Shown in pieces: positions 1-64,000 of a stretch of 64,000 bases of DNA (its first letter is position 1; each line of letters begins with the position of its first letter). Origin of the DNA: Halorhabdus sp. BNX81 (lineage in GTDB: Archaea; Halobacteriota; Halobacteria; Halobacteriales; Haloarculaceae); assembly GCF_029229925.1 (NCBI RefSeq), contig NZ_CP107254.1, positions 310,001 to 374,000 on the forward strand, in the 5' to 3' direction. Position numbers and translations under genes: made by a program. The notes under the pieces were generated by a model. It saw nothing but the letters and a program-made list of their open reading frames with translations, had not been told where the DNA came from and made no database searches.

Positions 1-968
1 TCATCGAGGTCGGTGTGCCCGGCCTCCTGGTCGCGGTGGCGGTTGCAGCGGTCATCCGGCCGATCCTGATCTTCGTCTCGACGGTTGGCGGCCGGTTCAC
101 GTTTGGCGAGCGGGCGTTCATGAGTTTCGTCGGCCCACGGGGGATCATTCCGGCCTCCGTCGCGACGCTGTTCGCCATCGAACTGCAGGCACAGGGCATG
201 GCTGCGGAGGCCAACGTCCTCATCGGGACCGTCTTTCTGGTCATCCTCACCACGGCAGTCGTCGAGGGCGGCCTGGCGCGCTACGTTGCACAATACTTGG
301 ACGTGATACCAATGCGAGTCATCATCGTGGGCGGCGGCCGAGTCGGCCGCGCGCTCGCCGACCGATTAGAAGCCCGTGGAGAGAACGTCGTCATCATCGA
401 AGACGACGAAACACAGGTCGAAGAAATCCGTAATGACGGCTTCACCGCGATCATCGGCGACGGAACGGATACCGACGTCTTACGGGAGTCCGGGGCGAAC
501 AACGCCAAGACAGTCGTCGCCGCGACTGGCGATGACGACACCAACCTGCTGGTCGCCCAGCTTGCAAGCACCAACTTCGAAATCGAAGACGTCATCGCCC
601 GGGCGAACAACCCCGACAACGTCGAGGCCTTCAAGGACCTGGGCGTCCGGACGATCTCCTCGTCGCTGGCGATCGCATGGGCGATCGACAACCAGATCGA
701 GCGCCCGGCGATCGCCCACTGGATGACGGACGTCGACCGCGTCGGCGACGTCCAGGAAGTCGAGGTGACCAGCGAGGATCTGATCGGCCGGACGCTCCGT
801 GAGGTCGGGCCGGAACTTCCAGACTCGTGTCTGATCGCGCTCGTCAACCGTGACGGCGAGACGATCGTACCGAACGCGGAGTTTACGATCCAGGCCGGCG
901 ACAAGGTGACGCTGCTGGGCGAGAGCGACGCGGTCCGGGAAGGCATGGCGTTCTGTCATCCGGAATGA
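1..968 (+). CDS. CPA-type cation/proton antiporter with C-terminal RCK (TrkA) domains, 5' truncated
   Basis: The reading frame is open from the window edge, so only the last 321 residues are visible. The first ~90 are membrane segments of a monovalent cation/proton antiporter, including the GPRGI motif typical of the NhaP/CPA1 transporters. A Rossmann RCK_N domain follows (VIIVGGGRVGRALADRL, then an acidic IIEDDE at the end of strand 2 and a GDGTDTDVL segment), then an RCK_C domain ending in QAGDKVTLLGE. RCK domains bind nucleotides and gate K+ or Na+ transport, so this is probably a nucleotide-regulated K+(Na+)/H+ antiporter in the cytoplasmic membrane. The ion cannot be read from sequence. 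The N-terminal membrane helices lie outside the window. Confidence 0.88.
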   Translation, partial: IEVGVPGLLVAVAVAAVIRPILIFVSTVGGRFTFGERAFMSFVGPRGIIPASVATLFAIELQAQGMAAEANVLIGTVFLVILTTAVVEGGLARYVAQYLDVIPMRVIIVGGGRVGRALADRLEARGENVVIIEDDETQVEEIRNDGFTAIIGDGTDTDVLRESGANNAKTVVAATGDDDTNLLVAQLASTNFEIEDVIARANNPDNVEAFKDLGVRTISSSLAIAWAIDNQIERPAIAHWMTDVDRVGDVQEVEVTSEDLIGRTLREVGPELPDSCLIALVNRDGETIVPNAEFTIQAGDKVTLLGESDAVREGMAFCHPE

Positions 969-1012
969 GGAAGGTACCGCTCCGAACCCGGCGACTGCCG
1001 TGACCAACCACA

Positions 1013-2044
1013 ATGGCTTCCGGTGTCCTCATCGACGTGGCGGTTATTCTCCTGACGTCGAGTGCGATCTGGCTCGGGAGCGGCTGGCTCGAAGGGGCCA
1101 GCGAACGACTGGCGACGCATTACGGACTCCCGCAGGTGGTCCAGGGGGCCGTGATCGCCGCCGTCGGATCGAGTATGCCCGAACTCGCGACCGTCGTGGT
1201 CGCCGGACTGGCTGGCTCGCTCGCACTCGGTGTCGGCGGGATCGTCGGGTCGGCGATCTTCAACGTCCTCGTCATCCCCGCGCTCGCCGGGCTCTTGACC
1301 GACGAGCCGATCGAGTCCAACCGGACGCTCGTCTACAAGGAGGCCCAGTTTTACATGCTCGCCGTCTCGGTCCTGCTGATCACGTTCGCGCTGGGGGTCA
1401 TCTACTATCCCGTCGACGGTGTCGCGCTGTCGGGGACGATCATCCGGCCGCTTGCACTCCTTCCACTCGGACTGTATGGGCTGTACGTCTTCATCCAGTA
1501 CCAGGACACCGCCGATCACCGGGCAAGCACGGTCCCGCCAGCGGATGGCGATGCTATCGAACCGGGTCGACAGTGGGGCTTGCTTGCAGCCGGGCTGGTC
1601 GTGATCGTCGTTGCCGTCCACTTCCTCGTGGAGTCGGTGTCCGCCCTCGGCGAAACCTTCGGCGTTCCCGCGTTTATGTTGGGTGTGACGATCATCGCCG
1701 CCGCGACCAGTTTGCCGGATGCGCTGGTGAGTGTCCGCGCCGCTCGGGAGGACCGTGGGGTGACGTCGCTGGCGAACGTCCTCGGCTCGAACACGTTCGA
1801 TCTGCTGGTGGCGATTCCAGTCGGTGTTCTCATCGTCGGTGACGCGGCGATCGACTTCGCGATGGCCGTCCCGATGTTCGGCGTGCTCACGGCAGCGACG
1901 ATCGCGCTCTTCACTGCGCTTCGGACGGACCTTTGGCTGTCCGATCAGGAGGCGTTTGGCCTCCTTGTTCTCTATGGAGTGTTCGTCGGCTGGGTCGTGC
2001 TCGAAACCGTCGGCGTCGCGGTCGATCTGCTGCCGAACGCGTAG
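1013..2044 (+). CDS. CaCA-family Na+/Ca2+ exchanger-like antiporter
   Basis: The 343-residue integral membrane protein has about ten hydrophobic segments. Two inverted alpha-repeats are visible: GSSMPELATVVVA with GSAIFNVLVIPAL in the first half, and AATSLPDALVSVRAA with GSNTFDLLVAIPV in the second. These carry the acidic residues that bind Ca2+ and Na+ in the CaCA superfamily (YrbG/CaxA-like). It likely exports Ca2+ in exchange for Na+ or H+. It starts 44 bases after the antiporter gene, so the two may be co-transcribed as an ion-homeostasis pair. The ATG at 1013 directly precedes the first membrane helix. Confidence 0.88.
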   Translation: MASGVLIDVAVILLTSSAIWLGSGWLEGASERLATHYGLPQVVQGAVIAAVGSSMPELATVVVAGLAGSLALGVGGIVGSAIFNVLVIPALAGLLTDEPIESNRTLVYKEAQFYMLAVSVLLITFALGVIYYPVDGVALSGTIIRPLALLPLGLYGLYVFIQYQDTADHRASTVPPADGDAIEPGRQWGLLAAGLVVIVVAVHFLVESVSALGETFGVPAFMLGVTIIAAATSLPDALVSVRAAREDRGVTSLANVLGSNTFDLLVAIPVGVLIVGDAAIDFAMAVPMFGVLTAATIALFTALRTDLWLSDQEAFGLLVLYGVFVGWVVLETVGVAVDLLPNA

Positions 2045-2544
2045 CTCTCAGCAGCATTGCCATCCCAGTGCTTGCCCTTGGGACCAACGCTGTAACGTGC
2101 CCAGCCTCGACCGCGCTGTGGGCAAGCCATTGTGTCTCTGGACGTCCGTGATGGACGTGATATATGAAATAGGAATGATATACACGTGGTAGCTGTTGGC
2201 GTCTTGAATTCGCGAACTGCCTCGACGACCGCTGAAACGGCTGTTATCACGTCCGATACCGTTCATCTGCTAATCACGATGCCGGACAGCGCCGAAATCC
2301 GCCAGTAGCAACCTTCTGATATATAACTGTCAGAATCGCTAGTGTGGGTGTTCACGTGCCTTCCCATATTATGTCCGATCTTCAATTTATATCTGGTGTA
2401 TCTCTATCTTCAACTGGGTTCTACTCTAATTATCATTTGTTTATTTGTTTTTTCCTCTGTTGAATATACGTATGGGAATTTAAGTGTGCGTAGCGTTTGT
2501 AAGTATCCGAGAAGCGGTTGCCGGACACAACATAGAAACGAACC
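2045..2544. other. 500-bp intergenic region with AT-rich promoter segment
   Basis: I see no gene here. The segment from about 2330 to 2490 is much more AT-rich than its surroundings and contains several T-runs on the + strand, which would suit termination of the exchanger transcript. A TATA-like GAATTTAAG near 2475 lies about 70 bases before the TasA-like start. The candidate ORFs across this region are short and have non-haloarchaeal composition. Confidence 0.5.
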
Positions 2545-3084
2545 ATGATGGATTTCGATATCACACTCACGAGACGGCGCGTACTGGCAAGCATACTCGT
2601 CATCGGACTCGCTGCGGCGGCGGCCGGTGTCGGGACGTTTGCGTTGTTCAACGATGAAGCGGCTTCGAACAATAACATCGCTGCCGGAAACCTGGAACTT
2701 GACTCAGTTAGCGGGAGTTTCAATGTTAGTGGTCTCTACCCCACACAAAGTACGGATCAATCGATTACGACGACGTATACGGCCGGGGTCCCGGCCGACT
2801 TGAGTCTCGAAGTGGATGTCACTGATGACTCCTCCTTCTCGGACCAACTCGACGTCGAATCGGCGGACTTGCTCGTCAATGGCACGTCAGTCGGGAGTTT
2901 CAGCGGGGGATCCACCCTGTCGCAATTGGCGGGAAGCTACGATGACGTCGCGACCCTGTCAAGCGGCGAGGACGTTCCTGTCACTTTGAATGCAAACCTG
3001 ACACTCGGTCGGGATACTGACAACAGCTTTCAGGGTGACGACGTCGACATCACAGTGACGTTCAACGCCACCCAACAGACGTAA
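2545..3084 (+). CDS. TasA/CalY-like secreted protein with SipW-type signal peptide
   Basis: This 179-residue exported protein begins with TRRR followed by a long hydrophobic helix and a GTFALFNDEA segment, then NNNIAAGNLELD. That is the pattern of SipW-cognate signal peptides found in TasA and camelysin (CalY), the Bacillus biofilm-fibre proteins. The mature part is Ser/Thr/Asp-rich and predicted beta-strand. A dedicated signal peptidase gene follows after 59 bases, which strongly suggests an enzyme-substrate pair. By analogy it may form surface fibres or matrix. That role is inferred, and sequence identity to Bacillus TasA is probably low outside the signal region. Confidence 0.75.
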   Translation: MMDFDITLTRRRVLASILVIGLAAAAAGVGTFALFNDEAASNNNIAAGNLELDSVSGSFNVSGLYPTQSTDQSITTTYTAGVPADLSLEVDVTDDSSFSDQLDVESADLLVNGTSVGSFSGGSTLSQLAGSYDDVATLSSGEDVPVTLNANLTLGRDTDNSFQGDDVDITVTFNATQQT

Positions 3085-3143
3085 CGTCCCCACATTCGCC
3101 CCGCTGGCGGCTGAGTGGTACGTGATTCAGCAAAGACGCATTG

Positions 3144-3686
3144 ATGCATCCAGCAGACATCGACCGCCGACAACTCGGGACCATCGCGGTAGTCGTTGCT
3201 TTCCTGCTCGTCTTCGGCGCCGTTTTCGTGACGACGGTCCCACAGCTTGCGGGCGCGGATCACAGCTACGTCGTCCTCTCCGACAGCATGTCGCCGAGTA
3301 TCGACGCCGGATCGGTCGTTTTTGTCAGTGAAGTTCCCACGGATTCCATTGAGGAAGGGAACGTCATAACCTACGTCGCCTCGGAGAACGCCGATGGGAC
3401 GACGCGGATCACCCATCGGGTCGTCGATGTCGAAACAGCGGACGGGAACCGACAGTTCCGCACGAAGGGCGACGCCAACGACGAACCAGATGGGCAACTC
3501 GTCGCCGCCTCGGCTGTCATCGGGACCGTCCAGTTTCACATCCCCTTGCTCGGGTATGTACTCAACTTCGCCAGTTCGACCACGGGAGTGATCGCACTCG
3601 TCATCGTCCCGGCGGTTCTGCTGGGAGTCTCGGAAGCGTGGTCGCTGTACGTAGACGCCAGCAACGGGGGGGACGAGCGGTCGTGA
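3144..3686 (+). CDS. SipW/archaeal-type signal peptidase I (S26B)
   Basis: The 180-residue membrane protein has an N-terminal membrane anchor, then SDSMSPSI, which holds the catalytic serine, then RITHRVV, in which His replaces the bacterial Lys general base, and a conserved GDAND box. It ends in a second hydrophobic segment. The Ser-His arrangement is characteristic of the eukaryotic/archaeal and SipW class of signal peptidase I. It sits between two genes whose products carry SipW-like signal regions, so it is probably their dedicated processing enzyme. The ATG at 3144 is preferred to the TTG one codon upstream. Confidence 0.85.
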   Translation: MHPADIDRRQLGTIAVVVAFLLVFGAVFVTTVPQLAGADHSYVVLSDSMSPSIDAGSVVFVSEVPTDSIEEGNVITYVASENADGTTRITHRVVDVETADGNRQFRTKGDANDEPDGQLVAASAVIGTVQFHIPLLGYVLNFASSTTGVIALVIVPAVLLGVSEAWSLYVDASNGGDERS

Positions 3687-4600
3687 ATCCACGAAAAGCT
3701 CTCGTCGTCGCGGTGATCGTCGGTCTGTTCGTCGCCGGCAGCGGATTCACTGCCGGCGCGACGACCTATGGGGTATTTTCCGACGCAGACACGGGCACTG
3801 GATCGATACAGGCGGCCGCATCCTTCGACGTGCCGGGTGATGGTCCCTGTGTGGACACGAACGGAAACGGTGAGTGTAACCCGGGAGACGCTCCGGTCGA
3901 CCCGGATGAGCTGAGGACCTTCGACAACGCAAGTGCCGACCTGGTGATTCCGGCGAGCGTCGGAGATATCTCCACGAAGAAAGCCGACATATCGATCACG
4001 GCGAATACTATCACTTCCGAGGTAGATCTGACGACGAAAAACGCCAGGATCGACTTGCACGCTGGTGGTGGTGGCATCGATCTGGCCGGCACGAACCTGA
4101 CACGGAACGGTGGCAACGGTGCCATCACTCTTCACTCGGCGGGCCCAGTGACGCTGTCGAATGCCGGGGTCAGCACGAAGGGGACTGTGGCTGTCTCGGC
4201 GGATGCCGGACTCGACCTCGACGGGATCAATATTGACACGAACAAGGAAATCACGCTCCGTGCGAGGACGATCTCGGCACACAATGCGGTATTGACCAGT
4301 AAAACTCGAGATATCGTCCTGGGAGCGACGAGGATGGGTGGTGGTGCGTTGACTGCGTCCGGGGCGGCCATCACTGTCGAAGGTGGGAACGGACAGGTCA
4401 CACTCGAATCTGTCGGGAATATGTCCCTCGACGAGGCGACGATCACAACAGCGAACCGCCAGCCGACGGCCAACTTGACCAGCAGCGAGGCGATACTCGA
4501 CGTAACAGCGACAGAGATTCTTGGGAAATACACCACCATCGCGTACACGCCCGCGAACGTCACTATCGAGCCACCGGACAGCGAATCTGTGGTCGGGTAG
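3683..4600 (+). CDS. Exported beta-repeat (FHA-like) protein with SipW-like signal region
   Basis: The GTG at 3683 overlaps the signal peptidase stop codon, giving tight translational coupling. The product is 305 residues. A hydrophobic N-terminus leads into TTYGVFSDADTGTGSIQAA, the same F-x-D signature as the upstream TasA-like protein. A DTNGNGECNPGD segment follows, resembling a Ca2+-binding EF-hand/dockerin loop. The rest is a series of short strand-forming repeats alternating Thr, Val, Ile, Gly and Asn, as in right-handed beta-helix adhesins. It is likely a cell-surface or matrix component processed by the adjacent peptidase. I do not recognise a specific family. Confidence 0.7.
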   Translation: MNPRKALVVAVIVGLFVAGSGFTAGATTYGVFSDADTGTGSIQAAASFDVPGDGPCVDTNGNGECNPGDAPVDPDELRTFDNASADLVIPASVGDISTKKADISITANTITSEVDLTTKNARIDLHAGGGGIDLAGTNLTRNGGNGAITLHSAGPVTLSNAGVSTKGTVAVSADAGLDLDGINIDTNKEITLRARTISAHNAVLTSKTRDIVLGATRMGGGALTASGAAITVEGGNGQVTLESVGNMSLDEATITTANRQPTANLTSSEAILDVTATEILGKYTTIAYTPANVTIEPPDSESVVG

Positions 4601-4679
4601 TGACTCCCGACGGGATCTAGGTCTCGCTATTGATATTTGAGCCGCCACCGATTAGTGACTGCCGTCCGATCGAACTGGT

Positions 4680-5045
4680 ATGGCAACGGCCCGCCCGGAG
4701 TGGCTCCACCTCGAGGGCTCGCCCTTCGACGAGGAGCGCTTCCGGAACGTGTGGTTGCTCGCGCTTGGGACCTACGGCGTCGGCGATATCGTCACGACAA
4801 TCACGATTGCCTACTTCAGCCGAGTTCACGTCGAGTCGAACCCGCTCGTCAACCTCGCGATCGATCTCTTTGGCGGCGGTGGGTTTCTCGCGCTGAAGTT
4901 GCTCGTCCTGTATGCCTGTCTCGGCATCAGCATCTGGGCCGGTCGCCTCGAAGACGATTATCTTCTGTTTTACGGCCCGCCGATTTTCCTGGCGATCGTC
5001 GGTACCGTAATCACCGGCATCAACCTCGGGTTGCTGTTTTCCTGA
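4680..5045 (+). CDS. Small haloarchaeal membrane protein of unknown function
   Basis: This 121-residue protein has an acidic N-terminus (residues 1-22) and about three or four hydrophobic segments. The first of these carries GTYGVGDIVTTITIAYFS, and the SRVHVESNPLVN loop comes next. It lacks catalytic motifs I can identify. Small orphan membrane proteins of this shape are common in haloarchaea. A TATA-like TTGATATTTGAG lies about 45 bases upstream. It is monocistronic, facing the convergent MATE gene. Confidence 0.65.
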   Translation: MATARPEWLHLEGSPFDEERFRNVWLLALGTYGVGDIVTTITIAYFSRVHVESNPLVNLAIDLFGGGGFLALKLLVLYACLGISIWAGRLEDDYLLFYGPPIFLAIVGTVITGINLGLLFS

Positions 5046-5069
5046 AGGCGGACGTATCGAGTCAGTAAC

Positions 5070-6674
5070 TCACGAGATCGTCTTGTCGGCGTCAATAGCG
5101 GGGTCTTCGATGTAGCGATCCTTCCAGGTCCCCCGGAGGAACCAGGCGACGCCGACGACTGCGCCGACGATGTTACCAAGCGCCATGCCGACCCAGACGC
5201 CGGTTGCGCCCCACTCGAAGAGAAACACCAGAATGTAAACGCTCCCGACGCGGCCGAACCAAAGCGTCAGGATCGAGATGACCATCGCCGTCCGGGTGTT
5301 TCCGGCTCCCCGGAACGCCCCGAGAATCACCTGCGTGACGCCGATGAACGCGAACTCCACCGAGCGAATCCGGACGTACTCGACGCCGTTTGCGATCGTC
5401 GCGGGCGCGTCAGGCACGTCACCCATGAACGCGGCCACGATGGGTTCGGTGAAGGCGACGGCGACGATGGCGACGACCGCCATCACGCCCGCGCCGGTCC
5501 CGGCAGCCAGCCAGGTCGCCCGCGAGGCACGGTCGGCCCGACCGGCGCCGAGATTCTGGCCGACCATCGTGTCGATCGCCCGGCCCAACCCCATCGCCGG
5601 CAGGAAGACCAGCGAGATGAGCCGGTTGCCCAGGCCGTAGGCGGCCACGACCGGCGGCGTGAACGTGACGATCATCGCCGTCAGGGTAATCATCGCCAGC
5701 GCGCTGGTCGACTGCTCGACCATGCTTGGCGTCCCAAGCCGAATGATGTCCTCGATGACCTCGAAGTCAGGACGCAAGTGCTCGAACGTGACGGCGGGGC
5801 CGATTCCCGTGCCGAACAACAGCCAGAGGCCGATTCCCGTGCCGACGCCACGCGAGAGGATGGTCGCCAGTGCTGCCCCCTCGATGCCGAGGCCGGTGAA
5901 GCCGGTCGCGGCGTGTAACGACGTTTCCAGTCCGCCGAGGCTGAGCCATTCGAACAGGGGGTTGCCGGCGAACCCGAAGATGAAGAAGGGATCGAGGAAG
6001 ACGTTCAGCCCGACGGAGACGACCATCACGAACATCGGCGTTCGCGTGTCGCCGTAGCCCCGCATCAGCGCCGAGAAGATGAAAAACCCGAACATCAGCG
6101 GAATCCCCATGAAGATGACTTCCATGTAATCGGCTGCCAACGGGATGATAGACGCCGAAGTCTCGGGATCGCTCGGGAGGAGTTCGAGCGCAGGCCGGGT
6201 GTAGAAGTACCCGACGATGCCGATCACGACCGACAACAATCCGACGAACGAGACGGTCTGGCCCGTTACCAGGCCGGCCGAGCGATCGCCTTTCGCGCCG
6301 GTGTACTGGGCGACCAGAATCGCTCCTGCGGTGGTAAAGCCACCGGCGACGGCGATCAGCAGGAAGATCAACGGGAACGCGAGGCTGATCGCGCCGACGG
6401 CATCCGTCGAGAGCCGGCCGAGCCACAGTGTGTCGGCGATGTTGTAGGTGACCTGCAACAGCTGGATGACGACGATCGGCCAGGCCAGCCCGATCAGCGG
6501 CCGGATCAGATCCCCTTCAGTGATGGAGTCGGCCACCTCGTCCCCGTCGCCCGAGTTTGCGTCCGGTTCGGTGCCGTCTGATTCTGTCCTCTCTGTGGCC
6601 GAGGGCGGCGGGCCAGTCCCATCGTCGTTCGACGGACCCGACTCGTCGCTGGGCGGGCGATCGTTCACTGCCAT
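5070..6674 (-). CDS. MATE-family multidrug/sodium antiporter
   Basis: The 534-residue protein starts with a ~65-residue acidic, low-complexity cytoplasmic extension, followed by twelve hydrophobic segments arranged as two MatE repeats. Typical features are WPIVVIQLLQVTYNIADT at the start of repeat 1 and the APATIANGVEYVRIRS region before the last helices. MATE proteins export organic cations or metabolites using Na+ or H+ gradients. The ATG at 6674 is chosen over one seven codons upstream. It is divergent from cofH with about 127 bases between. Confidence 0.9.
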   Translation of the reverse strand: MAVNDRPPSDESGPSNDDGTGPPPSATERTESDGTEPDANSGDGDEVADSITEGDLIRPLIGLAWPIVVIQLLQVTYNIADTLWLGRLSTDAVGAISLAFPLIFLLIAVAGGFTTAGAILVAQYTGAKGDRSAGLVTGQTVSFVGLLSVVIGIVGYFYTRPALELLPSDPETSASIIPLAADYMEVIFMGIPLMFGFFIFSALMRGYGDTRTPMFVMVVSVGLNVFLDPFFIFGFAGNPLFEWLSLGGLETSLHAATGFTGLGIEGAALATILSRGVGTGIGLWLLFGTGIGPAVTFEHLRPDFEVIEDIIRLGTPSMVEQSTSALAMITLTAMIVTFTPPVVAAYGLGNRLISLVFLPAMGLGRAIDTMVGQNLGAGRADRASRATWLAAGTGAGVMAVVAIVAVAFTEPIVAAFMGDVPDAPATIANGVEYVRIRSVEFAFIGVTQVILGAFRGAGNTRTAMVISILTLWFGRVGSVYILVFLFEWGATGVWVGMALGNIVGAVVGVAWFLRGTWKDRYIEDPAIDADKTIS

Positions 6675-6801
6675 TTCAGAGGCTCGTGCGGTCAATCAAC
6701 GTTGTGATCCCGGGGCAATACAGAGGAAAGAGCGTCTTCGACGCCGGCCACGTTCGACGCGAACAGTGCCATTATGTCACTTGACGCCCGGTGTGGTAAC
6801 G

Positions 6802-8157
6802 ATGGCCGCTTTCGAACCGGGGACGAACGTCCCCCGGGACGAGTTCGAGTTCGCGAACCAGCCGACCAGCGTGCAGTCTTTCGAGAATGCCCTGGCGAAG
6901 GCCCGTGACGGGTCGCGACTGCGCGTTGCGGACGCAATCGAGTTACTGACGACCGGCAGCGAGTCGCCGGGGATCGACCGCGAGCGCAAGGAGGCCGTGC
7001 TCGAAGCCGCCGATCGCCGCCGGGCCGCGGTCGTCGGCGAGGAGGTCACTGTCGTCGCCAACCTCAACAACAACGTCACGACCGCCTGCGATACGGGGTG
7101 TCTGTTCTGTAACTTCAAGGACAGTGCCGAGCAGTTCCGGGCCGACCGCCCCGACGATCATCCCGGATTTACCAAGACGCCCGCCGAGTCCCGCGAGATC
7201 GTCGCCGAGGCCGTCGAGCGCGGGATTTACGAGGTAACCTCCGTCTCGGGGTTGCACCCCGCCTTCGCCTTGGACGAGGAGCACCGCGAGCTGCTGGAGG
7301 CCGTCGATCCCGCGGACCGGGGGACGGTGAACTACCGCCCGCCAGACGCCTACACAACCGACCCCGGCACGTACGTCGAGCAGATCGAGGCGATGTCCGT
7401 CGGCGGCGTTCACGTCCACTCGATGACGCCCGAGGAGGCCGCCCACGCCCGTCGGGGCACCGACTGGGACTACCATGAGGTCTATCGTCGTCTCCAGAAC
7501 GCCGGGCTCGACAGCGTCCCGGGTACCGCCGCGGAGATTCTCGTCGACGAAGTCCGGGACGTGATCTGTCCGGCGAAGATCGATACCGGCGAGTGGCTCG
7601 CGGCGATGGAGGCCGCAGCCGACGTGGGCCTGGATATCACCTCAACGATCATGTACGGCCACGTCGAGAACGAGGCCCATCGGGCGCTGCACCTGAAACG
7701 GGTCCGTGATCTTCAGGATCGGACTGGCGCGATCACCGAGTTCGTTCCGCTGTCCTTTGTCCACCCGAACACGCCGCTGGCGGAGAACGGGATGGTCGAC
7801 AGCGGGGCCACCCGAGCGGAGGACGAACTCATGATTGCCGTTTCGCGACTCTTTCTCGACAACGTCGAGCACATCCAGTCGTCGTGGGTCAAGTACGGCG
7901 ACGAGTTCGGGCTGAAACTGCTGTCCTGTGGCGCGGACGACTTCATGGGGACGATCCTCTCCGAGGAGATCACCGCCCGCGCTGGCGGGGACTTCGGCCA
8001 GTATCGCTCGTTCGCGGATTACGACGAACTCATCCGGTCGGTCGGTCGCCGGCCCGTCGAACGCTCGACTGACTATCGCCAGCGCGAACCGATACGTGGC
8101 GAGCCGCCCGGCCCGCGACTCGGGCCTAAAGCTGACGGGACGCCGCTGATCGAGTGA
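6802..8157 (+). CDS. cofH: FO synthase subunit 2 (CofH), radical SAM
   Basis: CofH joins 5-amino-6-(D-ribitylamino)uracil with tyrosine in the first half of FO chromophore synthesis, in the coenzyme F420 pathway. The 451-residue protein has the radical SAM cluster motif C96-DTG-C100-LF-C103 preceded by NLNNNVTTA, typical of CofH. The SGLHPAF and HVHSMTPEE segments match the TIM-barrel core. The ATG at 6802 is used because the open frame continuing upstream has non-coding composition and overlaps the MATE gene. Its partner cofG and the later pathway gene cofC lie within 6 kb. Confidence 0.93.
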   Translation: MAAFEPGTNVPRDEFEFANQPTSVQSFENALAKARDGSRLRVADAIELLTTGSESPGIDRERKEAVLEAADRRRAAVVGEEVTVVANLNNNVTTACDTGCLFCNFKDSAEQFRADRPDDHPGFTKTPAESREIVAEAVERGIYEVTSVSGLHPAFALDEEHRELLEAVDPADRGTVNYRPPDAYTTDPGTYVEQIEAMSVGGVHVHSMTPEEAAHARRGTDWDYHEVYRRLQNAGLDSVPGTAAEILVDEVRDVICPAKIDTGEWLAAMEAAADVGLDITSTIMYGHVENEAHRALHLKRVRDLQDRTGAITEFVPLSFVHPNTPLAENGMVDSGATRAEDELMIAVSRLFLDNVEHIQSSWVKYGDEFGLKLLSCGADDFMGTILSEEITARAGGDFGQYRSFADYDELIRSVGRRPVERSTDYRQREPIRGEPPGPRLGPKADGTPLIE

Positions 8158-8198
8158 TCCCCGTCGTGGCCGCACTCGGCAAGCGGTGTGGGTACCCC

Positions 8199-8624
8199 TC
8201 AGAGCTGTGGCAATTCACTCGAACACTCCCCACAATACGCATAGGACGTGTCGTTTTTCGCCCCACACTCCGGGCAGCGGGCGTACAATTCGCCGTCTTC
8301 GTAGACCGTGGGCGGTTCGCGGTCGGCTTCGCGGTCGCCTCCGGGGAAGCCCCCACGGGATCGATCTGGCTGTGTCCCCCACGGCGAGGCGGCGGGCAAC
8401 GTGTTTCGCCAGCCGCTCTGCCAACTGGCCGCGCCGCCGGCAGCGAACAGCACGACGCTGCCGGCGACGAGCGCGATGTCCCCGGTCGTGAGGTTCGCAA
8501 GCGACCCCTCCGGCGGGGCGAGAAACGGCCCGACGCCCCCGAGGACGAAGAGGGTGATACCCGCCATGTAACAGCCGAGGGCGAGCGCCTGCCAGGCCAG
8601 TGCCGATCGGAGTGACTCGCGCAT
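8199..8624 (-). CDS. Membrane protein with C-terminal zinc ribbon
   Basis: The 141-residue protein has two hydrophobic helices in the first ~75 residues, a basic/glycine linker, and a terminal zinc ribbon (CPECGAKN then YCGECSSEL). Zinc-ribbon membrane proteins of this layout are frequent in haloarchaea and generally uncharacterised. The start at 8624 places the first helix near the N-terminus. No enzymatic motif is visible. It converges on cofH. Confidence 0.7.
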   Translation of the reverse strand: MRESLRSALAWQALALGCYMAGITLFVLGGVGPFLAPPEGSLANLTTGDIALVAGSVVLFAAGGAASWQSGWRNTLPAASPWGTQPDRSRGGFPGGDREADREPPTVYEDGELYARCPECGAKNDTSYAYCGECSSELPQL

Positions 8625-8852
8625 GGTCGTCCTACGGGCTGAGCCAGTATCAAAGTGGCCGTCAGACCGCTCCTCGCGAGGCGAGCACCGCACGATACGG
8701 CTCGCCGGCCACCTCCTCGGCGCGGATGGCATCCGGATCAGTCACTCTCGCCACTCTGTATCCACGTAACCCTGTCCAATCTCGGAACTCGACCAAGCCC
8801 AACGGAGCCGTGTTTGTTCGTGACGGATCGTTTGCTCGCTTTGCCTTCCGTT

Positions 8853-10799
8853 TCACTCCTCGCCGCCCTGCCACTGCATCTCGCCAGTTCGGGGAGCGTG
8901 AAAGCACGGCCACTTGACGTTCCCGGCCCGAGAGTCCGGGTCCGGCGCGGAGAGGTTTTTCGTGTTGATGAACGATTGCTCCCGCCTGTCCGTTATCGGG
9001 ATCATCGGCAGATCCTGATGGGAGACCCACGCGAGCTCCTCGACAATCGGGGGCACATCATCGCCACGAGCTGTCGAGAGATCTTCGAGTCGCTGCTGGA
9101 TGTCGACTGACATGGTGCCGTTGCCGTCCATGGCCAGCACCTCGATTTCCATGCCCTCCGCTGCACCGGGGTAGTCGTGGGCGTTCCCATTCACGCGCCC
9201 GAACACCCAGTTCAGCGGGAAGTACGGGAACGACGACCGCGCGCCACCCGGCGACCACGGCCTTGCAGCCATCTTGAACTCGCCGCTTCCGACAACGTTG
9301 TTGATGTTGTTGACGCGGTTCAGTCGTGCGTCGAATCCTGCCTGGGTTAGCTGGGAAACCACTGCCTGAATCACTTTTATCCAGTCGCTCCAGCCGCTCG
9401 GTACCGAAATGTCGAAGGAAACGGTGTCGCCGTCCATGGTCCAGCTACCATCGTCGTTTTTCTCGTAACCGGCGTTTTGCATGATTTCGGCGGCTCTCTC
9501 CGGGCCACCTTGCATCGCACCGAACGCCTCGGTGTCGATCCATTCGTCCTGGACTTCCGGGGATATCGCGGCCGGAGTCGGGAACGCGGTCTTGACCCGC
9601 GGTGCGACGGCATTCACTATCGCCTCACGATCGATGGCATGTGTGATGGCTTGTCGGACCGGCCGCTTTGAGATATGTGGCGCAATCTCCGGATTATGTT
9701 GCGGCAACAGGCCCACGCCCCAGTTGCCGGGGAAGGTGTACTCCTGCCAGTGGTCCGAGAGCGCCGTTTTGATATTCGCCGGCGTAAACACACTCATCAC
9801 TGTGTCCACCCTATCGGACTGCATCACGTCCCACTTGGCCTGGTTCCCCGGGTAGGTCAGGAACCGGTACCGCTCGAAGTTGACGTTGCCGGCGTCGGGG
9901 TGCTCGGGATTGCGCTCCATGATGTACTGTTCTGCGTCCATCTCCTGGAGGCCGAAGATACCTGAGACGTAGTGGGGCTCGTTCGGAGCCATCGCTTGGA
10001 TGTCCTCCCCGACGCCCGCTTCGCCGTCTTCCCAGAACCGCTGGTACAGTTCGTCGTACGGAGGGGCCATTTTGGCCTGCTGCAGATTCGAGAAGATCGC
10101 GAACTCGAAGATTGTCTTGTTGACCCGCTTGTTTGTCTCGATCACGAGCGTCTTCTCGTCAGGTTCGTCGAAGGAATCAAAGACATACGCGAACGGTGCC
10201 CCGGTCGCGAGGTTCATCACGATGTTTGCCTTGACGTCCTCGGCTGTGACCTCGTCACCGTCGGCGTATTTGTGCGGGTCTCGGATGTCCAGGGTGATCG
10301 TCGTGCCGTCGATCGACCAGTTTTCGATGAGTTGTGGGATCCAGACGTTGTTCTCCAGATCGTACTGGACGTAGCGCTCGTAGGCGAGCCACCGTCCCCA
10401 GATGTTCGGCCAACCGGCGTACTGGGTGTTCCAGTCCAGGATGTCCATCGAACGGGCGGCGACAGATTTAACCGTGACGTCGTATATCGTCTCTTTCTCG
10501 GTTGGTTCTTCTTCCTCGGTCGTCTCCGCTTCTGTTTCAGTCGGCGTGTCGGACTCGGTTTCAGTTGGTGTGTCCGTTTCAGTCTCCGTCGGTGTGTCGG
10601 TCTCTGTAGGTGTGTCCGTGTCGGTCTCTGTAGGTGTGTCCGTGTCTGTTGACGTCGGTGTGTCCGTTTCAGTTCCTGTCGGGGTACTCGTTGGTGTCCC
10701 CGTGTTCTCTTCGTTATCCGGGCCCAGCGTGGTGCACCCTGCCCCGGCACTCACTCCGACCCCCGCGAGACTGAGGAACAATCGTCGCGTCGTCTGCAT
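8853..10799 (-). CDS. ABC transporter substrate-binding lipoprotein (SBP_bac_5, peptide/nickel type), orphan
   Basis: The 648-residue protein has a Tat motif (TTRRLFLSLAG) and a lipobox ending at C22, so it is exported folded and lipid-anchored outside the membrane. A Thr/Asp/Glu/Pro-rich linker of TDTPTE-like repeats spans roughly residues 27-95. The remainder is a dipeptide/oligopeptide-binding domain (DIRDPHKYADGDEVTAEDV, and RPVRQAITHAIDREAIV). The start at 10799 puts the twin arginines at residues 5-6. An in-frame ATG at 10928 would add 43 acidic residues before the Tat signal. No permease or ATPase gene is nearby, so its transporter partner must be encoded elsewhere. Confidence 0.85.
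   Translation of the reverse strand: MQTTRRLFLSLAGVGVSAGAGCTTLGPDNEENTGTPTSTPTGTETDTPTSTDTDTPTETDTDTPTETDTPTETETDTPTETESDTPTETEAETTEEEEPTEKETIYDVTVKSVAARSMDILDWNTQYAGWPNIWGRWLAYERYVQYDLENNVWIPQLIENWSIDGTTITLDIRDPHKYADGDEVTAEDVKANIVMNLATGAPFAYVFDSFDEPDEKTLVIETNKRVNKTIFEFAIFSNLQQAKMAPPYDELYQRFWEDGEAGVGEDIQAMAPNEPHYVSGIFGLQEMDAEQYIMERNPEHPDAGNVNFERYRFLTYPGNQAKWDVMQSDRVDTVMSVFTPANIKTALSDHWQEYTFPGNWGVGLLPQHNPEIAPHISKRPVRQAITHAIDREAIVNAVAPRVKTAFPTPAAISPEVQDEWIDTEAFGAMQGGPERAAEIMQNAGYEKNDDGSWTMDGDTVSFDISVPSGWSDWIKVIQAVVSQLTQAGFDARLNRVNNINNVVGSGEFKMAARPWSPGGARSSFPYFPLNWVFGRVNGNAHDYPGAAEGMEIEVLAMDGNGTMSVDIQQRLEDLSTARGDDVPPIVEELAWVSHQDLPMIPITDRREQSFINTKNLSAPDPDSRAGNVKWPCFHAPRTGEMQWQGGEE
10500..10690. 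repeat. Degenerate short tandem repeat encoding the TDTPTE linker
   Basis: The + strand shows repeated copies of a GTCGGTGTGTCCGT-like unit with CTCTGTAGGT variants, corresponding to Thr-Asp/Glu-Thr-Pro repeats in the binding protein. Such acidic, Thr-rich stalks are typical of haloarchaeal surface lipoproteins and are likely glycosylated. Copy number could vary between strains by slippage. Confidence 0.75.
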
Positions 10800-10961
10800 A
10801 TCCGCCGCTAGGTCTCCGTCCCGTGATGAGTCGGTCTCCCGTTGGTTTGCCGGGTCGGGTTGGTCCACATTGGATGCCTTTTCCTCTTCCCGTGACAATT
10901 CCGGGTGGACGTCGCCATCTGTCACCATGATGGGTCATCCTCTCACAACATTGGCTTGAAA

Positions 10962-12089
10962 CTATCGGTAATCAGCTTCTCCCCGCTCGCCGAGTACGCC
11001 TGCTTCAGGGCCTTCCTTCGCCGAAGTCACTGTCGAAACAGTTTCCAGCACCTGCTCGCTTAGCCAATGTTCGTCCACGTAGCGCTCGTAGACCGGCAAG
11101 CGCTCGCGAAGCGGGACGCCCGCATCGTCGGCGATCGCCCGAAGTTCGTCCAGTGCCGGCCAGGCGTAGTCGGGATTGACGTGGTCGTCGGTGACCGGCG
11201 AGACACCGCCAAGGTCGTCGACGCCACAATCGAGCAATTCGCGCGTCCGGGCCAGATTCGGCGGGACCTGGACGCTGATCGCCTCGGGCAATCCCGCCCG
11301 TGCCATCGCGACCGTCCGGCGCATCGTCTCCAGACTCGGCGGGTCGCGATCCCAGCGTTCGTTCGGCGAAACGGGCTGGACGATCACCTCCTGGATGTGG
11401 CCGTACCGTTCATGGAGCTCACGGATCGCCAGAATGCTCTCGGCGCGATCGCTCCAGTCCTCGCCGATGCCGACTAGAATGCCGGTCGTGAAGGGGACCC
11501 CGAGTTCGCCCGCGGTCCGGATCGTCGCGAGTCGTTGGCCGGGCTCTTTCCGGCGCGAACCCGAGTGCGCGTCGATGTCGGCGGTCGTCTCCAGCATCAC
11601 GCCCATGCTCGCGTTCAGATCGGCGACTTCGGCCATCTGCTCGCGGGTCTGATCGCCCGGATTGGCGTGGGGCAGCAGCCCCTCCTCAAGCGCGATCTCG
11701 CAGGCCTCCCGGAGATAGGTGTGGATCGAGTCGTGGCCCCACTCGGCGAGTTGGTCGTGGATTGCGTCGTAGCGGTCGTCGGGATCGTCGCCGAAGGTAA
11801 AGAGGGCTTCCGTACAGCCGGCGTCGGCCCCCTCCCGGCAGATCTCGCGGACTTCTTCGGGCGAAAGCAGCGAGGCCTGGCCCGGCGGATCGTAGTACGT
11901 ACAGTAGGTGCAGGTGTACCGGCAGGCAGTCGTCAGCGGGACGAAGACGTTTCTGGCGAAGGAGAGGTGGTCGGGGCCGCCGTCCTCGCCGGGTTCGGCG
12001 ACGTCCTCGGGGCCGACCGACAGCAGTCGCTCGCGCTCGGCCGGATCGATCGTGACGTCGACGTCGTATTCGTCGGCCCCGGGGATCAC
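10962..12089 (-). CDS. cofG: FO synthase subunit 1 (CofG), radical SAM
   Basis: CofG carries out the second radical SAM step of FO formation (7,8-didemethyl-8-hydroxy-5-deazariboflavin synthesis) with CofH. The 375-residue protein has the cluster motif C56-RYT-C60-TY-C63 followed by PPGQASLLSPEEV, and later SGSRRKEPGQRL and VSPNERW, all characteristic of CofG. It is on the opposite strand to cofH and separated from it by a binding-protein gene. It faces a 57-aa ORF across a divergent promoter at 12090-12215. Confidence 0.93.
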   Translation of the reverse strand: MIPGADEYDVDVTIDPAERERLLSVGPEDVAEPGEDGGPDHLSFARNVFVPLTTACRYTCTYCTYYDPPGQASLLSPEEVREICREGADAGCTEALFTFGDDPDDRYDAIHDQLAEWGHDSIHTYLREACEIALEEGLLPHANPGDQTREQMAEVADLNASMGVMLETTADIDAHSGSRRKEPGQRLATIRTAGELGVPFTTGILVGIGEDWSDRAESILAIRELHERYGHIQEVIVQPVSPNERWDRDPPSLETMRRTVAMARAGLPEAISVQVPPNLARTRELLDCGVDDLGGVSPVTDDHVNPDYAWPALDELRAIADDAGVPLRERLPVYERYVDEHWLSEQVLETVSTVTSAKEGPEAGVLGERGEADYR

Positions 12090-12215
12090 GTCCGGCTATC
12101 GGATCACGTCGGTCAAAAACGTTCTGTCGACGGCAGTCACAACGTCGAACTGCAACCTTGAATTGCGCCGACATAGCCATATTTATACTCGAACCAGCCA
12201 GGACATTACACTGCG

Positions 12216-12389
12216 ATGGAACGAAACGCAACGATCCTCTTTGTCGTCAGCATCTATCTGGTGTTAGTGTCGATATTGTTCAAAATCCCGAACGAAAACC
12301 TGGGGCTGTCAGTGCTTTTTCTGACGATGAGTGCAGCCACACTGCTTGCGGGGATAAACGTCGAGAAGGGGTTCGTTGAGATCAACTGA
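12216..12389 (+). CDS. 57-residue double-spanning membrane protein
   Basis: The short ORF starts MERNATILFVVSIYLVLV and ends KGFVEIN. It has two hydrophobic segments (about residues 5-21 and 28-45) separated by KIPNEN. A good TATA element (CATATTTATACTC at about 12179) lies about 30 bases before the ATG, consistent with a leaderless transcript, and supports the gene being real. Its function is unknown. Its neighbours are cofG (divergent) and cofC (convergent). Confidence 0.6.
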   Translation: MERNATILFVVSIYLVLVSILFKIPNENLGLSVLFLTMSAATLLAGINVEKGFVEIN

Positions 12390-12418
12390 CGAGCTCGTTG
12401 CCGGGACGACAGCGGCGG

Positions 12419-13027
12419 TCACCGCTGTACGCTGACACGCCCTTCGTCGACCGTGAGTTCGAACCCACGCTCGCGAAGCCACGCGGCCCCCCGCCCCTCG
12501 CCATGTAACAGCACCTCGGCGAGATCGTCGGGTTCGTCGACGTCATTCGCCAGCCGGAAGGAGTCGACCTCGACAGTGTCCGCGCCGATCTCCTCGGCGA
12601 TCGATCGGTGATCCGTGATCGAGGCCTCGTGATAGTCGACGCGGAAGTCCGGATGACGGGCCACGATCGCGTTGGTTCCGCCACCACGACCCGGTGCGAG
12701 AACGACGTTTCCGTCAGCTTCGAACAGTCGATCCAGTGCGTCAGGTGTCACGAGCGCAAGGTCAGCCATGACGACTGCTATCGGTCCGTCAGCCGCCGCC
12801 AGTTGGTCGTTCACGGCCGCGTCGAGCGACCGTTCGTCGACGACGATGGGCCACTCGCAGTCGATATCGGTCGTCGCGAGGATCGTCGGCTCGAAGCCGA
12901 CGGATTCGATCGTGCTGGCGATGTCTGCAAGCATGACACGTGCAAAATTCCGTCGCTCCGCAGTATCGAGAACGGGGGCCAAACGGGTTTTCGGATCGCG
13001 ACCGTCGAACGGAACGACGACGCGCAT
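12419..13027 (-). CDS. cofC: 2-phospho-L-lactate guanylyltransferase (CofC)
   Basis: CofC activates 2-phospholactate (or phosphoenolpyruvate) with GTP, supplying the side chain that CofD attaches to FO in F420 synthesis. The 202-residue protein starts [20 protein letters not shown], the nucleotide-binding signature of the family. It also has [18 protein letters not shown] and DVDEPDDL. Its ATG directly abuts the stop codon of the upstream membrane-protein gene, so the two are co-translated, in an operon headed by cetZ1. Confidence 0.92.
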
Positions 13028-13804
13028 CTACCGGAGTTTGTCGTAGTCGTCCTGCTGGGAGCGCCAGTAGTAGATCCCGCCGCCCAGCAGCGCGAGCACG
13101 ACGAGTGCGCCGACGCCGTACAGGACCAGTTGGGTGGTCTGGGCGGACTGCTGTGCGGATTCGGCGGTGCTTTTGGCGTCTTCAGCGAGGTCCCGTGCCT
13201 CGCCGAAGTTCTCGCCGCTACCGTCGAAGACACCGATCGCGCTTTCGAGCGTGCTCCGAGCGTCCTGGCTGTCCGCGTCCTCGACCGCCTCATTCGCCTC
13301 GTCGATCAAGGTCCGCGTTTGGCTGCTCTCTTCCGTGAAGTGGTGGATCGAAACGGTTTCGATGCTGTTTACGTTGTCGCCCTGGATCCGGGTAAAATCA
13401 GCCCCGACAAACGACTGTGGCGGATCGTAGGAGAACTGTTCGACCGGTGGGACGGTTCCCGTAATCGAGACCTCGACGTGATCGAGGTTCTCCTCGCCGG
13501 CGATCGAGACCTCGAAACTCGTCGAGCCGTCGAAGCGGGTCGTGTTTTCGTCGCCACTGGGCGTGACCTTCGTGACTTCCCAGCCGGTCACGTTCCGGAG
13601 CTCGGTCGTCCCGTTGAGCCGCCACTGCTCGGAGGTCTCGTAGACGTCCGAGACCGTCGCCGAGACGGTGATTTCCTCGCCGACCTGTGCCTCCGCTGGT
13701 GCGTCCGCAGAGACCGATGCGGCCGTAACTGCGCCGACCGCAGCGAACGCGAACACCAGCACCGCCAACAGGGTAACCCCCTTAGAAGAGCGGATCCAAC
13801 TCAT
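13028..13804 (-). CDS. Exported, C-terminally membrane-anchored protein of unknown function
   Basis: The 258-residue protein has a signal peptide ending near TAASVSA, a beta-rich ectodomain (about residues 28-160) with several N-glycosylation sequons, and a helical Ala/Asp/Glu/Gln-rich stalk (about 165-215). A C-terminal membrane helix (LVLYGVGALVVLALLGGGIYY) and a short charged tail follow. It overlaps the 3' end of cetZ1 by about 23 bases and abuts cofC, so it is expressed between them. The context might suggest a cell-envelope or shape-related role, but that is only inference. Confidence 0.75.
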   Translation of the reverse strand: MSWIRSSKGVTLLAVLVFAFAAVGAVTAASVSADAPAEAQVGEEITVSATVSDVYETSEQWRLNGTTELRNVTGWEVTKVTPSGDENTTRFDGSTSFEVSIAGEENLDHVEVSITGTVPPVEQFSYDPPQSFVGADFTRIQGDNVNSIETVSIHHFTEESSQTRTLIDEANEAVEDADSQDARSTLESAIGVFDGSGENFGEARDLAEDAKSTAESAQQSAQTTQLVLYGVGALVVLALLGGGIYYWRSQQDDYDKLR

Positions 13805-14960
13805 CTTCGTCATCTTCTACCAGCGTCTCTAAGTTCTCTTCGCTTTCGTCCCGGATCTCGTCGATATTGTCCTGGGCCTCGATGGCGACCTGCTGGAGTT
13901 CCTTGATCCGCGGCACGTTGTGAACTCCTGATAGCAGGATGACGCTTGCGACGTATCCCGAATCGGAGACGGGGTAGTCCCCGCCCCGGACTTCCATACT
14001 GCCGGTCTGCTCTTCGAGCCACTTGCGCCCGCGCTCGATCCCTTTCCGATTGAGGTGGCCCGGCGGGCCCGAGAGCACCAGTAGCGCGCGCTCGGACCCG
14101 TCGATCTCACAGGGGAGCGTCAACCGACCCAGTGCGGCCTTCCGGACCAGCGACGTGATGCGGTTGGTCGTGTTTGCCGATTCCATCGAGTCCGATGAAT
14201 CGTCGCCCCGGAATCGCGAAAGCAACCCGCTGGAGTCCTCGAGGTCGACCTCTTCGGCCGCGTATCCGACCGTCGAGACACCGCCGCCCGCGAGCGTGTT
14301 GATGATTTCGCTGGAGTCGACGACGCTTTCGGCGACTTCGCCGGATTGTTCGACCTCACCTGCGCCAAAGAGAATACCAAAGCGCTTGACGATCTCGTCG
14401 TTGATCTCCGCGTAGCCCGCTTCCATGGACTCGCCTGTTTTCCGCCAGGCGTCGTTGTCGAAGACGAGGAGATTGTCCACTTCCCGAACGAACGTCTGGA
14501 ACGACCGGGCAGCGTTGAGGGTGTAGATGCCACCCTCGTCGCTGCCGGGCAGGATCCCGAGGCCGTAGACCGGCTCGGTGTAGATCCGCTTCAAGTGCTT
14601 GGCGAGGACCGGCGAACCACCCGACCCGGTCCCACCACCTAGCCCGGCGATAATGAGGAACGCGTCGACCTCGTGGACGGGAATGTTGTCGATGGCCCCT
14701 TGAACCTCGTCAATGTCCTCCTCGGCGATCTCCGCGCCGAGTTCGTTGTCCGCACCGACGCCGTGTCCCTTGACCCGCGCCTGTCCGATCAGGACACGGT
14801 TCTCCTCGGGAACGCGTTCGAGGCCGAGCAGGTCGGCCTTGGCGGTGTTGACCGCGACCGCCGACCGGACGATCCCACTGCCCGTCCGTTCGTCGTACTC
14901 CAGGAACTTGTCGACGATCTTCCCGCCGGCCTGCCCGAAGCCGATCATAGCGAGTTTCAT
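13782..14960 (-). CDS. cetZ1: CetZ1 tubulin-like cell-shape GTPase
   Basis: CetZ proteins are archaeal tubulin/FtsZ-superfamily GTPases. CetZ1 controls rod shape and motility in Haloferax. The 392-residue protein starts MKLAMIGFGQAGGKIVDKF and has the GTP-binding glycine-rich tubulin signature GGGTGSGG, the NELGAEIAEEDIDEVQGAID segment and LLVFDNDAWRKTGES. These match the CetZ1 group as I recall it. The C-terminus is acidic (EDDEDELDPLF). The open frame extends 30 codons upstream, but the conserved family start at 14960 is used. It heads a probable operon with the membrane protein and cofC. Confidence 0.93.
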   Translation of the reverse strand: MKLAMIGFGQAGGKIVDKFLEYDERTGSGIVRSAVAVNTAKADLLGLERVPEENRVLIGQARVKGHGVGADNELGAEIAEEDIDEVQGAIDNIPVHEVDAFLIIAGLGGGTGSGGSPVLAKHLKRIYTEPVYGLGILPGSDEGGIYTLNAARSFQTFVREVDNLLVFDNDAWRKTGESMEAGYAEINDEIVKRFGILFGAGEVEQSGEVAESVVDSSEIINTLAGGGVSTVGYAAEEVDLEDSSGLLSRFRGDDSSDSMESANTTNRITSLVRKAALGRLTLPCEIDGSERALLVLSGPPGHLNRKGIERGRKWLEEQTGSMEVRGGDYPVSDSGYVASVILLSGVHNVPRIKELQQVAIEAQDNIDEIRDESEENLETLVEDDEDELDPLF

Positions 14961-15073
14961 AAGTGTGCCTCTTGGCCTGAAAACAGTCGGAATATGCGTA
15001 TAAGCTTTTTGCCCCGTTCCCACAGAAAATACTGCGACGCTGAACCGCAACGCCCTGTTGTGATCTTCCGCCT

Positions 15074-15949
15074 TCAGATCCCGTTAAGGTACTCCCCAAG
15101 CGTGAGTAACACGTCGGGTTCGGTCCCGAAGTCGGTCACGTCGTTGTCCGCCGTGGTGTTGTCAAACTTGAGTGAGCGGTACTGATCGCCCCCCATCGGG
15201 AAGCCCGGGATCGCGCCGCCGATCGAGAGACCGACGCCCGCCAGCGCCATCGGGACGGGGACGACCGCGACTCGCCCGCGAACGAGCTTGGCGATCTGCT
15301 TGAGCGTGAGTTGTTCCGGGCCCCCCAACTCGTAGACCTCGCCCGCCCGCTCGTCGTCTACGACACAATCGGCCAGCATCGGCGCGAGGTCCTCGACCCA
15401 GATGGGCTGGAAGCGGGTCTTTCCGCCGCCCGGCAGCGGCGCGACCAGCGGCGGCGTCAGCTTCTTCGTGAATCCGACGAACTCTCCCCCGTCGCCGAAG
15501 ATTACCGAGGGCCGGACGATCACCCACTCCAGGGCGGACTCTTGGACCACTTCTTCCGCGCGCCCTTTTGCGCGGATGTAGTGCGTGGAGCCGTCGGGGT
15601 CAGCCCCCAGCGCGCTCATCTGGACGAAGCGCTCGACGCCTTCGTCCTCGGCAGCTTCGACCAGGGTCTCGGTGCCGCCGAGGTGGATGCGCTCGTGCAT
15701 CTCGTTGCCGCCGCTCGGGATGAACAGCGGCGAGAGCGCGACCAGGTTCACGAGGATATCGACGCCCTCGAGGGCGGGTTCGATCGACGAACGGTCCGTG
15801 ACGTCGCCCGCGGCTGTTTCGACACCCGGGGGAAGGACCACGGAATCGGGATCGCGCGAGAGTGCCGTCACGTCGTGGCCGCGCTCGTCCAGTTCTGCAC
15901 AGAGGTGTCGGCCGACGAAGCCGTCGCCGCCAGTGACAAGGACATCCAT
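15074..15949 (-). CDS. NAD(P)-dependent epimerase / NDUFA9-like atypical SDR
   Basis: The 291-residue Rossmann protein starts MDVLVTGGDGFVGRHLC (TGGxGFVG nucleotide-binding motif). It has AAGDVTD and the VNLVALSP region, and lacks a clear YxxxK catalytic pair, as in the atypical SDRs related to the complex I subunit NDUFA9. The family binds NAD(P)H and often has a structural or quinone-linked role. The start at 15949 is set by the conserved motif; the upstream extension overlaps the tmk promoter region. Confidence 0.82.
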   Translation of the reverse strand: MDVLVTGGDGFVGRHLCAELDERGHDVTALSRDPDSVVLPPGVETAAGDVTDRSSIEPALEGVDILVNLVALSPLFIPSGGNEMHERIHLGGTETLVEAAEDEGVERFVQMSALGADPDGSTHYIRAKGRAEEVVQESALEWVIVRPSVIFGDGGEFVGFTKKLTPPLVAPLPGGGKTRFQPIWVEDLAPMLADCVVDDERAGEVYELGGPEQLTLKQIAKLVRGRVAVVPVPMALAGVGLSIGGAIPGFPMGGDQYRSLKFDNTTADNDVTDFGTEPDVLLTLGEYLNGI

Positions 15950-16113
15950 ACCACGACATTTGGTCTCACGCACCCTAAACCTACGGTGGCCGGCAAGCCG
16001 GACGGGATGGGGCGGCAACCCGGACGGCACAGCGGACCGTCGCTGCCCGCCACAATGGTCGTTCCGCGACGACGAGCCGGCGGCCTTACGTATCCCGGGT
16101 TCGATCGATCGCT

Positions 16114-16713
16114 ATGCTCATCACGCTCGAAGGGATCGACGGCAGCGGGAAGTCCTCCGCCTGGAAATTCTTGCGGGAGCACACCGCCGACCTCGACCCC
16201 GATTTCACCTTCACCCGGGAGCCGACCGAGTCGTGGTACGGCGAGGCCGTCCAGCGCTCGATTCAGGAAGACGACGCCGACTCCCTCGCCGAGTTGTTCC
16301 TCTACACCGCCGACCACGCCGCCCACCTCGCCGACACCGTCCAGCCGGCGCTCGATCGCGGCGAGGTCGTCGTCTCGGATCGCTATTCGGACTCGCGCTA
16401 CGCCTATCAGGGTGCGACCCTGGCGGATCGGCTGGACGACCCCCTCGCCTTCGTCCGGGAGATCCACGAGCCCTGGACCCGCCCGCCGGACGCGACGATC
16501 TACCTCGACGTCGACGCCGAGACTGGGGCCGAGCGCAGCGGCGGGACGAACAAGTTCGAGCGCGTCGAGCATCTGCGGTCTGTTCGGGAGAACTACGAGG
16601 CACTGATCGCCGCCGAACCGGACCGGTTTGTCCGGATCGACGCGACGCGAGCGGCTGAAGCGGTACGGGCGGACGTTTTGGAGGCGGTCGAACGGTTGCT
16701 TTCAGAACAATAA
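16114..16713 (+). CDS. tmk: Thymidylate kinase (dTMP kinase)
   Basis: It phosphorylates dTMP to dTDP in the cytoplasm. The 199-residue protein starts [15 protein letters not shown] (P-loop), has the FTREPT segment that binds d[19 protein letters not shown] (DR[YH] motif), and a basic/acidic lid around [15 protein letters not shown]. Its length is normal for the family. It is divergent from the epimerase gene. Confidence 0.92.
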
Positions 16714-16797
16714 CCGTTCTCGGAGTCCACTCGGACGAACGGATCTTACATCCGATCCGGCGGTTCTTGAAGCAATCACTCCGACTCACAAAGAGGA

Positions 16798-16935
16798 CTA
16801 CTTGCTCGCCTGTCCCTCAGCACTTTCGTATCCTTCCTGCATCCATCCCAGCAGGTATTTCCCGGCAAGTCCGAGCAGGGCAAGGGCGGGCAGTGCAGCG
16901 AGGGCGAGGAGGGAGAGCATCTCCGTGGTAGCCAT
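16798..16935 (-). CDS. 45-residue single-span membrane peptide
   Basis: The short ORF starts MATTEMLSLLALAALPALA and ends EGQASK. It has one hydrophobic helix (about residues 6-28) followed by GWMQEGYESAEG. Its composition fits haloarchaeal coding sequence, and it fills an otherwise empty gap between tmk and the PspAB-like gene. I do not recognise a family, and no strong promoter element is visible, so it is less certain than the 57-aa ORF. Confidence 0.45.
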   Translation of the reverse strand: MATTEMLSLLALAALPALALLGLAGKYLLGWMQEGYESAEGQASK

Positions 16936-17067
16936 GGCCGTGAGTAACGACGTTGCTGCGCATATACCTGTTGGTAGATTGAACGACTGCTGTCCGGTCC
17001 AATCGCGTGTTCTCTGTGATTGCTACCACAGTAGTGCCAGTATCGGTCTCAGATCCACACTTCCGGG

Positions 17068-17700
17068 TCACTCCCAGGGATGGCCCGCGTCCTCGGGCCA
17101 GAGGGGATACCAGTAGGCCTCGTCGTCTTCGAGATCGAGTTCGCCGTCCAGCACGCTCTGGAGTTTGAACTCCGCCGTGGCGTCGCGCTCACGCTCGCCG
17201 GGCTTGGGCGCGAAGGGGTAGTACGACCCGCGACGGAAGGAGTAGACCCAGTAGACGTACCGGTCGCTGTCGTCCCAGGCGGTCGAATCCTCGGGATCGC
17301 GGAAGGCGAAGACGGCCGCGAGCAGCCGCGAGCCGTAGCCGTTCTCGACGAGCGTGTCCGCGGCGAAGTGGACGCTCGTGACCAGGTCCTCGACGTCGTC
17401 GTCCTCGAGGACGACCCAGGTGTAGCCGTGGGCGTCCTCGACGAACTCCGCCGTCGTGCCCGTCTCGATCTCCCCGGCGGCCAGGATCTGCCTGACTTCC
17501 GCGATCGCATCCTGGAAGTCCGTGCTGTCGACGTCGGAGAAACACAGCGCCGCCTCGCCCGCGGGTTCGTACCCCAGGTCGGCCTCCATCGTGACGTAGG
17601 CGGTGCTCATCCCGAAGAGGTCCTCGGGGTCGGCGTCCCGGGTCGCGTCGGCCTCGGCTTTGAGCCCCAACGCTGATTTGATGCCCTCAAGCAGTCCCAT
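17068..17700 (-). CDS. pspAB: PspA-associated protein PspAB-like
   Basis: The 210-residue soluble, acidic protein starts MGLLEGIKSALGLKAEADA, then DLFGMSTAYVTMEADLGY and FSDVDSTDFQDAI. I associate this pattern with the PspAB family, which is found near phage-shock-protein (PspA) genes in actinobacteria and archaea and is linked to membrane stress. No pspA gene is visible in this window. The assignment rests on recalled sequence similarity only. Confidence 0.65.
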   Translation of the reverse strand: MGLLEGIKSALGLKAEADATRDADPEDLFGMSTAYVTMEADLGYEPAGEAALCFSDVDSTDFQDAIAEVRQILAAGEIETGTTAEFVEDAHGYTWVVLEDDDVEDLVTSVHFAADTLVENGYGSRLLAAVFAFRDPEDSTAWDDSDRYVYWVYSFRRGSYYPFAPKPGERERDATAEFKLQSVLDGELDLEDDEAYWYPLWPEDAGHPWE

Positions 17701-17808
17701 ACCGGTTGTTCCTGCGGTACGTACTTAGGCGTCGCGCTGATCATCCTCCGGAGACAACAGCGGGACCATCGTCCGTCCCACTCGGAGGCGACGCGATTCT
17801 CACGCGAG

Positions 17809-18768
17809 TCAGTCCGACTTGCTGAAGGTCCTCCCGTCAGGTTCGGGGTGGGCATTCGACCCTCGGCCGAGGAGCCGATCACGCGACGGCAGCAGCGACC
17901 GGTGTTTCACCAGCAGGAATCCTGTGAAGATAGCGAGGAACCCGGCGACGGTCGTCGAGTCGATCACCTCGCCGAGCACCAGCCAGCTCAACAGCGTCGC
18001 GACGACCGGCTCCAAATAGACGATGAGGTTGCTTTCAGTCGGGCCGATCCGGTCGAGGAGACTGAAGTAAAGCGAGAACGCGATGATTCCCGGCCCGACA
18101 ACGAGGAAGGCGAGCGACGCAACCGACAGCGGTGTCCAGACGACAGTGCCGAGTGACTCGCCGGTTGCGTAGCCCGTCACGCCCAGCAGCCCGGAGCCGA
18201 GGACCATTGCCCAGCCCTGGAGGGCGACCGCCGAGAGGTCCGTCCGGAGCGGTCTCGTGGCGACGGACCCGAAGGCGAAACTCAGCGTGGCGAGCACGAC
18301 CAGCCCTACTCCGAGCAGATCTGCGCTCGCAACCGTGCCCACGCCGATGTCGGAGATGACGACGACACCTCCAAGCCCGACGACCAGCCCCAGGATCTGT
18401 AGCGTGGTGAGGTCGCTGTCGGGCAGCAACGCACTCGCGAAGACCGCCGTCAGCGCCGGGGAGAGACTTACCACGATGGCCGCGATCGCGGGCGGGACGT
18501 GTTCCATCCCCAGGTAGAGAAAGGCGTGGTGACCCGCGATCATGAACGCGCCGGCAACCAGGACACTCCCCGCGTCTGCCAGCGACCGGGGGTACCAGCG
18601 ACGCACCAACACTGCGGCAAAGCCGATCACTATCACGCCAACCAGCGCGTACCGGAGACCGGCGAACAAAAGTGGCGGAAAGTACGCGAGTCCCACGTCG
18701 ATGGCCAGAAACGAACTTCCCCAGAGGATGCCGACTACCAGCGAGAGGACGAGCGTTTTCGATCGCAT
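17809..18768 (-). CDS. DMT-superfamily EamA exporter
   Basis: The 319-residue protein has ten hydrophobic segments in two EamA repeats. The first begins LVVGILWGSSFLAIDVGL, and the second contains FAFGSVATRPLR and YLEPVVATLLSWLVLGE, the latter a hallmark of the C-terminal repeat. EamA proteins export metabolites such as amino acids. It is divergent from an Lrp/AsnC regulator, a common pairing for amino-acid exporters, so it is probably controlled by it. A TATA-like element (reverse strand, about 18788-18799) sits just ahead of the start, implying a leaderless mRNA. Confidence 0.88.
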   Translation of the reverse strand: MRSKTLVLSLVVGILWGSSFLAIDVGLAYFPPLLFAGLRYALVGVIVIGFAAVLVRRWYPRSLADAGSVLVAGAFMIAGHHAFLYLGMEHVPPAIAAIVVSLSPALTAVFASALLPDSDLTTLQILGLVVGLGGVVVISDIGVGTVASADLLGVGLVVLATLSFAFGSVATRPLRTDLSAVALQGWAMVLGSGLLGVTGYATGESLGTVVWTPLSVASLAFLVVGPGIIAFSLYFSLLDRIGPTESNLIVYLEPVVATLLSWLVLGEVIDSTTVAGFLAIFTGFLLVKHRSLLPSRDRLLGRGSNAHPEPDGRTFSKSD

Positions 18769-18935
18769 TAGGTAGATATCTAAGAGATAGATATAATAAT
18801 CTGTCGGAAGATAGAATCCAATTCAACTATCGGCCAAATATTGGCGACAAATTCACACTGGGCTGCTTGACTGTCGCGATGTTGCTGCGCGAGCGAGCGG
18901 AGCATACTTACCGATCACCGCCGAGCGTGTCACGC

Positions 18936-19421
18936 ATGGACGAACGCGACGTTCGGATACTCAAGGCGATCGCCGATCTCGGGACGGACAGTCCGGAGCA
19001 ACTCCACGAGGAGACGGAGATCCCGATCTCGACGATTCACTACCGCCTCAACAACCTCCGGGAGGACGGCGTGATCGAGAACGATCTCAACGACATCGAC
19101 CTGGACGCGGTCGGGTTGGGCGTGACGGTCATCGTCGAAGTCCTGGCCGAATACAGCGGGACCTACGACGCCGTCGCCGAGAAGTTCGGTGAGATCGAGG
19201 GGGTCACGCAGGTCTATCTGACGATGGGTGAGACGGATTTCATCGTGATCGCCCAGTTAACCGACTCCGATATGGTCGAACGGCTCATTAGCGACTTCGA
19301 GGCACTGGATGAAGTCGAGCGGACGAACTCGACGTTCGTGATCTCGACGCTCAAAGATAGCCATCGAGCGCTTGAAGCCTACGAACTTGACACCTTGCTT
19401 GCTGAACTTGTCGACGAGTAG
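18936..19421 (+). CDS. Lrp/AsnC-family transcriptional regulator
   Basis: The 161-residue protein starts MDERDVRILKAIADLGTDSP with an N-terminal winged helix-turn-helix (IPISTIHYRLNNLREDGVIE as recognition part). An AsnC/RAM effector-binding domain follows (VTVIVEVLAEYSG, and GVTQVYLTMGETDFIV). The ATG at 18936 matches the start of the HTH; the longer frame upstream is not coding-like. Divergent placement next to the EamA exporter suggests local regulation in response to an exported amino acid. Confidence 0.88.
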   Translation: MDERDVRILKAIADLGTDSPEQLHEETEIPISTIHYRLNNLREDGVIENDLNDIDLDAVGLGVTVIVEVLAEYSGTYDAVAEKFGEIEGVTQVYLTMGETDFIVIAQLTDSDMVERLISDFEALDEVERTNSTFVISTLKDSHRALEAYELDTLLAELVDE

Positions 19422-19653
19422 CCCTCCGAGTGTCGACAGACACGCCGTTCCGCAGTCACTCCTCCGCGTCCGGATTGAGCTCCAACCACCCCAGTCTCAC
19501 CACGGAGTCGCTTCGTGCTGGCACTTGCCGTACTGAGACACTCGTGTGGGGCCGCTCGAGCCGACGACGATCGGGTGTCTCAGAACGCAGTCGTCCATTC
19601 CGGCCAGGTGCACCCGGATTTTCGACTCGCTCTTCTAGCTCTGAGAATGTCCA
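19422..19653. other. Intergenic stretch before the candidate RNA
   Basis: This follows the Lrp stop codon. I see no supportable gene. Short open frames on the + strand have poor amino-acid composition and no family resemblance. Confidence 0.5.
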
Positions 19654-19672
19654 TTAAATTTACATACTTACA
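19654..19672 (+). promoter_or_regulatory. TATA-like promoter element ahead of hairpin tract
   Basis: An isolated AT-rich block, TTAAATTTACATACTTACA, is centred about 26-28 bases before the first base of a strong hairpin at 19689. That is the normal archaeal TATA-to-start spacing. No protein start follows, which points to an untranslated transcript. Confidence 0.45.
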
Positions 19673-19688
19673 CTTCGCATTCCCACTT

Positions 19689-19872
19689 GGGTCGGCGACG
19701 TGACCCCGTCACCGACCCGGACGATCAGCCCATGATCGTCTCTACACCGGCCGGACTCCACCGCACCTCCGCCGCGGTGGTCCGGGTGTGTCCCCGTCGT
19801 TGTCATCATTGCCGCTTGCCGGGTTCCCGAAACCCGGCATCTCCCACCCCGCTTTTCTGGCGTCCCCGCCAG
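19689..19872 (+). ncRNA. Candidate structured RNA: five consecutive strong hairpins
   Basis: Hairpins follow each other with short gaps. At 19689-19718, GGGTCG pairs with CGACCC and GTGAC with GTCAC. At 19720-19740, GACGATCA pairs with TGATCGTC. At 19744-19789, ACAC, CCGGA and CCACCGC pair with GCGGTGG, TCCGG and GTGT. At 19818-19838, GCCGGGTT pairs with AACCCGGC. At 19857-19872, CTGGCG pairs with CGCCAG. A TATA-like element is correctly spaced upstream, and a T4 run at 19853-19856 could end a ~168-nt transcript. I could not match it to SRP RNA or RNase P motifs. Confidence 0.4.
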
Positions 19873-19995
19873 GTTTGGATGCTGCACGGTCTCCTCTCGC
19901 ATTCCCCGGCGCTCGCGCGAGACCTTCCAGGGTTCGGAGCCCGCCACCGGCATTTCCGGAGCAGTCGCTCACACAAGGTTCGCGACGGTTGAAAA

Positions 19996-20131
19996 TGCCC
20001 GGGGAGGGCTCCGAACCCTCGATCTCCGCATGACCCAGGTCCGGGGTGACGAACCCCGTGGCCATGCCGATGGCGCACACAGTGGAACGACCCTATGAGT
20101 GCGGCGCTATGTCCAGCTAAGCCACCCGGGC
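19996..20131 (-). tRNA. tRNA-Met (CAT), elongator, with intron
   Basis: Read on the minus strand, the acceptor stem is GCCCGGG/CCCGGGC with a discriminator A at 19996, the T-arm is GAGGG-TTCGGAG-CCCTC, and the anticodon stem is CCGCA/TGCGG enclosing CTCATA with the CAT anticodon at 20095-20097. About 62 nt (roughly 20032-20093) interrupt the gene one base 3' of the anticodon, the canonical archaeal intron site. The spliced tRNA would be about 74 nt. Elongator tRNA-Met introns are known in haloarchaea. CCA is not encoded. A TATA-like GCTTAAAG on the minus strand near 20160 fits as promoter. Confidence 0.88.
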
Positions 20132-20284
20132 TCACCCCGAGATTGCGTGAGGGTCTTCTTTAAGCTTCTCATCTGTTCGTCGGCTGGTGATGCCACGCGA
20201 AGATAGCGGACCGTTCGCTCGGCAGATTGCCAGCCGATCCGGTGTACCCGCGGATTTATGATACCGGACCGGTACACCTTGGAT

Positions 20285-21430
20285 ATGGAGATTCCAGACC
20301 TCGTCCACGAGGAACTGGGGGGCGAAGAGATCCGATCGGGGGTCGCCATCGGCGATGAGGAAGTCGTCTGTGCCACTGATTCGCGGACGCTCATCTATCG
20401 GCCCGAAGGGATTTTGAGCGACGAACGTATCGAGCAGTATCCACACGACGTCGACCGATTGGCCCTCTCGGAAGGCCGACGCAAGACCACGTTCAAACTC
20501 ACGTACGTCGACGGCACGCGCTCGTTCGCTGTCCCTGCCAGCCACGGTCGGGACGTCCTGACGCTCCTGCTGGAAGGCATCCTCGGCGTCGACGGCGTTC
20601 TCGACGAGGACGAATCCGTCGTCGGTGCGTTTCGATTCAGCGAACTCACGCTGGTCATCGCCGAGAACCGTCTCGTCAGACACATCGGCGAGACTGTCTG
20701 GGACGACGACTTCACCCAGTACGAATACGCCGACCTCACCGGGCTCGACTTTCAGGAGGGCAGCGTCGCAACGGAGATTGTCCTCACGATCGACGGCCGT
20801 CCACAGCGTATCAAGACACCCCGCGAGGATGCTCGCCTCGTCGAGGAGACCCTGAAAAAAGCCGTCTTCGAGTTCTACGAGGTGGCCACGATGGCGGAAC
20901 TCCAGCGCGCGGTCGAAACCGCTGAGACCGGCGACGAGTCCTCGGCGACCGACGAACCGGACGATCTCACGTTCGGTTCGGGCATCGATCCGCTCGTTTC
21001 GGAAACTGGCGACGAACCGTCGGACCCCTTAGAGACTGACTCCGAGATGGCGGAACCCTCGACACCGACGGAGGGGGAATCGACGACAGCCACGCAACCC
21101 TCTCAATCCTCTGTGGAGACGCCACAGCAAACGACGGAGCAGGGTGTGGACAACCGCTCGGATCCTGCGTCGACCGCTATCGGTGCCGCAGGGACCGAAG
21201 ACACGCCGTCTCCACAACAGACCAACAACCCGGACCGCTCACGCTCCACAGACGCGACACCCCGGACTGGGTCGTCCCCGGAATCGACTCAAGCAGCGAC
21301 CGAAGACGATGTCGAGGCCCTCCGCGAAGAAGTCTCGGAACTGTCCTCGGCCGTCCAGCGGCAAAACCAGCTCCTCAAAAAGCAACACAACGCGATCAAA
21401 CAACTGCTCGGCGAGCTTCGCGATCAGTAA
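20285..21430 (+). CDS. Haloarchaeal protein with PH-like N-terminal domains and C-terminal coiled coil
   Basis: This 381-residue protein has two similar beta-rich N-terminal halves. The repeating pattern is a VVCATDSRTLIYR / LVIAENRLVRHIG strand pair followed by a YEYADLTGLDF segment, as in bacterial PH-like domains. A long Ser/Thr/Glu/Pro low-complexity region (about residues 215-345) follows. The C-terminal coiled coil has heptads around EEVSELSSAVQRQNQLLKKQ. It is a cytoplasmic protein with no signal peptide; its function is unknown. The ATG at 20285 lies 27-30 bases behind a TATA-like GATTTATGATA and is preferred to the upstream ATG. Confidence 0.7.
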   Translation: MEIPDLVHEELGGEEIRSGVAIGDEEVVCATDSRTLIYRPEGILSDERIEQYPHDVDRLALSEGRRKTTFKLTYVDGTRSFAVPASHGRDVLTLLLEGILGVDGVLDEDESVVGAFRFSELTLVIAENRLVRHIGETVWDDDFTQYEYADLTGLDFQEGSVATEIVLTIDGRPQRIKTPREDARLVEETLKKAVFEFYEVATMAELQRAVETAETGDESSATDEPDDLTFGSGIDPLVSETGDEPSDPLETDSEMAEPSTPTEGESTTATQPSQSSVETPQQTTEQGVDNRSDPASTAIGAAGTEDTPSPQQTNNPDRSRSTDATPRTGSSPESTQAATEDDVEALREEVSELSSAVQRQNQLLKKQHNAIKQLLGELRDQ

Positions 21431-21445
21431 CTTCCCGACTATTCC

Positions 21446-21811
21446 TCACTCTCTGCCGGTCACTTTCCGGATGCACGACGACCCGAACGGGCCGAGTTCG
21501 CGGTCGTCCTCGAACCGGATGAAGTGGCCCGTCGAGAGCCCCGCGCCACAGCGCTGACACGAAAAGTCCCCATCGCGAGTCACGACCTGGCTCTCGAAGG
21601 AGACGTACTGTCCAGTCGTGGGGCGGACGAGTCCCGCCTCCCGTTCGATGATTCCCCGGCGCTCGGCGGTATCGAGAATCTCACGCGTCAGGTGTGGATC
21701 GGTCGTGACCGTCTCGATCCGGTCGACCGCCTCGGCCATCGACAGTTCGGCGTCCTCGAAGTTCGCGAGCAGCGTCACGCCGAGTTCCACCGGGTCGTTC
21801 GTCTCGTCCAC
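21446..21811 (-). CDS. Small haloarchaeal protein with helical N-terminus and zinc-finger-like C-terminus
   Basis: The 121-residue protein has a helical, winged-helix-like first part with DRIETVTTDPHLTREILDTA and RRGIIERE. The C-terminal part has CQRCGAGL plus a later SSCIRK cysteine, suggesting Zn2+ binding. This resembles a haloarchaeal family I recall as DUF5830; the name is uncertain. A role in nucleic-acid binding is plausible but unproven. It converges with the PH-like gene, leaving about 15 bases between. Confidence 0.65.
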   Translation of the reverse strand: MDETNDPVELGVTLLANFEDAELSMAEAVDRIETVTTDPHLTREILDTAERRGIIEREAGLVRPTTGQYVSFESQVVTRDGDFSCQRCGAGLSTGHFIRFEDDRELGPFGSSCIRKVTGRE

Positions 21812-21953
21812 ACCGCTCGTTCGTGCTCCGCCGCCAAGAATCGTTGGCCTTCGTTGGCGATGTCTCTAGTTGGGCCTGTGTCGAACGGAATAGATTACCA
21901 GTGCAAATCGGGTTGAACGTACGCCGAGGGAAGCGAGGCGTTTCACCGCCGGA

Positions 21954-22187
21954 GCCGTCGAAGACGGCGGAGGCGGCCGTTTTTACCACCGGGAGCGCAA
22001 GCGCTCCCGAGCCCACACTCACTGCGTTCACGTGGACCATGTTTTTGCCGGGAGCGGGTTGTGGGCCGACGGCCCGCAACCGAATGCCGTGGCGACGGAG
22101 ACGGCATTGCCGTCTCCGATCGAGGCGGTGAAGCCGCCTCGCAGTCGCCACGCGGTGCCCGTAGCGAACGAAGTGAGCGAGGACACC
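21954..22187. repeat. Cluster of six inverted repeats in the DedA/VTT upstream region
   Basis: Hairpins: 21954-21968 (GCCGTC/GACGGC); 21991-22008 (GGGAGCGC/GCGCTCCC, perfect); 22057-22081 (11 bp with one wobble); 22096-22118 (CGGAGACGGC/GCCGTCTCCG, perfect); 22122-22140 (GAGGCGG/CCGCCTC); 22154-22187 (GGTGCCC/GGACACC with one mismatch). In addition GTGGCGAC at 22089-22096 pairs with GTCGCCAC at 22144-22151, enclosing two of the hairpins in a possible three-way junction. No coding frame is credible here. Confidence 0.6.
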
Positions 22188-22246
22188 CGACGACGAAAAA
22201 GATGGGACCACAAAAGGTTTGCCAGCTCCGGCACCTGTCTCCGGTA

Positions 22247-22927
22247 ATGGAACCGGCAGTCAGACGCCAGCTCGGCGCGATCGCTGCAGTCGCCGTCGTC
22301 GCCGGCGCGGTCGCCGTTGTGGGTTCGCCCGACGCCCTGCGCTCGGTCGTCGAGACGGCGGTCGACTCGCCGCTCGCGTTCGCGGCCGTGTTGGTCGCCG
22401 TCTACACCGTCCGGCCGCTCGTTCTCTGGCCGATTTCCGCGGTGTCGATCCTCGTCGGCTACGGCCTCGGCATCCCGCTTGGCGTCCCCGTCGGTCTCCT
22501 CGGAGCCGTCTGTACCTCGCTGCCGGCGTATCTGCTCGCCCGTCACGCCCCCCGTGAGCGCGGTCTCTTCGGCCGACTCCACGACCGCGGTAGCCACGTC
22601 GTCGACACTACCGGCGCGTTCCGCGGTGTCGCCGCTGCGCGACTCCTGCCCCTCCCGGCGGACGTGATCTCGTATGGGGCCGGCCTCTCCTCGGTCCCGA
22701 CGCGAGCGTTCGTCGCCGGGACGCTCGTGGGCCAACTCCCCTGGGTCCTGGCGGGCGTCGTCGCCGGGAGTTCGATGCGGACGCTCGCCGTCGAGGGGAG
22801 CGCCGGCGGCCTTCCCCTGGTCGTCGGGGCTGCTGCGGTCGGTGTGCTCGTCCTCGCCAGTCCCGTGATCCGTCACATTGCCGACTACGACCGACTGCCC
22901 TCCATGGGATCGTCCGGCTCGCAGTGA
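22247..22927 (+). CDS. TVP38/TMEM64 (VTT/DedA-like) membrane protein
   Basis: The 226-residue protein has about six hydrophobic segments and the VTT core: RPLVLWPISAVSILVGYGLG, a GAVCTSLPAYLLAR helix, and RLLPLPADVISYGAGLSSV. These re-entrant regions are typical of the family, some of whose members transport or scramble lipids. The ATG at 22247 is chosen because the longer frame runs through the palindrome cluster. The substrate is unknown. Confidence 0.85.
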   Translation: MEPAVRRQLGAIAAVAVVAGAVAVVGSPDALRSVVETAVDSPLAFAAVLVAVYTVRPLVLWPISAVSILVGYGLGIPLGVPVGLLGAVCTSLPAYLLARHAPRERGLFGRLHDRGSHVVDTTGAFRGVAAARLLPLPADVISYGAGLSSVPTRAFVAGTLVGQLPWVLAGVVAGSSMRTLAVEGSAGGLPLVVGAAAVGVLVLASPVIRHIADYDRLPSMGSSGSQ

Positions 22928-22959
22928 TCGATTCCGTCCTCTTCGCCGTCTGTCTCTCC

Positions 22960-23079
22960 TCAGTAGAAGGTGTCCGCACAGTCATAGACGACGCCGTGGG
23001 CGGGACAGACGTACTTGCAGTGGCGTTCGAACAGCGGGCGACCACAGCGTGGACAGGGTCGGCCACCGGACTCTTCCAT
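22960..23079 (-). CDS. 39-residue zinc-finger microprotein
   Basis: The short ORF starts MEESGGRPCPRCGRPLFERH, continues HCKYVCPAHGVVYDC, and ends ADTFY. CPRC plus CKYVC and a final Cys/His provide at least four metal ligands, a typical treble-clef or ribbon miniature zinc finger. Such one-domain zinc-finger microproteins are abundant in haloarchaea, and some affect biofilm and swarming. Composition and the ligand pattern make it a real gene. It converges with the VTT gene and is upstream of the RNR gene on the other side. Confidence 0.75.
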   Translation of the reverse strand: MEESGGRPCPRCGRPLFERHCKYVCPAHGVVYDCADTFY

Positions 23080-23173
23080 GTGTATTCCTGGCAAGCGGAC
23101 TGCTTGATAGTTCGGAAGGCGGAAAAACGAACGTGAACGATCGCTGTAGCGAACGAGTCAGCTCAGTCGGCGC

Positions 23174-26100
23174 TCAACACTCCGACCAGCCACAGGACTC
23201 ACAGGTCTTGCAGCCCTCGGAGTAATACAGCGACATCGACCCACACTCGGGACATTCGGGACTCTCGCCGTTCTCGATGAGTTCCTGCTGGTCACCACTC
23301 GGCTCGGTCGGCTCAATCGATTCACTCGACGCAGCCGTCGCGCCGCCGTCAGTCGAGTGGCCCATGGCTTCCGGATCCTCTTCGTCGGCGGTCTCTTCGA
23401 GCGTCTGCTGTTGTGGATAGGCCCGCTCGATGTCGCCATCGAGGTATCGGCGCATCGCCGTGCCGATAGCATCCGGGATCGACTGGATCTGTTCGCCCTT
23501 GTCCCAGGCGACCTTCGGTGAGCGGATACCCTGGAGTTCGCCGGCGATCTCGTTGGGATCGACGCCGGCCCGGAGGGCGGCCGAGACGGTCTTGGCGAGG
23601 GCCTCGGTGAACGACGCCGTGAAGCCGCCGGAGTTGCCGATGTTGGCGAACAGCTCGAAGGGCCGTTCGGCTTCGGGATCCTCGTTGATGTTGACGTAGA
23701 CCTTCCCGTAGCCGGTGTCGATACGCTGGGTCACGCCGTGGAGGACGTCCGGGCGCGGGCGCTTTTTGGCGTAGTCGGCGTATTCGCCGTCGGCTTCGCC
23801 GAGTAGCGTTTCGATTTCACCGTCGAGGGCTGCCCTGACGTCCTCGTCATCGAGGAAGGCCTCGATCCCGCCGAAGACGGCCTCGATCTGGGCGATGACC
23901 TCCTCGGTGTCCATGTCGGCGAAGTCGGTGTTCTCCGCCCTGGTGGTCAGCACCTGCTTGCTCCGGGTGCCGTCCCGGTAATAGGTGACGCCTTTGCCGC
24001 CGTGTTCGTAGATGTACTCGAAGACATCTTTTGCGTCGGCGATGCTGGAGTCGTTGGGCGCGTTGACCGTCTTCGAGATGGCGCTGTCCACGCCGTCCTG
24101 GAGCGTACACTGGATCGAGGCGTGCTGCTTGGGCGAGAGGTCGCCCGTCGTGACGAACAGCTCGCCGATGGCGTCCGGGACCGTCGAGAGCCCCTCGACG
24201 CCGTCGAACTCGTTTGTCGCCATCTGCTCCTGGGCCTCTTGCTTGACGGTATCGACGTCGATGCCGTTCTCCTCCAGCACGCGGAGGAAGTAGTCGTCGA
24301 ACTCCACCAGCATCTCGTCGCCCTGGACATCGTCGGAGACGTTCTTATAGTACGCGACGTTGTAGACCGGCTCACACCCGCCGGTCGTGTTGCCGACCAT
24401 CGACGTCGTGCCGGTCGGCGCGATGGTCGTCGTGTTGTGGTTGCGGATGGGGAAGCCCTCGGCCCAGTCGTCGGCGTCCTCGCCGACGTAGTGTTCGAAC
24501 CACTCGCGGTATTCGGTGGGGTCGGCGTACTTCGAATCCTCCCAGTCGTTGAAGACGCCGCGCTCCTCGGCGAGTTCGTGGCTCGCCCATTTGGAGTCGT
24601 GGTTGATCTTCTGCATGAGGTGGCCGGCGATCGCGTCGCCCTCGTCGCTGCCGTACTTCACGCCGAGCTGGATGAACAGCTGGGCCAGTCCCATGATCCC
24701 CAGCCCGATCTTGCGCATGTCCCGGACCGTCTCCTCGATCTTCTCGACCGGGAAATCGGACATCGTGACGACGTTCTCGAGGAACCGCGTCGCCATTTCG
24801 ATGCGGTATTCGAGTTCCTCGACGTCGATGGCTTCGTCGAGATACGCCTCGACCGCCGCCTCGAAGTCCTCGTAGTCGTCGGCGTGGCGTTCCGACCAGA
24901 CTCGCCAGTCGGGTGCGTCCTCGGCGGCCAGCGTCGAGAGGTTGATGTGTCCGAGGTTACAGGCCTCGTACTCCTCGAGGGGCTGCTCGCCGCAGGGATT
25001 TGTTGCAAGAATTCGATGATCAGGATGCTCCTCGACGTCGAAGGAATGTTCCTTGTTGGCGCGTTCGAGATAGATCACGCCGGGTTCGCCGTTCTCGTGG
25101 GCACCCTCGACGATATCGTCCCAGAGCTCGCTGGCTGGAATCGACAGTTCCTCGCCGACCTCGACGTACTCGCCGAGGCCGAACATGTCGTACAGTTCCT
25201 TGGTCTCGGCGGTGACGATGTGGGGATCGCCCGTCCGGGGATTGGTGAACGTGAACTCCTCGTCGTTCTGGAGGGCGTCCATGAAGTCGTCCGTGATCCC
25301 GACGGAGATGTTGAAGTTCGAGAGGTGGCCCTCGACGGCGTTGCGGAGGTGTTCGGGAACCCGCCCGTCGTCGTCGATCAATTCGCGGGCTTCCTCCAAG
25401 GCGTCCGAGAAGGACGTGTGGGTGAAGTCGTCCGGGTCGTTCAGCCGGAGCGTCCGGGCCAGGGAGACGTCCTTGTTCTTGGCGTGGATGAACTGGATGA
25501 CGTCCGGGTGGGAGACCCGCATGACGCCCATCTGGGCACCCCGCCGGGCACCGCCCTGGGCGATCGTCTCGCACATCTGGTCGAACGTCCGCATGAACGT
25601 TATCGGACCAGACGCGATTCCGCCCGTGGACCCGACAGCATCCCCGTAGGGCCGCAATCGCCAGAAGGCGTACCCCATGCCGCCGCCGCTCTGGAACACC
25701 TGTGCGGCTTCTTTGGCTGTCTGATGGATGTCATCGATGTCGTCCTCGGGACTGTCGACGAAACACGCCGAAAGCTGCTGGAGTTCGTCCCCGGCGTTCA
25801 TCAGTGTCGGCGAGTTCGGCATAAAGGAGAGATTCTCCATCAGATCCTGGAACGCCGCGGCGGTCTCCTCGACATGGTCACGGACGTCCGCGGGGAGTTC
25901 GGGGACGACCGTCTCGTAAGCGAACTTGTTGACGTTGTACTGGCTGAGCGTCGTCTCGGCGTCGTCCGTTGCCGAAGTTCCCTTCCCGAAGACCTCCTCG
26001 GCGAGCTCGTCCCGCCGGGGATGGTCGGGTTTGAGCTGGTCGGGCGTGACCGTGATCTCGACGTCTTCGTTTCGCGCCTCGTAGACGGCTTCGGCCAGCG

Positions 26101-26293
26101 CGATGTTCTTCGCGACACGTTCGAAGAGATCCTCCTGCTGTTCGATGAGTTCACCGTCGGCGTTCTTCCGGAGATATCGCGCCGGCAGAATGTTGTGGTA
26201 GGCGTTGTCAGTCAGCCGGTCGGCGAGGGTGTCGCCCTCGGTGCGCTTGATCGGGAGCGTCACCTCGTCGACGGCGAGTTCGGCGTCGGTCAC
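23174..26293 (-). CDS. nrdJ: Adenosylcobalamin-dependent (class II) ribonucleotide reductase
   Basis: The enzyme reduces ribonucleotides to deoxyribonucleotides using coenzyme B12. The ~1039-residue protein has the N-terminal cone-like region, FMPNSPTLMNAGDELQQLSACF, the active-site loop NPCGEQPLEEYEACNLGHIN with paired Cys and Glu, APTGTTSMV, and a glycyl-less C-terminal part. The extreme C-terminus is a zinc ribbon/redox tail (CPECGS, CKTCESCGWSEC). No intein interrupts the conserved blocks. A GTG at 26293 (MTDAELAVDE) is chosen; another in-frame GTG lies five codons upstream at 26308. A TATA element CATATATGA at 26361-26369 (minus strand) precedes it. Confidence 0.93.
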   Translation of the reverse strand: MTDAELAVDEVTLPIKRTEGDTLADRLTDNAYHNILPARYLRKNADGELIEQQEDLFERVAKNIALAEAVYEARNEDVEITVTPDQLKPDHPRRDELAEEVFGKGTSATDDAETTLSQYNVNKFAYETVVPELPADVRDHVEETAAAFQDLMENLSFMPNSPTLMNAGDELQQLSACFVDSPEDDIDDIHQTAKEAAQVFQSGGGMGYAFWRLRPYGDAVGSTGGIASGPITFMRTFDQMCETIAQGGARRGAQMGVMRVSHPDVIQFIHAKNKDVSLARTLRLNDPDDFTHTSFSDALEEARELIDDDGRVPEHLRNAVEGHLSNFNISVGITDDFMDALQNDEEFTFTNPRTGDPHIVTAETKELYDMFGLGEYVEVGEELSIPASELWDDIVEGAHENGEPGVIYLERANKEHSFDVEEHPDHRILATNPCGEQPLEEYEACNLGHINLSTLAAEDAPDWRVWSERHADDYEDFEAAVEAYLDEAIDVEELEYRIEMATRFLENVVTMSDFPVEKIEETVRDMRKIGLGIMGLAQLFIQLGVKYGSDEGDAIAGHLMQKINHDSKWASHELAEERGVFNDWEDSKYADPTEYREWFEHYVGEDADDWAEGFPIRNHNTTTIAPTGTTSMVGNTTGGCEPVYNVAYYKNVSDDVQGDEMLVEFDDYFLRVLEENGIDVDTVKQEAQEQMATNEFDGVEGLSTVPDAIGELFVTTGDLSPKQHASIQCTLQDGVDSAISKTVNAPNDSSIADAKDVFEYIYEHGGKGVTYYRDGTRSKQVLTTRAENTDFADMDTEEVIAQIEAVFGGIEAFLDDEDVRAALDGEIETLLGEADGEYADYAKKRPRPDVLHGVTQRIDTGYGKVYVNINEDPEAERPFELFANIGNSGGFTASFTEALAKTVSAALRAGVDPNEIAGELQGIRSPKVAWDKGEQIQSIPDAIGTAMRRYLDGDIERAYPQQQTLEETADEEDPEAMGHSTDGGATAASSESIEPTEPSGDQQELIENGESPECPECGSMSLYYSEGCKTCESCGWSEC

Positions 26294-26309
26294 TGCTCGG
26301 CCCCCCACG

Positions 26310-26696
26310 ACGCGGCCGTCGATCCGTCCGTCCGTCCCGTAGTTTTCGCTCTCGTTTGTATCATATATGGTGGAAGTTCTGTTAGCCTGGATGCCTCATA
26401 ACGCTTTGGCTTGCGCGATTGTTTGCGATTCGAGCCTCTGTCATATTTCGTATGGGTCCGTGTTCGAGCCCCAGGCTCAGAGGGCTAGCTCGCACGCTCA
26501 CACTCAACGAGATGGGGATACATAAGGGTTCGTAGACCGGAGTGAAAGTGAACGCAGACAGGACAATGGCTGTCCCCTCGGGCGGGTCGGACTCGAAGAG
26601 AGGGGGTGGGTGGGTCCGCAATGCTGCGCTCGATCGGTGACTCGACGGCGGGGTCCCGTGGAGACATGCAACGCCATCACGAACTGGTCCGGAATA
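26310..26696. other. Intergenic region between RNR promoter and peptidase gene
   Basis: The part near 26340-26370 is the RNR promoter. The remainder holds no ORF with credible composition. Because the four-gene operon ends at 26697, its transcription terminator should lie here, but I see no clear T-run on the minus strand. Confidence 0.5.
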
Positions 26697-27251
26697 TTAC
26701 CGTTCGGTCTGCTCGGCGACGTTGAGTGCCGGCTCCCGGCGGGCACACTCGCGGATAGCTTTAGCCCCGTCGTCGCCATCGTTCACTGCTGTCCGGCAGC
26801 CCTCCAGCAGGTGATCGAGCACGGCCCGGTTGTCCTCGTACCGGACTCGGCCGTCGTAGCCGACGACGCACTCGGCGAGCCCACCATCGAGGAACGCCGT
26901 GGCGATCGACCGCTTGCCCTCGTCACTTCCGTTCCCGTCTCCGTCACCCTCGAACGCGCTACAGCAGCAACTCACCACAACCCGGTGTGGCTTTCCCTCG
27001 ACACTGGTGACATCGTCAGCGTTGATCCGTCCGAGTCCCGTCCAGGCTCCCGGCTCGCCGTGACCGAAGTAGACCACGAGGTCGCGTCGACGTCCGAGCG
27101 CGTCGAGGGCGTCCTCGGCGTACCAGGTATCGGGATAGCCCTCGGTCACGGTACAGCCGACGGCCCGCAACCGATCGGCCCACGATCGAAGCGGCGTGAG
27201 GTACCGGGGATGGTAGAACCCGAGCAGGAGCACCTGCTCAGAACGTTCCAT
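26697..27251 (-). CDS. Caspase-fold (clan CD, CHAT/C25-like) cysteine peptidase candidate
   Basis: The 184-residue protein has the two motifs of clan CD peptidases in correct order: VVYFGHGEPGAWTG with the likely catalytic His64, then RVVVSCCCSAFEG with the likely catalytic Cys in C95-C97, both after hydrophobic strands. A later SIATAFLDGGLAECVVGYDG resembles the helix-strand after the Cys in CHAT/gingipain folds. It is the last gene of an overlapping operon: its start lies 14 bases inside the 3' end of the 1198-residue protein gene. Related proteases often activate cell-death effectors. Here substrate and role are unknown, and the fold call is from motifs only. Confidence 0.65.
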   Translation of the reverse strand: MERSEQVLLLGFYHPRYLTPLRSWADRLRAVGCTVTEGYPDTWYAEDALDALGRRRDLVVYFGHGEPGAWTGLGRINADDVTSVEGKPHRVVVSCCCSAFEGDGDGNGSDEGKRSIATAFLDGGLAECVVGYDGRVRYEDNRAVLDHLLEGCRTAVNDGDDGAKAIRECARREPALNVAEQTER

Positions 27252-30200
27252 TCGTGACCAGTCGATCTGGATCGCCCGCGCCGAAGGACCCGTCGTCGGT
27301 CGGGTCTTCCAGCGCGATCACGTACTCGCGCTGATGGCCACCGTTTCCGTCCGGCGTAAAGCCGTTCAGCGTCACGTTCTCCGCGGTGATCTCGACGGTC
27401 CACAGGCAGTCTTCCCACCAGCCGGCGGTGCCGGTATTGACGTAGAACCGGCTGTTGTCGGTGCCGTCTTCCATGAGCTTCGGGACGTGGGTGTGGCCGA
27501 TGATGAGACTCGCGTCGAGCTGGCGGATGGTCTCGACGACCGCGCTCTCCTCGAACATCGCGCCGTCCTCGATCGACGGGCTCTTGACGTCGCTGTCGAC
27601 GATCGGTCGCCATTCGCCGGGGTCGTAGTAGGGGGCGATCGCGTGGACGGGGATCTCCTCGCCGAATGCGGTGATCGTCTCGCCTTCGAGGCTGGCGTCC
27701 TCACCGAAGACATCCTCGAGGGTATCGCTCAACACGTCGATCGGTTCGCCGACGAAGTTGCTCGAGAACTTCCCGAAGTCGTTGTTCGCGTCGCAGTTCC
27801 AGGGGTCGAACTGGTGGCCGTGAGTGATCAACACGTCCTCGCCGTCGTAGGTCGTCGTCACGAAGTCATAGACTTCCAGGTCAGGGAACCCGTGGTCCTC
27901 GTATGCCCCGACGACGTGGGGGTCCTCGTAACTGGCGTCGTGGTTGCCACGGACTTTGACGAACCGCCGGGGTGACTCGAACTTGTAGAAGTCCTCCGAG
28001 ACGGTTTCGTGGACGGTCGGATGGGTAGCGACGATGTCGTCGACTTTGTCAGCCGGCTCGTTGGCGGTGAGGTCGTTGTCGATCCAGAACTCCTCGCTGT
28101 CGCCGTTGAAGACGACCGTCCACTCGTAGCCGTTCGCCTCGTCGGCAGCGTAGTCCGAGAGCACGGACTCGACGAGATCGGCGTTCGCGCTGAAGTGATC
28201 GAGGCCGGCGTCGATGTCGTCCTGGTCCTCCATGTGGAGGTCGCTGAAGACGACGATCCCACGGTCCTCGGCCGGCGGCGAGAGCTCGCGGATCTCGACG
28301 CGCTGGTCGCACTCGAAGCTCCGGAAGTCGGTGGGCCAGTGCTTGTAATCCACCTGGTCCGGATTGACCAGCGAGCCGAGCACGACGTAGGCGACGGCGA
28401 GGAAGGGGAGACTGGCCGTCGCGAGCGTGACGACGAGCGCGAGCTTGCCGGCCGCCAGCAGCGGCGCGATCACCTTGTCGCGAACGAAGTCAAAGGCGTT
28501 CGAGACGCCTTTTGCGAACCACTCGGCCAGTTGTTCGAGCACCGGGCCGCCGAGGCCGGCCGCCCACTCGATGAGATCCAGCAGCGAGTCCAGGGCGGCC
28601 TCGACGACCTCCATCACCCAGCCGAAGATGTCGAAGGCTCGATCGGCGGCCCACAGCACGACCTCGAAGGCCGTCACGCCGACTTTGAGCAGCCCCTCCA
28701 GCAGTTGCGTGAACGTCTCCTTGCCCGCCTCGACGATCGCACCCAGGACGTCCCCGAGCGCGACGCCGATGTTCCGGAGGGCTCGGTAGAGTCGCCCGAG
28801 AACCTGCTGGCCGGCGTCCGTGATGGCCTCGAACAACTCGCGGATGCTCGCGCCGACGTCCCGGAGTGCATCGACGGCCGTGCTGAAGACGTTGCCCGGG
28901 TCCGTCAGGAGTGTAACCAGGATCTCCCCGAGGCCGATGCCGATCGCGAGCAGCGCGCCGAAGCCGGCCCGCATGATGTCGATCGTCCGGCGGGCACACC
29001 ACGCGACGAGTTCCCCGATAGCCACGCCGATGTCGATCAACGCCTGGAACGCCGTCTCCAAGACCTCGCCCACGCGCTCGACCGTGTCGACGACCCAGTC
29101 GAGGATGTACCAGATCGACCGCCCCAGGTCATAGAGGTGCTCGATGAACTCTTCGAGGACATCCAATCCGAGGTTCAGCCCGGCCGCCAGGACGTCCCGG
29201 ATGCGCGCACCGACGTCCAGCAGCGTGTCGATCCCCTCCCGGAGGAAGTCCCGCGCTCGATCCCACAGCGTTTCGAGGATGTCACCGACGGCCCCGCCGG
29301 CCGCGAGGATGCCGTCGAAAACGGCGCGAGCGGCCATCCTCCCCCAGTCGGCCGCGCGCTCGACGAGGTCGACCAGTCCCTCGCCGATCTCGACGACGGC
29401 CTTGCCGAACTGATAGAGCGCGTCGGTCGTGAGTTCGCCGACGGTCGCGAGCGCGTCGAGTAGCCCCCGAACCGCGGCCGCGCCGGCATCTCGTGCCCAC
29501 GCCACGAGGTCGGCGACCGATTCGCCGGCCGCCACCAGTGCCTCCATCACCGCACCGACGGCCCACTCGCCCAGATCCAGTGCCGCGGCGAAAAGATCCT
29601 CGGCGGCGTAGACGAGTTCCCGGAGCAGGGAGACGGCGTCGCTGAAGAAGTCACTGGCTTCCCGGTGGAGGTATTCGAGCAAGTCACCGAGGGCGATCCC
29701 GCCGTCGAGCAAGCCCTGGAGGACCGACCGGGCTTTATCGAGGGCGTTGTTCGCGGCCTTCTGGATCTGGTCGATGATCGCACTGAGTCCCTGCTCGACG
29801 GCGGCCTTGGCGAGCTCGTATGCCTCGTCGACGAAGTCCTTCAGGGTCTCGATGATCTCCTCGCCGAGATGGGTGAGCTTGTCCTTGACGATTTCGATGA
29901 TGTTGTTTGCGCGTTCCTCCGCGTAACTCACCATGTCGACGAGCGTTCGCGCCGCGACTTTCAGGACGTCGACGCCGATCGACCCTGCGGCGACGACGAT
30001 ATCCGTGAGCGTTTCGCCCGTCTTTCTGAGCGCGCGAACGATACTCCGGAAGAAGGATTTGCCGATGTTGAATGCCTCTCTCAGTATCCCCTTGATCGCC
30101 TTCCCGGCCGACAGCAGCCCCTTGACGATCTTCTTGATGGTCGAATACGCTTCCTGGGCGATGCCCGCGATGATGTCGGCGACAGTCTTTACGCCGTCGA

Positions 30201-30834
30201 GTAACGTCTCGACAACCGAGTTGATCCGCCGCTGGGCGTAGTCGACGACGTCTTTGACCACCTCGCCGAAGGATTTGCCGGCCTCGACCACTGAGTCGAC
30301 GACTGTATTGACCGCCTCCGCGACGCTCTTGCCCGCCTCCTTGATGTCGTTCCAGGTGTTCTGGAACCAGCCGTCGTATTCGACGTCGATGTTGCCCTTG
30401 CGCTTCTCGCGACGGTAGCCCAGCCCGACCAGCGAGAGCCACTCCGCGATCGGCTTGGTGTCGCCGCCTTCCTCGAAGTAATCCCGGAAGACGGTCGAGG
30501 CATCTTCGACCGTCAGTAGCCCGGCTCCCGTCACGAGTGCGTCCTCCCGGCCGATGTCCCGGAAGGATCTGATCACCTCGCGGCGCAGCCGTTCGTCGCC
30601 GCGGCGACACGCGTCCCGCAACACCCGGCCACTCACGCCGCCGGCCGGCTGGGCCCGCATCAACCCATCGAGGACCGTGCGTCCCTCCCGGCCATCACGG
30701 CCGAGACCGGCCTCGACGACGTCGAGGTAGTTTTCCTCGGGAAGTTCCCGCGCTCGAAGGTTCGCGGCGACCGATTCCGGGCTCCCAGCCCCGAGTTCCT
30801 CGGCCATCCGCTGGGGGTCGATCTGGTCCGTCAT
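27238..30834 (-). CDS. Giant amphipathic-helix repeat protein with C-terminal metallophosphoesterase
   Basis: The 1198-residue protein has three parts. Residues 1-150 are a helical, charged domain. Residues ~155-790 are continuous predicted amphipathic helix with over twenty copies of a loose motif, [hydrophobic]-G-x3-5-hydrophobic-x-[DE]-hydrophobic (examples DIGVAIGELVAW, NIGVALGDVLGAI, DVGARIRDVLAA), and residues ~792-823 form a strongly hydrophobic segment. The C-terminal third is a calcineurin-like phosphoesterase with all metal motifs: SDLH (D865, H867), NGD (D912), GNHD (963-966), HGHQ and GHTH (1113-1116). GDSEEFW resembles LpxH-type pyrophosphohydrolases. The ATG overlaps the stop of a 46-aa gene (ATGA). 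I do not know this architecture. Confidence 0.8.
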   Translation of the reverse strand: MTDQIDPQRMAEELGAGSPESVAANLRARELPEENYLDVVEAGLGRDGREGRTVLDGLMRAQPAGGVSGRVLRDACRRGDERLRREVIRSFRDIGREDALVTGAGLLTVEDASTVFRDYFEEGGDTKPIAEWLSLVGLGYRREKRKGNIDVEYDGWFQNTWNDIKEAGKSVAEAVNTVVDSVVEAGKSFGEVVKDVVDYAQRRINSVVETLLDGVKTVADIIAGIAQEAYSTIKKIVKGLLSAGKAIKGILREAFNIGKSFFRSIVRALRKTGETLTDIVVAAGSIGVDVLKVAARTLVDMVSYAEERANNIIEIVKDKLTHLGEEIIETLKDFVDEAYELAKAAVEQGLSAIIDQIQKAANNALDKARSVLQGLLDGGIALGDLLEYLHREASDFFSDAVSLLRELVYAAEDLFAAALDLGEWAVGAVMEALVAAGESVADLVAWARDAGAAAVRGLLDALATVGELTTDALYQFGKAVVEIGEGLVDLVERAADWGRMAARAVFDGILAAGGAVGDILETLWDRARDFLREGIDTLLDVGARIRDVLAAGLNLGLDVLEEFIEHLYDLGRSIWYILDWVVDTVERVGEVLETAFQALIDIGVAIGELVAWCARRTIDIMRAGFGALLAIGIGLGEILVTLLTDPGNVFSTAVDALRDVGASIRELFEAITDAGQQVLGRLYRALRNIGVALGDVLGAIVEAGKETFTQLLEGLLKVGVTAFEVVLWAADRAFDIFGWVMEVVEAALDSLLDLIEWAAGLGGPVLEQLAEWFAKGVSNAFDFVRDKVIAPLLAAGKLALVVTLATASLPFLAVAYVVLGSLVNPDQVDYKHWPTDFRSFECDQRVEIRELSPPAEDRGIVVFSDLHMEDQDDIDAGLDHFSANADLVESVLSDYAADEANGYEWTVVFNGDSEEFWIDNDLTANEPADKVDDIVATHPTVHETVSEDFYKFESPRRFVKVRGNHDASYEDPHVVGAYEDHGFPDLEVYDFVTTTYDGEDVLITHGHQFDPWNCDANNDFGKFSSNFVGEPIDVLSDTLEDVFGEDASLEGETITAFGEEIPVHAIAPYYDPGEWRPIVDSDVKSPSIEDGAMFEESAVVETIRQLDASLIIGHTHVPKLMEDGTDNSRFYVNTGTAGWWEDCLWTVEITAENVTLNGFTPDGNGGHQREYVIALEDPTDDGSFGAGDPDRLVTNGTF

Positions 30835-30971
30835 GGGTGGTCATCTCCGCTGGTTGCGTTCGACGGTGGCTGGTAATCACCGCTGGACGCGGTCGATGTC
30901 GACTGGCTGGTCAGCCACTGCTTGCGGTGCTGTACTTCCTTTGCCGTTGGCATTTGGATGGGGTAAATCAT
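30831..30971 (-). CDS. 46-residue peptide translationally coupled on both sides
   Basis: The frame starts MIYPIQMPTAKEVQHRKQW and ends GDDHP. Its ATG shares a base with the upstream gene's stop (TGATG) and its own stop overlaps the next gene's start (ATGA), so both junctions show translational coupling. That makes it very likely a real gene although too short for most gene finders. It is hydrophilic, Ser/Thr/Gln-rich, with no signal peptide or cysteine. It could be an immunity, adaptor or inhibitor peptide of the operon; that is conjecture. Confidence 0.65.
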   Translation of the reverse strand: MIYPIQMPTAKEVQHRKQWLTSQSTSTASSGDYQPPSNATSGDDHP

Positions 30972-32140
30972 CAGTCTATCAGGGTGGTGTGGGTGGCGTC
31001 GGAACTCGACGCGTCGGCGTTCTCCCCTTCCCAGTCGATGTCGCCGGGGACGGCGTTGTGATGGAAGGTGTCGGGGCTGTCGAACTGGAGCAATCGTGCC
31101 GTCGCGTCGAAGGTGGCCTCGCCGGCGCTTTTGTGGGCGAACAGCGAGGCGTCGATGACGTCGGTCCAGGACAGCGACGGATCGTCGCGGATCGCCTGCT
31201 CGGTGTCGCCCGGGATGAACTCCCCGATCCGCTGGAGGAAATCGGGCGGGACGGCTCGTTTCATCCCGGCCTCCCAGTTCTTGTAGAACAGCAGGAACTC
31301 GACGTCGATCCGATCGTCCCGAGTCGTGATCGATTCGATGGCGACGTCGTGTTCGAGCAAGTGCATCCCCTCGGCGTGATCCGCGAGCGCGCCGGCAGCG
31401 GCGATCAGCGGCGGATCGCCGGTCTTCGTCAGCGTGACGTCGACGTCCGTCAGCCCGACGGCATTTTCGACGCTCGGGCCGGTCCAGCGATTCGAGTCGG
31501 TGACCGCGGCGTTGGCGACGCCGTCGCGCTTTTGATCGGGTTCCTGGGACATGGACCACGCGTAGTCCGTCCCGGCCGAGATCGCGGGGCCCGACCGGAC
31601 GGTATCGGCATCGCCGCCGACGACGAGATATCGCATCTCGACTGTGTAATCGACGCCGTCCTCCCGACACTCGGGCGTACCACAGTCGCCACGGAATTCG
31701 ACGCTGGCGTCGAAATCGAGACTGGTCCTCCCGTCAGTCGGCGTCGGCCGGTCGACGTGCAGGGACAGCTCCTGGAGTTTGTCGGCGTCACTCGCCGCGT
31801 AGATGTCGAACCCGTTGAGCAGTACCTCGTAGGTGTCCCGGTTTTCCAGCGGGCTCTCAAGGTCGCTCGTGAGCGACTTGGATACCGTGATCGGGACGTT
31901 CTCGTCACCCTCGACCTCGAAGGACTCCGTGTGGGACTGGAAGGCAACGCCGTCGCCCGCTACTTTGGTGTAGAGATCACAGAACCGGGCCGTGTCCGGT
32001 CCCGTCCCCGAGGCGGCGGTGTGGACACACTCCCAGTCGTCACCGTCGAATTCGAGGTAACTCCCCAGCCGGTTGAGCCGGTGGTTGTATCGCCAGGCGT
32101 GGTGATACCCACGCCAGATCACTCCTTCGCCTGTTGACAT
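30971..32140 (-). CDS. Beta-rich protein of unknown function, first gene of the phosphoesterase/peptidase operon
   Basis: This 389-residue acidic protein has no signal peptide or membrane helix. It starts MSTGEGVIWRGYHHAWRYNH and is mostly predicted beta-strand up to about residue 270. Two nearby cysteines (DCGTPEC) might bind metal. A more helical segment (PDFLQRIGEFIPGDTEQAIR) precedes a Ser/Asp-rich tail. I recognise no family. It is the promoter-proximal gene of the four-gene overlapping operon, and it could act as the sensor or ligand-binding part. Confidence 0.75.
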   Translation of the reverse strand: MSTGEGVIWRGYHHAWRYNHRLNRLGSYLEFDGDDWECVHTAASGTGPDTARFCDLYTKVAGDGVAFQSHTESFEVEGDENVPITVSKSLTSDLESPLENRDTYEVLLNGFDIYAASDADKLQELSLHVDRPTPTDGRTSLDFDASVEFRGDCGTPECREDGVDYTVEMRYLVVGGDADTVRSGPAISAGTDYAWSMSQEPDQKRDGVANAAVTDSNRWTGPSVENAVGLTDVDVTLTKTGDPPLIAAAGALADHAEGMHLLEHDVAIESITTRDDRIDVEFLLFYKNWEAGMKRAVPPDFLQRIGEFIPGDTEQAIRDDPSLSWTDVIDASLFAHKSAGEATFDATARLLQFDSPDTFHHNAVPGDIDWEGENADASSSDATHTTLID

Positions 32141-32616
32141 ATGATTTCAGTCATCTGATTGTCCATTAAGTATTAGCATTCCGGCAGATTTCATGTCATT
32201 CCATCTCACGTCACTCACTAACGTCCACCAAGACCGCCCGAAACGGCGCCCCGCAGTCAGGACGCGCCGACACGACGCCTTGACAGGGAACGTGGGCCGA
32301 CATCCAGTTCGATCGACAGCCGACTGCCGGATCGAGTCGTCAGCCGTCGCCGGTGGCTGCGAGTACTGGGGCCATCGAGTCCCCAGCCGGGGGACCCGGG
32401 GTGGCCGGGCCCCGGCCACGAATGATTCGGACGGAGCATCGTTCATAGCCACGGATCCATTTTCGAATATGACAGTATACAAAACACTTTTCAAAACACT
32501 GTTCGATCGAGGAGTAGGTCCTGGACGGTAGCTGTCACGGATCGCGGTCACGATATTCGGTATTTCCAGCCAACGACGGAGCGCTCGATCCGGGGCCAGT
32601 CACGAGGTCGACGACC
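32141..32616. other. Divergent intergenic region between operon and subtilase
   Basis: This 476-bp spacer separates the start of the four-gene operon (minus) from the subtilase (plus). An AT-rich block around 32461-32505 (ATATGACAGTATACAAAACA) could serve as a promoter. The open frames here have non-haloarchaeal composition and I do not call any. Shared control of both transcription units is possible. Confidence 0.5.
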
Positions 32617-34059
32617 ATGCACGAGACTGATTCAGTACGTAGACGGACCGTACTCAAACAAACAGGGGCTGCCGTCGTTTTCGGCGCCACGATGGGGACT
32701 GCTACCGCGTCCGGCGAGGCGTGGTATATAGCTGTCACGGACGGCGACGCCGCTGACCGCCTTTCCCGGCACGGGTTCGAAGTCCGGAATCAACTCGCCG
32801 ACGGCGATGTCCTGGTGGTAACAGGCCGCGAAGGCAAGACTGACCGCATCGCGTCGACGAGTGGTGTCTCCGCCGCGACGGTCGACGTACCGCTTGCTAG
32901 CCCCGCTGGGGAGGGCCCTACAGCGACCCCACCGGATGAGGTGGCCGCTGAGGGGTCACCCTCTCGGAGGGGAACTGCCACAACCCACCGATCGGAGACG
33001 ACTGACGAGCCTCATTACGATCGCCAGTGGGACAAGCCGCTCATCGATCTGCCCGCGGCCCACGAACGGACGACAGGCGAGGGAACCCGGATCGCCCTCC
33101 TCGATACAGGTGTCTACGCTGACCATCCGGATCTGGACGTCAACGAGGATCTCAGTCGTGTCGTCACACGGGAGACCATCGAGAAGCGCACTGTCCGCGA
33201 TATGATCGGCCACGGCACCCACGTCGCCGGCATCGCCACCGCCTCGATCAACAACGACGTGGGTATGGCCGGCGTCGCGCCCGACGCTGAAGTGGTTTCG
33301 ATACGTGACACCTATGACCCGGAGGGGGGCGACGGGCGGTATACGCCGACGCTGGCACGTCGTCTCGCCGGCCTGGAGTACGCGGCGAGCATCGATGTCG
33401 ACGTTGTCTCCTCGACGGGGTCACCGGCCGGACGTATCAGGTCGTTCCCGCCGGCGGCCCGCGCGAACGCACTCGCCAAGGCCAGTCGTCGACTCATCCA
33501 ACAAGCGGTTGACTCGGGGACAGTTGTCGTTCAGGCAGCCGGGAACTATTTCCTTCCCCCGGAGGGTGGCACGAACTTCCAGGACGGGGGCGGGACAATG
33601 TTTCCAGGGTCCGTTCCGAGTGCGCTCACCGTCGGCGCGACCGGCCCGACGGACGAGCGAGCCTACTACTCCCACTATGGGTTGGGTTACCTGGATATCG
33701 TGGCACCAGGCGGCGGCTACGGGTCCTTCGAGAAGACCTTCGAGTCGGCGGACGTCGACCGGCCGTATCCGACAAACGGAGTGTTTAGTACCACAAAGCC
33801 GGGAACCCGCCTCGCGGAGAACAGTGGCTTTCCCGAGAGCGACCGGTACGGATACAGCCTCGGGACGTCGATGGCGACGCCACAGGCGGCCGGCGTCGCC
33901 GCCCTCGTCCGCTCGATCGCCCCCGACGTGAACCCCTATCGTGTGATACAAGCTCTCAAGCAGAGTGCTGACGGCAAGAAAGGTCCGGAGCTTGGGTCCG
34001 GCCGACTCAACGCCGCGGCGGCACTCGAATCGTCGGTTCTCGACGGTGCACGCGAGTGA
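32617..34059 (+). CDS. Tat-exported subtilisin-like serine protease (S8)
   Basis: The 480-residue protein starts with a Tat signal (RRRTVLKQTGAAVVFGA), then a propeptide-like region to about residue 135. The S8 catalytic domain has D163 (LLDTGVY), H202 (GHGTHVAG), oxyanion N310 (QAAGN) and S418 (GTSMATP). It lacks the C-terminal extension of larger halolysins. It is probably secreted and active outside the cell at high salt. It is divergent from the phosphoesterase/peptidase operon, so it may be functionally or regulatorily linked, though that is not demonstrated. Confidence 0.92.
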   Translation: MHETDSVRRRTVLKQTGAAVVFGATMGTATASGEAWYIAVTDGDAADRLSRHGFEVRNQLADGDVLVVTGREGKTDRIASTSGVSAATVDVPLASPAGEGPTATPPDEVAAEGSPSRRGTATTHRSETTDEPHYDRQWDKPLIDLPAAHERTTGEGTRIALLDTGVYADHPDLDVNEDLSRVVTRETIEKRTVRDMIGHGTHVAGIATASINNDVGMAGVAPDAEVVSIRDTYDPEGGDGRYTPTLARRLAGLEYAASIDVDVVSSTGSPAGRIRSFPPAARANALAKASRRLIQQAVDSGTVVVQAAGNYFLPPEGGTNFQDGGGTMFPGSVPSALTVGATGPTDERAYYSHYGLGYLDIVAPGGGYGSFEKTFESADVDRPYPTNGVFSTTKPGTRLAENSGFPESDRYGYSLGTSMATPQAAGVAALVRSIAPDVNPYRVIQALKQSADGKKGPELGSGRLNAAAALESSVLDGARE

Positions 34060-34163
34060 CGAGAGCCCCACACATCCGGAGTCAGGGACGGATGTCCGCC
34101 AAGGGACCAAAGACGGCGTCCTAAGCCCCGCCGATCAGTCTGTCCGCCTCCTCCGTAACAGGT

Positions 34164-34487
34164 TCACCCGAACAGGAACCCGGGGGCGAAGACGAACGCG
34201 ACGATGAGACACAGCAACACGACCAGTACCGTGAGACGAAGTACACCGGTTGTTTGTCGGCGACTTTCCGGAAGCGACTCGGTGATCCCAAACAGAGCCC
34301 ATATAACCGCCATCACGAGTGTAAATCTGGTCGAACCGTTACTACCGAGGATCCAGGCGTAGTATACGTGTATACTCAGGAAGAAGGCTGCTGAGCCGAA
34401 ATAGATAAGCGTCTCGGGGCGCCCATCCGGTTCTCTGAAGACGTGTTCATCGATTGTGGAACGCACGATTGCCAAATCATCGCTCAA
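34164..34487 (-). CDS. Small three-span membrane protein
   Basis: The 107-residue protein has a ~25-residue acidic N-terminus (MSDDLAIVRSTIDEH) and three hydrophobic segments: TLIYFGSAAFFLSIHVYYAW, TLVMAVIWALFGI and TVLVVLLCLIVAFVF. No motif suggests a function. It is convergent with the subtilase. Confidence 0.6.
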   Translation of the reverse strand: MSDDLAIVRSTIDEHVFREPDGRPETLIYFGSAAFFLSIHVYYAWILGSNGSTRFTLVMAVIWALFGITESLPESRRQTTGVLRLTVLVVLLCLIVAFVFAPGFLFG

Positions 34488-34657
34488 GCTATAAATTATT
34501 TCGTTCCTCGTTCACCCGTCTGGTCCGGTGTTCGACTGTGAACGGTTCTATGCCACGCGATGGAGACAGAGATGGCTGTGCAGTTCCCGAGAGACAAGAA
34601 CGGTACGTCCCCGCAGCAATCGGCGACGGCGGCCCGCTCGAAAAACGGCAGATGCAC

Positions 34658-35323
34658 TCACACGGTCGCCAAGAAATTGCGGATCACGTCGTGTCCTACC
34701 GCGGTCAGCACCGACTCGGGGTGGAACTGCACGGCCTCGATCGAGTGCTCGCGATGGCGGATTCCCATGACGAGTTCCGTTCCATCGTCGGCCGCCGTGG
34801 TCGCCGTCACGTCGAAGCAATCGGGGACGTCACTGGCAACCAGTGAGTGGTATCGCCCACCCTGGAACCCCTGGTCGAGGCCGGCAAAGACGCCCTCGCC
34901 GTCGTGATCGATCGAGGCTGCCTTCCCGTGGATCGGTTCCGGCGCGTGGCCGACCGTGCCGCCGTACTCGTAGACCGCAGCCTCCAGGCCGAGACAGACC
35001 CCCAGCGTGGGCACCTCGGGACTGACTTCTCGCAACACAGCCGTCGTCACGCCCACGTCGCGGTCGTTCTTGGGATGGCCCGGCCCCGGCGAGATAATAA
35101 TGGCGTCGGGATCCGCTGCCCGGACGTCTTCGAGCGAAGCCGTGTTCTTCACGACCGTCGTGTCGGCGTGCTCGGACACGTACTCCACGAGGTTGTACGT
35201 GAAGGAGTCGAAGTTGTCGACGAACAGCACCTCGAGTTCGTCGGCGTCAGTCGGCGTCGCGGTTCCCGCAGGCGTCGCGGACTCGCTGTGGCGGTCGTCG
35301 GAATCGCTGACCGACTCGCTCAT
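34658..35323 (-). CDS. trpG: Anthranilate synthase component II (glutamine amidotransferase)
   Basis: It supplies ammonia from glutamine to TrpE for anthranilate formation. The 221-residue protein has an acidic ~30-residue N-terminal extension, then the class I amidotransferase domain: LFVDNFDSFTYNLV, ISPGPGHP, the nucleophile Cys in GVCLGLEA, and the catalytic His-Glu in VQFHPES. It is the last gene of trpDFEG, overlapping trpE by four bases. Confidence 0.93.
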   Translation of the reverse strand: MSESVSDSDDRHSESATPAGTATPTDADELEVLFVDNFDSFTYNLVEYVSEHADTTVVKNTASLEDVRAADPDAIIISPGPGHPKNDRDVGVTTAVLREVSPEVPTLGVCLGLEAAVYEYGGTVGHAPEPIHGKAASIDHDGEGVFAGLDQGFQGGRYHSLVASDVPDCFDVTATTAADDGTELVMGIRHREHSIEAVQFHPESVLTAVGHDVIRNFLATV

Positions 35324-36960
35324 CGGGACACCTCCTCGACCGGGGCCTCGCTGTCCACGGACTCGATCCGTTCGAGGGCGTCGATCACGCCGCCCATCTT
35401 CTGTTCGGTTTCCTCGTACTCGCTGGCCGGGTCGGAGTCGGCAACGATCCCCGCCCCGGCCTGGACGGTGATGCGATCTTGCATTCGCTTCTCGCCACTT
35501 CCGTCGACGGTGTCGACGCCGTGTTCGACCGCCGCCGACCGGATGACGATCGCGAAGTCGGCGTCGCCGTTCCAGGAGAAATAGCCCACACCGCCGCCGT
35601 AGATCCCGCGCGGGTCGGGCTCGAGGTCGTCGATGATCTCCATCGCGCGGATCTTCGGCGCACCCGAGAGCGTCCCCGCCGGAAAGGCCGCCCGCGTCGC
35701 GTCGAAGGCGTCGCTGTCGTCGGCGAGCGTCCCCGTCACGGTCGACTCGATGTGCTGGACGTGGCTGTACTTCAGGACGTTCATGAACTCCTCGACCCGG
35801 ACGCTACCGGGCTCGGCCACGCGGCGGACGTCGTTTCGCGCCAGATCGACCAGCATCGTGTGCTCGGCGCGCTCCTTCTCGTCGGCGAGCATCTCGCCCG
35901 CGAGCCGGCGGTCCTCGACGGGGCTGTTGCCGCGCGTGGACGTCCCTGCGATCGGGTTCGAGGTGATCAGGTCGCCGCCGACCGAGACCAGCGTCTCCGG
36001 GCTCGCGCCGACGATCGTGCGGTCGTCGTACCCCAGCAGGTACATGTACGGCGAGGGGTTGATCGAGCGTAGCGAGTCGTACAGCGCGAGCGGGTCGACA
36101 TCGCCGTACAGTTCTCGCTTCCGGGAGATGACTCCCTGGTAGATGTCGCCGTCGAGGACGTGCTCCTTGGCGCGTTCGACCGCCTGTTCGTACTCGTCCT
36201 GTGGGCCGGCGTCCTCGTGCACCCGGTGGAATCCGCCGGTCTCGGGATCCCCCGCGTCGGCAAGCAGCGACTCGACGCGCTCGACCGCCGCAAGCAACTC
36301 GTCGTATCGCGCGCCCGCGTCCTCCTCGGGCCGAACGACCGGCGTGAACACCAGCGAGACCGTGTCCTCGGCGTGGTCGAACACCAGCGTCTTCGTCGCG
36401 AGCACGAACTGGGCGTCCGGGAATCGTGAGTCCGGTCGCTCGATTCCTACCTCGTCGAGCCAGAGATCGTAGACGGCCTCGTAGGCCAGAAACCCGACGA
36501 GCCCGCCCGAGAGCGTCTGGCGGTCGTGGGTCGGAAAGCCGCGGCGCTCGACGTCGGGCAGGACGGCCCGCAGGTCGTCGAGCACGTCGCCGCCGTTGGT
36601 TTCGAGCAGGTCGACGTAGCGGTCGTCGAAGACGTCCAGATCCGTCCCGTCAGATCCGACAGTCGCGACCGCGACGGGATCGTAGCCGACGAACGAATAC
36701 CGGGCGTGGCGGTCGTCAGTCGATGGCGCGAACGCGCCGTTGGGATCGCTGGAGGCGACCTTCTCGGCACTTTCGAGCAGGAACGCGTACTCGTCGGCGT
36801 TGGCGTTCTCGGAGTCACTCTCGCGACCGGTTACCGCCGCGTAGGCCGCGAGCGGATCCACGTCGGCGTCGAGTTCGACGGCGACCCGGATCACGCCCGG
36901 TTCGTCGGCGTCGGCCAGGTCCACGAACGCATCGCGGGAGAGCGACGGCTCGCCCGTCAT
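35320..36960 (-). CDS. trpE: Anthranilate synthase component I
   Basis: It converts chorismate plus ammonia to anthranilate. The 546-residue protein has an N-terminal domain with the FLLES motif, which binds the feedback inhibitor tryptophan in homologues, RYSFVGYDP, and a C-terminal chorismate-binding domain (SPYMYLLGYD, GTSTRGNSPVED, AEHTMLVDLARND, FPAGTLSGAPKIRAMEII). It overlaps both trpF and trpG by four bases (ATGA-type), so stoichiometric translation is expected. Confidence 0.95.
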   Translation of the reverse strand: MTGEPSLSRDAFVDLADADEPGVIRVAVELDADVDPLAAYAAVTGRESDSENANADEYAFLLESAEKVASSDPNGAFAPSTDDRHARYSFVGYDPVAVATVGSDGTDLDVFDDRYVDLLETNGGDVLDDLRAVLPDVERRGFPTHDRQTLSGGLVGFLAYEAVYDLWLDEVGIERPDSRFPDAQFVLATKTLVFDHAEDTVSLVFTPVVRPEEDAGARYDELLAAVERVESLLADAGDPETGGFHRVHEDAGPQDEYEQAVERAKEHVLDGDIYQGVISRKRELYGDVDPLALYDSLRSINPSPYMYLLGYDDRTIVGASPETLVSVGGDLITSNPIAGTSTRGNSPVEDRRLAGEMLADEKERAEHTMLVDLARNDVRRVAEPGSVRVEEFMNVLKYSHVQHIESTVTGTLADDSDAFDATRAAFPAGTLSGAPKIRAMEIIDDLEPDPRGIYGGGVGYFSWNGDADFAIVIRSAAVEHGVDTVDGSGEKRMQDRITVQAGAGIVADSDPASEYEETEQKMGGVIDALERIESVDSEAPVEEVSR

Positions 36961-37595
36961 GCGACCACCCGCGGTTCCCCAGCCCGATCGACGAACTGTT
37001 CGACGGCGTCGTGATCCTTGACCCCACCGTCGCGCTCGACGCCGCTGGCGGTATCGACACCGAACGGCCGGACGGTCTCGACGGCCTCAGCGACGTTCTC
37101 GGGCGTGAGTCCGCCGGCCAGCAGGATCGGGACGTCGAGGCGTTCGACGATTTCTGCCGTCCGGTCCCAGTCGTGGGTTTGACCGGTCCCGCCGCCGCCG
37201 GCTTCGTCCAGCGAGTCCACGACGAGTCCGTCGGCCGCGTCGGCGTAGGCGTCTAGTTCGGCGTCGTGGTCGAGTGCGACCAGGATCGGCTGGGAAATTT
37301 CCGCCGCGAGTGCCGCCACTTCGTTGGGGTCGAGCGTTCCGTGTATCTGGACGGCGTCCGGCTGAGTTTCCGCGACGAGTTCCCGGGCGTCCTCGACTGT
37401 CTCGGGCATCGTGACGAGCACGCCCGAGACGAGCGGCGGCACGGCGTCGAGCAGGTCGGCGGCACGTTCGCGGGAGACCTCGCGGGGCGTGTCAACTGGT
37501 ACCTCGCTGATCATGCCGACGGCGTCCGCGCCGGCGGCGACGCTCGCCCGCACGTCCGCCTCGCGGGTGTGCCCACAGATCTTCACGCGCGTCAT
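36957..37595 (-). CDS. trpF: Phosphoribosylanthranilate isomerase
   Basis: It catalyses the Amadori rearrangement of phosphoribosylanthranilate to CdRP. The 212-residue TIM-barrel protein starts TRVKICGHTREADV, with the active-site Cys of the KICG motif, and has VQIHGTLD, LAGGLTPENV and GVDTASGVE for phosphate binding. It overlaps trpD and trpE by four bases each. Confidence 0.93.
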   Translation of the reverse strand: MTRVKICGHTREADVRASVAAGADAVGMISEVPVDTPREVSRERAADLLDAVPPLVSGVLVTMPETVEDARELVAETQPDAVQIHGTLDPNEVAALAAEISQPILVALDHDAELDAYADAADGLVVDSLDEAGGGGTGQTHDWDRTAEIVERLDVPILLAGGLTPENVAEAVETVRPFGVDTASGVERDGGVKDHDAVEQFVDRAGEPRVVA

Positions 37596-38602
37596 GCGAT
37601 CACGCCGCGGAGGGAGGCGAATTTCTCGCCGGCCGCCCCCGAGTCGATCGCCTGGCGGGCAACTTCAACGCCGTCTTCCAGCGAGTCGGCTTCGCCCGCG
37701 ACGTAGATCGCCGCGCCGGCGTTCGCGAGGATGATGTCCCGTTTCGCGCCGTTTTCCTCGCCGCGGACGATCCCGCGGAGGGCCTCGGCGTTCTCCTCAG
37801 GTGTCCCGCCCGCCACATCGGCGATGTCGTGGCGGTCGAGTCCCAGGTCACTCGGAGAGAGGGTATACTCCTCGACGGAGTCGCCCTGCACTTCGGCGAC
37901 GGTCGTCTCGTCGTGGATCGCGATCTCGTCGAGGCCAGCGCCGTGGACGACCAGGGCGTGTTCGACGGGCATGTGCGCGAGCGAGCGCGCGATGAGGGGA
38001 ACTAGATCGGGGTCGTAGACGCCCAGGACCTGCGCGTCAGCGCCGGCGGGGTTCGTGAGCGGGCCGAGGACGTTGAAGATCGTCCGCATGCCGAGTTCCT
38101 TGCGCGGCCCGATGACGGCCTTCATCGCCGGGTGGAAGACGGGCGCGAGCATGAACCCGATGCCCTCGTCCTCGATGGCGTCCGCGACGGCCGGCGGTTC
38201 GGCGTCGACCGTGACGCCGACCTCCTCCAGCACGTCGGCGCTGCCCGAGGAGGAGGAGACCGAATAGTTGCCGTGTTTGGCGATCGGGACGCCCGCGCCC
38301 GCGGCGACGATCGCGCTCGTCGTCGAGACGTTGATCGTGTCGTAGTCGTCCCCGCCCGTCCCGCAGGTGTCGACCAGCGGGTCGCGATCGGGCTCGATCG
38401 TCCGGGCGGCCTCGCGCATCCCCTGGGCGAAGCCCGCGATCTCGGCCTCGGTCTCGCCTTTCGCCCGGAGTGCACTCAGGAGCGCGCCGATCTGGGCCTC
38501 CGTCGCGTCCTCGAAGACCGCACTCGATGCTTCTTTGGCCTGTTCGACGGTCAGATCCTCTCCCTCGGTGACGCGTTCGATGTGTGTCTGTAGTGTGGAC
38601 AT
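37592..38602 (-). CDS. trpD: Anthranilate phosphoribosyltransferase
   Basis: It joins PRPP to anthranilate. The 336-residue protein has DTCGTGGDDYDTINVSTTSA (PRPP-binding glycine loop), KHGNYSVSSSSGSADVLE, and NPAGADAQVLGVYDPDL, all conserved in TrpD. The ATG at 38602 is used; the frame extends ten codons further but those overlap the operator-like sequences. It is the first gene of trpDFEG. Confidence 0.94.
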   Translation of the reverse strand: MSTLQTHIERVTEGEDLTVEQAKEASSAVFEDATEAQIGALLSALRAKGETEAEIAGFAQGMREAARTIEPDRDPLVDTCGTGGDDYDTINVSTTSAIVAAGAGVPIAKHGNYSVSSSSGSADVLEEVGVTVDAEPPAVADAIEDEGIGFMLAPVFHPAMKAVIGPRKELGMRTIFNVLGPLTNPAGADAQVLGVYDPDLVPLIARSLAHMPVEHALVVHGAGLDEIAIHDETTVAEVQGDSVEEYTLSPSDLGLDRHDIADVAGGTPEENAEALRGIVRGEENGAKRDIILANAGAAIYVAGEADSLEDGVEVARQAIDSGAAGEKFASLRGVIA

Positions 38603-38603
38603 T

Positions 38604-38654
38604 GTTGTACGTATTCGGATTGTAGTGTACAAATCCGTACAACGACTTAAGCGT
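38604..38654 (-). promoter_or_regulatory. trpDFEG promoter with TGTACA (TRP-box-like) sites
   Basis: A TATA-like CGCTTAAGTCG (minus strand, about 38644-38654) is about 45 bases before trpD. Between it and the ATG lie an inverted pair GTTGTACG (38604-38611) and CGTACAAC (38636-38643), and a perfect TGTACA at 38626-38631. TGTACA is the TRP box recognised by TrpY in Methanothermobacter. Placement over the predicted transcription start suggests repression by blocking initiation. The regulator here is unknown. Confidence 0.55.
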
Positions 38655-38730
38655 ATCGGGACCGGTGTGGTCGGTCGTCGTCAATCGGTACCGAAACCGA
38701 TTTTCCCGTGAGTGCCGGACGGATAGATGC

Positions 38731-38815
38731 GCGAGGGTGGCTGAGCTAGGCCAAAGGCGGCGGGCTTAAGACCCGCTCCCGAAGGGGTCCAGGGGTTCGA
38801 ATCCCCTCCCTCGCA
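38731..38815 (+). tRNA. tRNA-Leu (TAA)
   Basis: The 85-nt gene has acceptor stem GCGAGGG/CCCTCGC with discriminator A, anticodon arm GCGGG-CTTAAGA-CCCGC with the TAA anticodon, a long class II variable arm (TCCCGAAGGGGTCC), and T-arm AGGGG-TTCGAAT-CCCCT. CCA is not encoded. No intron is seen. Confidence 0.95.
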
Positions 38816-38818
38816 TAG

Positions 38819-38845
38819 CGAGACGTGAGCGAAGCGAACGTCTCG
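38819..38845. repeat. Hairpin with loop GAGCGAAGCGA (copy 1)
   Basis: The perfect 8-bp stem CGAGACGT/ACGTCTCG encloses the 11-nt loop GAGCGAAGCGA. It lies three bases after tRNA-Leu. The same loop is reused in the next hairpin and, with one change, after the thermosome gene. Confidence 0.7.
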
Positions 38846-38855
38846 ATTATTACGA

Positions 38856-38876
38856 ACGGCGAGCGAAGCGAGCCGT
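38856..38876. repeat. Hairpin with loop GAGCGAAGCGA (copy 2)
   Basis: A 5-bp perfect stem ACGGC/GCCGT encloses exactly the same 11-nt loop as the hairpin ten bases upstream, but with a different stem sequence. Confidence 0.65.
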
Positions 38877-39463
38877 GAGTACGGTGCGGCGAGCAATTCG
38901 CGAGCAGCAAATGTAATAGTGGGATTCGAATCCTGGAAGTCGCAGTCCCGGGAGCGCAGTGAAGCGAGCACCCCGGAACGTCTTCCTCCGGTTCGAATTC
39001 CGATCGACGCGTAGTGATACAGAGAACGATTGAAATACGAAATTGAAAGCCCCGGCTCGCTGGAGTCGGGGGCCTTGCTGTGCGCTTCCCTCGCTTCGCT
39101 CGGTCCAGTGCTTGCGTCGGCCGCCTTCCTCCAGCGAGCCGCCCCTTTCAGTCCCACCCGAACCGCCCCACCCAGCGGCCGAAACGGGTGGGAATGGAAG
39201 GGGACGCCCGCTCGGGGACGGTGGACGAAGAAAGCACCGCAGCGAACAGCGTGAGTGAGGAGCGCAGCGAGTCCCCCGAGCCGAGCGGGCGTGGGCTTCC
39301 CACTCTCAAATATTCATTTCTCGTATGAAGTACTAGGCGTCGATCGACGTTCGCAAACGCTTCGCGTTTACTCACTACATAAATTGTACAACTCTAAATA
39401 TACATTCAAAATTCAATTATTGGAGATAGATTTACCCATATCGACTGTAATAGCTGTTTACTA
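38877..39463. other. Non-coding spacer after tRNA-Leu with repeat remnants
   Basis: No gene is supportable. The region has a further imperfect GAGCG-type hairpin (38946-38977) and a T-arm-like GGGATTCGAATCC followed by GTCGCA near 38933-38954 that resembles the tRNA-Leu 3' end. It ends in an AT-rich promoter region (TAAATTGTACA, CTAAATATACA) ahead of the lipoprotein gene. It looks like a degraded insertion scar. Confidence 0.45.
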
Positions 39464-40012
39464 ATGGATGAAAACCTCAGCCGACGGCGATTAATTGCGG
39501 TAAGTTGTACCGTGGCTGCAAGCGGAGGGCTCGCGGCGTGCATGGATACGGCGGAGACAGAACCAAGCGGTAACGTAAAATCAGAATCGGATGGCAATGT
39601 AACAACTCCGGGTCCATATGATGCCGATTGGGATGACATTGAGTTCATCAACTTCGAGATGGCGTACGAACAGGACGACTCGCTCGACGAGAAGGGATCT
39701 CCCTGGGATTCCGCCGACACCGACGGGACCCTCACCATTTCGGCCAAGGCTCGTGAAAATCCGTATGAAAGCAACGTCCACGTTTCCGCGAGCGATGTAT
39801 TCATTCGAGGGTCGTCGATCACGACTGTGGGCAATGGGAAGTGGTCCGAACAAATCGACGCGAATCCCGAAAATACGGAACGAAAGGGAATAGATGGTGA
39901 TTCTATCGTCATTGAGGCAAATTCCGACTACGAACTTCAGATCGTATATGACAAACCCAAGGAGAATGGCAGGGTGACGATCAGCGGATGGTCCGGTCCC
40001 GATAGTGATTAA
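39464..40012 (+). CDS. Tat-type lipoprotein of unknown function
   Basis: The 182-residue protein starts with SRRRLIAVSCTVAASGG and a lipobox ending AACM, so it is probably exported by Tat and lipid-anchored. The mature part is acidic (many Asp/Glu/Ser) and beta-rich, with ANSDYELQIVYD near the end resembling an Ig-like domain. I do not recognise a family. Base composition is slightly AT-richer than its neighbours, consistent with accessory DNA. Confidence 0.7.
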   Translation: MDENLSRRRLIAVSCTVAASGGLAACMDTAETEPSGNVKSESDGNVTTPGPYDADWDDIEFINFEMAYEQDDSLDEKGSPWDSADTDGTLTISAKARENPYESNVHVSASDVFIRGSSITTVGNGKWSEQIDANPENTERKGIDGDSIVIEANSDYELQIVYDKPKENGRVTISGWSGPDSD

Positions 40013-40157
40013 GAAACGATGCGAGCGTGCCATCGACGGGCTCGTATGATCTGTTGAATCTACTGTCCCATCGATTCGTACTGTCGTGCACTTGGTGTGC
40101 GCAGATTTTGGTTGCGTCTTATTATATAATTATTACAATTCTATTGTGAGATGGGTT

Positions 40158-40628
40158 CTATGAACGCTCGTAGAGGCCAATCCCCACACCACCAGCCAGG
40201 ACACACCCCGCGTAGACGACTGTGGGCGAGAGCAGGCCGAGCAGCGGGTTCCAAGCGAGCGGAGCCAGCGGTCGGGCGTCGGCGTACAGCATCGCGTCCA
40301 GGACGACGTGGGACCAGGCACCGACGAGCGCCCCGGCGGCGACACTCGATCGGGACCAGCGGATGTCGAGGCCGTATCGTTCGATAGTGGGGCCAGCCAG
40401 CTCGTACCCGGCCAGGACGGCGATCGTGACGGCGGCGGCGACGCCGGCACCGCCAGGCAGCGTCGTGAGCGGGCCGTGAATCGGGGGCTCCAGCGGGCCG
40501 AAAATGACCAGCACGGCGCGGACGTCGATGACGACGCTCCCGAGACAGAGCGCTGGCAGGTCGAGCCGTCGGGTGGCCAGATTGCCGAGCAGCACCGCGG
40601 GACCAAGGTGGAAGGGCGTCAGCGGCAC
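40158..40628 (-). CDS. YdjM/DUF457-like integral membrane hydrolase family protein
   Basis: The 156-residue protein starts MPLTPFHLGPAVLLGNL and has GAWSHVVLDAMLY, the His-x-x-x-Asp region typical of the YdjM-type membrane-bound metal-dependent hydrolases. It has four or five hydrophobic segments. The enzymatic activity of this family is largely unproven. Confidence 0.75.
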   Translation of the reverse strand: MPLTPFHLGPAVLLGNLATRRLDLPALCLGSVVIDVRAVLVIFGPLEPPIHGPLTTLPGGAGVAAAVTIAVLAGYELAGPTIERYGLDIRWSRSSVAAGALVGAWSHVVLDAMLYADARPLAPLAWNPLLGLLSPTVVYAGCVLAGGVGIGLYERS

Positions 40629-40771
40629 ACCGGAGCGTGGTGGCCACGGTTCATATAGCTATGTCGACGGGTTGGTGGCGCGGAACTACCGTTCGTACAT
40701 TCCGGAATGCGGTGTACTACTTTATCGTACAGCGTGCACGAGTCCCGTCCTGTCGACAGCACCCTGCAATC

Positions 40772-41662
40772 TCAGGCCCCGCCATCCGTATAGCCGTAGA
40801 TGTCGGCCCAGTAGACGGTGCCGTCGTACCGGACGAGATATTCGCCGTCGACGTAATCGCTGTCGTTCTCGGCGTCACCGTAGACCGGATCGGCGGCGTC
40901 GAATTGCTCAACCAGCCTGGTCCAGGCGTCCGACTCCTGCTCTTGATAGTACGTCCCATCGATCGCATCGCTGACTATCTCCTGTTGTGCCGTGGAGAGA
41001 TTCGATAGCGTGAACAGATGGGTCGATTCGAGCCTGGTCGCGAGTTCGTCACTGTTGGCTGCCACCTGTTCGGCCTCGTATCGATAGGTGTAGATCGTTT
41101 TCGGGGACGGTCCTTCCACGGTGATACGGACCGTTCGATCCTCGAACTCGACCAGTTCGTAGCGGGGCCCGGAAACCAGGACGGACGCCGCCTGCTCGGA
41201 CTCGTTGTAGACAGCCTGCGTCGCGATGGTCTCGTCGGCGGTGACCGCTGTCGAACCGGGGTCCGGGAGCGCGTGCTGGTCGACCGCCGGGAGATCTCGA
41301 TACGCGATGCGATCGCCGGTCGTGTTGGTCGGGTCCTTCTCAATTTCCAGCACGAACGTGGGAACCTGCCTGGAGTCGATTGCCGACCAGGAGACGTTGT
41401 AGTACGTCCCGTCGACCGCGATCGGACGGTCGGGCGTGAACGGCGGATAGTCATTCGTCACGGTGGGGCCGGAGCCGTTTACGGCACCGACCGCGAGTCG
41501 GTGTGCTTCCTCGTCAAGGTCGCTTGTGTCCAGCGTGGCGTGTTCGGCGATCACCGTGGCGTTCGGTGCCGGGTGCATCGAGAGTGACTCCGCGTAGGAG
41601 CACCCCGACAGGCCGATCAACAGCAGCACCAGCACGGTGAGGAGGGCTGCGCGGCGTTGCAT
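40772..41662 (-). CDS. Haloarchaeal lipoprotein of unknown function
   Basis: The 296-residue protein begins with a signal peptide and lipobox (LVLLLIGLSGCSYAES), so it is exported through Sec and lipidated at the Cys. The mature part contains paired segments (DGTYYNVSWSAIDS and DGTYYQEQESDAW) and a C-terminal YLVRYDGTVYWADIYGY. There is no recognised family or enzyme motif. Confidence 0.72.
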   Translation of the reverse strand: MQRRAALLTVLVLLLIGLSGCSYAESLSMHPAPNATVIAEHATLDTSDLDEEAHRLAVGAVNGSGPTVTNDYPPFTPDRPIAVDGTYYNVSWSAIDSRQVPTFVLEIEKDPTNTTGDRIAYRDLPAVDQHALPDPGSTAVTADETIATQAVYNESEQAASVLVSGPRYELVEFEDRTVRITVEGPSPKTIYTYRYEAEQVAANSDELATRLESTHLFTLSNLSTAQQEIVSDAIDGTYYQEQESDAWTRLVEQFDAADPVYGDAENDSDYVDGEYLVRYDGTVYWADIYGYTDGGA

Positions 41663-41796
41663 ACGTTGTAGTCACATGATATGGGCATGTGTTTTGTGGT
41701 TGGGATGTCGGCCTGCGGCCCGAACTTCGGCGGGGAAACAGGACGGCAACAACTCACGCGACGTTCTTTTTTGTACTCCGGCCCAACGAGCGATCG

Positions 41797-42312
41797 ATGA
41801 CTGATACGCTACCGCCGGCCGTCGCCGACGCGTTCGACGACCACGGCGCGTTCGAAGCAAGCGAGCAGGGATATCGCGTGACGACGACCGTCTTCGATGC
41901 GACGGTGACGGCGACCGAGGTCGAGGGGGTGGGTCACGAATATACGGTGACCGTCCGGACGCCGATGCTCGACGCGGCTGTCGAGGACGAGGTCGTGGGG
42001 CCGGCGGTCGAAGAGGGCTGGTTCGAGACCTTTGAACGCCGACTCGAGGACGCGGCCGGGGCCACACGGGCGCGGGTCGACCTCGACGAGCATCGGCTTC
42101 GTGTAGACGACAGCCAGGCAGTCGCTTCGTTCGTCTTCTCGTACGGCGACCCGAATCAGGCCGCGGCGATCGCCAAGACGCTCGTCGAGTACGTTGAGGG
42201 GACCTACGTCGAAGGGATCGTTCCCGGGTACGACTACCAGCCGCCGGTCGCCGATCTCCTCCAGGCCTCGAAGACGGCCGGCGATAACGAGCGAAGCGGT
42301 ACCCCGCTGTAG
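41797..42312 (+). CDS. Conserved haloarchaeal cytoplasmic protein (DUF5813-like)
   Basis: The 171-residue acidic protein starts MTDTLPPAVADAFDDHGAFE and has VTVRTPMLDAAVEDEVVGPAVEEGW and a YVEGIVPGYDYQPPV segment. I associate these with a haloarchaeal family of unknown function (DUF5813, uncertain). It is soluble and has no metal-binding motif. The ATG at 41797 begins coding-like composition; the frame upstream is not coding-like. Confidence 0.68.
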   Translation: MTDTLPPAVADAFDDHGAFEASEQGYRVTTTVFDATVTATEVEGVGHEYTVTVRTPMLDAAVEDEVVGPAVEEGWFETFERRLEDAAGATRARVDLDEHRLRVDDSQAVASFVFSYGDPNQAAAIAKTLVEYVEGTYVEGIVPGYDYQPPVADLLQASKTAGDNERSGTPL

Positions 42313-42348
42313 CGGCGGCGACCCACCGGCCCTGTGTGGCCGACCGGT

Positions 42349-42579
42349 TCAATCCATCGCGAGGTACGTCTGGGTGTCCTCGATACCGTCGATCTCCTGG
42401 ATCTGTGTGGCGGCAATGTCCTTGACGTCGGCCGGTGCGGCGACATCGACCTTCGCGATGAGGTCGACGTCGCCGGCGACGACGTGCGCGCTCGCCACCC
42501 CGTCGATGGCGTCGATGGTGTTCTTGAGTCGATCCGCCTCGCCGGTGTGTGCTTTGACCATAATGTACGCTGTAACCAT
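42349..42579 (-). CDS. Stand-alone AsnC/RAM effector-binding domain protein (76 aa)
   Basis: The protein starts MVTAYIMVKAHTGEADRLKN and contains the RAM fold of Lrp/AsnC regulators (AHVVAGDVDLIAKVDV, then the dimer-forming IEDTQTYLAM), but no DNA-binding domain. It starts one base after the TrkA-like gene and has the same 76-residue length as the divergent paralogue at 43386. Stand-alone RAM domains bind amino acids and modulate partners. Confidence 0.8.
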   Translation of the reverse strand: MVTAYIMVKAHTGEADRLKNTIDAIDGVASAHVVAGDVDLIAKVDVAAPADVKDIAATQIQEIDGIEDTQTYLAMD

Positions 42580-42580
42580 G

Positions 42581-43267
42581 TCAGGCACCTCCGAGTGCTT
42601 GCTGTGGGGGCTGCTCGCCCACGATCAACTGTCGGACGTCGCCGAGAACGGTGAAATCCGCGAGGACGACCAGTCGATCGCCAGCCTCCAGGGACGCGTC
42701 GACGTTCGGCACGTCGACCGGATCGTCCTGCTTGCCGAAGGCCAGTAGCCGCGCGTTGGCCGGCAGTTCGAGTTCACTCAGGCTGTAGCCGTTGACCGGT
42801 GCGTCGGCGGTGACGGTAAACTGGATCAACTGGAGATGCTGGGCGATATCGGCGATCGCGACGCTGTTGCCTCCGAGCAGGGCATTCTTGGTCGCGATCG
42901 CGCCGAGGCGTTCGGGGTAGACAACCTCGTCGACGGCATCGGCGTACTGTCGGTAGATGTCCTCGCGGTAGTCTTCGTCGATGCGTAACACTGTCCGACA
43001 CCCGTGTTCGCTGGCGATCAGACAGGTTGCGAAGTTGGCATTGAGATCACCAGTGAGCGCGCCGACAACGTCCGTCGAGTCGAGATCCGCTTGTTCGAGG
43101 ACCGGTTCGAGCGACCCGTCCCCGTTGATCACCTCGAAGCCCGCGTCCCGTCCCCGGTCGGCCGTCCTGGGATCCGCCTCGACGAGGACGACGTCGTGGC
43201 CGCTCTCCCGGAGCGCTCGGGCTGTCCGGAGCCCGACCCGACCGGCACCCACGATAACGAATCGCAT
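42581..43267 (-). CDS. trkA: Stand-alone RCK (TrkA-like) K+ transport regulatory protein
   Basis: The 228-residue protein has RCK_N (FVIVGAGRVGLRTARAL, acidic VLVEADPR, VINGDGSL) and RCK_C (PVNGYSLSELELPANARLL and AGDRLVVLAD). TrkA proteins bind NAD(H)/ATP and gate Trk/Ktr K+ channels in the membrane. No TrkH gene is adjacent. The ATG at 43267 precedes the first strand, preferred over upstream starts. It is bracketed by two stand-alone RAM proteins. Confidence 0.88.
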   Translation of the reverse strand: MRFVIVGAGRVGLRTARALRESGHDVVLVEADPRTADRGRDAGFEVINGDGSLEPVLEQADLDSTDVVGALTGDLNANFATCLIASEHGCRTVLRIDEDYREDIYRQYADAVDEVVYPERLGAIATKNALLGGNSVAIADIAQHLQLIQFTVTADAPVNGYSLSELELPANARLLAFGKQDDPVDVPNVDASLEAGDRLVVLADFTVLGDVRQLIVGEQPPQQALGGA

Positions 43268-43362
43268 ATGGTGACTATTCACGTGCGAACGAATAAAGCT
43301 ATCCTCGCCGGCGAAACCGACGCCGGTTCTGGCTGGCACTGGGAGGGAAAGGTTCATGTCAT

Positions 43363-43384
43363 GGTAATCCGTATCATGGTTACC
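43363..43384. promoter_or_regulatory. Operator-like inverted repeat GGTAA-N12-TTACC
   Basis: An inverted repeat of five bases spaced by twelve ends two bases before the ATG of the RAM gene at 43386. If the mRNA is leaderless, the repeat covers the transcription start. It is short and could be chance. Confidence 0.35.
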
Positions 43385-43385
43385 G

Positions 43386-43616
43386 ATGGTTAGAGCGTTC
43401 ATCCTGGTGAAGACGGCCGCAGGGACGGCCGAGCAACTACTCGGAGATGCTCGGGCGGCAATCGGTGTCGAGGAGGCCCACGTCGTGGCTGGACAGTACG
43501 ATCTCGTCGTCGAGGCCGAACGGAACTCCGTCTACGAGATCATGGAGTCGGTGGCCAGCGGTATCCGTGACCTCGACGGCGTCACCGACACCCGGTCGTA
43601 CATCTGCCTGGAGTAG
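43386..43616 (+). CDS. Stand-alone AsnC/RAM effector-binding domain protein (76 aa), paralogue
   Basis: The protein starts MVRAFILVKTAAGTAEQLLG and contains VEEAHVVAGQYDLVVEAE and DTRSYICLE, aligning along its full length with the RAM protein at 42349. It has no helix-turn-helix. It is divergent from the RCK gene, with about 118 bases between, so both RAM proteins flank the K+-regulatory gene. Confidence 0.8.
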   Translation: MVRAFILVKTAAGTAEQLLGDARAAIGVEEAHVVAGQYDLVVEAERNSVYEIMESVASGIRDLDGVTDTRSYICLE

Positions 43617-43800
43617 TGCTACCACCCCGGTCGGGACGGCAAAACGGCGTCGTGACGATGGCTTGCCGGCTGAGAAGTTTCGCCGTCCGGATATCATCTC
43701 CAACTGGTTTTTGCGTCCGTATTGTCGAACCGACGCCCGCCGATCGAGCAGGGCTGCCGGAAACGATACCTCGAAGGGGCTGGCCCGTGTGGATGCTGGT

Positions 43801-44127
43801 ATGACTGGCGTGGCCGACGCCATCGGGCTCGCGGTGATCGTCCTTCTCAACACCGCGACCGTGGCGCTTACCACTCGGTTTTTCCGCGTCCGATTGCACA
43901 CTCGCTGGGGCGCAGCGATCTACGCGGTCCTGTTCGGTATGCTCGCGCTGTTCGTCACGACGCTCGTCCTGGCCGGCTTTCTCGGACTTGGTCCCGATCT
44001 TGACAGTCGCATGGCTGTCCTCGGTGTGACCATCGTCGGCCCGCTCACGCTCGGCGTGACGATCGACTACTTCTGGATGCCCGATCCGGCGAACGTCGAG
44101 TTGCCCGAACCCACGGATCGGTCCTGA
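43801..44127 (+). CDS. Small three-span haloarchaeal membrane protein
   Basis: The 108-residue protein starts [20 protein letters not shown] with three hydrophobic helices and a [13 protein letters not shown] cytoplasmic loop, ending in [16 protein letters not shown]. It has no identified function. The same general layout is common in haloarchaeal orphan membrane proteins. Confidence 0.65.
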
Positions 44128-44237
44128 TCGAACCGTTTGTCGGGGAATGCTCCTCCGAGACGCTCGCTTCGTACTGTCTCTAGGCAGGCTTCTGATTACC
44201 CGCCACCAGCTTCACTTTCACTCCGGTGTTAACGAGG

Positions 44238-44246
44238 CTTTATATG
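44238..44246 (+). promoter_or_regulatory. radA TATA box
   Basis: CTTTATATG lies 24-32 bases before the radA ATG, so the transcript is probably leaderless or nearly so. Confidence 0.65.
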
Positions 44247-44269
44247 CCAGGGCGGGTAAACCGACTGGT

Positions 44270-45316
44270 ATGGCAGCAACAGAAGATCTCGAAGATCTGC
44301 CGGGCGTGGGTCCGGCGACTGCGGAGAAGCTCACCGAGAACGGATTCGACTCCTATCAGGGCATCGCCGTCGCGAGCCCCGGCGAGTTGAGCAACACCGC
44401 CGACATCGGCGAGTCCAGCGCGGCGGACATCATCCAGGCCGCCCGCGAGGCCGCCGACATCGGTGGATTCGAAAGCGGGGCCGAGGTGCTCGAACGCCGC
44501 GAACAGATCGGCAAGCTCACCTGGGGCGTCGAGGAGGTCGACGAGTTGCTCGGCGGCGGCGTCGAGACCCAGTCGATCACCGAGGTCTACGGCGAGTTCG
44601 GGGCGGGCAAGTCCCAGGTCACCCACCAGCTGGCGGTCAACGTCCAGCTCCCGGCCGAGCACGGCGGGCTCGAGGGTAGTTCGATCTTCATCGACAGCGA
44701 GGACACGTTCCGCCCCGAGCGTATCGAGCAGATGGTCGAAGGGCTTGACGACGACGTGATCGAGGATACGATGGTGCTCCACGGCGTCGCCGAGGAGGGC
44801 GAGGCCGATGCGACCGACGACGCTCTCTTCGATGACCTCGTCGAGTCGATGCTGGACAAGATACACGTCGCGAAAGCGTTCAACTCCAACCACCAGATCC
44901 TGCTGGCCGAGAAGGCCCAGGAGCTCGCCAGTGAGGGCCAAGACGAGGAGTTCCCCGTTCGGTTGCTCTGTGTGGACTCGCTGACCGCGCACTTCCGGGC
45001 GGAGTACGTCGGCCGTGGCGAACTCGCCGACCGCCAGCAGAAGCTCAACAAGCACCTCCACGACCTGATGCGGGTCGGCGACCTCAACAACACCGCCGTC
45101 GTCGTCACCAACCAGGTCGCGGCCAATCCCGATTCCTTTTTCGGTGACCCGACCCAGCCCATCGGCGGGAACATTCTGGGACACACCTCGACGTTCCGAC
45201 TGTACCTCCGGAAATCGAAGGGCGACAAGCGGATCGTCCGGCTGGTCGACGCGCCGAACCTGCCCGACGGCGAGGGCGTCATGCGCGTCGAAGGTGGCGG
45301 CCTGATGGCGGAGTAA
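44270..45316 (+). CDS. radA: DNA repair and recombination protein RadA
   Basis: RadA is the archaeal RecA/Rad51 recombinase that forms filaments on single-stranded DNA and promotes strand exchange. The 348-residue protein has an N-terminal helix-hairpin-helix domain ([18 protein letters not shown]), a Walker A motif in GEFGAGKSQ, Walker [13 protein letters not shown], and the L2 region near [13 protein letters not shown]. No intein is present. Start and length match the family. Confidence 0.96.
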
Positions 45317-45397
45317 GGTCTCAGGCGGTCGAGGGCGTGTCCCCGCCGAATCGACAGTGCGAGATACTTAACTGAACGCGGCCGCTATATGGCGCAT

Positions 45398-45946
45398 ATG
45401 CAACACGTGAAGATTCCGCAGGACCGGATCGGTGTGGTGATCGGCGAGGGTGGTGAGACGATGCGGGAGATCGAACAGGAAGCTGAAGTTCGACTCGACA
45501 TCGATAGCGAGACCGGCGCGGTCGCCGTCGAGTCCGTCGGCGACCCCGTGACGGGACTGAAAGGCCCGGACATCGTCAAGGCGATCGGTCGCGGTTTCTC
45601 GCCCGATGACGCCCTCCGGTTGCTCGATGACGATATGATGATGTTCGATATGATCGACATCGATGCAGTCGCGCGTAACCCGAACGATCTCAAGCGTCTC
45701 AAAGGCCGGCTCATCGGTGAGGACGGCCGCACCCGTGAGTTGATGGAGGACCTTACCGGGGCCGCGGTCGCAATCTACGGGTCGACGCTGTCGATCATCG
45801 GCGGCCCAGAGCAGGTCGACGCCGTCCGGGAGGCAGCCGAAATGATCCTCGACGGTGCGCCCCACGGGTCGGTCTACTCGTTCCTCGAACGCCGCCACAA
45901 CGAGATGAAACACCAGGGCCTGGAGTACCACCAGTTCACCGGTTGA
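45398..45946 (+). CDS. KH-domain RNA-binding protein, archaeal Pno1/Dim2 homologue
   Basis: The 182-residue protein starts MQHVKIPQDRIGVVIGEGGE, the first KH domain, and has a second KH domain around KGRLIGEDGRTRELMEDLTG with its GxxG loop. It ends GSVYSFLERRHNEMKHQGLEY, as in Pno1/Dim2/Krr1 proteins involved in small-subunit rRNA processing. An ATG at 45389 is nine bases earlier; the TATA-like ATACTTAA around 45364 fits either. Confidence 0.88.
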   Translation: MQHVKIPQDRIGVVIGEGGETMREIEQEAEVRLDIDSETGAVAVESVGDPVTGLKGPDIVKAIGRGFSPDDALRLLDDDMMMFDMIDIDAVARNPNDLKRLKGRLIGEDGRTRELMEDLTGAAVAIYGSTLSIIGGPEQVDAVREAAEMILDGAPHGSVYSFLERRHNEMKHQGLEYHQFTG

Positions 45947-46104
45947 TCTTGACGGAACCAAGAAGCTGCTCCCGGATCAAGCAGTTTCCACCTGCTAGAC
46001 GGCCGCTTGGACCGCCTAGTCGATTTGTCTCAATTTGGGAAGGGAGGTCGTGACCGCCGTAACATATTTCGTCTCACTGAACAGTGTGGCTAGTGACGGA
46101 TTCC

Positions 46105-47163
46105 ATGGGGGAGACAGTTGACGATCACGACCGGGACGATGAGGTGGGGGATCGCGCCGAGCGCGTCGTCGATCGGTTCCGACAATTGCGGGAGGACGAC
46201 CGAAAGCGCCGGACGCACGCCGAGGCGGGCGTCGTGCTGGACCAGTTCGACGCGGTCGAGCAACGACTGCTCGCGTTCGGCCGGGCACTCGGGGGCGATC
46301 CCGACGATGTCGCGGACCTCCCGTTCACCGAGGAGGCGGGCCGGGACGGAATGCCCGAACCGCTGTACGTCCGCCACGACCGCACGCTGCTCAATCAGGT
46401 GACCAGTTGGTTGCTCCAGCGCCAGCACATCGGCCTCGTCAGCGAGTACGGCACCGGTAAGACAGCCTTCCGGGAGATCCTCAAGCGGGACCTGGGGGAC
46501 CGTGATGACTTTCTGGTCGCCCACGTCGACAATCCACAACAGACGACCGCCCGAGGACTCTACGAGAGGGTGCTCCGGGTGGCTGCCGAGGCGGGCATCG
46601 AGATCGATCCCGACAACTACTGGCAGATCCGCGACGGGATTCCGTGGGCGACGGCCGAAACGAAACAGGCCGTCAAAGAGGTCGCCGAGCAGGCCCGGGC
46701 CGAGGACGTGACGATACTGCTGATCATCGACGAGATCGAGGATCTGCCCGAGGATCTGCTTTCGGCGATCCAGATCGCGGGCGACGCTGGTGTCCGATTG
46801 TTCCTCAGCGGGACGCCCACCGGCCGGGATCGGCTCGGGGACGTCAAAGCCACGCTCGATTCACGACTCCGATATTACGAAGGGATCGACCCCTTCGAAG
46901 TCGAGGACATCGCCGAGTACATCGCTCGATCGCTCTCGTACTTCCGGGGAGAGGACTACGACGGGGAGTCGCCCGATCTCTTCGAACCCGCGGCGATCGT
47001 GGACATTCATGATCGGACCGGAGGAAACCCACGCGAGGTTCGCTTGGAGTGTCGGGAACTGTTCACGCGTGCGGCGTTCGTCTGGTACCGCTCCGGACAG
47101 GACATCGAACGGATTCACATCACTCCCGAACTCCGCCACCGACGTTTCGGAATGAACCAGTAA
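46105..47163 (+). CDS. Orc1/Cdc6-like AAA+ ATPase without a winged-helix domain
   Basis: The 352-residue protein has an acidic, helical N-terminus (about 1-90), then Walker A (VSEYGTGKTAFREI), Walker B (LLIIDEIEDL), a sensor-like LFLSGTPTGRD, and lid segments ending DRTGGNPREVRLECRELF. It resembles Orc1/Cdc6-type ATPases but lacks the usual C-terminal winged helix, ending soon after the lid. It could be a paralogue with a non-replicative role. The GTG at 46084 is an alternative start; the ATG at 46105 is preferred. Confidence 0.7.
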   Translation: MGETVDDHDRDDEVGDRAERVVDRFRQLREDDRKRRTHAEAGVVLDQFDAVEQRLLAFGRALGGDPDDVADLPFTEEAGRDGMPEPLYVRHDRTLLNQVTSWLLQRQHIGLVSEYGTGKTAFREILKRDLGDRDDFLVAHVDNPQQTTARGLYERVLRVAAEAGIEIDPDNYWQIRDGIPWATAETKQAVKEVAEQARAEDVTILLIIDEIEDLPEDLLSAIQIAGDAGVRLFLSGTPTGRDRLGDVKATLDSRLRYYEGIDPFEVEDIAEYIARSLSYFRGEDYDGESPDLFEPAAIVDIHDRTGGNPREVRLECRELFTRAAFVWYRSGQDIERIHITPELRHRRFGMNQ

Positions 47164-47243
47164 TACTTAAAAGGCTGGTACCAGGTCACATGGATTGGCA
47201 CCTTCCGGGAGTACACTGTCCCATTCTGATTTGTAACGAAGTA

Positions 47244-47251
47244 CTTATATA
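47244..47251 (+). promoter_or_regulatory. Thermosome TATA box
   Basis: CTTATATA is centred about 30 bases before the ATG, giving a near-leaderless transcript. A second, more distal TACTTAAAAG lies near 47164. Confidence 0.65.
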
Positions 47252-47277
47252 GAAGGGCAATCAATCCTCGTCTGACT

Positions 47278-48966
47278 ATGGCTCAACAAATGGGTAACCA
47301 GCCCCTCATCGTACTTTCCGAGGACAGTCAGCGAACCTCCGGAAAGGACGCCCAGTCGATGAACATCACCGCCGGGACCGCCGTCGCCGAGGCCGTTCGG
47401 ACGACGCTCGGCCCGAAGGGGATGGACAAGATGCTCGTCGACTCGACGGGCAACGTCGTCGTCACGAACGATGGCGTCACCATCCTCGACGAGATGGACA
47501 TCGAGCACCCCGCGGCGAACATGATCGTCGAGGTCGCCGAGACACAGGAGGACGAGGTCGGCGACGGCACGACCACGGCCGTCATCATCGCCGGCGAACT
47601 CCTGAGCAAGGCCGAGGACCTCCTCGAACAGGACATCCACGCCACGATCCTCGCACAGGGGTATCGCCAGGCGGCCGAGCAGGCAAAACAGATTCTCGAG
47701 GAGAACGCCATCGAGGTCACCCCCGAGGACGACGAGATCCTCGAACAGATCGCGGCGACCGCGATGACCGGCAAGGGGGCGGAAAGCTCCAAGGACACGC
47801 TGGCGGAACTGGTCGTCAACGCGCTCCAGTCAGTCGCTAACGGCGACGAAATCGACACGGACAACGTCAAAGTCGAGACCGTCGTCGGCGGCTCGACCGA
47901 CGAGTCCGAACTCGTCGAGGGCGTCATCATCGACAAGGAGCGCGTCCACGACAACATGCCCTACGCCGTCGAGGACGCCGACGTCGCCCTGCTGGACACC
48001 GCGATCGAGGTCCAGGAGACAGAGATCGACGCCGAGGTCAACGTTTCGGACCCCGACCAGCTTCAGGAGTTCCTCGACCAAGAAGAGGCCCAGCTTCAGG
48101 AGATGGTCGATCAGCTCGCCGACGTCGGTGCCGACGTCGTCTTCTGCCAGAAGGGCATCGACGACATGGCCCAGCATTACCTCGCCCAGGAGGGCATTCT
48201 CGCCGTTCGTCGGGCCAAGAAGTCCGACATCAAGGCGCTCTCGCGAGCCACGGGCGGCCGCGTCGTCTCGAACATCGACGACATCACCGCCGAGGACCTC
48301 GGCTTCGCCGGCAGCGTCGCACAGCGCGCCGTCGGCGGCGACCAGCGTATCTTCGTCGAGGACGTCGAGGACGCCAAGGCCGTCACGCTCATCCTGCGCG
48401 GCGGCACCGAACACGTCGTCGACGAGGTCGAACGCGCCATCGAGGACTCGCTGGGCGTCGTTCGTGTTACCCTCGAGGACGGCAAGGTCCTGCCCGGCGG
48501 CGGGGCCCCCGAGGCCGAACTCGCGCTGGGACTGCGTGACCACGCCGACTCCGTCGGCGGCCGCGAGCAGCTCGCCGTCGAGGCGTTCGCCGACGCGATC
48601 GACGTCGTCCCGCGAACCCTCGCCGAGAACGCGGGTCACGACCCGATCGACTCCCTCGTGGACCTCCGCAGTCAGCACGACGCCGGCGACATCGGCGTCG
48701 GCCTGGACGCCTACTCCGGTGACATCGTCGACATGACCGAGGACGGCGTCTACGAGCCGCTGCGCGTCAAGACTCAGGCCGTCGAGAGTGCGACGGAGGC
48801 CGCCGTGATGATCCTCCGGATCGACGACGTGATCGCCGCCGGCGACCTCAAGGGCGGCGGCAGCGACGACGGCGACGACGGCGGCCCGCCCGCCGGCGGC
48901 CCCGGCGGTATGGGCGGCGGCATGGGCGGCATGGGCGGTATGGGTGGCATGGGCGGCGCGATGTAA
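47278..48966 (+). CDS. ths: Thermosome subunit (group II chaperonin)
   Basis: It folds proteins in a cytoplasmic double-ring complex. The 562-residue protein has [30 protein letters not shown] (ATP/Mg2+ site), the apical domain with [19 protein letters not shown], and [15 protein letters not shown]. The C-terminus is the flexible Gly-Met-rich tail (repeated GGMGG) facing the central cavity. Whether it is the alpha, beta or gamma type I cannot tell. Confidence 0.95.
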
Positions 48967-48967
48967 G

Positions 48968-48996
48968 CGAGGTTCTGAGCGCAGCGAAGAACCTCG
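48968..48996. repeat. Hairpin with loop GAGCGCAGCGA after thermosome gene (copy 3)
   Basis: A perfect 9-bp stem CGAGGTTCT/AGAACCTCG starts two bases after the thermosome stop and encloses an 11-nt loop that differs from the loop at 38827 and 38861 by one base. It could act in mRNA 3'-end formation or be a REP-like repeat. Confidence 0.65.
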
Positions 48997-49188
48997 GAAC
49001 GCCGAGCGGGGAGGAACGACCCGCGAGGCGAAGTCGGTCAACATCACATCAGCCCCCACGGCCACCGCCTGACGCCATCGCTCGCCGTCCGCTTGCCTCG
49101 CGGACGTGAACTAATTGATTCGACGAATTCTTTCGTTAATTCGATTTACCGCTACTACCTGGATAATTTCCGCTGTAATACTTCCGAC

Positions 49189-50643
49189 TCAAACGAGTTG
49201 GTCGAGCTGGCGGTGCAGCTGGGCTGCCGTCTCGAAGCGAGTGAGCTTCCGGGGAGCCATCGCCTTGGCGACGATCTCGTCGACGGGCTCTGGAACGTCC
49301 GGGCGGACGTCGCTGGGGACCGGCGTCTCGTCGTCGAGGATGGCGGCCCGGACGTCGTCGTAGTCGCCGCGGTACGGATCCTCGCCGGTGAGGAGCCGGA
49401 ACAGCACAGCCCCGAAGTGATAGACGTCGGTCGCGTGGTCGACCGAGCCGTAGCGATCGTCGAAGTACTCCGGGGCGGCGTAGCGGGGGTCGACGTACTC
49501 GGCGGGCTGGAAATGCCGCCGGAAGACCGTCATCACGCCGAGGTTGGCGAGGCTGGGTGAGGGATTCTCCTCGAAGCCGATCGAGGGGTAGACCACGTCG
49601 TGTGGGTCGATCCCGCCGTGGACCAGCCCGCGCTCGTTGACGGCCGCGAGGCCGGCGGCGAGGTCCCGGGCGTCCCGCAGGGCGACGTCGAGATCCGCGG
49701 GTCTGCGATCGGCAAGCGTGTGCTCGGCCCGTGGCGTCGCGACCCACGGCCGGGGGTGGTCGCCGTAGTCCGCGACGGCGACGATCCCCGTCGCCTCGTC
49801 GGCGCAGTACCACTGGTGGAGGCGTTCGTGGACGGCCGACCCGAACTCCCGAGCGCCTTCGCCGGGTTCGTCGAAAAACAGGAGATCGACGCCGTACTCG
49901 GCCTGGTCCATGCGAGCCCGGGAAGGCAAGATGTGGCCGTACCGCCCGCGTTCGGGCGGGTCGATCACGCTGATCTCGTCGAAGGCACTCACTAGCTGGA
50001 CGGCGGCGAAGGCCTCGGAGTTCTCGGCGGCCTGGATGCGGCGGCGGCGCTCCTCGACGTGCTCCGGCGTCCCCGGTTCATCGGGGACGCTCCCGTCGGT
50101 GTCCGGCGTCGGTTCGGGCTCAGGTTCCGATTCGACCTCGTCATCGACGATTTGATCCGGCGGCTCGGGCTCGACCGGTTCGTCGGGCAGCGATCGCTCG
50201 TAGACTGAGACGCCCGGTTGAGACGTTTCGACGACGTGTTGGCTCCCGGAGGCCGTCGTCGCGCCGCCGTCGGCCCGGAGTTCCGCGTCGAAATCCCAGC
50301 TGCCGGCCTTCCGGACGGCCCGGACGACGGTCCCGTCGAACGCCCGGAGGGCGTTGCCGACCTGCTCGGGGTGGCGTTCGTGGAGCGTCGCGAGCGTTCG
50401 AACCAGGGCCTCCCGGTGAGCTTCTCCGGCGGATCGAACGAGACGGGCGGCGAGTTCGGCACCGAGCTGTGGGCGCTCGTCGGCCAGCCGGCAGGCCGTC
50501 CAGGCGGCACTGACGCGCGCCCGGCGAGCCTCGGCGGCCAGCCCGTCGAGCACCGACGGGAGGACTAACGAGAGTACGTCCTCGGCGTCGGGCTCGGCCG
50601 CGCGACGAGTGGCGTCGTCCCCGTCGCCCGTTTCGGTTCCCAT
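49189..50643 (-). CDS. Protein-kinase-fold protein lacking catalytic residues (pseudokinase)
   Basis: The 484-residue protein has a helical N-terminal domain (about 1-110) with repeated ERRARV/LADERP segments, an acidic proline-rich linker (about 145-205), and a kinase-like C-terminal half. The second lobe is recognisable (YAAPEYFDDRYGSVDHATDVYHFGAVLFRLLTGEDPY), but HRD is replaced by HGG (LVHGGIDPHDVVY), DFG by NLG, and no VAIK lysine is visible. It probably binds partners rather than phosphorylating them. It is divergent from pheA. Confidence 0.75.
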   Translation of the reverse strand: MGTETGDGDDATRRAAEPDAEDVLSLVLPSVLDGLAAEARRARVSAAWTACRLADERPQLGAELAARLVRSAGEAHREALVRTLATLHERHPEQVGNALRAFDGTVVRAVRKAGSWDFDAELRADGGATTASGSQHVVETSQPGVSVYERSLPDEPVEPEPPDQIVDDEVESEPEPEPTPDTDGSVPDEPGTPEHVEERRRRIQAAENSEAFAAVQLVSAFDEISVIDPPERGRYGHILPSRARMDQAEYGVDLLFFDEPGEGAREFGSAVHERLHQWYCADEATGIVAVADYGDHPRPWVATPRAEHTLADRRPADLDVALRDARDLAAGLAAVNERGLVHGGIDPHDVVYPSIGFEENPSPSLANLGVMTVFRRHFQPAEYVDPRYAAPEYFDDRYGSVDHATDVYHFGAVLFRLLTGEDPYRGDYDDVRAAILDDETPVPSDVRPDVPEPVDEIVAKAMAPRKLTRFETAAQLHRQLDQLV

Positions 50644-50758
50644 TGGGGCATGCTATCCACCTCAACCACAAGAACCTCAGTCAGACAGTCGTCACACACC
50701 CTTCGGCTTCCGCCGTGTGACCGGGGTGTTTTTGGGCCGCTATGCCGAAGCGACCTGT

Positions 50759-51565
50759 ATGCGAACGATCACGCTCGGCCCGTCGGGCACCTATTCCCAC
50801 CGGGCCGCGTCGGCGCTTTCCGACGCCGTCGAGTTCACCGAGTCCGTCACGGCGATCGTCGAGGCGGTCGCCGACGGCGAGTACGACCGCGGGGTCATCC
50901 CGATCGAGAACAGCATCGAGGGCAGCGTCACCGAATCGCTGGACGCGCTGGCGGATTCCGACGTGGCGGTCGTCGCGGAGATCATCACGCCGATCCGCCA
51001 CGGCTTGCTCGCCCAGAGCGACGAGTTCGACCTCGTCGCGAGCCACGCTCAGGCGCTGGCTCAGTGTCGGAGCTACCTCGAAGATCACTATCCCGACGCC
51101 GAGTTAGAGGCCGTCGCGAGCACGGCCCGCGGCGTCGAACGTGCCCGGGAAGACTCCACGATCGCCGCCATCGCCCATCCCGACAACGCGGGGGCGGACC
51201 TCTCGGTCCTCGCCGAGGACATCCAGGACCGGTCCTCGAACGCGACGCGTTTCTTCGCGATCGCCGGGCCCGAGGAGCGATCGGTCGAGGGCGGGAACAC
51301 GTCGCTGATCGTCTACCCGAACGTCGACTATCCCGGCCTCCTGCTCGAACTCCTCGAGCCCTTCGCCGACCGGGACGTCAACCTCTCGCGGCTGGAGTCC
51401 CGACCCAGCGGCGAGCGACTCGGTGATTACGTCTTCCACATCGACGTCGAGGCCGGCCTCTACGAGCAGCGCCTCCAGGACGCTCTGGACGTCGTCGAGG
51501 AACTGGCGAGGGAGGGCTGGGTCAAGCGCCTCGGCTCCTACGATACCCGCCACGTCGTCGAGTAG
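50759..51565 (+). CDS. pheA: Prephenate dehydratase
   Basis: It converts prephenate to phenylpyruvate in phenylalanine synthesis. The 268-residue protein starts MRTITLGPSGTYSHRAA, has GVIPIENSIEGSVTESLD and the catalytic RSSNATRFFAIA (T-R-F), and a C-terminal ACT domain with LSRLESRPS (ESR phenylalanine-binding motif). No chorismate mutase domain is fused. The ATG at 50759 matches the family start. Confidence 0.95.
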   Translation: MRTITLGPSGTYSHRAASALSDAVEFTESVTAIVEAVADGEYDRGVIPIENSIEGSVTESLDALADSDVAVVAEIITPIRHGLLAQSDEFDLVASHAQALAQCRSYLEDHYPDAELEAVASTARGVERAREDSTIAAIAHPDNAGADLSVLAEDIQDRSSNATRFFAIAGPEERSVEGGNTSLIVYPNVDYPGLLLELLEPFADRDVNLSRLESRPSGERLGDYVFHIDVEAGLYEQRLQDALDVVEELAREGWVKRLGSYDTRHVVE

Positions 51566-51579
51566 TCATCACGATTGTT

Positions 51580-51759
51580 TCAGCCATCGTCGGTCACGAA
51601 CTCATAGGCGTCATAGACCAGCGCGACCGTGAGGAGTCCGGTCACGACTGTAGGAAGGGGGCGTCGGGTCCGGACGGCGTCGATCGCCGCCAGACCAAGC
51701 GCCAGCAGGAACGTCCAGTGATCGAGCTGTCGGAGATGGTCGATGGCGCGGTCGGTCAT
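51580..51759 (-). CDS. 59-residue small membrane protein
   Basis: The short ORF starts MTDRAIDHLRQLDHWTFLLA and ends TDDG, with one or two hydrophobic segments (WTFLLALGLAAIDA and TVVTGLLTVALVYDAY). It fills the gap between pheA and the ABC exporter on the opposite strand, with composition matching haloarchaeal genes. Its function is unknown. Confidence 0.55.
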   Translation of the reverse strand: MTDRAIDHLRQLDHWTFLLALGLAAIDAVRTRRPLPTVVTGLLTVALVYDAYEFVTDDG

Positions 51760-51789
51760 CCTGGCCTCCGTCTCGGGCCTCCAGCCAGT

Positions 51790-53724
51790 TCAGTCGTCGG
51801 CTTCCGATTCCGTCTGGGCGCGGCGTTCGGCGGCCCGCTCGATGAACTCCTGGGGGAGTTCGTCGATTTCACCGGCCTGGACGGCCCAGAGTTTTGCATA
51901 GAGGCCGTCTTCGGCGAGTAGTTCCTCGTGGGTCCCGCGCTCGACGATCCGCCCGTCCTCGATCACGACGATTTTCTCGGCGTCCTTGATCGTCGAGAGG
52001 CGGTGAGCGATGGCGAAGGTCGTCCGGTCTTCGGTCAGTTTATCCAGCGAGCGCTGGATCAACATCTCCGTCTCCGTGTCGACGTCGGAGGTCGCCTCGT
52101 CCAGGACGAGGATCTCGGGATCCTTGAGGATCGCTCGCGCGAGGGCGATCCGCTGGCGCTGGCCACCCGACAGTTTCACGCCGCGCTCGCCGACTTTCGT
52201 GTCGTAGCCGTCGGGAAGGTTCTGGATGAAGCGGTGGGCTTCGGCCATCTTGGCCGCCTCGACGACTTCGTCCTTCTCGGCGTCGAACGTGCCGTACTCG
52301 ATGTTCTCCCGGACGGTCCCGTAGAACAGGAACGTCTCCTGGCTGACGTATCCCAGGGCCTGTCGGAGACTCGGGATCGTCGCCTCGCGGAGGTCCGTCC
52401 CGTCGATTTCGATTGCCCCCTCGTCGACGTCGTACATCCGGAGGAGGAGCTTCATCACGGTGGACTTGCCCGCGCCGGTCGGACCGACTAAGGCGACGGT
52501 ATCGCCGCCCTCGACCTCGAAGGAGATGTCCTCGACGATGGTCTCCTCGTCGTCGTAGCCGAAGGTGACATCGTCGAATTCGACGTGGCCGTCGGTGACG
52601 TCGAGGGGTTCGGCGTCGGGGTCCTCGACGATCCGACTGGGCGTGTCCATCAGCCCGAAGATGCGCTCGCTGGAGGCGTGGGCGCGCTGGTACATGTTGA
52701 TGATCTGTCCGAACTGCGCCATCGGCCAGATGAACCGCTGGGACAGCAGGATGAAGCCGACGAACTCCCCCACCGAGAACTTGCCCGTGAAGAACCACGG
52801 CCCGGTTCCGGTGGTCTGGGAGGTGAACACCCACAGGCCCCCGACGAGGAAGGTGACGACGAACCCGACGCCCGACAGCAGCCGGAGGCCGGGGAAGAAC
52901 TTGATCCGGGTGCCGATGGCGTCCCAGTTGGCGTCGAAGTAGTCTTCGGAGACATCGTCCACCCGATCGGATTCGAAGGTCTCGGTGTTGGCGGCCTTGA
53001 TGACCTGGATGCCCCCGAGGTTGTTCTCTAGGCGTGAGTTGAGCTGGCCCACGGACGACCGGACGTCGGCGTACTTGGGTTGGATAGTCTCGACGAACTT
53101 GTAGGTGAAAAAGCCGATCAGGGGGACGACGCCGAGCGTCACCAGCGCGAGCTGCCAGTTCCAGTAGAAGAGGATGCCGGCGATGCCGAGCACCATGATC
53201 GACAGCCGGAAGAACGCGTTCATCCCCTCGTTGAGGAAGCGTTCGAGCCGGTTGACGTCGTTCGAGAGGATCGACATGAGTTCGCCTGTCTGCTTGTCGG
53301 CGAAGAAGTCCATGTTGAGCCGCTGCATCTTGTCGTAGGTGTCCGTCCGGACGTTGTGCTGGATGTTCTGGGCGAAGGTGTTCCACCCCCAGTTGCGCGT
53401 CCAGTGGAAGCCGGCCCCGATCAGGAACGCGGCGGCGATGATACCGACGGTGAGCCAGAGCTGTGCGCTCTGGGTTTCGGGAATCAGCGACTGGGGGACC
53501 AACCAGAGGCTGTACTGCTGGTCGTCGAAGATGGCGTCGATGGCGAGCGTAAGCAGGAGGGGCGGAAGCAGGTCGAGGATTCGGGCGGCGACGCTGCTGA
53601 CGAACCCGATCGTGAACGGGAACGAATACTCCCGCCCGTATTCGGCAAACAGTCGGCGCATCGGGCGATCCGCGCGGTCGCGGACGTCCTCGAATACTTC
53701 GTCGTCGTCGAGGTCGATGCTCAT
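51790..53724 (-). CDS. ABC exporter half-transporter (MsbA/LmrA-type, membrane-ATPase fusion)
   Basis: The 644-residue protein has a six-helix ABC transmembrane domain (about residues 35-330, including LNMDFFADKQTGELMSILSNDVNRLERF) and a nucleotide-binding domain with Walker A GPTGAGKST, signature LSGGQRQRIALARAIL, Walker B ILVLDEATSDVD, and the H-loop AHRLSTI. It acts as a dimer and probably exports lipids or drugs. The ATG at 53724 is preferred to one 12 codons upstream. Confidence 0.93.
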   Translation of the reverse strand: MSIDLDDDEVFEDVRDRADRPMRRLFAEYGREYSFPFTIGFVSSVAARILDLLPPLLLTLAIDAIFDDQQYSLWLVPQSLIPETQSAQLWLTVGIIAAAFLIGAGFHWTRNWGWNTFAQNIQHNVRTDTYDKMQRLNMDFFADKQTGELMSILSNDVNRLERFLNEGMNAFFRLSIMVLGIAGILFYWNWQLALVTLGVVPLIGFFTYKFVETIQPKYADVRSSVGQLNSRLENNLGGIQVIKAANTETFESDRVDDVSEDYFDANWDAIGTRIKFFPGLRLLSGVGFVVTFLVGGLWVFTSQTTGTGPWFFTGKFSVGEFVGFILLSQRFIWPMAQFGQIINMYQRAHASSERIFGLMDTPSRIVEDPDAEPLDVTDGHVEFDDVTFGYDDEETIVEDISFEVEGGDTVALVGPTGAGKSTVMKLLLRMYDVDEGAIEIDGTDLREATIPSLRQALGYVSQETFLFYGTVRENIEYGTFDAEKDEVVEAAKMAEAHRFIQNLPDGYDTKVGERGVKLSGGQRQRIALARAILKDPEILVLDEATSDVDTETEMLIQRSLDKLTEDRTTFAIAHRLSTIKDAEKIVVIEDGRIVERGTHEELLAEDGLYAKLWAVQAGEIDELPQEFIERAAERRAQTESEADD

Positions 53725-53887
53725 TCGACTGTCCCAGGAGTCGCCGGGAGAAAAGACCATCGGAAAGATGGTGATAAATCACATCTTAGATTTGTTCCGT
53801 GTTGTCGAGACCCACCTCTCTGGCACCGGGTTCAGCACTGTACACACGCAAAACCACTCGACGATATCGGTTCCTGGAACCGGACAA

Positions 53888-54084
53888 TTAGAACGGGTTG
53901 CCGCCGCCGCCCATGCCACCCATCCCGCCCATGTCCACATGTCGCCGCCCTCCATCTACTCATCATGCGTTCCATATCTGCATCGCCCATGCCCTGGAAC
54001 TGATTGGGGGTCCGATCCATCATCTTGTGCTGCTCTAAGAGTTCCCGGATGTAGTCCTTGGTTTCTCCAATCTCACGCGTAAAC
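53888..54084 (-). pseudogene. Decayed duplicate of the srp54 3' end
   Basis: This segment closely matches the last ~65 codons of the intact srp54 downstream ([23 protein letters not shown], then a Gly-Met tail), but a one-base deletion at about 53961 shifts frame after ERMM, and upstream of about 54084 the similarity ends. In the original frame the tail would read GGMGGGGNPF before a TAA stop, which looks like the ancestral haloarchaeal SRP54 C-terminus. It is therefore a displaced old 3' end rather than a functional gene. Confidence 0.8.
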
Positions 54085-54156
54085 GGGAATCTCCTGCTTC
54101 AAGGATCCAGTATTCCTAAGTGACAAGGACAGAAAAATTTCACCGTCGGCAAATAT

Positions 54157-54477
54157 ATGACTATGGATTCGCTGCGTGCTGACGGCTGGGAAGACGTTGT
54201 AGCGTTCTTTGTATCGGTAATAGCAGCAGTAGTCTCTTGGTATACACATGGTTTCTACCTGAACTGGGGCGTATTCGTCGTCGGTATTGGCACTGGCATC
54301 GTGGTATACTTCATTTTCGACTTCGTGGAGGATCGTCCTGTAGTGGTTGAATTTCCAATCACGATGGCACTTATTCTCGGTATGCTCATCGCGCTCTACG
54401 AAGAGACATTAGTCGCTGGAGTCGTCGCTGCCGTAGCAATGACTACTGCGATCAAAGCGTACGACGTGTATCTATAA
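54157..54477 (+). CDS. AT-rich ORF for a 106-residue four-span membrane protein
   Basis: The protein starts MTMDSLRADGWEDVVAFFVS and is mostly four hydrophobic segments (VAFFVSVIAAVVSWYTHGF, WGVFVVGIGTGIVVYFIFDF, ITMALILGMLIALYEE, VAGVVAAVAMTTAIKA). The DNA is visibly AT-richer than its neighbours, with codons such as GTA, ATA and TTA. An AT-rich AGAAAAATTT element about 20 bases upstream fits a leaderless start. It lies between the two copies of the srp54 3' end and is probably foreign cargo. No function is evident. Confidence 0.6.
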   Translation: MTMDSLRADGWEDVVAFFVSVIAAVVSWYTHGFYLNWGVFVVGIGTGIVVYFIFDFVEDRPVVVEFPITMALILGMLIALYEETLVAGVVAAVAMTTAIKAYDVYL

Positions 54478-54555
54478 GGGGGCCCCGTTGAACGTTCGAT
54501 CTCCGGCACATCACGGGGTTACTGTTCACAATAGCTGCTTTCCGCCTGTTCTCGA

Positions 54556-55965
54556 TCAGTCCCCGAAGGGCCCGCCGCCCATGCCACCCATGCCGCCCAT
54601 ATCGCCCATGTCCCCCATGTCGCCGCCCTCCATCTGCTTCATCATGCGCTCCATGTCGGCGTCGCCCATGCCCTGGAACTGATTGAGGGTGCGGTCCATC
54701 ATCTTGTGCTGCTCTAAGAGTTCCCGGATGCGGTCCTTGGGTTTGCCCGAACCTCGCGCGATGCGTTCGGTTCGACTCCGGCCGATCTGACGGGGGTTCT
54801 CGAGTTCGGCCTCGGTCATCGAGTCCATGATAACCTCGAAGTCACGCATGCGCTCCTGGGTGACGTCCATGGCGTCGTCGGGCAACTGATCCATCATCCC
54901 GCCGCCGAGGCCGGGGATCATGTCCATGACCTGATCCAGCGGCCCCATCTTGTTCATCGCCTCCATCTGCTTGCGCATGTCCTTGAGGGTGAACTCGCCA
55001 TCGAGCATGTCCTCCGGCCCCCAGTCACCCTCTTCGGCCTGGGTTTCCTCCATCGCGCGTTCGACGCGTTCCGTGAGTTGCTGAAGGTCGCCCATCCCGA
55101 GCAGCCGGGAGATGAACCCGGAGGGCTCGAAGCGCTCGACGTCCTTGACCGTCTCGCCGGTGCCCAGGAAGGCAATGGTCGAGTCGGTCTCGTTGACGGC
55201 GACGAGGGCACCGCCACCCTTGGCCGTCCCGTCGAGTTTGGTGATCACGACGCCGTCGATGCCGACCGCGTCCTCGAAGCGGCTGGCCTGTTCTTTGGCT
55301 TCCTGGCCGATCGCGGCGTCGAGCACCAGCAGGTTGTGGTCCGGGTCGGCGACCGACTCGATGTCTTCGAGTTCGTCGATGAGCCCGTCCTCCAGCGCGT
55401 GTCGACCAGCGGTGTCGACGATCTGGACGTCCGCGTCGTCGGTCGCTTCGAGTCCATCGCGGGCGATCTTGACGGCGTCGTCCTCGTCGGGATCGCCGTA
55501 GAAGTCGACTTCCGCTCGCTCGGCCATCTCCTCGGCCTGTTCGTAGGCCCCGGGCCGCCAGGTGTCGGTCTGGATGACCGCCGGCCGGAGCCCCTTTTTC
55601 GAGAACCACCAGGCGATCTTCGCCGCGGAGGTGGTCTTCCCTGATCCCTGGAGGCCCGCCAGCACGATCGTCTGTGGCTCCAGGGGAAGTTCGGTCGATT
55701 CGCCGACCAGGTCGACGAGTTCCTCATAGACGATGCGCAGTACCCAGTCCCGCGCGGAGGTACCGGCCGGCGGCTCCTCCTCTAAGGCGCGGGTCTCGAT
55801 GCTGTCGGAGAGGTCCATCACCAGGTCGACGTCGACGTCGGCCTGGAGCAGCGATCGCTGGATCTCCTTGACGACCGCCTGGACGTCCTCCTCGCTGATG
55901 CGGGACTTCCCCCGGAGGCCGTCGAGTGCCCCCCGCAGGGACGATCCCAGATCGTCGAGTACCAT
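54556..55965 (-). CDS. srp54: Signal recognition particle 54 kDa protein (SRP54/Ffh)
   Basis: It binds 7S RNA and signal sequences of membrane proteins and targets ribosomes to the membrane. The 469-residue protein has the helical N domain, the GTPase G domain ([35 protein letters not shown]), and a methionine-rich M domain ending [15 protein letters not shown] and a Gly-Met tail. Its last residues (GGGPFGD) differ from the tail preserved in the pseudogene, suggesting that the 3' end was replaced. Confidence 0.95.
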
Positions 55966-56052
55966 TTGTCCCTCGGTAGGCGATGACGGCGGTAAAGCCT
56001 TTTTGTCGGCCGTGCTCGGGCTGCCCTTTGATTTCGCGGACGCCGCCCGGGC

Positions 56053-57114
56053 TCAATTGTCGCCGGTGAGTGGGACGACGACGTCGTCATCTTCGCCAAT
56101 TGCCCCCTGCTCGCGGAGCCGCTCCAGCCCGGCGACCGCCGTCGCGCTGGTCGGCTCGACTGCGAGTCCACACCGGGCAAGTCGATCGTGGGCCTGCTCG
56201 GTCTCGGCGGCCGTGACGGCGATTGCGTCGCCGCCACTCGCTTCGATCGCGTCGAGGATCCCGCCCCGTCGGACCGGCTCGGCGATCTGGATGCCGTCGG
56301 CGAAGTCGTTCCGGCCGGCGTCGCGATCGTTCCCGCGGGCCGCGGCGATCGGTGCGACGCCGCTGGCCTGGACGCCGAAGAGTCGCGGCACGTCGTCGAT
56401 CCAGCCGGCACGCTGCAGGCGATCGAACCCGCGAGACGCGCCCAGAAACAGCGTCCCGTGACCCAGTGGCGTCACCACGGCGTCGGGGGCTTCCCAGCCG
56501 CGCTGGGCCGCGACTTCGAGCGCGAACGTCGCCGTCCCGACCAGAAACAGGGGCTCCCAGGCGTGGCTGGCGTAGTAGCCGTCCCCTGCCTCGACAGCAT
56601 CAATGCAGGCCTGGGTCACGTCCGCTCGGTCGCCCTCGACCTGCCGCAGGGCGGCTCCCGTCCGTTCGATCGCCCGAAGTTTCCCCGGTTTGGCGTCGCT
56701 TGGCACGAAGATCTCGGCGTCAATGCCGGCACGGGCGGCGTAGGTCGCGATCGCCAGCCCCGCGTTTCCCGAGGAATCTTCGATCACCCGGTCGGCCCCC
56801 CGATCGAGGGCGTGGGAGACGACGACCGCGGCACCGCGATCCTTGAAGCTCCCCGTTGGAAACAGGTGTTCGCGTTTGTACTGGACGCCGTCCTCCTTTC
56901 CGTTGAGCAGCGGTGTCCACCCTTCGCCGAGTGTCACCCGGGCGTCGACGGGCAGGAAGCCTTCGCAGCCCCAGAGTCCGGCGTCCCGGTCGAGCTCGGG
57001 CGGCTGTGCGGGCAGATCGGGGAGCCCCCGCAGGTCGAGCGGACTCCCGCATGCACATCGCCAGGGGCCCTCGAGTGGGTACGTCCGTCCGCAGTCAGTA
57101 CAGACGCGCTCCAT
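56053..57114 (-). CDS. thrC: Threonine synthase
   Basis: This PLP enzyme converts O-phosphohomoserine to threonine. The 353-residue protein starts with an N-terminal zinc ribbon (CTDCGRTYPLEGPWRCACGSPL), then the PLP lysine in LFPTGSFKDRGA, IEDSSGNAGLAIA and GHGTLFLGASRG for cofactor binding. Zn-ribbon-bearing threonine-synthase-like proteins are common in haloarchaea, so a related PLP lyase role is also possible. Confidence 0.87.
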   Translation of the reverse strand: MERVCTDCGRTYPLEGPWRCACGSPLDLRGLPDLPAQPPELDRDAGLWGCEGFLPVDARVTLGEGWTPLLNGKEDGVQYKREHLFPTGSFKDRGAAVVVSHALDRGADRVIEDSSGNAGLAIATYAARAGIDAEIFVPSDAKPGKLRAIERTGAALRQVEGDRADVTQACIDAVEAGDGYYASHAWEPLFLVGTATFALEVAAQRGWEAPDAVVTPLGHGTLFLGASRGFDRLQRAGWIDDVPRLFGVQASGVAPIAAARGNDRDAGRNDFADGIQIAEPVRRGGILDAIEASGGDAIAVTAAETEQAHDRLARCGLAVEPTSATAVAGLERLREQGAIGEDDDVVVPLTGDN

Positions 57115-57207
57115 GTGTGCTCTTTCGGGCCCGGGATCACGGATCTGTCGCTCGTAATTCTCTCGCCCAGTGTCGCTCGGGATGCAGTCGCCTCAGGCCC
57201 TCGGTGC

Positions 57208-58308
57208 TCAGTCGGCCGCAGCGTGGTCGGTTCGGCGTTCCCAGCCCGGGTCGAGCCGACGCCGGACTGCGGGGACGAGCGACGCGTCGAGCGAGTACCG
57301 GCCGCTTCCGACGACCAGCAGTGCCGAGAGCAGCCCGAACAGCGTGATGTGAGCCAGCACGGGGTCGTCGGGCAGCCCGAACAGCGTCGTCGTTAGCATC
57401 AGGAACCCGACGGCGGCGGTCCCTCTGGTGAACAGTCCCAGGATGAACGCAACGCCGACCGCGGCCTCGACCAATCCAGCACCGAACACCCACAGCTCCG
57501 GGGACACCGGTACGACCGCGGTCAGGTTGTACTTCTCGACCACTGCGATGCCACCCGCCGGGTTGAGCCACTTCTGTGTGATACCGAGAAACATGAAGTT
57601 CACCCCGACGAACAGCCGCAACAGGGGGGCAACCGGTAACTCGTCGATCCCCACTTTGGCGATCATCTCCGCGGGCGTGGGCAGTCCGCGGGCGCGGCTG
57701 GCGAGCGTCCCCTCGGTGACGACCAGCCGCCGAAGCAGCATGTCCGCGCTGGGCTGGCCGGCACCGACGATCATGATGGCCAGAAAGCCCGCGATGTACT
57801 CGCTGGCCAGCAGGAGTGTACTGTCAGTGGCGAGCAAGCCGAGATAGATGACCAGCCCCGCGGCGGCGACCAGTCGCGTCGCCAGCCCGAACAGGAGCAA
57901 AAACCCGATCGCGACCTGGAGGAGGCGTGCCTCGACCGGCAGACTCGGCGTGAAGAGGTAGCCGGCGAAGCCGGCCCCCACGAGGGGCAGACCGACCGTC
58001 AGCCGGAGCATCCAGGGCAGGTACGGCCGGTAGGACTGCAACGTCCGGCTGGCGACGGCGATATCCGGCACCAGTCGCGAAAACCGGAAGTAACCGGCGA
58101 GGAGCAGCCCCGCACCCAGTGCGCCACCGGCCAGCAAGGCGACGCTTGCTGGGTCACTGAACACGGCGGCGAAGAGCTCGGCCGCGCTCCCGGTACTATC
58201 CTCGTCGGTGACGTACTTGACATGGGCACTTGCTTGGCCAGCAAAACCGACTGATGAGACTCCAGCGAGCAGGAGTGTAAGGAGTGTCCGATCCGAAGCT
58301 GTTGGCAT
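57208..58308 (-). CDS. Exported-start DoxX-like membrane protein
   Basis: The 366-residue protein starts with a signal-like segment ending ASAHVKYV, then eight or more hydrophobic helices. Two DoxX-type regions are seen: LRLTVGLPLVGAGFAGYLF to the mid helices, and RLFVGVNFMFLGITQKWLNP with VVEKYNL. DoxX proteins are linked to thiosulfate:quinone or redox-associated membrane functions, but many are uncharacterised. The HVKYV start of the mature part is a common haloarchaeal pattern. Confidence 0.72.
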   Translation of the reverse strand: MPTASDRTLLTLLLAGVSSVGFAGQASAHVKYVTDEDSTGSAAELFAAVFSDPASVALLAGGALGAGLLLAGYFRFSRLVPDIAVASRTLQSYRPYLPWMLRLTVGLPLVGAGFAGYLFTPSLPVEARLLQVAIGFLLLFGLATRLVAAAGLVIYLGLLATDSTLLLASEYIAGFLAIMIVGAGQPSADMLLRRLVVTEGTLASRARGLPTPAEMIAKVGIDELPVAPLLRLFVGVNFMFLGITQKWLNPAGGIAVVEKYNLTAVVPVSPELWVFGAGLVEAAVGVAFILGLFTRGTAAVGFLMLTTTLFGLPDDPVLAHITLFGLLSALLVVGSGRYSLDASLVPAVRRRLDPGWERRTDHAAAD

Positions 58309-58411
58309 AGGAAACCTAGGGCCGAGAGGAGTAATATCCTTGGCCTCCCGGAATTTCGTGTCGGCACGGGGTCACGTTTCGATCGTCGATCCGTCTCGAC
58401 AGCTGTCGCCG

Positions 58412-58966
58412 TCACAGTCGCCGCCGTGGTGGGATCGGCCGGTTTGATTCCGTGGTGACGCCGCTCCCGAACGTTCGTCTGAGGCTCGCACCGAAGCCGA
58501 CGATAGCGACGACGCCGACCACGGTCGGCCCCAGTATTGGCACGGCCGACAGACCGACGAGAGTGGTCGCACCCACGAGGACACCGAGCCAGGTCGTGAG
58601 ACGCCCCGATCGGTGACTGATCGTCTTGCCGAGTGCCAGGATCGCGACCGCGTCGCTCACGAGGACGAAACACGCCTGGATGGTGAACGTGACCAGCCAA
58701 CTCAGCGCCCGGAACTGACTGTACACACCAAATGCTACCAGGGTCAGCAAGGGAATCGCGTAGCCGACTGCGCCGACGATTCCGACACCGAACGAGAGTA
58801 GTGTACTTGTTCTGGCAGTCCGGGTTGCGTCCGCCGTCCACTTCGGGGCGAACGCGAGCAGAAGCGGCACCAGACACACCGCGATGATGGTTCCGGCCCC
58901 GAGGATCTGGAACGGTTCACCCCCGGAGACGGTGCTGAGCGGTTCAAGCGGATCGCCGAAGGCCAT
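58412..58966 (-). CDS. Haloarchaeal membrane protein of unknown function
   Basis: The 184-residue protein starts MAFGDPLEPLSTVSGGEPFQ and has five or six hydrophobic segments (ILGAGTIIAVCLVPLLLAF, SFGVGIVGAVGYAIPLLTLV, FTIQACFVLVSDAVAILAL, LGVLVGATTLVGLSAV). It ends in a basic tail. There is no identified family. It is near the DoxX-like gene in the same direction. Confidence 0.62.
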   Translation of the reverse strand: MAFGDPLEPLSTVSGGEPFQILGAGTIIAVCLVPLLLAFAPKWTADATRTARTSTLLSFGVGIVGAVGYAIPLLTLVAFGVYSQFRALSWLVTFTIQACFVLVSDAVAILALGKTISHRSGRLTTWLGVLVGATTLVGLSAVPILGPTVVGVVAIVGFGASLRRTFGSGVTTESNRPIPPRRRL

Positions 58967-59040
58967 TGGTGTTCCCCCACCCACATCACTCACCGTGTCG
59001 TGGCACTAATCCGGGGAAAATAAATCTCGTGATTGTCGCC

Positions 59041-59346
59041 CTATACGTCGAGTGCTTCCATCGACTCGACGTCGAAGCGCAGCACTTCGGGCTCGCCGTC
59101 GAGCAGGTCCGGGAGGTGTTCGCCGAAGGCCTGGTAGTGCTCCGTCTGGGTGTGGGCCTCCAGCGCTTCGGCGTCCTCGTAGCGCTCGATGAACCGGATC
59201 ACGTTCTCATGTTGAAGGTCGACCGTGGCTCGGTACTCGATGGTGCCGTCCTCCTGGTTCGACCCCTCGACGAGGTCGTCGGTGAGTTCGATGGCTTGCT
59301 CTCGTTTCTCGGGCTTGATCGGGAACGACGCGTGAAGTACGATCAT
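59041..59346 (-). CDS. ABM-family (YgiN-like) monooxygenase
   Basis: The 101-residue protein starts MIVLHASFPIKPEKREQAIE, has RYEDAEALEAHTQTEHYQAF, and the family's alpha/beta dimeric barrel pattern. Members such as YgiN oxidise quinols or aromatic compounds without a cofactor. Substrate and physiological role are unknown here. Confidence 0.82.
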   Translation of the reverse strand: MIVLHASFPIKPEKREQAIELTDDLVEGSNQEDGTIEYRATVDLQHENVIRFIERYEDAEALEAHTQTEHYQAFGEHLPDLLDGEPEVLRFDVESMEALDV

Positions 59347-59448
59347 GTGGCTTCCTCGCGTGGTTCGACCCCTGGCGATGTAAGTCCTGTCGAAGCGGGG
59401 GAAGCCGGTCGCCACTGCGGACGGATGCGGGCGTCCGGGCCGCCGACG

Positions 59449-60951
59449 CTATTCGATCGCAATGATCCCATCGCCGACTGGGACGTACAGCAGTCCGTTG
59501 CCGATTGCTGGTGGGTTGGGGGTTGCCGACCAGGATATCGATACGTTGTGTTCCGCGTAGTTGACCGAATCGAGAACATCCCCCTCGGTCGAAATCGCTT
59601 TCACGCCCGGTGTCGAGGTATCATAAATAACGTCCCCGGCAGCGACGGGAATTCCGATCGTCTCGCCGATCTCGACCGACCAGGCAAGCGAACCGTCTTC
59701 GATAGCAAAACAATGGAAGGTCTCGGGGTCGTCGTTTCCCCCGAACGCGCCATAGCCCGTCGCGACAACGAGATCGTCCATCGGGAGGGGCATGCCATAG
59801 ACACCGGAGGCCGGGGGAAGTTCGTCGACGTTTTGCTCGGTTACGTCGGATAATTCAAGATACGGGTGGTTTTCACCCTCGATCCCCGGTGGTCTGTATC
59901 GGGATCGTTCCGCCCCATCCTCAGTGTCGAGGGCGACGAGCGGAGACATCCACCCACCGCTCCCCTGCCGGGAGCCGGCAGTATAGATGTCCTCAGCGAT
60001 CGTCGGTAGCGTGAACCCGAGGGGATCGCTCACGGGTTCGAGATGGGGTCCTGAAATATCGAGCGGCGTGTCCCACGCGAGGTCCCCGTCGTCGATATTT
60101 CGGGCGAGAAGGTCGGTTGGCTCATCTTCTTCCGTCTCCCTGGCATAGATGATGGTGTCTCCGGCGAGCGAACCAAACGGTGCCGTTGTTTCAACCATCG
60201 TGTCGACGGCCCACTTCTCGGCACCGGATTCGGCGTCGAACGCGTATAGTCCACGCTCATCGGTGTCGTCCACGGATATCTCGACGAAGATCCTGCCGTC
60301 GTCAACGATCATATTCCCTGCAGACGACAGTCCGAGATCGAGTTCGCGCTCGGTCTCACCGGTTTCCGGATCGAGGACGGTGACGCCCAATGAATCGCGT
60401 GGCGCGGTTTCACCTTCGGCGTCGGTGGCGTCACGTCGATAGTCCGCTGGGACAGTTGGCTGGTAGATCTGCCCGTCGTCGATCCGGTGGCCAAAATACG
60501 GCACTGCGTTACCGTTCGCTAACACAGGCAATTCTCGGGACCACTTGATCGCTCCGGACGTGTCTGTTGCGACCAAACGACGGTGTGTCATATACGTCTC
60601 GCCTGGTCTCTCATTGTTCCTGCTCTGGAACTGCACCCCCCAGATAAGCAGGTCATCGGCGAGCAGTGGCCACGTCGAATGCGTTCCCATGACGAGCCCA
60701 TTCGAGAGGTCGATGTCTTCGACTTCTTCGGCGATGTCCTCGTACCGCAACTGCCAGGCGACCGACAGCGACTCGCCGGGCCCCTCCTCAGCAGCGATCC
60801 GGCCTGTCCGAGCCACGTCTCCCCTATAGGCACCCCAGTTCTCGCCCCCGTCGCTAGTATTGCCCCCCAGCACGGCGTCGAGCTGTCCACAGCCGGCTAG
60901 GGACGTTGTTAGTGCCCCGATACTCGCCAGGCCGAACTGCCGTCTGTTCAT
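59449..60951 (-). CDS. Tat-exported PQQ-like beta-propeller lipoprotein
   Basis: The 500-residue protein starts MNRRQFGLASIGALTTSLAGCG (Tat motif then lipobox), followed by repeated propeller blades with WGAYRGDVARTGR and FDAESGAEKWAVDT and with LYVPVGDGIIAIE at the end. Such beta-propellers bind PQQ in dehydrogenases or act as scaffolds (BamB-like). No dehydrogenase active-site motif is clear, so it is probably a structural or sensory surface protein. Confidence 0.82.
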   Translation of the reverse strand: MNRRQFGLASIGALTTSLAGCGQLDAVLGGNTSDGGENWGAYRGDVARTGRIAAEEGPGESLSVAWQLRYEDIAEEVEDIDLSNGLVMGTHSTWPLLADDLLIWGVQFQSRNNERPGETYMTHRRLVATDTSGAIKWSRELPVLANGNAVPYFGHRIDDGQIYQPTVPADYRRDATDAEGETAPRDSLGVTVLDPETGETERELDLGLSSAGNMIVDDGRIFVEISVDDTDERGLYAFDAESGAEKWAVDTMVETTAPFGSLAGDTIIYARETEEDEPTDLLARNIDDGDLAWDTPLDISGPHLEPVSDPLGFTLPTIAEDIYTAGSRQGSGGWMSPLVALDTEDGAERSRYRPPGIEGENHPYLELSDVTEQNVDELPPASGVYGMPLPMDDLVVATGYGAFGGNDDPETFHCFAIEDGSLAWSVEIGETIGIPVAAGDVIYDTSTPGVKAISTEGDVLDSVNYAEHNVSISWSATPNPPAIGNGLLYVPVGDGIIAIE

Positions 60952-61034
60952 GTTGATAGATTTGACAGTACGCCATATAATAGTTCTCACTCTAGCTACA
61001 CTATCCGGTCACAATTCGGGACCGAACCAGCGCG

Positions 61035-61991
61035 TCAGTACGAGTCGATGTCGGTACCGACAGAACAGACGTACTCGCCGGTCGCCACTTGTGGGAGTCG
61101 GCGCGTCCGCCAGAAGATGCCCGTCGAGTCGGCGGTCACCCGCTCTTTGACCGTCCCGAAGACGTCGGTGACGGTGAACAGCGTCTCGCCGCGATCGACC
61201 CGCTCGCCCAGATCGGGCTCGAAATCGAGGAGTCCGCCCGCCGGCGCGCCGTACTGGTCGAAGGAACTCGCTCTGGTCTGGGGGTCCATCGGGGCCTCTC
61301 CGTCGAGAAAGTCGTAGTGTCTGAGCACGTTCCGGACGCCTGTAACGCCGATCTTGATCGACTCCTCGTCGAACCCGACCGCCCCGCCGAGTTCCGGATC
61401 GATCGTCGGCACGCCCTCGTCGGGGGCGGCCCGCGCGAGTTGGCCGTCCGGGCCTTTCTTGTCGAGGACGGTCCCGCAGTCGAAGGCCTTCGCGAGTTCG
61501 AGACACTCGTCGTGCAACCGGTGGCGGGTGCCACATCGGACCCGTGTTTCATCGATCATCCGGCTGGTCGAACCCTGGTGGAGGTCGATCACGAGGTCGG
61601 CCCGCATCGCCGCCTCGAACGTCGCTGCGGCGATGCGCTCGCTGGTCGTCCCCGTTTCCTCGCCGGGGTAGGCCCGGTTCATCTTCGTGTCGTCGATCGG
61701 GTTGCGGTGCTCGGCCACCTGGAAGGCGTGGTAGTTGACGATCCCGACGATCAGGATCGTCCCGCTGATCTCCGTCGGATCGAGTCGCGGGACCAGCCGC
61801 TGGATCACGCCGACGCCGTTGAGTTCGTCGCCGTCGCTGGCGGCCTGCAGATACAGTGTCTTCCCATCTTCTGTTCCGTTGACGACCGCCACCGGCAACC
61901 CGACGTCACTCCCGTCCCGTGTCTCGCCGACGTACAGTCGCCCGGTGGCGACCTCGCCGGGATCGGCGCTCGCCGTGCCCAGATTCGTCAT
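61035..61991 (-). CDS. Succinylglutamate desuccinylase/aspartoacylase (AstE/AspA) family protein
   Basis: The 318-residue protein has LYLQAASDGDELNGVGV (where the first Zn-binding His of the HGDE motif is Asp), HRNPIDDTKMNRAYPG, and VIDLHQGSTSR, with the His of the second site preserved. These are conserved in the zinc-carboxypeptidase-like acylase family. Substrate is unknown. The Asp change appears typical of the haloarchaeal subgroup as I recall it. Confidence 0.82.
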   Translation of the reverse strand: MTNLGTASADPGEVATGRLYVGETRDGSDVGLPVAVVNGTEDGKTLYLQAASDGDELNGVGVIQRLVPRLDPTEISGTILIVGIVNYHAFQVAEHRNPIDDTKMNRAYPGEETGTTSERIAAATFEAAMRADLVIDLHQGSTSRMIDETRVRCGTRHRLHDECLELAKAFDCGTVLDKKGPDGQLARAAPDEGVPTIDPELGGAVGFDEESIKIGVTGVRNVLRHYDFLDGEAPMDPQTRASSFDQYGAPAGGLLDFEPDLGERVDRGETLFTVTDVFGTVKERVTADSTGIFWRTRRLPQVATGEYVCSVGTDIDSY

Positions 61992-62090
61992 TGGGGGAAC
62001 TGCGAAGGGGAACGGCCTTTAGTGTGCTGTCTCCGGCGTGGGATGCACGCTTTGGAGACCGCTCGCAGAATCAGGCCACGATCGACCGTC

Positions 62091-63002
62091 TCAGGCTTCG
62101 ATCTTCTTGTAGTCGATGTACTCGCCGCCGCGGAAGTCCTCCAGCAGGTTGATCGCCGCCGTCGTCCCCTCGCCGACCGAGACGTTGACCTGGCGTTGCC
62201 CGCCAGTCAGGTCGCCGGCAGCGTAGACGCGGTCGACGCCCGTGTACTGGTCCTCGTCGACGTCGAGGTACGAACCGTCACGCGGAATGCCCAGCATGTC
62301 GGCGATGTCGGTCCCGCCCGCCGCGCCGAGCGCGATGAAGACGCCTTCGACGTCGAGTTGCTCGCCCGCGTCGAGTTCGACACCCTCGACGACCTCGTCG
62401 CCGACGATGTGATCGACCGGTTCCTCGATGACCGGAATGCCCTCGCCCTCGAGCTGGTCGAGCAGCGCGTCGTCCATGTCGATAGCGTTGCCGTTGGTGA
62501 GCACGCGCACGTCGTCGGTGTAATCCAGCAGCATCATCGCCTCCTTTGCGGCGTAGTTGCCCGCACCGACGACCGCGACTGGCTTGTCGCGATAGAAGAA
62601 GGCGTCACACTCGACACAGTAGGAGACGCCGCCGCCCTCGTAGTCGTCGACGTGGGGGATCGCCGGCGTCTCGTAGGACGCGCCGGTCGCGAGGATGACG
62701 CCCTTCACCTCGTACTCGTCGACCTCGGTCTCGATGCGGTAGCCGTCGCCGTCCTCGCCGACCTGGACGACCTCTTCCTCGACAATTTTCGCGCCGAACT
62801 TCGTCGCCTGCTCGCGGCCCACGTCGACGAGTTCGGGGCCGCTCGCGCCCTCCGGGAACCCGTAGACGTTCTCCATCCAGTCGACATCCCTGGTCGTGCC
62901 ACCGCCCTTGTCGAAGACAAGCGTTTCCTGATCTGCGCGTGCCGTGTAGACGGCTGCGGCCAATCCAGCCGGACCGCCACCGATGATCGCTACGTCTGCC
63001 AT
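62091..63002 (-). CDS. trxB: Thioredoxin-reductase-like FAD/NAD(P)H oxidoreductase
   Basis: The 303-residue protein starts MADVAIIGGGPAGLAAAVYT (FAD binding), has a CVECDAFF redox pair (CxxC like TrxB), VAVVGAGNYAAKEAMMLL for NADPH, and YAAGDLTGG near the end. TrxB reduces thioredoxin. The altered cysteine motif suggests a paralogue whose partner may differ. A TATA-like CGTTTATACGC lies 26-36 bases before the ATG, giving a leaderless start. Confidence 0.85.
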   Translation of the reverse strand: MADVAIIGGGPAGLAAAVYTARADQETLVFDKGGGTTRDVDWMENVYGFPEGASGPELVDVGREQATKFGAKIVEEEVVQVGEDGDGYRIETEVDEYEVKGVILATGASYETPAIPHVDDYEGGGVSYCVECDAFFYRDKPVAVVGAGNYAAKEAMMLLDYTDDVRVLTNGNAIDMDDALLDQLEGEGIPVIEEPVDHIVGDEVVEGVELDAGEQLDVEGVFIALGAAGGTDIADMLGIPRDGSYLDVDEDQYTGVDRVYAAGDLTGGQRQVNVSVGEGTTAAINLLEDFRGGEYIDYKKIEA

Positions 63003-63027
63003 TGTGTATTGATAGTACAATACCGTC

Positions 63028-63038
63028 GCGTATAAACG
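63028..63038 (-). promoter_or_regulatory. TATA box for thioredoxin-reductase-like gene
   Basis: CGTTTATACGC on the minus strand is centred about 31 bases before the ATG at 63002, supporting the annotated start and a leaderless mRNA. Confidence 0.6.
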
Positions 63039-63170
63039 ACTCGCTTCGGGCGAACTATACGCCGTATTCTGCATGAATAGTCATGTTTTGCGGGCCATTA
63101 TCGCTTGGTAGCAGTCAACAGTTCGAGCACAATATTGCGGGACTTGTGATCAAATGGTGCCGATCCGCGC

Positions 63171-63623
63171 TTAGACCATCCCGAAGAGATTCGCCAGCGC
63201 GATCCCGAGCACCGTGGCGAAGGCGACGTGCAGCAGCGTCAGCGCGGCCGTCGCGGGTCGGGGCAGGTCATAGACCGTCGAGATCGCGACGGCGTCGGCG
63301 AGAACGGTCGCGACGACGACGATCCCGACACCCAACTCGGGGGAGACGAAGCCGACGCTCGCCACGCCGTAGCGCTGGAGCAGCAGCGAGACGACCGCCG
63401 GGACCGCGCCGGCGTAGGCGGCCCGCTGGGAGCGGACCTCGCCGATAAAGAACGTCGCTGCGAGGTGGAGTGTCACGGCGTAGAACACCCACGCCCCGAC
63501 GAAGGTTGCGACCAACAGGACGAGGGTGCTACTGAATGGCCCGCCCTGCAACGGGATCGGTGCGAGAGACACCGCTGGCGCGTCGATCGCAGCGAGAGAG
63601 AAAGACGGGGAGAGCGTCCACAT
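63171..63623 (-). CDS. Four-span haloarchaeal membrane protein of unknown function
   Basis: The 150-residue protein starts MWTLSPSFSLAAIDAPAVSL and has about four hydrophobic segments (STLVLLVATFVGAWVFYAVT, YAGAVPAVVSLLLQRYGV, VGIVVVATVLADAVAIS, ATAALTLLHVAFATVLGIAL). No catalytic motif is visible. It is upstream of, and on the same strand as, the thioredoxin-reductase-like gene. Confidence 0.65.
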   Translation of the reverse strand: MWTLSPSFSLAAIDAPAVSLAPIPLQGGPFSSTLVLLVATFVGAWVFYAVTLHLAATFFIGEVRSQRAAYAGAVPAVVSLLLQRYGVASVGFVSPELGVGIVVVATVLADAVAISTVYDLPRPATAALTLLHVAFATVLGIALANLFGMV

Positions 63624-63657
63624 ACTCGCGATTCGAGTCGCAGTCGTTTCTGCGTTG

Positions 63658-64000
63658 TTATTCCAGCAGGCCGAGTTCTTCGAGCCGGGAGACGATCTTG
63701 TCGACGGCCTTCTTGGCGTCGTCGGGTTCCTTGCCGCCGGTGATGACGAGCTTTCCGGAGCCAAAGAGGAGTGCGACGACGTCGGGGTCGTCCAGCCGGT
63801 AGACGAGACCGGGGAACTGCTCGGGTTCGTACTCGATGTTCTCCAGTCCCAGCCCGATCGCGATCGCGTTCAGGTTGAGATTCCGGCCCAGATCGGCCGA
63901 GGTGACGATGTTCTGGACGACGATCTCGGGGTCCTCGTCGACCTGAATCTCCAGGTCACGGAGCTTCCCGAACACGATCCGGAGACTCTCGTGGACGTCG
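63658..64000 (-). CDS. tbp: TATA-binding protein (TBP), 3' part only
   Basis: The reading frame continues past the window edge, so the N-terminal part is missing. The visible ~113 residues include FGKLRDLEIQVDEDPEIVVQN, NIVTSADLGRNLNL, the second TBP repeat with YEPEQFPGLVYRLDDP, LLFGSGKLVITGG, and the closing DAKKAVDKIVSRLEELGL. TBP nucleates transcription initiation at TATA boxes. Haloarchaea have several tbp copies, so this may be one of a set. Confidence 0.9.
   Translation of the reverse strand, partial: DVHESLRIVFGKLRDLEIQVDEDPEIVVQNIVTSADLGRNLNLNAIAIGLGLENIEYEPEQFPGLVYRLDDPDVVALLFGSGKLVITGGKEPDDAKKAVDKIVSRLEELGLLE

Follow-up and report, generated by a model that had tools for sequence, protein, structure and literature searches.

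A stretch of 64,000 nucleotides (the window; positions 310001-374000 of a single-contig, 2.83-Mb Halorhabdus genome; G000, C1) encodes a three-gene operon on its plus strand, the products of which are, in order, a protein of the TasA/camelysin family (G1), a signal peptidase of the SipW/ER type and an exported protein with a predicted beta-helix body (G3). The reading that we favour, with a probability of roughly 0.55, is that the operon specifies a donor-strand-exchanged surface filament of the TasA type and that G3 is its dedicated terminal subunit, a cap or a tip.

G1 occupies 2545..3084 (179 aa), the peptidase 3144..3686 (180 aa) and G3 3683..4600 (305 aa, GTG start), all on the plus strand. 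The stop codon of the peptidase gene (TGA, 3684-3686) overlaps the start codon of G3 (3683-3685); four nucleotides, GTGA, are common to both genes. The peptidase likely starts at ATG 3144, the listed TTG at 3141 lying one codon too early, and a family alignment was used for G3, where GTG 3683 is the likely start in preference to 3638. An earlier note had described two exported products with an F-x-D motif flanking a Ser-His peptidase, the second of them overlapping the peptidase stop codon; apart from small corrections of coordinates, this module is confirmed at 2545-4600, and the motif follows a hydrophobic stretch both in G1 (LFND, residues 34-37) and in G3 (VFSD, residues 31-34). A TATA-like element, AATTTAAGTG (2477..2486, +), lies in an AT-rich region approximately 60 nt upstream of G1, and the GC content of the intergenic leader is 0.476, as against about 0.6 in its surroundings. 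ATTTAAGTG (2478-2486) recurs in two further Halorhabdus loci (L040 and L045), again 5' of the leading TasA gene, which suggests that a single promoter may drive the whole operon.

G1 was matched over the whole domain by the Pfam profile PF12389 (Peptidase_M73; 2.3e-8, 34.5 bits against a cut-off of 22.5), with residues 11-178 aligned to profile positions 4-192, and it also passed the NCBIfam model for a SipW-dependent signal, TIGR04088 (1.2e-6, 28.5 bits against a cut-off of 19). When a profile of 24 family sequences was compared with all PDB sequences, B. subtilis TasA (5OF1, 8AUR) was retrieved at 4e-11 and the archaeal AbpX at 1.2e-4; the alignment with TasA extended over the TasA N-terminal region. 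G1 is not an orthologue of the Bacillus protein, as it scored 26.2 bits against the NF046066 equivalog, for which the cut-off is 450. The AlphaFold2 model of G1 is a jelly-roll beta-sandwich (pLDDT 87.6), which Foldseek paired with TasA (5OF2; TM 0.58, probability 1.00) and which VIA aligned with TasA at Z 8.0 over 124 residues; because other beta-sandwiches match TasA in this Z-score, with other jelly-rolls reaching 9.5, the family claim is founded on sequence, and the fold agrees with it. The TasA-type identity first proposed for this product is thus borne out by the Pfam profile, by the class of its signal peptide, by the family profile and by a predicted fold that is TasA-like rather than unrelated.

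The signal of G1 is predicted to be of the Tat type (TRRRVLA) and to be cleaved at A33|L34, which places Phe at P2'. A twin-arginine motif was present in 37 of the 38 haloarchaeal TasA-type proteins tested and in none of three from other archaea; to judge from these motifs, haloarchaea would seem to have transferred a TasA-type fibre subunit to the Tat route. The mature N-terminus of G1, LFNDEAASNNNIAAGNLELD (2644..2703, +), is a candidate donor strand, and its 20 residues are loose in the AlphaFold2 monomer (pLDDT 55-58), as expected of such a strand.

The peptidase matched TIGR02228 at 1.3e-34 (119 bits against a cut-off of 51.85) and fell below the Bacillus SipW equivalog NF046067 (104 bits against 190). 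Its catalytic dyad consists of Ser48 (SDSM; codon 3285-3287) and His91 (THR; codon 3414-3416), and S48, H91 and D110/D116 were invariant across ten homologues; the model score and the invariant dyad uphold its description as a Ser-His, SipW-type enzyme. Alignment places Phe at P2' in both putative substrates (A|LFND in G1, G|VFSD in G3). TasA, which has Phe at this position, is cut poorly by the P-type peptidase of E. coli and is cut by SipW (PMC10269814). The module peptidase is not the sole signal peptidase of the genome, since the genome encodes a second ER-type enzyme (520.7 kb), and two S26-like matches, both weaker, were found near 2.4-4.0 kb; it may be the one enzyme that processes G1 and G3. 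The second ER-type peptidase (519-522 kb; L058:3900-5070, minus strand) has a long C-terminal extension, and its gene lies directly upstream of that for another exported or membrane protein, a different pair resembling peptidase and substrate.

No Pfam or NCBIfam family matched G3, and a search of a viral collection gave no match. Homologues were found by single-sequence search in 12 of 195 genomes, its own included, and 62 of the 392 genomes of the order matched a G3 profile, either in the domain or in its N-terminus; iterated profile searching drifted to TasA through the common signal region, and separate family models were used instead. The AlphaFold2 model of G3, built from an alignment of only three sequences, is a right-handed beta-helix, or beta-solenoid (pLDDT 86, pTM 0.83), with the helical domain at 3920..4576 (+). 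Foldseek by itself returned no hit of significant E-value to this model, and the assignment is based on the model together with a second comparison by VIA, in which EtpA (Z 20.9, rmsd 2.8 A, 225 residues aligned), HxuA (20.5) and HMW1 (19.4) ranked above carbohydrate enzymes (Z at most 16.8). These closest folds (Z 19-21) are two-partner-secretion (TPS) adhesins, and the likeness is one of fold that does not imply homology; unlike them, G3 has no recognised TPS domain and carries a SipW-type signal for its delivery, in an archaeon. EtpA binds the tips of flagella and thus offers an example of a beta-helix adhesin at the end of a filament (PMC10284417). The only haemagglutinin-type signal was a sub-threshold haemagglutinin repeat in a G3 homologue (L039). 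Ahead of the helix, residues 58-69 form an EF-hand-like loop, DTNGNGECNPGD (3854..3889, +), which fits the EF-hand loop pattern; D58, G61 and G63 do not vary among nine G3 homologues, and the loop may bind Ca2+. The earlier note had seen in this protein a beta-helix-like product with a possible Ca2+ loop rather than a TapA, and it proved right as to the loop and as to the fold, which is predicted to be a right-handed beta-helix and not an Ig-fold body.

Ahead of the beta-helix, 21 residues are disordered in the model (pLDDT 41-45), and the mature N-terminal tail of G3, VFSDADTGTGSIQAAASFDV (3773..3832, +), is likewise a candidate donor strand. The tail VFSDADTGTGSIQAAASF scored 9.1 bits against a profile of TasA N-termini; none of 300 shuffles did as well, and 3 of 300 did so when FxD was held fixed. 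This likeness is modest in the G3 of the window, and the tail of one homologue (L044) falls within the shuffles; in most homologues the likeness to TasA continues beyond FxD, as G-[ST]-[IV]-x-A. A TasA-like mature N-terminus is a trait of TapA, and G3 has it (VFSDADTGTGSIQAA), as do its homologues, weakly in some cases. The search with TIGR04088 did not report G3 itself, and three homologues (L039, L045 and L041) passed that model at 22.7-25.9 bits.

The order TasA-SipW-G3 is kept in seven other genomes (L039-L045); in L046, G3 lies apart from the SipW operon of its genome. Without exception, a SipW-type peptidase and TasA were either both present (20 of 33 genomes) or both absent (13 of 33). 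The G3 domain has two kinds of front end, one with a SipW-type signal and a TasA-like tail, the other with pilin-like or other N-termini; TasA and SipW were found in all 11 genomes with tailed G3 as against 9 of the 22 with other N-termini only (Fisher p 0.0016, a value that is indicative, as the genomes are related). Neighbourhood and co-occurrence together thus bear out the proposed association of the peptidase with both exported products. The pilin-like fusions (..VQIGAILLFGFLVIALSTYQ..VVPQ..) were seen in L156, L159-L161, L163, L165, L167 and L173; some of them carry Ig-like domains, and the beta-helix domain has the appearance of a portable haloarchaeal surface module.

Scanning the genome collection with G1 alone gave no matches at first, and a scan with an alignment of SipW gave 80 SipW-like loci; a TasA-type gene adjoins most of these, in haloarchaea, other archaea and bacteria. 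Of 56 haloarchaeal loci, 45 have an exported ORF after SipW, 31 of them with the exact 4-nt overlap; the non-overlapping ORFs were chosen with the use of the motif, and only the 31 overlapping ones are free of that bias. The C-terminal parts of these third-position proteins vary, comprising beta-helices, PKD/Ig domains (L070, and L113 from an actinobacterial assembly), repeats (L068, L071) and acidic tails (L075-L094). Several pass TIGR04088, and several from other genera have little in common beyond the FxD site. In L062, a PKD gene lies immediately before sipW. In Halorubrum, Halobellus and others (L075-L118) there are larger clusters of TasA and SipW genes, which encode several proteins of 250-790 aa with a TasA domain.

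Most of the related TasA-SipW operons adjoin a gene for a stalked protein (L042:7080-7895, minus strand; L065:5561-6391, plus strand; others in L039-L057), in which a stalk rich in Thr/Pro or in Asp links an N-terminal membrane segment to a TasA-like domain at the C-terminus. The protein ends in ..LPxxTGNEIQSD..F, has no Pfam match and bears a TasA-like signal without FxD; it could be an acceptor-only filament anchor. Its gene is absent from the genome of the window and from two others (G004, G006), and the stalked anchor was rejected as a part of the present module, the only other match in the genome being an unrelated lipoprotein. A 121-aa membrane protein encoded at 4680-5045 (+), without a family match, adjoins nearly all of the related TasA operons examined (35-93% identical). 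It was also rejected as a module part, being present in Haloarcula genomes that lack a TasA match; it may be an old positional landmark or an unknown partner, and we treat it as a presumptive landmark. Elsewhere in the window, a gene at 27238-30834 (-) encodes a protein of 1198 aa in which, read by eye, a very long region of amphipathic helical repeats is fused to a calcineurin-like phosphoesterase domain at the C-terminus, and tandem repeats of 24-42 bp at 10534-10682 encode the Thr/Pro/Asp/Glu-rich linker of a lipoprotein-like peptide-binding protein (8853-10928, -).

The operon had been likened to the tapA-sipW-tasA operon of Bacillus and its amyloid fibres. That picture of the fibre is outdated; by cryo-EM, TasA fibres are donor-strand-exchanged filaments of globular subunits and not cross-beta amyloid, and N-terminal residues 28-38 of each TasA complete the next subunit (PMC9674648). 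The mature N-terminus of TapA (AFHDI) resembles that of TasA (AFNDI), and TapA has been proposed to donate the first strand and so to start TasA polymerisation (PMC9674648, PMC10151520). The Halorhabdus operon and that of B. subtilis both combine a TasA-family subunit and an ER-type SipW with another exported protein of the SipW type, whose mature N-terminus is TasA-like (PMC9674648, PMC10151520), and both are single, tight units with overlapping genes; they differ in that the Halorhabdus order is tasA-sipW-third, that the third product has a beta-helix and an EF-hand-like loop in place of the Ig fold of TapA, and that G1 is shorter than B. subtilis TasA and has a twin-arginine signal. The earlier suggestion of an archaeal TasA module holds as to its presence, given the family membership of G1, and is not new in itself; archaeal TasA homologues and the TasA-like pilus AbpA of Pyrobaculum had been reported, in work cited in PMC9674648 and PMC10151520. 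The bundling pili of Pyrobaculum (AbpA) and Pyrodictium (AbpX), as cited in PMC9674648, PMC10151520 and PMC11952670, are likewise archaeal TasA-like donor-strand filaments; the Halorhabdus filament is predicted from genes and, unlike those described in these citations, would be haloarchaeal, its subunit bearing a signal of the Tat type and its beta-helix partner being encoded in the operon. The sipW-calY-tasA operon and CapP of B. cereus also join TasA/CalY subunits and SipW to a third, non-TapA partner, and like B. cereus several relatives of the Halorhabdus operon carry two TasA genes; a beta-helix partner is not among the features of the B. cereus operon in the parts of the reports consulted (PMC13082335, PMC10151520).

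We propose a model based on donor-strand exchange, in which G1 would be the repeating subunit, exported probably by Tat and cut by the Ser-His peptidase of the operon at A|LFND, an event that would free its N-terminal strand to complete the beta-sandwich of the next subunit. The tail of G3 would give its strand to a G1 subunit. Because G3 combines a TasA-like free tail with a closed beta-helix body that has no acceptor groove, it should be able to donate a strand and unable to accept one, and would therefore end the filament; it would be found at one end only, as an initiator or a cap, at the cell-distal tip or the cell-proximal base, and would present its adhesin-like beta-helix there. The resulting fibre may also have a role in a matrix or biofilm. 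Family membership, gene order, predicted folds, the likeness of the tails and the co-occurrence of tailed G3 with TasA and SipW support the model. It is weakened in that recognition by the peptidase could by itself account for the common cleavage motif, that the stalked candidate anchor is absent from this genome, that the tail likeness of G3 is modest, and that several third-position proteins of other genera are alike in little more than FxD.

Two other accounts of G3 start from the same evidence. It could be a TapA-like assembly factor, the tail of which starts or chaperones the polymerisation of G1 while the beta-helix is a stable body and not an adhesin, and we hold this possible but doubtful. 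TapA plays such a role in B. subtilis and is unconserved even within Bacillus (PMC10151520), and the third-position proteins are alike only in their exported N-termini and differ in their C-terminal parts, as this account would have it; the beta-helix domain, however, is also borne by surface proteins, pilin-like and other, of TasA-free genomes, which suggests a surface role of its own, and the folds nearest to the body of G3 are adhesins. We consider it unlikely that G3 acts on its own as a secreted adhesin or matrix protein which uses the peptidase of the operon, and the N-terminus of which is a cleavage motif and not a donor strand. TasA-type sites with Phe at P2' are cut by SipW and poorly by the P-type peptidase (PMC10269814), so that sharing of the motif would explain part of the likeness, and the separation of G3 from the SipW operon in L046 fits as well, but the likeness reaches past FxD in most homologues (G-[ST]-[IV]-x-A, and the shuffles with FxD fixed) and the tail is predicted to be unstructured. 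As for G1, PF12389 bears the name Camelysin metallo-endopeptidase, and G1 might on that account be a camelysin-type surface protein or peptidase that forms no filaments. This is very improbable, as the profile retrieved only fibre proteins (TasA, AbpX) among relatives of solved structure; a protease was rejected outright, because G1 contains no histidine at all and therefore no HExxH zinc site.

If the terminal-subunit reading of G3 is extended to its relatives, archaeal and some bacterial TasA-type filaments might have exchangeable end pieces, the gene that overlaps sipW encoding a donor-strand-tagged terminal subunit with a freely swapped C-terminal part, and the stalked, tethered TasA domain providing an acceptor-only anchor at the opposite end. 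We offer this extension tentatively, as a good deal less probable than the model for the Halorhabdus operon itself; if true, it would give archaea their own equivalent of pili tipped with adhesins, assembled without chaperones. Neither TasA-SipW pairs nor TasA-like pili of archaea are new; a literature search that covered few subscription papers found no description of a haloarchaeal third subunit that combines a beta-helix with a TasA-like tail, or of a recurring third gene that overlaps sipW and has exchangeable bodies. TasA-type filaments with donor strands are known in Bacillus and in a small number of archaeal hyperthermophiles. With its three genes the operon is a compact system from a haloarchaeon, the predicted fold of its candidate terminal subunit is of a known type, and sister genomes provide a natural comparison, the same beta-helix domain being borne there on TasA-like or on pilin-like N-termini; whether the third gene encodes an end piece of the filament thereby becomes a directly testable question.
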